Source: Baffinella frigidus
Taxonomy: Eukaryota > Cryptophyceae > Cryptomonadales > Baffinellaceae
Assembly (NCBI GenBank): GCA_026770585.1
Contig: MU646306.1
Coordinates: forward strand, 230,485 to 260,762
Reading direction: 5' to 3'
Length of the DNA: 30,278 nucleotides
The notes beneath the pieces were generated by a model. That model ran no database searches. It was given only the letters and a program-made list of their open reading frames with translations, and was not told where the DNA came from. The translations under genes and the position numbers were made by a program. Numbering within the stretch: the stretch's first letter is position 1; each line of letters starts with the position of its first letter. This document shows positions 1-30,278 of this stretch, piece after piece.

Positions 1-92
1 CCTTCACCCTACACCCTACACCCTACACTCTACACCCTACACCCTACACCCTACACCCTACACCCTACACCCTACACCCTACACCCTACACC
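1..92 (+). repeat. Telomere-type heptamer tract (CCCTACA)n
   Basis: About twelve near-perfect copies of CCCTACA run from the window edge to about base 92 and then stop abruptly. The same kind of degenerate tract fills introns elsewhere in this window, always with the C-rich strand as sense. This is therefore more likely the tail of an intron of a plus-strand gene lying to the left than a chromosome end. No exon is recognised just to its right. Confidence 0.8.
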
Positions 93-185
93 GTGTTGAG
101 CACGTGTATCATGAGCCGCCCGCTTGCATGTTTCAAAGTGTGCTGGCGCTACGCATGTGTCTCTGCCTTCTGGCATCCGACCTCT

Positions 186-366
186 CCACACGAGGCTATC
201 CATGCGAACAGATTCATAAGTTAATTATTGCATCATTGCCCAGGAAACACGCCAAAAGTCAGCATTTGATCACGCTTCCGTACGGACATCCGTACGGAAA
301 CGTGATTATTTCCCCACAAATTTCAAAATGTCCTTTTATTATGTTCGCATGGATAGCCTCGTGTGG
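186..366. mobile_element. MITE family A, copy 1 (181 bp)
   Basis: The element has perfect 24-bp terminal inverted repeats: it begins CCACACGAGGCTATCCATGC and ends with the reverse complement. An internal palindrome centres on TCCGTACGGACATCCGTACGGA. The element is flanked by the dinucleotide CT on both sides. Two further copies of identical length lie at 10681-10861 and 12441-12621, flanked by GT/GT and TG/TG. A variable 2-bp target duplication is inferred from these three flanks. There is no coding capacity, so this is a non-autonomous DNA element. The superfamily is not identified. Confidence 0.85.
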
Positions 367-388
367 CTGGGCCCCTGGACTCCAGGGG

Positions 389-576
389 TAGAGCTATTCC
401 GGTAGGACTTGTCGCGTTTTCGATTTCGAGACTTCGAGACTTTCAGACTTCATTTGTACCATGAGATTTGAAACGGTGTGTTTTAAAACGTTTTACGCCC
501 TTTAAAACCTTTTTGAAGTCTGAAATCTTGAAATCTCGAAGTCGAAAACGCGACAAGTCCTACCGGAATGGCTCTA
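389..576. mobile_element. MITE family H, copy 1 (188 bp)
   Basis: Long imperfect inverted repeats start TAGAGCTATTCCGGTAGGAC and end with the matching CCGGAATGGCTCTA. The element is flanked by TA and internally rich in TTTAAAA. A second copy of the same 188-bp length lies at 8610-8797. TA flanks suggest a Tc1/mariner-type non-autonomous element. It abuts MITE A copy 1. Confidence 0.85.
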
Positions 577-579
577 GGA

Positions 580-1200
580 GATCGGGACCGCAACGTTTCC
601 GGGCTGTCTGGCTGTTCGCGGGGTGTTCCAGGAAGAGATAGACATCTCTTCCACGTCCACACACACCAACACATGTGACACCTCGTGCACGTGGGGGTGT
701 CACATGTGCACACCCCCACCACGCTTCGGCGCGCGCAGGCAACATGGCGCTTCGAGAGATACGATACAAGGATTAAGACGGAAATAGGGGAGCGTACCGG
801 GAAACGACAGTAGCCATAACCTGTTAACCTGATGGGGCGACGCCGCCCCCGGGTGCGGTGCCACGCCAGATTCCTCGTGGGGGTTCGGCTCTTTCCGAGC
901 GCACGTTTGGGCGCCGAAACCATCCCCAAAGTAAACCATCCCCCCTCATTCCTTACGTGGAATCGACTTTTTGGCGACCCCTTCCAAGACTCTGGCGTGG
1001 TGGACAGAGGTGCGGAGAAGGTCCGGGCGGAGAATGCGCCCTGACACGCCGGTGGACCTACGACCTACGACCCTACGGTAGGCAATCCGTAGGGACACAG
1101 GGGGGGTTCCTACGGAGAAGGTAACCGTAAATGGCTGAAATCTGAGCAGAAAATCCTTTCGTAGCCCGCTGTGTGGATAGAGGGAATAAGACGAAAATGG
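580..1200. other. Non-coding stretch with a small hairpin and diverged exon-like pieces
   Basis: No gene is supported here. A short hairpin with GTGACACC/GGTGTCAC arms lies near 676-708. The minus strand at about 970-1040 carries a segment (CCGGACCTTCTCCGCACCTC and neighbours) resembling the end of the long exon-like unit at 1342-1435, so this is probably the degenerate far edge of that array. Confidence 0.5.
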
Positions 1201-1341
1201 GCGTGGAGGAGCGTACCGAGGCGGGTAGAGGTGCGGAGGAGGTCCTACGGTAGGCCTACGTAGGGTCCTAGGTCTTATCGCTTAGGGGTTATTCAAAGCT
1301 TAGGGGTTATTCAAAATCCCTTGGAAGGCCGCTGTGCGTAC

Positions 1342-1435
1342 CGAGGCGGACAGAGGTGCGGAGGAGGTCCGGGAGGAGGATGCGCTCTGACGCGCTGGCG
1401 GCCGCGTCGCCGCTGCTGACGTCGATGGCGAGCAC
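1342..1435 (-). CDS. Candidate exon of the unknown minus-strand gene (long array unit)
   Basis: This is the longest exon-like unit of the array. It is preceded on the minus strand by GTTCGTAG and followed by the donor GTACGC. It is 94 nt, open in the frame that starts VLAIDVSSGDAAASASERI and ends LLPDLLRTSVRL plus one base. It starts in phase 0, as required by the exon ending at 3695. A copy of its end plus the GTACGC donor recurs at about 1216-1240. Whether this unit, another unit or several are used in the mature message cannot be decided from DNA alone. Confidence 0.4.
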
Positions 1436-1879
1436 CTACGAACAGAATTACCAGGATTAAGAGGACCTGAGAAACGAATTGATTACCAGGATTAAGGACC
1501 ATACCGAGACGTCGATGGCGAGGACCTAGGTTTATACAGAGACAGGGCTTAGGTTTATACAGCGACACGGTTCTGGAGGAGGATGCGCTCCGACGCGTCG
1601 CCGCTGCCGACGTCGATGGCGCCTGCGAGAGAGAAAATATGAAGAGGATAATAGGGACTGTACGGAATTACGGATTGAGAGGACAGTAAGGACCGTAAGG
1701 ACCATACCGAGAAGTCGATGGCGAGCACCTACGAAACGAATTTATCATTATTAACAGGATTAAGAGGAAAATAAGAACTATGAGGGCTAGAAGGATTCAG
1801 AGGACCATACGGGCCATGCGGACCATACCGAGAGGTCGATGGCGAGGACCTAGGTTTATACAGAGACAGGGCCTAGGTG

Positions 1880-1984
1880 TATCCCTTAAGTGACCAGTAG
1901 GCGCATACGCCCTACCGTAGGGCCCTAGGACCTGCCTAGGACCTCTTGCGGGTCAATTTTGACCGGCTGGCCACTTAAGGGATA
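1880..1984. mobile_element. MITE family E, copy 1 (105 bp)
   Basis: Near-palindromic element with TIRs TATCCCTTAAGTGRCCAG and CTGGCCACTTAAGGGATA. The core contains CCCTACCGTAGGGCCCTAGG. It is flanked by TA and inserted within the microexon-like array. Nearly all complete copies of this family in the window are 105 bp. Confidence 0.9.
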
Positions 1985-2050
1985 CAGCGACACGGTCCGG
2001 GAGGAGGATGCGCTCCGACGCGCTGGGTCGATGGAGAACACCTAGGTGCA

Positions 2051-2154
2051 TATCCCTTAAGTGGCCAGCAGGCTCATACGCCCTACCGTAGGGCCCTAGG
2101 ACCTGCCTAGGACCTCAGGCCCCCAAATTTGGAGGCCTGGTCACTTAAGGGATA
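2051..2154. mobile_element. MITE family E, copy 2
   Basis: Same TIRs and palindromic core as copy 1, 104 bp. The right-hand inner arm has diverged (GGCCCCCAAATTTGGAGGCC in place of the GGTCAATTTTGACC type). It lies about 70 bp from copy 1, in the same array. Confidence 0.9.
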
Positions 2155-2212
2155 GAGACACTGAGAGACACAGTGCGAGCCCTCTCTGGACGCGTGCTCT
2201 GCGCGCAATGTT

Positions 2213-2393
2213 CATAGGGAAACTCCTGGAAAGTTCGGTAGTTTCCCTACGGATTTAGGTAGGACCTACCTACCGTAGGCCGTGGGGCTCCTAGGACCAA
2301 AATATCCTAGGATTTTGGCCTACGGTAGGAGGTCCTTGGCAATTCCGTAGGCGAAACTTCCTTCATTTTCGGGAGTTGTACGACTAATGTGTC
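2213..2393. mobile_element. Inverted-repeat element, family L, copy 1
   Basis: Imperfect hairpin whose arms begin near TAGGGAAACTCCTGGAAAGT and close with the complementary GAAACTTCCTTCATTTTCGG region. The core holds several CCTACCGTAGG-type palindromes. A second copy with the same order of blocks is at 28168-28342. Confidence 0.65.
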
Positions 2394-3559
2394 TCCAGTG
2401 CGGGCTCTCGCTGGACGCCTTCTCTTCTGACCGCGTCGCTGTTTCCGACGTCGATGGCGAGCACCTACGAAACGGATTTATCAAAAGGATTGAGAGGGAA
2501 GTCAGGAAGGATTAAGAGGGAAAACAGGACTATGAGAAACATACGGACTATAGGGATTAAGAGGACCATACCGAGACGTCGATGGCGAGCACCTAGGTTC
2601 ATATAGAGACACTTAGTGCGAGCCTTCTCAAGGTTATGGCGTGATGAGTTCCATGCAGGGCGTGATGAGTTCCATAAAACTATCTTCCCTCACCGAGGCG
2701 CCGCTGCCGACGTCTATGGCGCCTGCGAGAGAGAAAATATGAAGAGGAAAATAGGGACTGTAAGGAATTACGGATTGAGAGGACAGTAAGGACCGTAAGA
2801 ACCATACCGAGACGTCGATGGCGAGCGCCTGCGAAACGAACTTATCGAAAGGATTAAGACTTTCAGGACTGTGTGGACTATACGGATTAAGAGGGAAATA
2901 AAAAGTATACGGACTATACGGACGATAAGTTCAGTAAAAGTCTCTTCTCACCAAGGCGCCGCTCCCTACGTCGATGCCACGCCAGAGTGGAGGAGGGGGT
3001 AAATCGGTCAAAAACCGCGTCAGGAAGCGGTTTTTGACTTTTGAAAAGCACTGCTCTAAGGAGGAATTGACTTTTGACGACCCCTTCCAAGGCGCTGGCG
3101 TCGATGGCGAGGACCTGCGAACAGAACGCATTGCCAGGACCGCTACCGAGCGAGGACGGGACACAATTTTTAAAATGTTGACCTGAATCCAGAAGGAAAT
3201 GGACTTTTAAAATGAAAAGCCAGGACCGGATTCCTGGTCCTGACTGTCTTATATGTGCCGAGTTGGCTCGACAGCGGTAAGAGAAAATACGGACCATGCG
3301 GACTACAAGGTAAGAGGACCATACGAACTACAAGGAGCATACCGAGACGTCGATAGGGACCTGGGTTCATACAGAGACACTTAGTGCGAGCCCTCTCTGG
3401 ACGCCTGAAGTGTATGGTCCGGTGAGGACTCGCGAAAAGAATGTATTGAAAGGATCAAGAAAATAAGGACTAGAAGGGCTAGAAGGATTGTGGGGACCAT
3501 AAGGAATATAAGGAGCATACCGAGACGTCGATAGCGAGGAACTGGATTTATATAGACAC

Positions 3560-4943
3560 CTAGTACGAGCCCTCTCTGGACGCCTTAAGTGTAAGGTCCG
3601 GCGTCATATGAATTATTGGGGGGGGGGGGGTTATGAACATCGCACTTTTTTCTCGGGAATTCGTCATAGGTTGAACAAAGGTCGCTTCGCTCACCGAGAC
3701 GTCGTAGCAGCCGACGGAGTGCACCGCGTTGTGCCAGTTGTACTTGGGCACCACCACGATGCAGTTCTTGCACGCGAGGAGCGTCACGCGCGGGGGGTTC
3801 ACGCCGAGGACTAGTTCCACCGCCTCGCAGCCTGGGTGAGGGTTTTATTTTTTAGTGTTTTGGAATTATTATGGATTTATTTTTTATGGATTTATTTTTT
3901 AGTTGGTATGGATTTGTAGGGTGTAGGGCTTAGGGTTTAGGGTTTGGGGTGTGGGGTTTGGGGTTTGGGGTTTGGGGTGTGGGGTTTGGGGTTTAGGGTG
4001 TAGGGTAGGGTGTAGGGTGTAGGGTTCAGGGTTCAAGGTTTAGGGTATGGGGTTTGGGGTTTAGGGTGTTGGGTGTTGGATTTAGGGTTTGGGGCTTGGG
4101 GTTTGTGGTGTGTGGTGTAGGGTGCAGGGTGCAGGGTGTAGGGTGTGGGGTTGAGGGTTGAGGGTTGAGGGTTGAGGGTTTGGTATGGGGTTGGGGGTTT
4201 GGGGTCAGGGTGTTGGGTGTTGGGTTTAGGGTTTGGGGTTTGGGGTTTGGGGTTCAGCGTGTAGGGTGTAGTTTTGAGTGTTTGGGGTTGGGGGTTGGGT
4301 GTTAAGGGTTTAGGGTTCAGGGGTTGAGGGTTGAGGGTTTGTGGGACGGGGTTTGGGGTTTGGGGTTTGGGGTTTGGGGTTTGGGGTTTGGAGTGAGGGG
4401 TAAGGGTTCGGGGTTTCGGGTTTGGGGTTTAGGTTGAGGGTTTAGGGTTTATAATGTAGGGTTTAGAGTTTAGGATTCAGGGTTTAGGGTGTAGGGTTTA
4501 CCGGAGAGGACCAGGTCCTCGGTACAGTTGGAAATGACCCTCAGATTCGACGACATCTCGATCATGAGCACGCCTGGGTTCCCCCCGATGCGGAGCACAG
4601 TTTTCTCCTGGCGGCCATGGCAGTCGCGGACTTGCACGGGCTTTGCGACGGGCCCCGCTGGGACTACGACTTCGGTTGCGTCCGCGTCGCACCCATGGAC
4701 GCAGACCTTGCTCTCCATCTCGTACTTGTACGGGAACAGCGGCGTGGTCTCGTTCACCCGCGCGATCGCGGCGCGCAGCTGCTGGTTTTCGGCCCACGCG
4801 ACCCCAATCGCACCCTCCAAGGCCCGCGTCGCCGCATCGCCGCTGCCCATTCCATCCGCCGCGGCAGCTCCCCGCGGCAGCCCGAGCACACTCGGAACTA
4901 AGATCGGGATCGGGACGCCGGACGCAGGCGGCGACAGGGCCAT
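3560..4943 (-). CDS. Unknown minus-strand gene: exon 1 (4943-4502), exon 2 (3831-3695), downstream exons unresolved
   Basis: The start is the ATG at 4943-4941, with A at -3 and G at +4; the longer frame begins with GTG and was not used. Exon 1 ends ...CTC TCC G at 4502 before GTAAACCC. Exon 2 begins after CACCCAG at 3831, and the phase (1 then 2 nt) restores an open frame through junction LVLSG|CEAVELVLG. Exon 2 ends at 3695 before GTGAGC, phase 0. The 193 resolved residues start with a Pro/Ala/Gly-rich stretch and a short helical piece (AENQQLRAAIARVNE). A Cys-containing strand-repeat region follows (CVHGCDADA; ISNCTEDLVLSGC; LLACKNCIVVVPKYN; VHSVGCYDVS). The regular C-x-hydrophobic pattern faintly recalls the beta-helix of cyclase-associated-protein/CARP domains; this is inference only. 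The intron at 3832-4501 is made of telomere-type repeats. The downstream intron contains the microexon-like array. Confidence 0.6.
3832..4501 (-). repeat. Intron made of telomere-type heptamers
   Basis: This 670-bp GT-AG intron of the minus-strand gene reads, in sense orientation, as degenerate CCCTAAA, CCCTACA, CCCCAAA and CCCTCAA units over most of its length (about 3905-4500). The last 70 bases before the acceptor are AT-rich (TAAAAAATAAATCC type). The acceptor is CTCACCCAG. Confidence 0.85.
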
Positions 4944-5254
4944 CTTATCTTCCCCCGACAAGAGTCTGCCGCTGGAAAAGTTGGAGGGGAACACTCGCAC
5001 AGAGCAAGGTTGCGCGCTGCGCCTCTTCCCAAAGCTTGAGCGATTCCCAAAACAACTTTGGACGACGCTCAGTCAACTTTTGGAAGTCCGAGGTCATTGG
5101 AGCCATTGAGTGATTCTCAAAGTCAAAAAGATGACTTTACAATGCCCTATTTCTGGGGGAAGGGCGAATCTCCGGCGCCTGCAAGTCTCTGGAGGTGCTG
5201 GGCGTAGCAGCGCTTGGACGTAGCAGCGCTGGTCAGCGGCAAGCGCGCAGGCGG

Positions 5255-8200
5255 ATGATGTACGGATCGGTGGGTGGCGAGGAGGGTGCGCTTCAGGCTG
5301 GGGACACGGCTCGGAGAAGACAGCGGCTGCTCGCGGGGGCGCTGGGCTCGGTCGGGGCGGCGGCGTGTCTCCTGGCGGTGCTGCTGAGCGGCGTGCGCGG
5401 CTGGGGTAGCGAGCAGGACGGGGGTCCGGGCGGTGGGGCGGCGGCCTGGGGGCATGGGAGCGCGTGGGGTGTCTTGGCTGAGAGCGGCACGGTATCAGCA
5501 CGACCCCAACAACTGGGGGCGGCTCGCAGCTCTCTGTTCGAGCCGGGGTACGAAGCAAACGGCGGTGGTGGGGCGGGCGACCTGACATGGCTGGCGGGGG
5601 GGAAGATCCTGCCGGTTGAGTGGACGGAGCCCGAGGGGGTGGATTACCACGTCCAGGTGGAGGTTGTAATGGAGTCGCAAGACCCCGAGTGCAAGGTCTT
5701 CGCGGACTGGGTGCTGACACAAGTGGTGGGCGCGCCGGGCATCATGGACATTATCCACCTGTCCATGACCCCGTTCGGGTTCGGGAAAGCGAGCAACGGG
5801 GACGGCACCTCGCCCGACGTGGAGCTCGGGCCAGACAAGAAGGGGGAAATGCACTACAACGTCACGTTCAAGGGCGGGAAGCCGCCCGAGTTCATCTGCG
5901 AGCACGGGCCGTCGGAGTGCGAGGGCAACGTCCTCCTCGCGTGCACGCAGGATCTGTACCCAGCGTCGGCGCAGTGGTTCCGCGTCAACATGTGCATCCA
6001 GTCACGCACATGCGCGGACGGGGAGGCGCCCACCGCCGACGCTTTCGCGCACACTGGTGCCTAAACCCTAAACCCTAAACCCTAAACCATCAGCCCTGAA
6101 CCCTGAACCCTGAACCCTGAACCCTGAACCCTGAACTCTGAACCCGAAACCCGAAACTCGAAACTCTAAAACCTAAACCCTAAACCCTAAGACCGAAACC
6201 CCAAACCCCAAACCCCAAACCCCAAACCCCAAACCCCAAACCCCAAACGCAGGGTCCCACCTCCGCGAGGCCTGCCGCGGGACGCCCTCGGAAGTCGCGC
6301 CGCGCTGCATCGCCGAGGTCCCATCCTCCTTCTTCTTCTTGAGTACCCTCAGATAGGACCTCGAGGATACTCGAGAGGCCCCTACGTCTTGCGAAACGCG
6401 ATTAACTATTCCGTATCCCATAAGTGCCCAGTAGGATCATACGCCCTACGGTAGGGCCCTAGGACCTGCCTAGGACCTCCTGCGGGTCAGTTTTGACCGG
6501 CTGGCCACTTAAGGGATACTGCGTGTGCCCTCGGACGTCGCGCCGCACTGCATCGCCGAGGGCTCATTCTAGTGATAGTGAAGCACTCGTGTAGTGATTT
6601 TCGTTGCCCAAAATCATTTGAATCAACGCGCTGCATCGCTGAGGACTCCTCGCTCTGTTCCACTTGATTTCGTCTCGTCATTAAAAACATTTAAAAACAT
6701 TTAGCCGTCATGATTAGTTTTAAAGGAGGGTCTCCAGTACAATTAAATGTCCATGTGCGGCTATTTTTTAAAATGATAGGAAGGAATCAAGTGGGACAGA
6801 GCTAGGTCTCATACGAGTAATAGTAACGCATTCGTGTAGGGATTTTCATCGCCCACAATCATTTAAATCCAACATGTTCCCGGACGACCTCGGAAGTCGC
6901 GCCGCGCTGCATCGCCGAGGTCTCACCCGGGAACGTGTTCAATTTACATTATTTTGGGCGATGGAAATTACTATACACGAAGCGATGCATCGCCGAGGTT
7001 CCAAGTCCCGTTCAAACGTTTTCCCTAGAGCCTTTTGAGTGGTGGAGTCCCTCAGCGGGGTGCGACCTCATCCGGGAACATGTTTCATTCAAAGGATGTT
7101 GGGCAACGAAAATCACTACCCGCGTGCTTTACTATCACTCGTATGATCATCACGTGTAGTAAAATTCATTTTCGAAAACAGGAAAATTAACGGTTAATTT
7201 TGCTTGATTAATTTTTAACCCCGTTCCCGGATTAGGTGGGCATGGGGGTGAACGGGACGCTGATCGGGGACTTTATCCGGGGAAACCTATTTTTCTTTAG
7301 TTTGATGGCAAGGAAAATTACTACACAATTCGTTCTTGTTAGTAATATAAAAGCATTTATGTAGTAATTTTCCTGGCCATCAAACTAAAGAAAAATAGGT
7401 TTCCCCGGATAAGACTGTCAACCCCCCTTCAAGGCTGTGGTTTTCAAAAGTTAACAACCGTGTCCTGCCACGGTTCAAAAAACCTCACCCCCCTTCCATC
7501 ACTCTGGGCGTGGCAGGTGGGCATGGGGATGGTTTTCAAAAGTTAACAACCGTGTCCAAAGTTAACAACCGTGTCCAAAAACTCAACCCCCTCCATCCCT
7601 CTGGGCGTGGCAGGTGGGCATGGGGATGAACGGGACGCTGATCGGAGAGTGCGTCGGGGGGCCCATGGGCACGGACCTGCTCATCAAACACATCCTGCGG
7701 CGCGAGACGATGCAGCCGCCCGTGCGCTACGTGCCGTGGATCCTCGTGGATGGCCGTGTGCTCAACTATCCGAACCGCACGAATGAGTACCTTCTTGGGC
7801 GCGCGATCTGCGAGGTGCACACCCTACACCCCGAACCCCGAACCCCGAACCCGAAACCCTAAACTTTGAACCTTAAACCCTGAGCGCACCTTACACCATA
7901 CAACCCAAATCTCGCACCCTAAGCCCTGAACCCTCAAACCCGAACCATGAACCCTCAACTCTAAACTTTAAACCCTAAGCACACCCTACACCCTCAATGC
8001 TAAACCTCACACCCTGAACCCTGAAACCTGAACCCTAAACCCTAAACCCTAAACCCTGTCTCCTAAACCCTAAACCCTGTCCCCTGACAAGGAAAATCCC
8101 GTGATACCGCTCAGAACAGTACAAGGAATCGTGCTTAAGTTAATTATTGGATTCTTGCCCCAGAAACATGCCAAAAGTCAGCAATTTGGCACGTCCCTCC

Positions 8201-10987
8201 CCGGAAATCCGGGGAGGGGCGTGCCCCGTAGCTATGCCTAGGGCCCCATGGGGTCCTAGGGGGGGCGGTGGTTTCTTATGAGCGAGGTTCCCCTGTACGA
8301 GGAGGAAGGCATCGGCGCGTCCCGGTCGCCTTGCGAAATAGAAAACAGTCCACCTACCCTAACACAGGCTACCGTAACACATACTTACCCTCCACACGGC
8401 CCCCGATTTCCCCCTGCAAGGAAGTATGCCTGAAGGGTGGACACCATAACGCATACCTACCCTCACCACATACTCAATCAGTCCGGCCCCGACGGGTATG
8501 TGTTAGGGTAGGTCCACTGTAATGTGTGTGGTCTGGGACTTACACTGTGCTATCGCGAAAACACCTGGGCGTGCACAAGAAATATTTCGGATGGACGCCG
8601 TGCGAAATGTAGAGCTATTCCGGTAGGACTTGTCGCGTTTTCGATTTCGAGACTTCGAGACTTCGAGACTTCATTTGTACCATGAGATTTGAAACGGTGT
8701 GTTTTAAAACGATTTACGACCTTTAAAACCTTTTTGAAGTCTGAAATCTTGAAATCTCGAATTCGAAAACGCGACAAGTCCTACCGGAATGGCTCTAACC
8801 GTTGGTGGTCTGGGACTCACGCGGAGCTCTCTCCCACCCAGAATTGTGGGGGGGGTATTTCAAACGTCAAGTTTTTCGTGGACATATTTCAAAGGTCATT
8901 TTTATATGAAAATGGCTCCAATTCCAGACAACGGCTCCAATTCCAGACACGAAATACCCCCAGGAAGGACCCTGCGTGGCAGGTGAATCGCGCGGCGATC
9001 CCGATTCCCCTTGGGTGATCCGTGTGTGTGGCCTGGGACTAAAACGCGTGTGTGGTCTGGGACTGAAATGTGTTTGTGATCTGGGACTAAAACGTGTGTG
9101 TGGTCTGGGACTAAAACGTGTGTGTGGTCTGGGACTAACACGTGTGTATGGTCTGGGGCTAAAGTGGAGCTATCTCGGGTCTGGGGCTAAAGTGGAGCTC
9201 TCTCCGTCCAGATGTATCGCGGCACCGGCACGGCGATCCCTTGTGACCTAGAATCGTGTGTGTTGGCTGGGGCTGAAACGGAGCTCTCTCTCTCTCTCCC
9301 CCTCCCTCCCTCTCTCTCTCTCCCTCCCTCTCTCTCTCTCTCTCGCCAGGTGTATCGTGCGAAAGTGGCGAAGTTCTACGCGGAGAACAAAACGCAGATC
9401 CCCATGCCCCTCGGCTGTTTCTTCTTCCCGCAGGTCCCCCCGCCCACATCTGTTTGACGTATATGACGTATACACGTGCAGTTTTGACGATACCAGATGG
9501 CCAACCCCACGTTTGCCGTGACCCAAACCCCCCTCCTAAGGACCACCATAGGACCCTAGACATCGTGCTACTGTAGGGTCTGAGGGGAAAAAAACGCAGA
9601 TCCCGATGCCCCTAGGGTGCTTCTTCTTCCCGCAGGTCCCCCCGCCCCCCCTCCTAGGGACCACCACAGGACCCTAGACATGGTGCTACTGCAGGGTCTG
9701 AGGGGAACAGAACGTACATACCGATGCCTCTGGGGTGCGTGTTCTACCCACAGGTTCGCTCCTCCCCTTGCAGTCGCACACAGCCACACAGCAAATTACT
9801 ATTGATTTTGTACCAGGAGTTTTAGAATTTGTACCAGGGAGCGTGTTGGACACACCCGGTTTAGTACCAGGCTGCGTCCACACAGAGGGCTACCAAGGGA
9901 TTTCCGGGCAGGAAATGCCCGAGTTTCCGTTACCTTGTCTGTAGGGACCGCCCTATGTCCCTACGGGTTGCCTACCGTAGGGTCCCAGGTCTGATCGCGC
10001 AAGGGTTGTTCAAAATCCCTTCGAAGTCCGCTGTGTGGCATGGTAGGGGTGACATGCTATCTTAGAAGGTGCGAGGTTCCTCCTCCCCCAGACCCGGGTC
10101 AATCTTCTTCTTTATTACTCTCAAGAAACCGCCCCCCCCCTCTAGGACCCTACAGTAGGACCGTGCCTAGGGTCTAGGGGGGCGGCGGCGGGGGGGCCTG
10201 CGGGAAGAAGAAGCACCCTAGGGGCATCGGGATCTGCGTTTTGTTCATTACGTTGAAGCCCGTTGAGATGCGTGACCCAAACGCCTAGGAGCCTTACAAA
10301 CTCCTCGAGACCCGGATCCCAGTCATGGTAGGGGGGTGCGATATGCCATCTCAGCCGCGGCGTAGCGTACCATGGCACACACCCTCCATCCCTAGTGTAG
10401 CTCCACCTGGTTACAGCTTTTCCCTGTACCTGTTTTGATGAGCGAGGTGCCACTGTACCATCGCACAGCGGGCGAGGACTAGCGTGGGATGGGCCCGCCT
10501 CGGGAGCTCTTGGAGCTCTTGGATGCGCCTCGGTGTCCCTTAAGTGGCCAGTAGGCTCATACGCCCTACCGTAGGGCCCTAGGACCTGCCTAGGACCTGT
10601 TGGAGGTCACATTTGACCTCCTCGCCACTTAAGGGATACGCATCCCTGTCCCGAGCTCCGCAGACTGGACCCCCCCCCGTCCACACGAGGCTATCCATGC
10701 GAACAGATTCATAAGTTAATTATTGGATTATTGCCCAGGAAACACGCCAAAAGTCAGCATTTGATCACGTTTCCGTAGGGACATCCGTACGGAAACGTGA
10801 TCATTTCCCCACAAATTTTAAAGTGTCCTTTTATTCTGTTCGCATGGATAGCCTCGTGTGGGTGGCACCCCCGAACAAAAAAAATGTGCGATACCCTGCT
10901 TAAATCATGAGTTCGTGTGCCGCGTTTTGAGCGAGCAGTGTAGCAGAAGGGAAGCGCGGGTGCAATGCCCCCCTGTTTCTCTGTCTC

Positions 10988-11038
<51 letters not shown>

Positions 11039-11067
11039 CTCTCTTTCTCTTTCTCTCTCTCTTTCTC

Positions 11068-11098
<31 letters not shown>

Positions 11099-11353
11099 CG
11101 CTCTCTCTCTCTCTCTGAGCACACCTGCCTCCCATCTGCCTCCCGACAGCTCGATGCAGCGCCCGACCCTGCTCCTCACCCCCCCCCCCCCGCATCACAG
11201 GAGGCGCCCATCGTGCGATTGGACAAATCGTACGAGACAGCGATCGTATGGCTGTGGGCGATCGGGGGGGTGTCGTTCTTCATGGGGGTCTCAATCCTCG
11301 TCCTGTGGAAATTGAAGAGTTCCCAGTACCAAGGCATCGTGGGGGACGACTGA
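5255..11353 (+). CDS. GILT-family thiol reductase-like membrane protein, five exons (434 aa)
   Basis: Exons are 5255-6056, 6253-6317, 7614-7814, 9350-9433 and 11201-11353. All junctions are GT-AG with matching phases (1, 0, 0, 0). The start is the first ATG of the frame (MMYGSV). The GILT signature CEHGPSECEGNVLLAC is at residues 215-230. The family's C-terminal block follows (CIAEVGM...IGEC around 286-302; QPPVRYVPWILVDG at 323-336; ICEVY at the exon 3/4 junction). The family reduces lysosomal disulfides with a CxxC site. The aligned position here reads ESQDPEC (140-146), so the first cysteine is replaced by Asp and only Cys146 remains. Residues 25-47 form a hydrophobic signal or anchor segment. 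Residues about 398-420 form a C-terminal membrane helix followed by a 14-residue tail with YQGI (427-430), a YxxPhi-type sorting motif. An endolysosomal membrane location is inferred. Introns 2-4 contain repeated exon edges and MITEs. Confidence 0.88.
6057..6252 (+). repeat. GILT-like gene intron 1, telomere-type repeats
   Basis: The donor is GTGCCTAAACCC and the acceptor is CCAAACGCAG. Almost all 196 bp are degenerate CCCTAAA, CCCTGAA and CCCCAAA heptamers in sense orientation. The last 50 bases are seven near-perfect CCCCAAA units. Confidence 0.9.
6414..6518. mobile_element. MITE family E, copy 3 (in GILT-like intron 2)
   Basis: 105 bp with TATCCCATAAGTGCCCAG and CTGGCCACTTAAGGGATA ends. 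It lies between the real exon 2 end (6317) and the first reiterated copy of that exon end (6528-6560). Confidence 0.9.
6528..7000 (+). repeat. Four reiterated copies of the GILT-like exon 2 3' end inside intron 2
   Basis: The real exon 2 ends GCGCTGCATCGCCGAG|GT at 6317. Related segments recur at 6528-6560 (33 bp, but GG instead of the GT donor), 6627-6645 (short, GAGGA), 6888-6923 (36 bp, GAG|GT kept) and 6982-7000 (short, GAG|GT kept). The copy at 6888-6923 lies in the loop between the inverted arms 6815-6880 and 6929-6985. The copies at 6627 and 6982 lie inside an outer inverted pair (6568-6622 with 7088-7141). Confidence 0.85.
6568..7141. repeat. Nested inverted repeats carrying exon-edge copies
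   Basis: The outer arms are 6568-6622 and about 7088-7141; GATTTTCGTTGCCCAAAATC pairs with GATGTTGGGCAACGAAAATC. The inner arms are 6815-6880 and 6929-6985, containing CCCACAATCATTTAAATCC and its diverged complement, and both ending in CCGGGAAC-type sequence. Arms of this type (GTAGTAATTTTC) also occur at 7277-7410 and 29355-29727, suggesting one dispersed family. Confidence 0.75.
7231..7531 (+). repeat. Two upstream copies of the GILT-like exon 3 start with its acceptor
   Basis: The real exon 3 begins CGTGGCAG|GTGGGCATGGGG at 7614. A copy at 7231-7270 (ATTAG|GTGGGCATGGGGGTGAA and on, about 37 exon bases) is cut off next to a hairpin. A second copy at 7500-7531 (CTGGGCGTGGCAG|GTGGGCA) is cut after 17 exon bases. 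The second copy and the real start are parts of an approximately 95-bp tandem duplication that also carries AAAAGTTAACAACCGTGTCC. Confidence 0.85.
7277..7410. mobile_element. Inverted-repeat element (K-related) in GILT-like intron 2
   Basis: Long near-perfect arms run CCGGGGAAACCTATTTTTCT ... GGCAAGGAAAATTACTACAC and back. It sits directly after the truncated exon 3 start copy at 7231-7270. The arm motif is shared with the elements at 29355-29510 and 29550-29727. Confidence 0.8.
7815..8092 (+). repeat. Telomere-type repeats at the 5' part of GILT-like intron 3
   Basis: The donor GTGCACACC is followed at once by degenerate CCCTACA, CCCCGAA and CCCTAAA heptamers in sense orientation for about 275 bp. 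The remainder of this 1535-bp intron holds MITE fragments, a complete MITE H and a 24-bp tandem repeat. Confidence 0.9.
8132..8297. mobile_element. Chimaeric MITE remnant (A-like left part, B right half)
   Basis: Bases 8132-8190 match the interior of MITE A (TTAATTATTGGATT...CCAAAAGTCAGCA). A different palindrome follows (GGCACGTCCCTCCCCGGAAATCCGGGGA...). Bases 8240-8297 match the right half of MITE B and end GAGGTTCCCCTGTA. Confidence 0.65.
8610..8797. mobile_element. MITE family H, copy 2 (188 bp)
   Basis: Same length and ends as copy 1 at 389-576, with only a few substitutions and TA at both ends. It lies in intron 3 of the GILT-like gene. Confidence 0.9.
8848..8962. mobile_element. Inverted-repeat element, family I, copy 1
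   Basis: The element begins GGGGGTATTTCAAACGTCAA and ends GACACGAAATACCCCC. It contains a short tandem doublet of ACGGCTCCAATTCCAGAC. A related element with ACGGCTCCAAGAACGAGC doublets is at 12940-13049. Confidence 0.7.
8980..9235 (+). repeat. Exon 4 start copies and a 24-bp tandem repeat in GILT-like intron 3
   Basis: At 8982 the sequence GTGGCAG|GTGAATCGCGCGGC reads VNRAAIPIPLG, a compressed echo of exon 4 (VYRAK...IPMPLGC). At 9209 CGTCCAG|ATGTATCGCGGCAC echoes the exon 4 start CGCCAG|GTGTATCGTGCG. Between them (9018-9195) are about seven diverged copies of a 24-bp unit, ACGTGTGTGTGGTCTGGGAC plus TAAA. Single copies of the same unit occur near 8519 and 8800. Confidence 0.7.
9282..9345 (+). 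repeat. (CT)n tract forming the polypyrimidine tract of the exon 4 acceptor
   Basis: A run of CTCTCT and CCCTCC lies directly before CTCTCGCCAG|GTGTAT, so the simple repeat is itself the 3' splice-site pyrimidine tract. Confidence 0.85.
9526..9760 (+). repeat. Two downstream copies of the GILT-like exon 4 3' end, alternating with MITE B core sequence
   Basis: The real exon 4 ends CGGCTGTTTCTTCTTCCCGCAG|GT at 9433. Copies lie at about 9588-9635 (ends CTTCTTCTTCCCGCAG|GTCC, reads TQIPMPLGCFFFPQ) and about 9706-9752 (ends TTCTACCCACAG|GTTC, reads YIPMPLGCVFYPQ). Each is preceded by GGACCACCAYAGGACCCTAG...CTGAGGGG, which resembles the core of MITE B without its TIRs. Exon piece plus core form a unit of about 118 bp. 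Confidence 0.85.
10125..10260 (-). repeat. Inverted copy of exon 4 3' end joined to MITE B core
   Basis: The reverse complement at about 10200-10256 reads ACAAAACGCAGATCCCGATG ... CTTCTTCTTCCCGCAGG, matching exon 4 and its tandem copies. It is joined to MITE B-like core (10140-10190: TAGGACCCTACAGTAGGACC). It lies in intron 4 in antisense orientation, so it cannot act as a splice site of the gene. Confidence 0.8.
10534..10638. mobile_element. MITE family E, copy 4 (in GILT-like intron 4)
   Basis: 105 bp. The left end has changed to TGTCCCTTAAGTGGCCAG; the right end is GCCACTTAAGGGATA. Core palindromes are intact. Confidence 0.88.
10681..10861. mobile_element. MITE family A, copy 2 (in GILT-like intron 4)
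   Basis: 181 bp with the same 24-bp TIRs as copy 1, flanked by GT on both sides. The internal palindrome carries one change (TCCGTAGGGACATCCGTACG). Confidence 0.9.
10988..11117 (+). repeat. (TC)n microsatellite in GILT-like intron 4
   Basis: About 130 bp of nearly uninterrupted CT dinucleotides with a few CTTT and CG interruptions. It lies about 85 bp upstream of the exon 5 acceptor GCATCACAG|GAG, and a C-run lies between. It may extend the pyrimidine tract. Arg/Glu and Ser/Leu reading frames across it are artefacts. Confidence 0.95.
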
Positions 11354-11420
11354 GCGAGTAGGCGGGGGGGGGGGGGGGGGGGCTTAATACAGTCTAACTT
11401 TTTCACGTGGGTGTGCACGG

Positions 11421-11542
11421 TACAGGGGTACCTCGCCCATAAGAAACCGCCCCCCCCTAGGACCCTACGGTAGGACCATGCCTATGGCCCTACGGTGGTC
11501 CTGGGGGGGGGGGCGGTTTCTTATGAGCGAGGTACCCCTGTA
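11421..11542. mobile_element. MITE family B, intact copy (122 bp)
   Basis: The TIRs are TACAGGGGTACCTCGCCCAT and the complement ending ATGAGCGAGGTACCCCTGTA, followed inward by AAGAAACCGCCCCCCC. The core is CCTAGGACCCTACGGTAGGACC and a matching half. It is bounded by TA and lies just 3' of the GILT-like stop codon. It is one of roughly fifteen complete or near-complete copies in this window. Confidence 0.95.
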
Positions 11543-11666
11543 CAAGCTGGACCTTGTCACGTTGGTGTGCACGATACATTCTGAAATTTCGCGCGTGGGT
11601 TTTCAAGCCGTACAGTGGAGGCCGGGTCTCACACGCAGACTCGCTCGACTACAGGGGTTTCTGGAC

Positions 11667-12029
11667 TATCCCTGAAGTGGCCAGGTGGTCAAATTTGACC
11701 ACCAAGAGGTCCTAGGCAGGTCCTAGGGCCCTATCGTAGGGCGTATGAGCCTGCTGGTCACTTAAGGGATAGGAAACCAGAACTTAAGAACACAGACCGG
11801 ATTTTGGCCCCCCCCCGTTTTCTCAATTGAGTACCAGAGGGTTGACTACGTCTTGCGTTTAGTCAAGCCTCTGGTACTAATTTAAGAAAACAGACGCCGA
11901 CCGATGTCGGAGCACCCGTGTTCTTATCCCTTGAGTGGCGAGTAGGCTCATACGCCCTACCGTAGGGTCCTAGGACCTGCCTAGGACCTCTTGGGGGTCA
12001 ATTTTGACCCCCTCGCCACTTAAGGGATA
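11667..12029. mobile_element. Composite E - D - E arrangement
   Basis: MITE E occupies 11667-11771 (reverse orientation, 105 bp) and another E occupies 11925-12029 (forward, 105 bp). Between them is a family D inverted-repeat element (11778-11924). Its inner arms pair GAGTACCAGAGGGTTGACTA with TAGTCAAGCCTCTGGTACTA. Its outer ends pair CTTAAGAACAC with GTGTTCTTA. Both E copies carry TATCCC and GGGATA ends. Confidence 0.85.
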
Positions 12030-12056
12030 GTCCAGATGCTCCTGCACCCCTGAGCG

Positions 12057-12175
12057 TACAGGGGTACCTCGCCCATAAGAAACCGCCTCCCCCTAGAGGA
12101 CCCTACAGTAGGCCGATGCCGGCACACGGTTGTCATGGGGGGGGGGCGGTTTCTCATGAGCGAGGTACCCCTGTA
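12057..12175. mobile_element. MITE family B, copy (119 bp)
   Basis: TA-bounded with intact TIRs. The core has diverged (CAGTAGGCCGATGCCGGCAC). Confidence 0.92.
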
Positions 12176-12414
12176 CTGAGGCTGGCAGGTCCTAGGTCCT
12201 TACCTACGGCCTAGGGCAGGGGCGTGTTGGGCTACTCGCCACTTACAATGTTCTGTCTCTCCCTTCTTAAACTTCGAGAAATTCACCCCTCAAAAACGCC
12301 CTGTGTCTTGCGTGGACTGTGGGTATCTAGGCTCTAAGGGCATCTAAGGACGCAAGGTCATGAGGACGCCGGCGTAGCCTCGGGATTCGTGGAGCCTGTA
12401 GCGTTCACACGAAC

Positions 12415-12922
12415 CGTTTCTTATGGACGAGGTGCCCCTGCCACACGAGGCTATCCATGCGAACAGATTCATAAGTTGATTATTGGGTTATTGCCCAGGA
12501 AACACGCCAACAGTCAGCATTTGATCACGTTTCCGTACGGACATCCGTACGGAAACGTGATCAGTTCCCCATAAATTTTAAAATGTCCTTTTATTCTGTT
12601 CGCATGGATAGCCTCGTGTGGTGCACAGGGGTACCTCGCTCATAAGAAAACGCCCCCCCCTAGGACCCTACAGTAGGGGTGTGCCTAGCTAGGGCCCTCA
12701 GATTTATCTCCGATATCGAATAAAAATATTCACTTTCTGCCTCCTCTAAAGTTGATTATCGCCTTTAATTGTAACCAATTTTGATTTTACACGCCAAAGT
12801 TGTTTATTTTCAGGGTGATAATCAACTTTAGACGTGGCAGAAAGTGAATATTTTTATTCGATATCGGAGATAAAGGTGGTCCTAGGGGGGGGGCGCTTTC
12901 TTACGAGCGAGGTGCCCCTGTA
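12415..12922. mobile_element. Nested cluster: B remnant, MITE A copy 3, MITE B split by MITE C
   Basis: 12415-12440 is a solo right end of B. 12441-12621 is MITE A copy 3, flanked by TG on both sides. 12624-12922 is a MITE B whose core is split by family C (12703-12874). Family C is a 172-bp hairpin with near-perfect long arms TTTATCTCCGATATCGAATA ... and their complement, with inner arms AAAGTTGATTATC and GATAATCAACTTT. The order of events can be read: C entered B, and A entered at or beside the B boundary. Confidence 0.85.
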
Positions 12923-12939
12923 CACCACGCAGGGCTGAA

Positions 12940-13049
12940 GGGGGGGTATTCAAAAGTCATTTTGAAAACTTTCTCAAAAGTCATTTTTAGCACAAAAACG
13001 GCTCCAAGAACGAGCAAACGGCTCCAAGAACGAGCATGGAATACCCCAC
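12940..13049. mobile_element. Inverted-repeat element, family I, copy 2
   Basis: Begins GGGGGGGTATTCAAAAGTCA and ends CATGGAATACCCCACCC. It has a tandem ACGGCTCCAAGAACGAGC doublet and resembles 8848-8962. Confidence 0.65.
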
Positions 13050-13084
13050 CCAAGGGCCTGGAGTGGAGGGATACCCGGGCTGAG

Positions 13085-13226
13085 AACGCCTTTGGTCTAG
13101 CCTTGGTCGGTGTTCTTAAATTAGTAGCTGCGTATTGACTAAACGCGAAGTTCAGTCAACACCCTGGTACTAAATTCAGAACACGCAGGCCCCCAATCCG
13201 GTGCGGGTTCTTAAGTTCCGGGTTCG
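13085..13226. mobile_element. Inverted-repeat element, family D
   Basis: Contains GGTGTTCTTAAATTAGTA ... TGACTAAACGCGAAGTTCAGTCA ... GGTACTAAATTCAGAACACG and a final GGTTCTTAAGTTCCG. Diverged from the D copies at 11778, 19775 and 22408. Confidence 0.6.
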
Positions 13227-13284
13227 TGTGACCCAGATGTCCTTGTACTTTTTGTGGCAAGGAAAGCACCATTTATTGATCACG

Positions 13285-13533
13285 TCAAGGGGTACCTCGC
13301 TCATAAGAAAGCGCCACCCCCCTATGACCACCATAGGGCCCCAGGCATAGTCCTACTGTACAGGGGTACCTCGCTCATAAGAAAACGCCCACCCCCTAGG
13401 ACCGCCGTAGGGCCCACTAGGCATGGGCCTACTGCAGGGTCCTATGGGGGGGCGGTTTCTTATGAGCGAGGTACCCCTGTACACTGTAGGGTCCTGTGGT
13501 GCGGCGCTTTCTTGTGAGCGAGGTACCTCTGTA
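13285..13533. mobile_element. MITE B with a second MITE B inserted (inner 13359-13481)
   Basis: The outer copy starts TCAAGGGGTACCTCGCTCAT and resumes after 13481 (GTAGGGTCCTGTGG...GCGAGGTACCTCTGTA). The inner copy, 123 bp with full TIRs, sits at a TA in ACTGTA of the outer core. This shows self-nesting at a TA target. Confidence 0.88.
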
Positions 13534-13575
13534 CACTTGTACATCATGCAAGAGCTAGGACGTACTCGTCCCGAC

Positions 13576-14013
13576 TCCTCGCTTATAAGCAAACGCCCAC
13601 CCCCTAGGAGAATCGTAGGGCCCTAGCTAGGTGTAGGGCTGCTGTAGGGTTCCTACAGGGTTACCTCGCTCATGAGAAACTGCACCTCCCTTCTAAAGGA
13701 CCACCATATGACTCTACATGTAGGCATGGTCCTACTGTAGGTTCCTAAGGGGGGGGGCAGTTTCTTATGAGCGAGGTACCCCCGGAACCCCCGTAGGGCG
13801 CACTCTTCTAGATTGCACGCCGCACGTGAGAGCAAACTCTGTTTATTAAGAAATACAGCACCACCGCCTGGGTCCCGCCACATCGGACAGCACCACCCGG
13901 GGGCACCCTTTCGCACCCCTACAGGAGTGCCTCGCTCACAAGCAGCCGCACCCCCGTAGGACCACTGCAGGGCCCTAGACAGCGTGTCTCCTTATGCGAG
14001 AGGTAACACTGCA
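13576..14013. mobile_element. Three further MITE B copies in varying decay
   Basis: 13576-13650 is a left half without an intact end. 13654-13784 is nearly complete but ends TACCCCCGG instead of TACCCCTGTA. 13920-14013 is strongly degenerate (ACAGGAGTGCCTCGCTCACA ... GCGAGAGGTAACACTGCA). The last lies about 90 bp beyond the 3' end of the helicase gene. Confidence 0.75.
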
Positions 14014-14102
14014 GGCGTACTGCCAACCATCCCCCCATCCCCCTCCTACAATCTTACCCCCTCGGCCTCTCCTCTCCTACGGTCCGCGCTACTAACCACA
14101 CC

Positions 14103-16455
14103 TCAGATCCGCTCCCAATCAACGCCGCCGCCCCCGCCGTACCCACCGCCGCCACCCGGCTCGCGGCGCCCACCCTCACGCCGCTGCCCGCCAGCGGCGC
14201 CGCCGCCGCGGTAGCTGCTGCGCTCCCCGCCCCCACCGCCCCGGTAGCCGCCGCCCCCGCCGGAGCTGGACCCGCCCCAGCTGTCACGCGAGGCCCCGCC
14301 GCCGTCACGGCTGCGCGGCGCGCCGAAATCCCGCCCGCCACCGCCCCCGCGGTATCCTCCCCCACCGCCGCCGCCGCCCCCACGATACCCCCCGCCGCCG
14401 CCACCGCCGCGGCGGTCGCGCCCGTAGCCGCCGTCGCCGCCCCCACGGTAGCCGCCCCCGCCCCCGCGGTAGCCGCCCCCGCCGCCCCCGCGACCGCCGC
14501 CCATGCGCCCGCGCGCCTTGTCCTCCTCGATGTCCGGGAGCGCGTCCGGGAAGGAGAACATGCCGCCCGAGTAGAAGTTGGTGGTCTCGTACTTCATGAC
14601 CTTGTCCACGAGGCCGGCGGCCGCGGTCGGGGAGAGGTCAATGACGGCCGAGCCGTCGAGGCAGCGCGCGATCTTCCCGATGCGCGACTGCGAGGGCGGG
14701 AGGTTGCCCATCTCGTCGGCCGTGAGGCACTGCGACACGATGCGCATCACGTCGCGCACCTCGAACATCTCGCCGGGAGCCCCGTCCGACGGCGTCAGCT
14801 GCACGGTGCGCAGCTCGTCCTCGCCCGTGAGGAGCGAGCGCTTCGACGGCGGCGACTTGTAGCCCGACATCCACGCGAGCGCGGTCGACACCGCTGCCAC
14901 GCCGCCCATCTCCTCCACGAGCTTCTCGGCCACGTCGTTGAAGAAGGGGATCAGCTCCTCGTTGACGCCCTTGAGGTTGTCCCCCGCGCGCATGGCCGAG
15001 GCCTCCATGATCTCCACAGGCTGGTTTGGGGTTGAGGGTTGAGGGTTGAGGGTTTTAGGTTTTAGGTTTTGGGGTTTGGAGTTCAGAGTTTAGAGTTCAG
15101 GTGTAGGGTTCAGGTTTGAAGGTGCAGGTTTCAGGTTTCAGGTTTCAGGGCTGAGGGTTCAGGGTTGTTCAGGATGCAGGGATGAGGGCCGAGGGTGCGC
15201 GGTTGAGCGGAACCTGCGGGGTCCCTAGGGTTTTTTTTGGGTTAAGAGGTTTAGGATTTGGGGTTTGGGATTTAGGGTTTGAGATTTAGGGTTGATGGTG
15301 TGGTGTAGGCACCTGCGGGGTCCCGCGGCGCTCGAACTTCACGCCCGCGTCCCGCTCGATGCGCGAGAGCTGGAAGCCCTCGGCCTTGTCGTAGAGCACG
15401 AGCGAGGTGCCCGTGCGCCCCGCGCGCCCCGTGCGCCCCGCGCGGTGGATGAACGCCTCGAGCTCCTTCGGGACGCCGTAGTGCACGACGAGATCGATGT
15501 GGTCGATGTCGAGCCCGCGCGCCGCCACGTCCGTGGCGATCAGCACGGGGATGCGCCCGGAGCGGAACCCCGAGAGGATCTTCTCACGCGCCTGCGAGGA
15601 GGAAATGCGTGTCAGAGCCTTCTTGTGTGGAGCAGACAGACGCCTTCTTGTGGGGAGGGGGGGGCGAGCAGACGTGTGGGGAGCTGGGGAGGACTCAGTG
15701 GACACAGAGTTCAGTCTCAACGGCCGGGTAGAGATCTGAGACTGACTCTATTCAGTCTCTGCGGTTTAGCGCGCGCCGAGCTCCGGTGGAGTCACAAGGT
15801 GTGGGAAGCTCCCTTTGAGGCTCAGCAGAGCGTCCACGGTTAAGACTGAAGAGAGCTCTTCCTGGAACCAACTCTCTGCGGTGTTGTAGATCACCTCGAG
15901 TTACAACCCCTGTCTGGTCAGGTCAGAAGATGTGGCACGCTCAGAATGTGTGGATGGTCCTGCCCCCGCCCCAAGCAACATTGGTGGGGGGCAAAAAGCA
16001 AAAGAAGGTGACCAGTGGCGCGGTCACCGTCTTCCGAGAGTGCCCCAGAAGCACTCATCGCCCCCAAGCTTTCCAAGCAGCAGAGCGCTCCCACGAGGAT
16101 AGCTCTCCCAGGGCTCTCAGCAGGAGAGCGTTCCCAGCGCTCTCCAGACTGGTCAAACCGTCTTCTCAAACGAGCGCCGCTCTCACAACACGCCCCGGTG
16201 CCCCCACTTCGACGCACACTCGAGGCTGGGGGTGGAGGGGTGGTTTGCATTTCTGAAGGGGGCGGGCGGGTCACCGTCTGAGGAATGCTACTCAAGGCTC
16301 ATGCTCGAGGGGTGGTGGACGTTTCTGGGAGGGGGNNNNNNNNNNNNNNNNNNNNNNNNNNNNNNNNNNNNNNNNNNNNNNNNNNNNNNNNNNNNNNNNN
16401 NNNNNNNNNNNNNNNNNNNNNNNNNNNNNNNNNNNNNNNNNNNNNNNNNNNNNNN

Positions 16456-16511
<56 letters not shown>

Positions 16512-17926
16512 CGCACCGTCTGGGGGATATCGCCGTGAAGGGCCTCGGTGCCCTTGATGATCATCCCAAGCGTCTGCACGAGCTCGTCGGCGTCGCGCTT
16601 GGTGTTGACGAACACGATGGCGTGCTGCGTGCGGTACAGCGTGATGAGGTCCGCGAGCATCGTCGAGCGCTGGCGCGCGGTCGCGGTCACCGCCACGTGC
16701 GTCACGCCCTCCGCCACCTTCTGCCGCGAGTTGCCCACGAGGTCCACGTCGTGCGGGTTGATCAGGTTCGTGCGCGCGAGGTCGCGCACCCAGGGGGGGA
16801 CCGTCGCGGAGAAGAGGAGCGTCTGGGGGCGCGCCTCGCCCTGCGGCATGCCGCCCATGAGCGTCTCGACGTCCTGTGGGGTGTATGGTTCGGGGTTTAG
16901 GGTTTAGGGTTTAGGGTTCAGTGTTCAGGGTTGAGGTTTAGGTTTTAAGGTTGAAGGGTTCTGCGTTCAGGTTGTAAGGTGTAAGGCGTAGAGTGTAGGG
17001 TTAAGGGTGTAGGGTGTAGGGTTTCGTGGTGAGGGTTTCGGATTCACCTCGGCGAAGCCGCGGTTGAGCATCTCGTCAGCCTCGTCGAGCACCAGGAACT
17101 TGATCTCCGAGAGGTTGAGGGCGCCCTGCTTCATCAGGTCGATCATGCGCCCGGGGGTCCCGACCACAACGTCGACGCCGTCCTTGAGCGCGCGCTCCTG
17201 CCGCTGGTAGGGGACCCCGCCGTACACCGCGAGGGTCTGGATCTTGATGGCGCCGCCCGTGGTGAGCGCCTCGATCTCACGCTCCACCTGCTGCGCGAGC
17301 TCGCGGGTGGGGGAGAGGATGATGGCCTTGGCGAGCGAGCCACGCTGGCGCCGCGTCTCACCGTTGGCCGTCTTGTCGTTCATGAGCCGCTCGATGATGG
17401 GGAGCGCGAACCCCATGGTCTTGCCCGTGCCCGTGCGGGCACGCGCCAGCACGTCGCGCCCGTCAAAGATCTCGTTGTACGTCGCGCTCTGCACCGGGAA
17501 CAGCTTTGTGATGCCGCGCTGCGCCAGGTTGTCCATCGACTGCGCGCTGATCCGGAAGTTGCTCACGTCGTTCTCGTCCTTCACCTCGTCAGTTGAGACG
17601 TCCGTCTCCTGAACCGGGATGGAGTCCACGATCTCCGCACCACCGACCGTGGAGTCATCACTGGCCGCGGTGAAGAAATCCGCAGTCTCGATGTCCTCCT
17701 CGACAATCGGCTGAGTGTCGACCATCTTCAGGCCGAACGCCGGGAGGCTGGGAAAGCGACCTACCCTGGGGGCAAGGCGAAGAGCGCGCGGGGAGGTCGC
17801 CACCGAGACAAAGCCCGAACGCGAAGCGACAGGCATCCGCGCTGGCGCCATGAAGGCGGAGGCGCTGCCCATCAGAGCAAGTGCCACGAGCAGCACCCCC
17901 ATGCCCGAGGCTGTGCGACCCTGCAT
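14103..17926 (-). CDS. Plastid-targeted DEAD-box RNA helicase with GUCT domain, four exons (810 aa), RH3-like
   Basis: Exons in order are 17926-17048, 16873-16517, 15591-15313 and 15020-14103. All introns are GT-AG, phase 0. Residues 1-24 are a signal peptide with a hydrophobic core, cleaved at SASA|F, followed by a basic, acid-free stretch. This is the bipartite presequence of red-lineage complex plastids. All helicase motifs are present: Q-motif region around 138-147, ARTGTGKT 163-170, PTREL 206-210, TPGR 257-260, DEAD 281-284, SAT 315-317, IVFVNTKRD 379-387, ATDVAARGLD 431-440 and HRAGRTGRAG 461-470. A GUCT-like domain occupies about 565-645. A long Gly/Arg-rich tail (GGYRGG units, about 676-806) ends VDWERI. 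Family knowledge: plastid RH3 proteins act in group II intron splicing and ribosome assembly; the same role here is inferred. The length is slightly above plant RH3 because of the tail. Exons 2 and 3 abut as HGDIPQT|AREKIL. Confidence 0.95.
15021..15312 (-). repeat. Helicase intron 3, telomere-type repeats
   Basis: 292 bp. In sense orientation the donor is GTGCCTACACC and the acceptor is CCAAACCAG. The interior is degenerate CCCTAAA, CCCTCAA and CCTGAAA units. Confidence 0.88.
15592..16516 (-). other. Helicase intron 2 containing the assembly gap and a G homopolymer
   Basis: In sense orientation the donor is GTGCGCCCCC and the acceptor is CCTCCTCGCAG. Bases 16335-16455 are N and 16456-16511 are pure G, so the true length is unknown. 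Short echoes of the exon 2 end plus donor (AGACG|GTGACC) occur at about 16270-16283 and 16022-16037. Outside these there is a degenerate tandem pair near 16220-16335, and no other gene is seen. Confidence 0.8.
16335..16455. other. Assembly gap (121 N)
   Basis: A run of N directly followed by 56 G residues and preceded by GGGAGGGGG. This is probably a sequencing failure in a C/G-rich homopolymer of the intron. Confidence 0.99.
16874..17047 (-). repeat. Helicase intron 1, telomere-type repeats
   Basis: 174 bp. In sense orientation it starts GTGAATCCGAAACCC and ends CCATACACCCCACAG. The interior is degenerate CCCTACA, CCCTAAA and CCTTAAC units. Confidence 0.9.
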
Positions 17927-17982
17927 GCTGGAATACGAAATGGGACCTGGCCTTGACCAGCTCCCTTAGTGCGGAGGCTTCC

Positions 17983-18570
17983 GCCGGCAATAACCCGCTC
18001 CCCTGGCGTCAGCTGTGCAGCTGAACTCCGGGGTAGGACTGGACACGCGCCGCTGGCACGGTCTAGTTAGTGGCTTGAGTTTCTTGACGACCCAGCACAA
18101 TATCCCAGAAGGAGACACCCAAGACCCCGGCCTCGCTTTTGAAAAATGTCACGTGTGCAGTTGACTGATCCAGAATTGACTTTGGAAAGGCAACATTCCT
18201 CAGGTTGAGGCTCGAGCGAGCGAGTGGCGAGGTCGGGCATGCCCCTCTTCGCTCCCTCTCTCCAAGGAGCGAGCCAAGCGGCCGTAAGGCGCACGGTGGC
18301 GTGAAATGCAGCGTGCTCCGCCGCATGACCTCCCCCCCGCGCTCCCCTCGCCACCGGGTGAGCCAGTTTTGCCCGGACCACCCGCGGATCTTTTCGCCCC
18401 GTCGTTCCGCGGAACGCGGGAAGGTTCAAAGGTTGGGCGGTGATGATAAGTCCGCATGCTCTAGGACTGAGGCGGGGCAGTGTCATGGGTCGTCGCACCC
18501 CGGCATGTGCGCCGTGCTGTGGAGAAGTACGCGGTTGCGCAGGGGTCTGAGCTCAACCAAACCATAGGTG
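17983..18570. repeat. Segmental duplication, uninterrupted copy (upstream of the helicase gene)
   Basis: This block begins about 60 bp upstream of the helicase start codon and so may include its promoter. It contains GACACGCGCCGCTGGCACGG, ATGTCACGTGTGCAGTTGAC, TGCCCGGACCACCCGCGGAT and GTACGCGGTTGCGCAGGGGT. All of these recur in the same order at 22727-23945. No core promoter motif is claimed. Confidence 0.9.
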
Positions 18571-19060
18571 CGCCGCTTGAGCGCACCTTCGACAACTCGA
18601 GCCCTGCCCCTGCACCAGCCGGGCTCCCTGGAGATTATTGACGCGCACACCACCTTGCAGGACCTTTGTGAGGCGCCGGCACCGCAGCTGGAGCCCATTC
18701 TCCTGAGGCACAGCATTCTCGCACGCTTGGGGAATCCGGAAGCGAGCCTGCGCGAGTCCCTCTGACGGACAGCAAGCAGCAGCCACGGGTAGCACGCACC
18801 AGATCTGGCCAAAACCATCCGGTTTTGTAGCCTGCGAGGGGCGAGGCTGGTCCGTGCCGTCTGGACGTTCCGAGGGGGGCGGTGGTGTAGTGAACCTCGC
18901 GTGGCGTCAGGCCGACGATCGTCGACCGATAGCACCCGCCCGGAGTGATTGCTCCCGAATAAAGCAGTGTGTCAAGACGTCTGGCGAGAGAGAGAGAGAG
19001 AGACGCCGCCCCGGGGGGGGTCGGGGGAGAGCAACAACCTCCTCTGGGCCAACCCCAGCC
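18571..19060. other. Unique stretch without a supported gene
   Basis: Open frames exist on both strands at 18490-18935, but there are no recognisable motifs, the plus frame starts with GTG, and no splice context is clear. A (GA)n run lies at 18985-19002 and a G-rich run follows. Confidence 0.5.
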
Positions 19061-19065
19061 GTGAG

Positions 19066-19253
19066 TACAGGGGTACCTCGCTCATAAGACAGCACAGGAC
19101 GAGGGGAGGGTCCTAGGCATAGGCTCGAGTCCTACAGGGGTACCTCGCTCATAAGAAACGACCCCCCCCCTAGGACCACCATAGGGCCCTAGGCATGGTC
19201 CTACTGTAGGGTCCTAGGGGGAGGCGCTTTCTTATGAGCGAGGTACCCCTGTA
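19066..19253. mobile_element. MITE B left half followed by a complete MITE B (19133-19253)
   Basis: 19066-19132 has an intact left TIR but no right end. 19133-19253 is a 121-bp copy with both TIRs, TA bounds and a core with ACCATAGGGCCCTAGGCATG. Confidence 0.9.
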
Positions 19254-19311
19254 GTTCTGCACCTTGAGTCAGTAATCAGTAATCAGAGCCTTGACGAGAG
19301 TGGAGCGTCAA

Positions 19312-19455
19312 TGGATCCACCAACACTGACGGAAGGACCAAATGTTCGATTATTTTAGATTTACCCTTACAGACAACCCGGATTCAGGGGGTCTGTTGGG
19401 GTAAATCTTCAAATGTAAAATCGATCATTTGGTCCTCCCGTGAGGGTTGGTGGAT
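19312..19455. mobile_element. Long hairpin element, single copy
   Basis: The outer arms are TGGATCCACCAACACTGACG and the complement ending GGGTTGGTGGATG. The inner arms are GACCAAATGTTCGAT...ATTTACCC and the matching GGGTAAAT...ATCATTTGGTC. Probably a MITE of a family seen only once here. Confidence 0.7.
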
Positions 19456-19513
19456 GTGATCGCACCCTAAGAGGGTGCAAGGGTTTCTCGAAATTAAGGG
19501 CGCGCACCTCCCC

Positions 19514-19635
19514 TACAGGGGTACCTCGCTCATAAGAAACGCCCCCCCCCCGTAGGACCACCGTAGGGCCATAGGCGTGGTCCTACTGTAGGGTCCTAGG
19601 GGGGGGCTGTTTCTTATGAGCGAGGTACCCCTGTA
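19514..19635. mobile_element. MITE family B, intact copy (122 bp)
   Basis: TA-bounded with complete TIRs and a core with ACCACCGTAGGGCC. Confidence 0.93.
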
Positions 19636-19689
19636 GGTTGGTTAGCCCTACTGTAGGATCCTACACGTCTAATGCGGGACGTGTCCTTG

Positions 19690-19997
19690 TGCAGGGGTAC
19701 CTCGCTCATGAAATGCCACCCCCTAGGACCCTACAGGGGTACCTCGGCTATGAACACCCTTGCTCGAAGGTCGGTCGGTCGGTGTTTTCTTTTAGTACCA
19801 GAAGGTTGACTAAATCTCTCGTTCAGTCAACCCTCTGGTACTCAAATTAAGAAAACGCGGTGGTCGATTCCGGTCCGTTTTCTCAAGTTGCGTTTTCTTG
19901 TACACGAGGTACCCCTGTACAGTAGGCCTATCTAGCTAGGGCCCTATGGTGGTTGGGGGGGGGGGGGGCGCCTTCTTATGAGCGAGGTACTCCTGTA
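19690..19997. mobile_element. Cluster of MITE B pieces around a family D element
   Basis: 19690-19732 is a B left end. 19732-19919 has B ends (TACAGGGGTACCTCG ... CGAGGTACCCCTGTA) but its inside is a family D element: TTTTAGTACCAGAAGGTTGA pairs with TCAACCCTCTGGTACTCAAA. 19930-19997 is a B right half. The B termini therefore enclose foreign sequence. Confidence 0.75.
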
Positions 19998-20126
19998 GCG
20001 GCGCAGCCGTGTTGCTCTTGGAACCGCAGAAGCCACATGTACTCTGAAACAGCGTACGGTTGCTCACGAGAAGACACCTTCCCCTGAGCCCCTGTGTGTA
20101 CAGTAGGCCTAGAGGGGTATCTGGGC

Positions 20127-20208
20127 TATCTTTTGAGTGGCGGACGGGAGATTAATCGCCCTGACTCGCCCTAGGCAGGTCCTGGGGCCCTACCGTAGAG
20201 CGTATGGG
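20127..20208. mobile_element. Truncated MITE family E
   Basis: The left end is CTATCTTTTGAGTGGC and the core is CTAGGCAGGTCCTGGGGCCC. It breaks off after GAGCGTATGG, without a right TIR. Confidence 0.65.
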
Positions 20209-20214
20209 AAGGTC

Positions 20215-20700
20215 AAATGTGGTACAACCGCCGGGGAAGGAACCACGGGGTACAACCACTTACAGCCGGATGGAGGAATCGGCTCCCTAAACGAGCCGAC
20301 TTGAGTTGGATTGGTTAAACGATCTGAGGATCGGTTAACCAAACCGACTCCTCCCTTTTCAGGAACCTAAGGGCGTGATAGGTTTACAAAATCGGGGACC
20401 TATTAGTGTGGCCGACGAACACCAACGAAGGATACCAATCAGTTTTTAAGTACCAGCGAAGGCTACAAATCAGTTTTTTAAACCAATCAATTGGCATGTG
20501 TTGCCCGTTTGCTCGTTGAAAACCTGGAAAACGAACCCACACACCAGCCAGTTTCAGTTTTCAATAAAAAACTGGTACTTACATGTATGGGACTGGCTGA
20601 TGGGTTCTCGTCGGCCACACTAGGACCTATTGAGTCGGATCCGTTCACCGATCCAACTCCGCCCGGAATGATGGGTATGATGGGTCCAAACCGATGATAC
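20215..20700. repeat. Large imperfect inverted repeat
   Basis: ACCTATTAGTGTGGCCGACG at about 20398 pairs with CGTCGGCCACACTAGGACCT near 20612. TACCAATCAGTTTTTAAGTA pairs loosely with AAAAAACTGGTACTT. GAGGAATCGGCTCC and ATCGGTTAACC echo further on. No coding frame is supported, so this is probably an old inverted-repeat element. Confidence 0.55.
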
Positions 20701-20879
20701 CAGATCAGTAGTTCTGTCAAAATTCGTGGACCTACCAGACCTCTCCTTCTTCTTCGACGTTGACTTCATCTGCGCCAATCTTCGGGGAGCGTCCCTCGGA
20801 GACAGACTGAGCGGGGTATAACATGGACCGATCGTAGTCTGGTGATGGCACGGGTTCGGCAATAACGGCGAAATCCTCT

Positions 20880-21960
20880 TTGATACATTTAGTAATCAGC
20901 AATCAGTATGAACCTACTCGCCACGTATGGGATCGTTCAGATACCCCATGTAGAGTCAGGGCCCTACAGGGATACCTCGTCCATCAGAAACGGTTTTGAT
21001 AAGCATGAGTTGGTTGTTAATTTTGAAGAACGTGCCACTGACCTGGAACTTGTCGGATTTTTGGAGGAATTCTGTGAAAAACGCGATTTGGATTACATCT
21101 CGTGGTTCTCCGCCCTACGGAGTGTAGAAATAAATCGATTTCAGCTTTTTGTAACTTGAAAAGATCCCGCGGTCGACTGTCTTGCCCATACTATGCCACT
21201 AGTTGTCCACGGATAACTTTCTTAGAGCCGCGGGTCTGTCGTCTTTTCTTAGAGCCACTACCACGCATCCAACAGACGTCGATTAGGACCAGATTGGGTG
21301 TCTGTAAGCCCCTCGGTAGGGACTGATGCATCAATTGTAACAAACGCCGACGCGCGGATTCTGGTGGTCTTTCTTCGGTTTGGGTGTCCAGGTTATTTCA
21401 GCAGGATTCAAGACTCTAAGGTCCTTCTAAAGTGCTCAAACGTCCGCAAAGACCTTCAGAAGGCCTCCTAAAGTCTTCAAGGGCCTGGAATCGGAGCCGT
21501 TTGACGCTCGCGGACACCGATGCCTGGGCTGTGCGATGTCCGATCGATTTGTTTTTCACTGTTTCACCGAGCTCTCGGCGCGGTTTTGGTGAACAAAATA
21601 TCGCGGGGAAATAAATTCGGCGGCGGCAGAGGCGTCCCCGCTGTCAAGGCACCCTCTAAGTTATGAGGTGGGCTATGCAGCTCTCAGAACGTCTTGACAC
21701 CCGCGATCCCCAACATCCCCCGGGCGTTGGCCAACACCGACCTCGTGAATCAAAACTTTTGAAGTGAGATCCTCCAGCCAGGTGCGAACATCCAGTGGTA
21801 ATGTTGGTACAAATCCTGTAGTAAGATGGCTCTTGCCGCACTTTTAAATCCCTTCTCCCCTGGTAAAACCTTGATTTGTTTTGGATGATTGAGAACCGGA
21901 TCGACGATTTCCCCTGCTTTTGTTAAATGTTAAGAACGTGCCACCTACCATTCTCAGGTT
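20880..21960. other. AT-richer, apparently single-copy region with no recognised gene
   Basis: The longest ATG-initiated frame (20908-21159, plus, 83 aa; contains LELVGFLEEFCEKRDLDYIS) shows no motif I recognise. Splice-like boundaries were not convincing. There are no MITE ends or heptamer tracts, which sets the region apart from its surroundings. Confidence 0.45.
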
Positions 21961-22010
21961 GCATGCAAATTTTGAGTAAGTTTCCCCTGCACGGCGGTCC
22001 TACGAGGTGT

Positions 22011-22188
22011 GAGTTTTCTTTTTGAGCGAGGTACCCCTGTACTGGGATATCCGGGCTACAGGGGTACTTTGCTCATAAAAAAGTGCCCGCCTTCTAGGAC
22101 CACCAAAGGACCACCATAAGGCCTTAGGCATAGTCCTACTGCAGGGTCCTAGGGGCAGGCAATCTATTATGATCGAGGTACCCCTTTA
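22011..22188. mobile_element. MITE B right end (22011-22041) and a diverged MITE B (22057-22188)
   Basis: The first is a lone GAGCGAGGTACCCCTGTA terminus. The second has TACAGGGGTACTTTGCTCAT and GATCGAGGTACCCCTTTA ends and a doubled GGACCACCA in the core. Confidence 0.82.
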
Positions 22189-22199
22189 CACATGTACTG

Positions 22200-22555
22200 G
22201 GATAACCGGGATTGCGAACACCATTTATTTACCATCATTCATCTACCCTTGGTCTACCCTCATCTACTAAATTAAGAACACGTAGGGCCCACGTCTAGTG
22301 CGTGTTCTAAAGTTATTGGTTGTTGTCACCCAGATATCCGTAAGTATCACCACAGGGGGACTAGACAGGCCTGCTGTACATAATTATCTGAGCTAGTTAT
22401 AAAACCCCAGAACTTAAGAACACAGACCGGATTTGGCCCCCCCAGTTTTTTAAATTAGTACCAGAGGGTTCACTAAATCTTTCATTTAGTCATCATCTGG
22501 AAGTCTAATTTAAGACATCAGACACCGGCCGATGTCGGAGCACACGTGTTCATAT
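22200..22555. mobile_element. Two family D elements
   Basis: 22200-22325 contains GCGAACACC ... ACTAAATTAAGAACACGTAG. 22408-22555 closely matches the D copy at 11778-11924, including CAGAACTTAAGAACACAGAC and CACACGTGTTCATA ends and a CCAGAGGGTTCACTAAA inner arm. Confidence 0.7.
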
Positions 22556-23312
22556 TAGCCCAGGTACCCCTGTAAGTTTTTAGGGAGGGTTGGCTACTTA
22601 TGCGCGAGGTCTCCCAGTAGTGCAGGGGCTCCTGTCGGCATGTAGGTCCTTTAGGTTCGAACCCCCAACATAGGCGGACACCGGAACTTGTTCTGTAAAA
22701 AGGCCATGCTTCCTTTCGGATCACAGCAACCCGCTTCCCTGACGTCAGCCGTGCAGCTGAGCTCCGACCTTCGCTACCAGATGAGACCCCGCTTGGGAGG
22801 AGAGAGGCCGCGCCGGCCAAGGCCCACACACAAGCGAGAGAGAACTTACCTTCATTAGTCAACCATCGAGGCTCGTCACCTGTCCGACCGAGGCTCACAG
22901 GGCGGGACTGGACACGCGCCGCTGGCACGGTCTAGTGGCTTGAGTTCCTTGACAACCCGAGCACACTATCCCAGAAGAAGACACCCAAGACCCCAGCCGG
23001 CCTCGCTTTTGCTCTTGAAAATGTCACGTGTGCAGTTGACTGATCCAGAATTGACTTTTGGAAAGTAAAAATTCCTCAGGTTGAGGCTCAAGCGAGCGTG
23101 GATCCATGGCTGGCTAGGAACATCACCTCTTCGCTCCCTCTCTCCGAGGAGCGAGCCAAGCGGGCGGAGGCACACGGTGGCGTACACCGTACAGGTGTGA
23201 GGAGCGGGTCCTGGACGGGCCCGCCTCGGGTAAAAGGGCTCCAAGGGAGAGCGCCTATAAGTAGTTGTAAGGAATCATCAGAGATCGGAGAGCTCGCGCG
23301 GCATGCCTTCAC

Positions 23313-23433
23313 AACAGGGGTACCTCGCGCATAAGAAAATGCCTCCTCCTAGGACCCTACAGTAGGGCTATGCCTAGGGTCCTATGGAGGTTCTAGGGGG
23401 TGGGCAGTTTCTTATGAGCGAGGTACCACTGTA
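23313..23433. mobile_element. MITE family B, copy
   Basis: The left end has changed to AACAGGGGTACCTCGCGCAT; the right end is GAGGTACCACTGTA. It lies in the duplicated segment at a point where the other copy has none. Confidence 0.88.
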
Positions 23434-23477
23434 GCGCGCTCCGCCGCATGACCTGCCCCCCCGCGCCCTAGCTAGGG

Positions 23478-23603
23478 GGCAGGTCACCTCGCTCATAAGA
23501 AAGCCCCCCCCCCTCCTAGGATCTCCATAGGGCCCTAGGCCTAGGCCTACTGTAGGGTCCTAGCTAGGGGAGGGGGGCGCTCTCTTATAAGCGAGGTACC
23601 CGG
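23478..23603. mobile_element. MITE family B, copy with degenerate ends
   Basis: The inner parts of both TIRs (CACCTCGCTCATAAGAAAGC and GCGCTCTCTTATAAGCGAGG) remain, but the outermost bases are lost. Confidence 0.75.
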
Positions 23604-23782
23604 TGCCGCCTGGTGAGCCAGTTTTGCCCGGACCACCCGCGGATCTTTTCGCCCCGTCGTTCCGCGGTACGCGGGAAGGTTCAAAGGTTGGGCGGGGATG
23701 ACAAGTCCGCATGCTCTAGGACTGAGGCGGGGCAGTGTCATGGGTCGTCGCACCCCGGCATGTGCGCCGTGCTGTGGAGAAG

Positions 23783-23903
23783 TACAGGGGTACCTCGCTC
23801 ACAAGAAACCGCCTCCCTCTAGGACCCTACAGTTGGCCTATGCCTAGGCCCTACAGTGATCCTAGGGGGAGGGGCAGTTTCTTATGAGCGGGGTACCCCT
23901 GTA
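23783..23903. mobile_element. MITE family B, copy with a paralogous empty site
   Basis: 121 bp with full TIRs, flanked TA/TA. The empty site in the sister duplication reads GAGAAGTACGCGGTTGCGCA with a single TA. Confidence 0.95.
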
Positions 23904-24155
23904 CGCGGTTGCGCAGGGGTCTGAGCCCAATCAAACCAGAAGTCCATCCTATCTTCAGTAGATGGGCCGGCTCTCGAGGTGAGAGCTGCGCTCTCGCGCG
24001 CCCATGTTCAGAACGAAAATGTTCAGAACATGTTTCCACTGCGGCACGCCCCAATAGTAGGCCTACGCCTAGCTAGCTAGGGGTCAGGGCAGAAGGGTAG
24101 AACTCACCAACCCTCTCCCGCACGCCTGCCTCACGAGCGTCCCACGACCGTGGAC

Positions 24156-24291
24156 TACAGGGGTACCTCGCTCATAAGAGAGCGCCCCCCTCCCCTAGCT
24201 AGGACCCTACAGTAGGCCTATGCCTAGGGCCCTATGGTGATTCTACACGTAGGGGGGGGGGGGGCTTTCTTATGAGCGAGGTACCCCTGTA
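24156..24291. mobile_element. MITE family B, copy (136 bp)
   Basis: Intact ends. The core is lengthened by extra CTAGCTAGG and CTACACGTAGG palindromes and a G-run. Confidence 0.92.
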
Positions 24292-24562
24292 ACCACAACT
24301 TTCCCCGGTACTAAACCTGCCTTTCTTTGCAGTCCTTTCTACGGAAGGGCGTGTCGTTGGCATACGTTGGGCGAAATTAAAACCTAAAGGACCTAAAGGC
24401 CCGGTTACAAGCCCTCCACAAAACCTTCCAGGTTTAGTCAACCGTCGTGAGTGAGAGAGACTTGTTTGCTCACAACCTGGAATGTACACTTCAACACCGC
24501 CTGCCCGGAGGCACTCCCCAAATCCACTCCGAACCACAAGATTTCAGCTAAGTCAACCAGCT

Positions 24563-24663
24563 CACCTAAGTCAACTTTCCCCTGTTTTCGTTGAGATGGA
24601 CCCGGGTCCCAGGCCCGGCATTGGACTTAAGGCACTAGCTTTCAGGGGGAGTTGACTTAGGCG
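24563..24663. mobile_element. Inverted-repeat element, family F, single copy
   Basis: The arms are CACCTAAGTCAACTTTCCCC and the complement CAGGGGGAGTTGACTTAGGC, with a GGACCCGGGTCCCAGGCCCG palindromic middle. Confidence 0.65.
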
Positions 24664-24686
24664 AAATGTTGTGGACCGGAGTGAAA

Positions 24687-24791
24687 TCCCTCAAGTGACC
24701 AGGGGGTCCAAATAGACCCTCTAGAGGTCCTCTACGCAGGTCCTAGGGCCCTACGGTAGGGCGTATGAGCCTACTGGCCACTGAAGGGGTA
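24687..24791. mobile_element. MITE family E, reverse-orientation copy
   Basis: About 105 bp, AATCCCTCAAGTGACCAG to CTGGCCACTGAAGGGGTA, with the core CTAGGGCCCTACGGTAGGGC. Confidence 0.85.
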
Positions 24792-24895
24792 TCATACGCA
24801 CGCCGCAAACTTGACAGCTCTCACCCGCCCTACTGCCCCGCCCCCCCAAACTGCTGCACCTTGCTGGCTTGACGCCAATCACAGCACTACCCTCT

Positions 24896-25018
24896 TGAAG
24901 GGTACCTCGCTCATAAGGCGGCGCACCCCCCTAGGACCCTACAGTGGGCCAAACGCATGGCCCTACGGTGGTCCTAGGGGGGGGGGGCGCGGCTCCTGAT
25001 GAGAGAGGTACCCCTGTA
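24896..25018. mobile_element. MITE family B, diverged copy
   Basis: The left end is TTGAAGGGTACCTCGCTCAT; the right end is GATGAGAGAGGTACCCCTGTA. Confidence 0.85.
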
Positions 25019-25035
25019 CCGAGGCCCTACTTCCC

Positions 25036-25410
25036 GCCCCATCTCACCCGATTCCCCACCCCCAAGCAGCAGCTCCTCCATACAGGGGTACCTCGCTCAG
25101 AAAAAAACGACCCCCCCTAGGACCCTACAGAAGGACCATGCCTAGGGCCCTATGGTGGTCCTAGGGGGGTGGGTGTTTCTTATGAGCAAGGTACCCCTGT
25201 ACGCCTCCTTCCCCCCCTGGAGCCCCCCCCGGCCGCAGCACTGCCTCATCATCATCCTCACCACACCGGGTTCCCTGCGCATGCCCCGCGCCCCATCTCA
25301 CCCGACTCCCCACCCCCGAGCAGCAGCTGCTCCATACGAATCCTCCCCCTGGAGAGCGCCCTGGAAGCAGCATCCGCACCATCCTCACCACACGGGGTTC
25401 CCTGCTCATG
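25036..25410. repeat. Tandem duplication with a MITE B in one unit
   Basis: CCCCATCTCACCCGATTCCC ... CAGCTCCTCCATA (25036-25082) recurs at about 25290-25338 as CCCCATCTCACCCGACTCCC ... CAGCTGCTCCATACGAATCC. The parts that follow (CCTCCTTCCCCCCCTGGAG; ATCCTCACCACACCGGGTTC) also recur. The first unit is split by MITE B at its TA; the second is not. Confidence 0.85.
25081..25201. mobile_element. MITE family B, copy with a paralogous empty site
   Basis: 121 bp with full TIRs, flanked by TA. The neighbouring duplicate carries the empty site CTCCATACGAATCC at about 25330. Confidence 0.93.
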
Positions 25411-25492
25411 CCAACATAGTCAGCTGCGGTTCGCTTGGTTCTAGCCTCCCTCGATTGGTCCCGCTGGTGACGCGTGCAGCGCAATAGCGCAG

Positions 25493-25722
25493 CTGAACCC
25501 TGCACCCTGCACCCTGCACCCTACACCCTACACGCTGCACCCTACACGCTGCACGCTGCACCCTTCACCCTACTCCCTGAACCCTTCACCCTACTCCCTG
25601 CACCCTGCACCCTACACCGTAAACCCAACACCTGGCACCCTACACCCTGCACCCTTCACCCTACTCCCTTCACCCTACTCCCTGAACCCTGCACCCTGCA
25701 CCCTACACCGTGAACCCAACAC
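25493..25722 (+). repeat. Telomere-type heptamer tract (CCCTGCA/CCCTACA)
   Basis: About 230 bp of degenerate CCCTGCA, CCCTACA, CCCTTCA and CCCTGAA units on the plus strand. By analogy it could be an intron of a plus-strand gene, but no convincing flanking exon was found. Translated frames through it are periodic artefacts. Confidence 0.8.
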
Positions 25723-25790
25723 ATCACCATGACAGGACATGCGGGGCGGGGGGGTCCTGTTGGTTCCCAACATAGGCTGCGGGAGAGAGC

Positions 25791-25911
25791 CTAGCTCTGC
25801 CCGAGTTTTATTCTGGCGCGTCCTCAAAAGTATCTAAGAGCAGAACGCCAGTACAAAAGGGCGAACAGAAAGCCTTTAGGACGAGCCATAATAAAACTCA
25901 GACAGAGCTAG
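25791..25911. mobile_element. Inverted-repeat element, single copy (about 121 bp)
   Basis: 34-bp arms CTAGCTCTGCCCGAGTTTTA ... and the complement ending GACAGAGCTAG, with three mismatches. Confidence 0.7.
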
Positions 25912-26202
25912 ATATCATAGGTCCCGGAGAGCAGGGCTACGCGAAGCTTCCCGCCCTCCTCCGTCCCGCCACCCAGCCCACCCCCAGCATACCGGCAAGA
26001 TTCATTGCGGAGCAGGACTAAATGCTGGTAGTCATGGTGTGGGGGTTCGGTAGCCAGTCCTCCGTCGCCGAGAGCAGATGTGACAAGCCGGACAGCGCCT
26101 CATGTAGGACCTGCATCGAGAGAAATAAAGAAGAAGAAGAAGAGCTGCGTGGTCTCTGCTCCCTCGTCGTTTCTGCTCTCAACCCTACAGGGATATGTGG
26201 GC

Positions 26203-26307
26203 TATCCCTCAAGTGGCGAGTAGGCTCATACGCCCTACCGTAGGGCCCTAGGACCTGCCTAGGACCTCTTGGGGGTCAATTTTGACCCCCTCGCCACTTA
26301 AGGGATA
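26203..26307. mobile_element. MITE family E, copy (105 bp)
   Basis: TATCCCTCAAGTGGCGAG to CTCGCCACTTAAGGGATA with the intact core CCCTACCGTAGGGCCCTAGG. Confidence 0.92.
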
Positions 26308-26552
26308 TACGCACACCCGTGGTCGAGCCTCGGCCGGCGTCTGTTTTCTTAAATTAGATAAGGTGTACCAGCCCTGCAGGCCGAGGCGGGGAGCACCTTC
26401 TAGCTCTGGCTCAGTCTTTTGGGGCTCACCACTTTGGAGAGCCCGGGCTGTTCCACGCTCCAAAGTCCACGAATTTGTACGGCAAATCCAGCATAGCATG
26501 TCAATTTGGGAATAGTCGGTCAACCCCAGTGAGGCAGAGCTAGACGCTGCGC

Positions 26553-26633
26553 TCTACGGCAGGCCTATGCCTAGGGCCCTATGGTGGTCCTGCGGGGGGT
26601 GGCGCTTGCTTCTGAGCGAGATACCCCCTGTAG
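26553..26633. mobile_element. MITE family B right half
   Basis: Matches the B core from GCCTATGCCTAGGGCCCTAT to GAGCGAGATACCCCCTGTA. The left half is absent. Confidence 0.75.
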
Positions 26634-26669
26634 GGCCAGGCCCTGAACAGTAAACTCCTCGAAGAAAGG

Positions 26670-26843
26670 CTATCGCAGAAAGGACCCCTCCAGGCCGAGG
26701 GGAGCACCTTGGTTGCGGGAGTTGCTGGTGGAGTTGCTCGCGAAGCGGATGGACTGCGTCGGGGGGTTCCAGAGGTCGCCCGAGCGGGTGTTGTTGTTGT
26801 TCATCTCCCCCTTGCCGTAGAAGTTCTGCGACCACCACTCCGG
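26670..26843 (-). CDS. Candidate terminal exon of an unknown minus-strand gene
   Basis: Preceded on the minus strand by the acceptor CCCCCCTCCTGCAG. Open from CCGGAGTGG to TAG at 26672-26670 (57 aa, PEWWSQNFYGKGEMNNNNTR at the start). Composition is protein-like (Trp, Tyr, Asn-rich, few Arg/Pro biases), unlike the shadow frames. A donor-like CAACCAAG|GTGCTC inside would give a shorter internal exon. Could belong with the exon at 27803-27956. The function is not recognised. Confidence 0.4.
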   Translation of the reverse strand, partial: PEWWSQNFYGKGEMNNNNTRSGDLWNPPTQSIRFASNSTSNSRNQGAPLGLEGSFLR

Positions 26844-27151
26844 CTGCAGGAGGGGGGGGGCGTCAGCGCGGACGACGAGCCGTGGAGACTGCCTACGCCT
26901 GCGATATGGGCGATATACCAGCGAGGACAATCACAGAGCCGATCGCGTGTGATGTGGTCCTGGTCACAGGTCCGAACGTGGGACCCGAGGGCTGTCGTGG
27001 CTCGGGGGGCGGTTCGACCAAGGGGATCTGAATGGTCGACCTGCATGTCGGTGAGGTCGAGCGACTCATACTGCCGCGTAGCGAGTAGGGCAAACATCTG
27101 CACACATCCTCACATTTAGCTTCGCCACTGCACCCCGTCCTGCTGCCCCCT

Positions 27152-27192
27152 TCCCTGCCTGCCTGCCTGCTTGCCTCTTCCTGCCTGCCTTG
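27152..27192. repeat. (CCTG)n microsatellite
   Basis: CCTGCCTGCCTGCCTGCTTG and nearby imperfect copies. The surroundings (26850-27370) show no supported gene. Confidence 0.85.
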
Positions 27193-27369
27193 AAGGGCTG
27201 ACATAAAAAGTCCAACTCCCCCGGCACACCAGCAGCCCAGGCCAGCAAACTTCAGCGATCGTTGTGCAGCAAACAGCCGCGTCCTGTGACTGCCTCTCCG
27301 TCCTGCACTTCTCGGCGCACAGCGCGCAACATGAGGAGGGAGGGAGGAAGGCCATCACCTCAGCTCGTT

Positions 27370-27600
27370 TTAGAGCTCGGGGTTCACGACCTCCTGAACC
27401 AAAAATGCTGCCGGGAACTCCCTCACTCGGGTGAGGGAGTTCCCATCAGCCTCATTTTTTTGAAGCGCGATCTGAAGCGCTGAGCGCCTGTCTGCGTTGA
27501 ACGCCTCTCTCCACAGCATATTCCCGAGATGGAGTACGCGCAGGATGGATCCGGGACGGGCATGGCGCTTGGGCGGAGCGTGTTCCCGACAGCTGTAAGC
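27370..27600 (-). CDS. Uncertain exon-like stretch, minus strand
   Basis: After the acceptor-like GGCTTACAG (about 27595) the frame compatible with the exon at 27803-27956 reads AVGNTLRPSAMPVPDPSCAY and continues to about 27425. A different frame is open to 27370 (ends FLVQEVVNPEL). A perfect palindrome, GGGAACTCCCTCA/TGAGGGAGTTCCC, at 27415-27446 interrupts the first frame. Which frame, if either, is coding is unresolved. Confidence 0.3.
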   Translation of the reverse strand, partial: AYSCREHAPPKRHARPGSILRVLHLGNMLWREAFNADRRSALQIALQKNEADGNSLTRVREFPAAFLVQEVVNPEL

Positions 27601-27802
27601 CAGCCCCACCCATGCATCGGCTGGGGCCGTTGGGGGTCCATGCAGCCTGGATCCTTCTGGATCCTTAAATTTATGGGAGCGTTGGTCATAGGAGATGGCA
27701 TGTGCGGGATTCGAGGATGGAGCCTCGCGATGAGCCCCCAGGAAGATAGAGTAAACGTATCGAGCCGATTGGGGCAGCGATTCCCAAGACTGTAATTTAC
27801 AC

Positions 27803-27956
27803 CGAGGATTTTCTGGTACATGCCCATCGTCGTGGGACAAACCCTGCCCCTTTTCAGCCAAGAGTTGTAAAAAAGCTCGTGCGGATGGCAGGTGAGCATG
27901 AAGCCGGTGGCCTTCACGTACTCTGGCATTCCGATGCAGGCGCACTTTGTCCACAT
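27803..27956 (-). CDS. Candidate exon of an unknown minus-strand gene
   Basis: The first in-frame ATG is at 27956-27954 (MWTKCACIGMPEYVKATGFM), followed by LTCHPHELFYNSWLKRGRVC and TTMGMYQKIL. It ends before the donor GGTGTAAA at 27802, phase 1. The upstream frame stays open to about 28001 and then meets a stop and a hairpin element. Four Cys and a HPHE motif are present, but no family is recognised. Residue composition supports coding. Confidence 0.42.
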
Positions 27957-28009
27957 GGACCTCCGGCCGAAAGCCAACCCGCGCCGCGAGGTAGAGCGAT
28001 CTCATCCGG

Positions 28010-28152
28010 ATGAGTATTCATAATGAATACGATTTCGGGGATCTCCGATCCGATTCTCGTGCATCTTAAGGCTCTAAATGAAGTCTAGATAGACGACTGT
28101 CTTATTTATACCCCTTAAGATATACCAAAATCGTATTCATTATGAATACTCC
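28010..28152. mobile_element. Hairpin element, single copy
   Basis: The arms contain GAGTATTCATAATGAATACGATTTCGG and the complement AAATCGTATTCATTATGAATACTC. Each arm is itself palindromic. It abuts the family L element. Confidence 0.7.
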
Positions 28153-28167
28153 ACGGGATTAGATTTC

Positions 28168-28342
28168 TTAGGGAAACCTTCGGAAAGTTCGATAGTTTCC
28201 CAACGCATTTAGGTAGGACCTACCTACCGTAGGCTGTAGGGCTCCTAGGACCAAAATGTCCTAGAATTGTGGCCTACGGTAGGAGGTCCTAGGCAATGCC
28301 GTAGGAGAAACTACTGAACTTTCCAAAGGTTTCGCGACTAGA
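28168..28342. mobile_element. Inverted-repeat element, family L, copy 2
   Basis: Matches 2213-2393 block for block (AGGTAGGACCTACCTACCGT, GGCTCCTAGGACCAAAAT, CTACGGTAGGAGGTCCT). Better preserved at the right end (GAAACTACTGAACTTTCC). Confidence 0.75.
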
Positions 28343-28439
28343 TTCCGGGAAATGTTGGCCGCTTTTTGGTTTACCGATTTGCCGGTTTGATAGTATTATT
28401 TGAACCCAGGAAAGGTGTTACGCCCTTTCAAAACGCACC

Positions 28440-28545
28440 GTTTCGAGGAGTGTGGTGCACACCGAAAAGCGGCCAACATTTCCCGGCATCGCTTTGACGC
28501 GCTGGAAATGTTGGCCGCTTTTCGGTGTGTACCACACTCCTCGCC
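28440..28545. repeat. Perfect-arm hairpin with a third arm copy upstream
   Basis: GGAGTGTGGTGCACACCGAA ... GGCCAACATTTCC pairs with its complement across a loop of about 20 bp. A further arm fragment, GGAAATGTTGGCCGCTTTTT, lies at about 28349. Confidence 0.75.
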
Positions 28546-28554
28546 AGGTGCTCA

Positions 28555-29180
28555 GGCCGTTTCTTACGCTGGAATCGAGAAAGGAAGAATAAGAGATTGT
28601 GATTGACTTTTGAATCAAAGTACCAGTACAAATTAATAGTCTACTGCTTGACTTCTTAATCTCACGAACAGCGATTTTTGCGTTTCTTACGCTGAATTCG
28701 AGAAAGGAAGAATAAGCCCGAGGAAATGCCTGTTAGGTTATGGACCTTTTCAAGAGAAAAAGGTCGACAGATCGATAGGAACACATGACAGGATCGAGTT
28801 TTCACAAAAACGAAAACCCCCGTGCCACCTTCTTTTTCCTCTTTTCATATCTTTTTGCACAGGTTATGGATCTTTTCAAGAGAAAAAGGTCGACAGATCG
28901 ATAGGAACACATGACAACGCGTTGGCTTTTTTCTCAGAAATCACTTCTTTTTGCACAGGTTAGGGTTTTGCTAGGAATCCCGATCCATAAAACCTTGGAA
29001 AATCGGCCGCGGAGAGGCCTCTCCGCGGCCGTTCCGCGACCGATTTTTAGGAAGGAGGAATAAGCTTTTCGCTTATTCTTCCTTTCTCGATCCGTAAGAA
29101 ACGCCAATCCTCCGAAAAGGAGGTTTTGTGCTTTACAATCTCTTATTCTTCCTTTCTCGATTCCAGCGTAAGAAACGGCC
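28555..29180. mobile_element. PIF/Harbinger-like non-autonomous element, 626 bp, TSD TCA
   Basis: The TIRs are GGCCGTTTCTTACGCTGGAA and the complement ending TTCCAGCGTAAGAAACGGCC, continuing about 45 bp with few mismatches. TCA is present on both sides (28552-28554, 29181-29183). The flanks join to CGCCAGGTGCTCACACCTAC, which exists uninterrupted at 29802-29821. Inside are a second nested TIR pair (28678-28720 and 29067-29107), a duplicated block of about 52 bp (28737 and 28864, with AAGAGAAAAAGGTCGACAGA) and a GGCCGCGGAGAGGCCTCTCC palindrome. There is no transposase. GGCC-type ends and a 3-bp TSD fit PIF/Harbinger, though the usual target is TWA. Confidence 0.85.
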
Positions 29181-29354
29181 TCACACCTACAGGCATTTGG
29201 TCTCGCTGTGAGGGCTGGTGGACGGATCAGAGATTTTTTCCCAAACATCGAAAACATGGTGCACGATGACCGCACGTGGGCATGCATGGCGCCTTCCGCC
29301 AGACAGCAGTTCGTGGGGATCCGCACCCAAAGATGCTGGTGCCCCCAATCTAAT

Positions 29355-29510
29355 CCGGTCAGGTATTCAAATTAAATGCTCGGGAGTTCCCCGCATGTAC
29401 GAAAATTACTACACAGGATCTTTTGGACACGACTCTTTTATCGCCTGTGTAGTAATTTTCGTTGTATGGGGAACTCCGCCGAGTATTTACATTAAATACC
29501 TGGCCGGATG
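29355..29510. mobile_element. Inverted-repeat element, family K, copy 1
   Basis: CCGGTCAGGTATTCAAATTA ... GAAAATTACTACACAGG pairs with CCTGTGTAGTAATTTTC ... AAATACCTGGCCGG. Confidence 0.85.
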
Positions 29511-29549
29511 AAATCGTGCATTCCTGGAAGGGGCTCTCCCAGATATGAA

Positions 29550-29727
29550 ACAATCTCATCCCGCCAGGTATTTGTTTTAAATGGTTAGGAGTTCCCCGAA
29601 TACATGAAATTTACCACACAATTGGTCACGTCCAGGGCTGGACACGACTGATTTGGCCAATTGTGCAGTAAATTTCGTTGATTCGGGGAACTCCAAAGCA
29701 TTTAAATCAAATACCTGGCGGGATTAA
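29550..29727. mobile_element. Inverted-repeat element, family K, copy 2
   Basis: AATCTCATCCCGCCAGGTAT ... GGAGTTCCCCGAATACATGA pairs with GATTCGGGGAACTCC ... AAATACCTGGCGGGATT. It also contains a GTCCAGGGCTGGAC inner palindrome. It ends about 25 bp before the exon at 29753, close to its pyrimidine tract. Confidence 0.85.
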
Positions 29728-29752
29728 ATCTGACGCCTCTGCCCCTGCAAGG

Positions 29753-30192
29753 TGGTTGTCGCAGTGCGCTCAATCTTCCGCCACGTCCTCCCCAACCTCA
29801 CGCCAGGTGCTCACACCTACACCTTACACCCTGCCACCAGCCCTGGGAGGTGGCTCAAATGGTGCACAGATTTTTTTCGATGTACCTTGACATCGGGGTC
29901 AGATTCGACCCCGAACTTTTGACCTGTTTTCGGTACGCAATCGACTTTTGGAATTTATGTTCAAGAGCACTATTTGAACTTCCAAGGGCTAGTGATGCAC
30001 CTTACAGCCTAAACCCTAAACCCTAAACCCTACACCCTACACCCCGAACCCTGAAATCTACACCCTAGACCCTGAAACCTACACCCTAAACCCTTCACCC
30101 TAAACCCTAAACCCTGAATACTACCGCCAACACCCTACACCCTAGGCGAGGTGCGGGACTCAGTCTGCGGCGACAACGCGAGCTGCCTCCTG
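29753..30192 (+). CDS. Two phase-compatible exons of an unknown plus-strand gene (29753-29807, 30146-30192)
   Basis: The first exon follows CTGCCCCTGCAAG and reads VVVAVRSIFRHVLPNLTP plus one base, ending before GTGCTCACACC. The second follows ACACCCTAG and begins GCGAGGTG. The joined frame gives ...NLTPGEVRDSVCGDNASCLL, ending in phase 0 before GTACACC. Both introns carry telomere-type heptamers in the sense orientation seen in the better-defined genes. The gene continues past the window's right edge. Function not recognised. Confidence 0.5.
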
Positions 30193-30278
30193 GTACACCC
30201 CAAACCCTAAACCCTAAACCCTAAACCCTAAACCCTAAACCCTGAACCTCACACCCTAAACCCTAAACCCTAAACCCT
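29999..30278 (+). repeat. Telomere-type heptamers in introns of the right-edge gene
   Basis: CCCTAAA, CCCTACA and CCCTGAA units fill 29999-30145 (the 3' part of the intron 29808-30145) and 30195-30278 (start of the next intron, cut by the window edge). The final stretch has several perfect CCCTAAA repeats, the Arabidopsis-type telomere sequence. Confidence 0.85.

Follow-up and report, generated by a model that had tools for sequence, protein, structure and literature searches.

How does an intron come to hold partial copies of the exons on both of its sides, sorted by the side from which they derive? The question is raised by a gene of the cryptophyte Baffinella frigidus. The window (the whole stretch of DNA analysed here, 30,278 nucleotides, positions 230485-260762 of one contig) carries on its + strand a five-exon gene resembling GILT (5255-11353), in whose second intron the 3' end of exon 2 recurs four times and then, ahead of exon 3 itself, the 5' start of exon 3 recurs twice. 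The original prediction, made from the letters of the window, held that ordinary tandem duplication of whole exons would not give such a sorted order, and suggested that the intron had grown by repeated insertion at or near its splice junctions with duplication of the flanks. We analysed the copies and the elements between them in the window and in the genome (382 Mb, 1364 contigs).

The GILT-like gene and its surroundings

The gene was recognized by the GILT profile PF03227, which matches in exon 1 (E 5.2e-13; 49.7 bits against a curated cut-off of 22.4). Thirteen proteins fell under the E-value cut-off, including the window's own exon 1 and one from Hemiselmis andersenii, a cryptophyte, and all four exon joins are free of gaps in an alignment of 9 sequences. 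Because the homologues are continuous across the join of exons 2 and 3, the copies in intron 2 are not constitutively spliced exons of a domain repeat. The coordinates of exons, copies and elements are collected in Table 1.

Table 1 Features of the GILT-like gene and of its introns 2 and 4 (positions in the window; a slash marks a splice junction)
Feature	Position	Strand	Basis
GILT-like exon 1	5255..6056	+	gene model, PF03227, alignment
Exon 2 (E0, source of the 3'-end copies)	6253..6317	+	gene model, alignment
Intron 2, GT..AG	6318..7613	+	gene model
Intron 2 start GTCCCATCC; its final six bases match 5/6 of the X left end TCATCC, possibly a remnant	6318..6326	+	by eye
Another palindromic repeat (TATCCC..GGGATA), between E0 and E1; CCTAGGACCTG core recurs in the window	6414..6518	+	
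Exon 2 3'-end copy E1, donor lost (GAG/GG)	6527..6570	+	repeat and local-alignment search
Right half of X-family element, fused to E1	6564..6626	+	sequence comparison
Exon 2 3'-end copy E2, donor lost (GAG/GA)	6627..6644	+	repeat and local-alignment search
Element Z, imperfect inverted repeat, inside E2 unit	6648..6806	+	inverted-repeat search
Right half of X-family element, completes E2 unit	6809..6892	+	sequence comparison
Exon 2 3'-end copy E3, donor kept (GAG/GT)	6882..6928	+	repeat and local-alignment search
GGTC, then left half of X-family element (TCACCCGGGAAC..)	6919..6978	+	sequence comparison
Exon 2 3'-end copy E4, donor kept (GAG/GT)	6982..7003	+	repeat and local-alignment search
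X2, near-complete X-family element; right end GGATTA adjoins GGTGGGC	7068..7234	+	local alignment
Exon 3 5'-start copy, TTAG/GTGGGC	7234..7270	+	repeat and local-alignment search
Element Y, 140-nt palindrome, 4-bp target duplication GACT (7269-7272, 7413-7416)	7273..7412	+	
97-nt tandem duplication, intron 2 3' end and exon 3 start	7438..7628	+	repeat search
Exon 3 5'-start copy, GGCAG/GTGGGC	7497..7531	+	repeat and local-alignment search
Exon 3	7614..7814	+	gene model, alignment
Exon 4	9350..9433	+	gene model, alignment
Exon 4 3'-end copy in intron 4, CAG/GT kept	9584..9647	+	local-alignment search
Further exon 4 3'-end copy in intron 4, with greater divergence, score 38	9702..9755	+	local-alignment search
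Inverted exon 4 3'-end copy in intron 4	10187..10246	-	local-alignment search
Exon 5	11201..11353	+	gene model, alignment

The GILT-like protein retains CEHGPSECEGN (5660-5720), which together with a CXXC active site we take to be a motif of GILT. At the presumed CXXC site, placed in an alignment that holds no canonical GILT to fix its position, stands ESQDPECKVF with a single cysteine, and with this sequence in place of the expected CXXC the reductase activity of the protein is doubtful.

Two further observations concern the surroundings of the gene. CCCTAAA-like repeats make up introns or parts of introns at 6057-6252, 7815-8090, 15021-15312, 16874-17047 and 3839-4500. In all five of these in-gene arrays the sense strand, as judged by eye, is the C-rich one, so that the repeat would offer pyrimidines and CTAAAC, a sequence resembling a branch site; such arrays could be ready-made introns. 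The minus strand carries a gene that we named by eye as a DEAD-box-like helicase (14106-17902, four exons, with a glycine-arginine-rich tail), and its second intron holds the window's run of N.

Exon-end copies in introns 2 and 4

All six copies in intron 2 lie in direct orientation. Their best local scores are 79, 60 and 65, whereas dinucleotide-shuffled sequence (200 shuffles each) never exceeded 23. GAG/GT is kept in two of the four exon 2-end copies. The copies and their order, as first described, were thus confirmed: they are neither chance matches, given shuffle maxima so far below 60-79, nor, as the homologues make clear, constitutive repeated exons. One more match to the exon 2 end, a weak one (score 28), lies far off at 14964-15008. 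A genome search with 6253-6330 returned three places, namely exon 2 and two of its four copies, and none outside the gene, at a sensitivity too low for the two shorter copies (E2 and E4). On the acceptor side, the exon 3-start copy at 7497-7531 sits within the 97-nt tandem duplication.

Intron 4 contains copies of the exon 4 3' end. Those at 9584-9647 and 10187-10246 reach scores of 98 and 95, with no shuffle above 30, and the former consists of the last 52 nt of exon 4 and 12 nt of intron; taken together, the exon 2 and exon 4 end copies reach 1-12 nt into the intron. When 9584-9647 is set by eye against 9382-9445, the stretch ATCCCC..CCGCAG differs at four places, all of them third codon positions, and encodes the same peptide. 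Local alignment within the window gave no copies of the exon 1 end or of the exon 5 start at a score of at least 28, and the exon 3 end matched telomere-like repeats only.

As expected of tandem duplication, both the 97-nt unit and the exon 2 and exon 4 end copies span a splice junction and are found close to the sequence from which they derive. Tandem duplication would also leave every copy in direct orientation, but the exon 4 copy at 10187-10246 is inverted and is not the product of simple tandem duplication.

Simulated partial duplications sort the exon halves

In a simulation, random partial duplications crossing the junctions were kept only if the exons stayed intact. Among 25,588 simulated duplications that touched an exon, 21,658 were tolerated; 9,403 of these left copies in introns 1 or 3 only, and the other 12,255 put exon sequence into intron 2, without exception in the form of exon 2 3' ends, of exon 3 5' starts or of both kinds. 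In serial form (400 runs, with the first intact exon 2 and the last intact exon 3 taken), both kinds of copy appeared in 184 runs, of which 159 were fully sorted and 25 were not. Since a tolerated junction-crossing duplication leaves one exon intact, 3'-end copies come to lie downstream of it and 5'-start copies upstream. Partial duplications therefore sort the halves where the exons have to stay intact, and the strongest argument of the original prediction, that ordinary duplication could not do so, fails. The sorting of halves needs no special insertion process. Nor is such sorting universal, as an internal exon piece recurs downstream of its exon at locus L110, one of the genomic loci described below.

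Elements between the copies

Several short elements lie among the copies (Table 1), among them remnants of a family that we call X. The near-complete X2 is identical to the X copy at locus L097 in 103 of 144 aligned bases, covering positions 1-152 of the 154 of the reference. Y interrupts the first exon 3-start copy, and Z interrupts the E2 unit. By eye, E3 runs on as GTC followed by the left end of X (TCACCC), and E0 runs on as GTC followed by CCATCC; CCATCC itself does not align to X, and local alignment of 6315-6400 to the X references found no match at the X end. In E1 and E2 the sequence that follows is TCAT from the centre of X, which is what deletion at a TCAT microhomology would produce. 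The arrangement suggests that the copied unit was the exon 2 end joined to X. The 70 nt directly downstream of E4 are accounted for by no part of the history proposed below.

Families X and Y across the genome

A genome search with an X arm gave 13 matches, two of them in intron 2. The termini of X read TCATCCGGGAAC..CCCGGATTA and are flanked by a 4-bp duplication, and GGTY followed by the X end matches 81 times in the genome, against 0 matches for the reversed pattern. X is a dispersed family with a short target duplication and inverted termini, and in both respects it agrees with introners.

The GGTC form accounts for 41 of the 81 matches, and the first 28 of these were analysed. A right end was located at 23 of the 28 loci, with GGTC exact in 17 of the 23 and with at most one mismatch in 19; when the right end was picked by its terminus alone, ignoring the duplication, 17/23 were likewise exact. 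The base before GGTC is A at 15 of the 28 loci, compared with a background of 31% (Fisher p 0.021). A coding score above 5 was reached by the left flank at 4/28 and by the right flank at 2/23 GGTC-X loci, compared with 0.5% of presumed noncoding windows.

At L097 the sequence is coding on both sides of X. The joined empty site is open over 144 nt and scores 25, whereas none of the 2000 presumed noncoding windows used as controls scored above 3 (0/2000). With an open coding frame and AG/GT at both edges, this X copy resembles a clean intron, and L097 is the one locus in 28 with a clean coding-frame intron. Removal of X would restore the coding frame at L097. One-sided coding was found at L105, L109 and L110 (left) and at L107 (right). 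In L110, X stands at the 3' edge of the coding sequence; here the internal exon piece (GCGGGGTACAACGAGC) recurs beyond X within telomere-like sequence, and a palindromic element follows.

For family Y, 40 copies were scored from 1503 first-look candidates, the duplication set consisting of 39 copies and the window's own. The 4-bp duplication is exact in 35 of 40 and has at most one mismatch in 38 of 40. The exact duplications are of the form RNNY in 34 of 35 cases, and mispaired flanks match in 23 of 1560. Twenty of the 48 AGGT-Y loci were analysed (L076-L095), and AGGT is exact on the right at 17 of them. Y was rejected as an introner, none of these 20 loci having clear coding sequence on both sides; at L083 and L084, coding-like sequence extends 23 and 17 nt beyond the junction.

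The base before AGGT is C at 15 of the 20 AGGT-Y loci (L076-L095), and the insertion site thus often reads CAGGT, like a splice donor; this may reflect a target preference. A 186-nt segment with AGGT at its start and end lies on both sides of Y at L064 (C315:66407-66987). At C75:951995-952377, AGGT-Y starts are 321 and 44 nt apart, and 321 is close to the length of the L064 unit and Y combined. Possibly these two loci share a repeating segment-plus-Y unit.

A proposed history of intron 2

The reading that we prefer, with a probability of about 0.58, is that intron 2 was born by insertion of X and then grew by short local duplications across its donor and acceptor. X, a short palindromic transposon, would have inserted into a continuous exon at an ancestral junction GCCGA[GGTC]GGC, and the 4-bp GGTC duplication would have supplied the splice sites, with the donor AG/GT coming from the duplication and the acceptor from the element's terminal A and the duplication's G. 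Element end and duplication together would give GAG/GT at the donor and TTAG/GT at the acceptor. The unit of exon 2 end and X would have been copied repeatedly, halves of X would have been lost, twice at TCAT microhomology, and Z, Y and other repeats would have inserted later. Local duplications crossing the junctions would accumulate, and selection for intact exons would sort the copies.

The junctions bear on this history in both directions. X remnants directly abut both an exon 2-end copy (GGTC-X) and an exon 3-start copy (X-GGTG): E3 reads GCCGA-GGTC-X and X2 reads X-GGTG-GGC, with GTC and GTG both encoding valine. The two tetramers, GGTC and GGTG, match in three of four positions only and lie on different X remnants, and the left flank of X2 itself is GACC and not GGTG. 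These points count against a birth from X, as do the lack of an alignment to X at the true intron start and the single clean case among 28 GGTC-X loci. On balance, an insertion probably founded intron 2. The idea of insertion at or near the junction, part of the original prediction, is retained as probable for the founding event, and it is not supported as the repeated process by which the intron grew.

Alternatively, intron 2 could be old and ordinary, X having merely landed inside it while duplications crossing its ends did the rest. This is a possible reading, if on the unlikely side. Local direct repeats are indeed frequent: once low-complexity stretches had been removed, 39 of 205 points had one, compared with a single shuffle in 205 (the points were drawn from 70 element loci, two islands and the window and do not represent the genome at large). 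Long repeats are common away from introns as well, and L064, L075 and L110 have repeats near elements outside the GILT-like gene. Against local duplication alone, X remnants adjoin an exon 2-end copy and an exon 3-start copy without a gap, and the tetramers flanking them agree in 3/4, much like the GGTC duplication of X copies.

Long repeats and insertion points

If the elements themselves had made the intron grow, each transposon insertion at a splice junction would have copied 20-80 nt of flanking sequence, and every copy would be a long target-site duplication. Long direct repeats adjoin some elements, as they do at L064, with about 50 nt at island 1, about 80 nt at island 2 (by eye) and 28 nt at L025; a coding scan of these two readable islands outside the window found little. 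Such repeats accompany 15 of 110 palindromes and 163 of 2200 random intervals, about a twofold difference (p 0.026), and at a score of at least 30 they are seen in 6 of 40 Y copies, whereas mispairing the flanks gives 1.3%. Insertion points tell otherwise. After 20 more loci had been added, the Y insertion points (59 usable) were spanned by a long repeat in 19 cases and the control points at the same loci in 153 of 475, and a repeat breakpoint was no more than 5 nt away in 6/59 and 41/475, respectively. Controls share their loci with the Y points and can see the same repeats, so the breakpoint count is the better test. The link between palindromes and long repeats is weak, and it is absent in the within-locus control. 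Long target-site duplication was dropped because X and Y leave 4 bp and breakpoints are not concentrated at Y ends; we regard it as unlikely here, and the claim that repeated insertion duplicated the flanks is not supported.

It is also quite unlikely, as far as can be judged from the sequence, that the copies serve as alternative donors and acceptors or as AG/GT points for recursive splicing. Two donor copies and both acceptor copies do keep AG/GT, and the copy at 9584-9647 keeps CAG/GT and, in the part read by eye, the frame of exon 4; but two of the four donor copies are broken, amino-acid changes and truncations are seen by eye in the copies, and the homologues have no extra residues. Capture of the exon ends by an element that carried them in is the least likely of all: the copies sit between element halves, but searching the genome for the exon 2 end, at a sensitivity too low for pieces of the size of E2 and E4, gave nothing outside the gene, although X and Y are dispersed.

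Discussion

The sorted copies in intron 2 are a real feature and mostly explained, as known processes in a new combination: a probable introner birth and then ordinary local duplication, sorted by selection. Introners, in the part of Gozashti et al. 2022 (PMC9860276) used here, are intron-making DNA transposons with target duplications of 3-9 bp. Like the introners described there, X is dispersed and short, its termini are inverted repeats, and its target duplication is likewise short, at 4 bp. Those introners also draw their splice sites wholly or partly from the duplication and leave the coding length unchanged, as would apply here to L097 and intron 2. Unlike them, X yields one clean case in 28 loci, and intron 2 is overgrown by exon-end copies.

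Growth has its own parallels. In the potato RdRp gene, according to PMC4974935, an intron was gained when a segment spanning an intron-exon boundary was duplicated in tandem. There, as here, the duplicated unit crosses a splice junction and exon sequence is left inside the intron, whereas a new intron arises there and an existing one would have been enlarged here, several times and on both sides. The introner elements of Amoebophrya, from a portion of PMC7789003, share the hairpin-capable inverted repeats and the short direct repeats at exon/intron boundaries, but their repeats are 3-5 nt long and their introns non-canonical, as opposed to GT-AG and much longer exon copies here. Rogers and Bendich 2025, in the passages of PMC11782384 considered here, report direct repeats of 4-30 bp at the borders of all 213 introns and take them as marks of insertion. 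Direct repeats likewise surround the intron borders in our case, but here long repeats are frequent off introns and breakpoints are not concentrated at Y ends.

Among titles and the starts of abstracts, our literature search found no intron with sorted exon-end copies, and a search pairing introner with cryptomonad found nothing. In maize, transposition-mediated DNA re-replication reportedly leaves a transposon at the duplication junction, as at L064; unlike in that process, the control test gave no excess of breakpoints at element ends here.

The birth by X and the later duplications might be joined into a two-step life cycle, which we offer tentatively and think rather unlikely. A hairpin-forming introner would found an intron and then destabilize the intron's own edges; donor and acceptor segments would be recopied, and the resulting ladders of AG/GT would lengthen the intron and prime it for new donors, new acceptors or stepwise splicing.

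Sorted half-exon copies are to be expected from plain duplication and selection, and taken alone they do not point to an insertion process of any special kind. As a candidate intron-making element, family X is open to testing. The birth of introns is partly known and their growth past 1 kb less so, and intron 2 may show both steps: a single intron may record its founding element, the 4-bp duplication of that element and the later copies of its exon edges.
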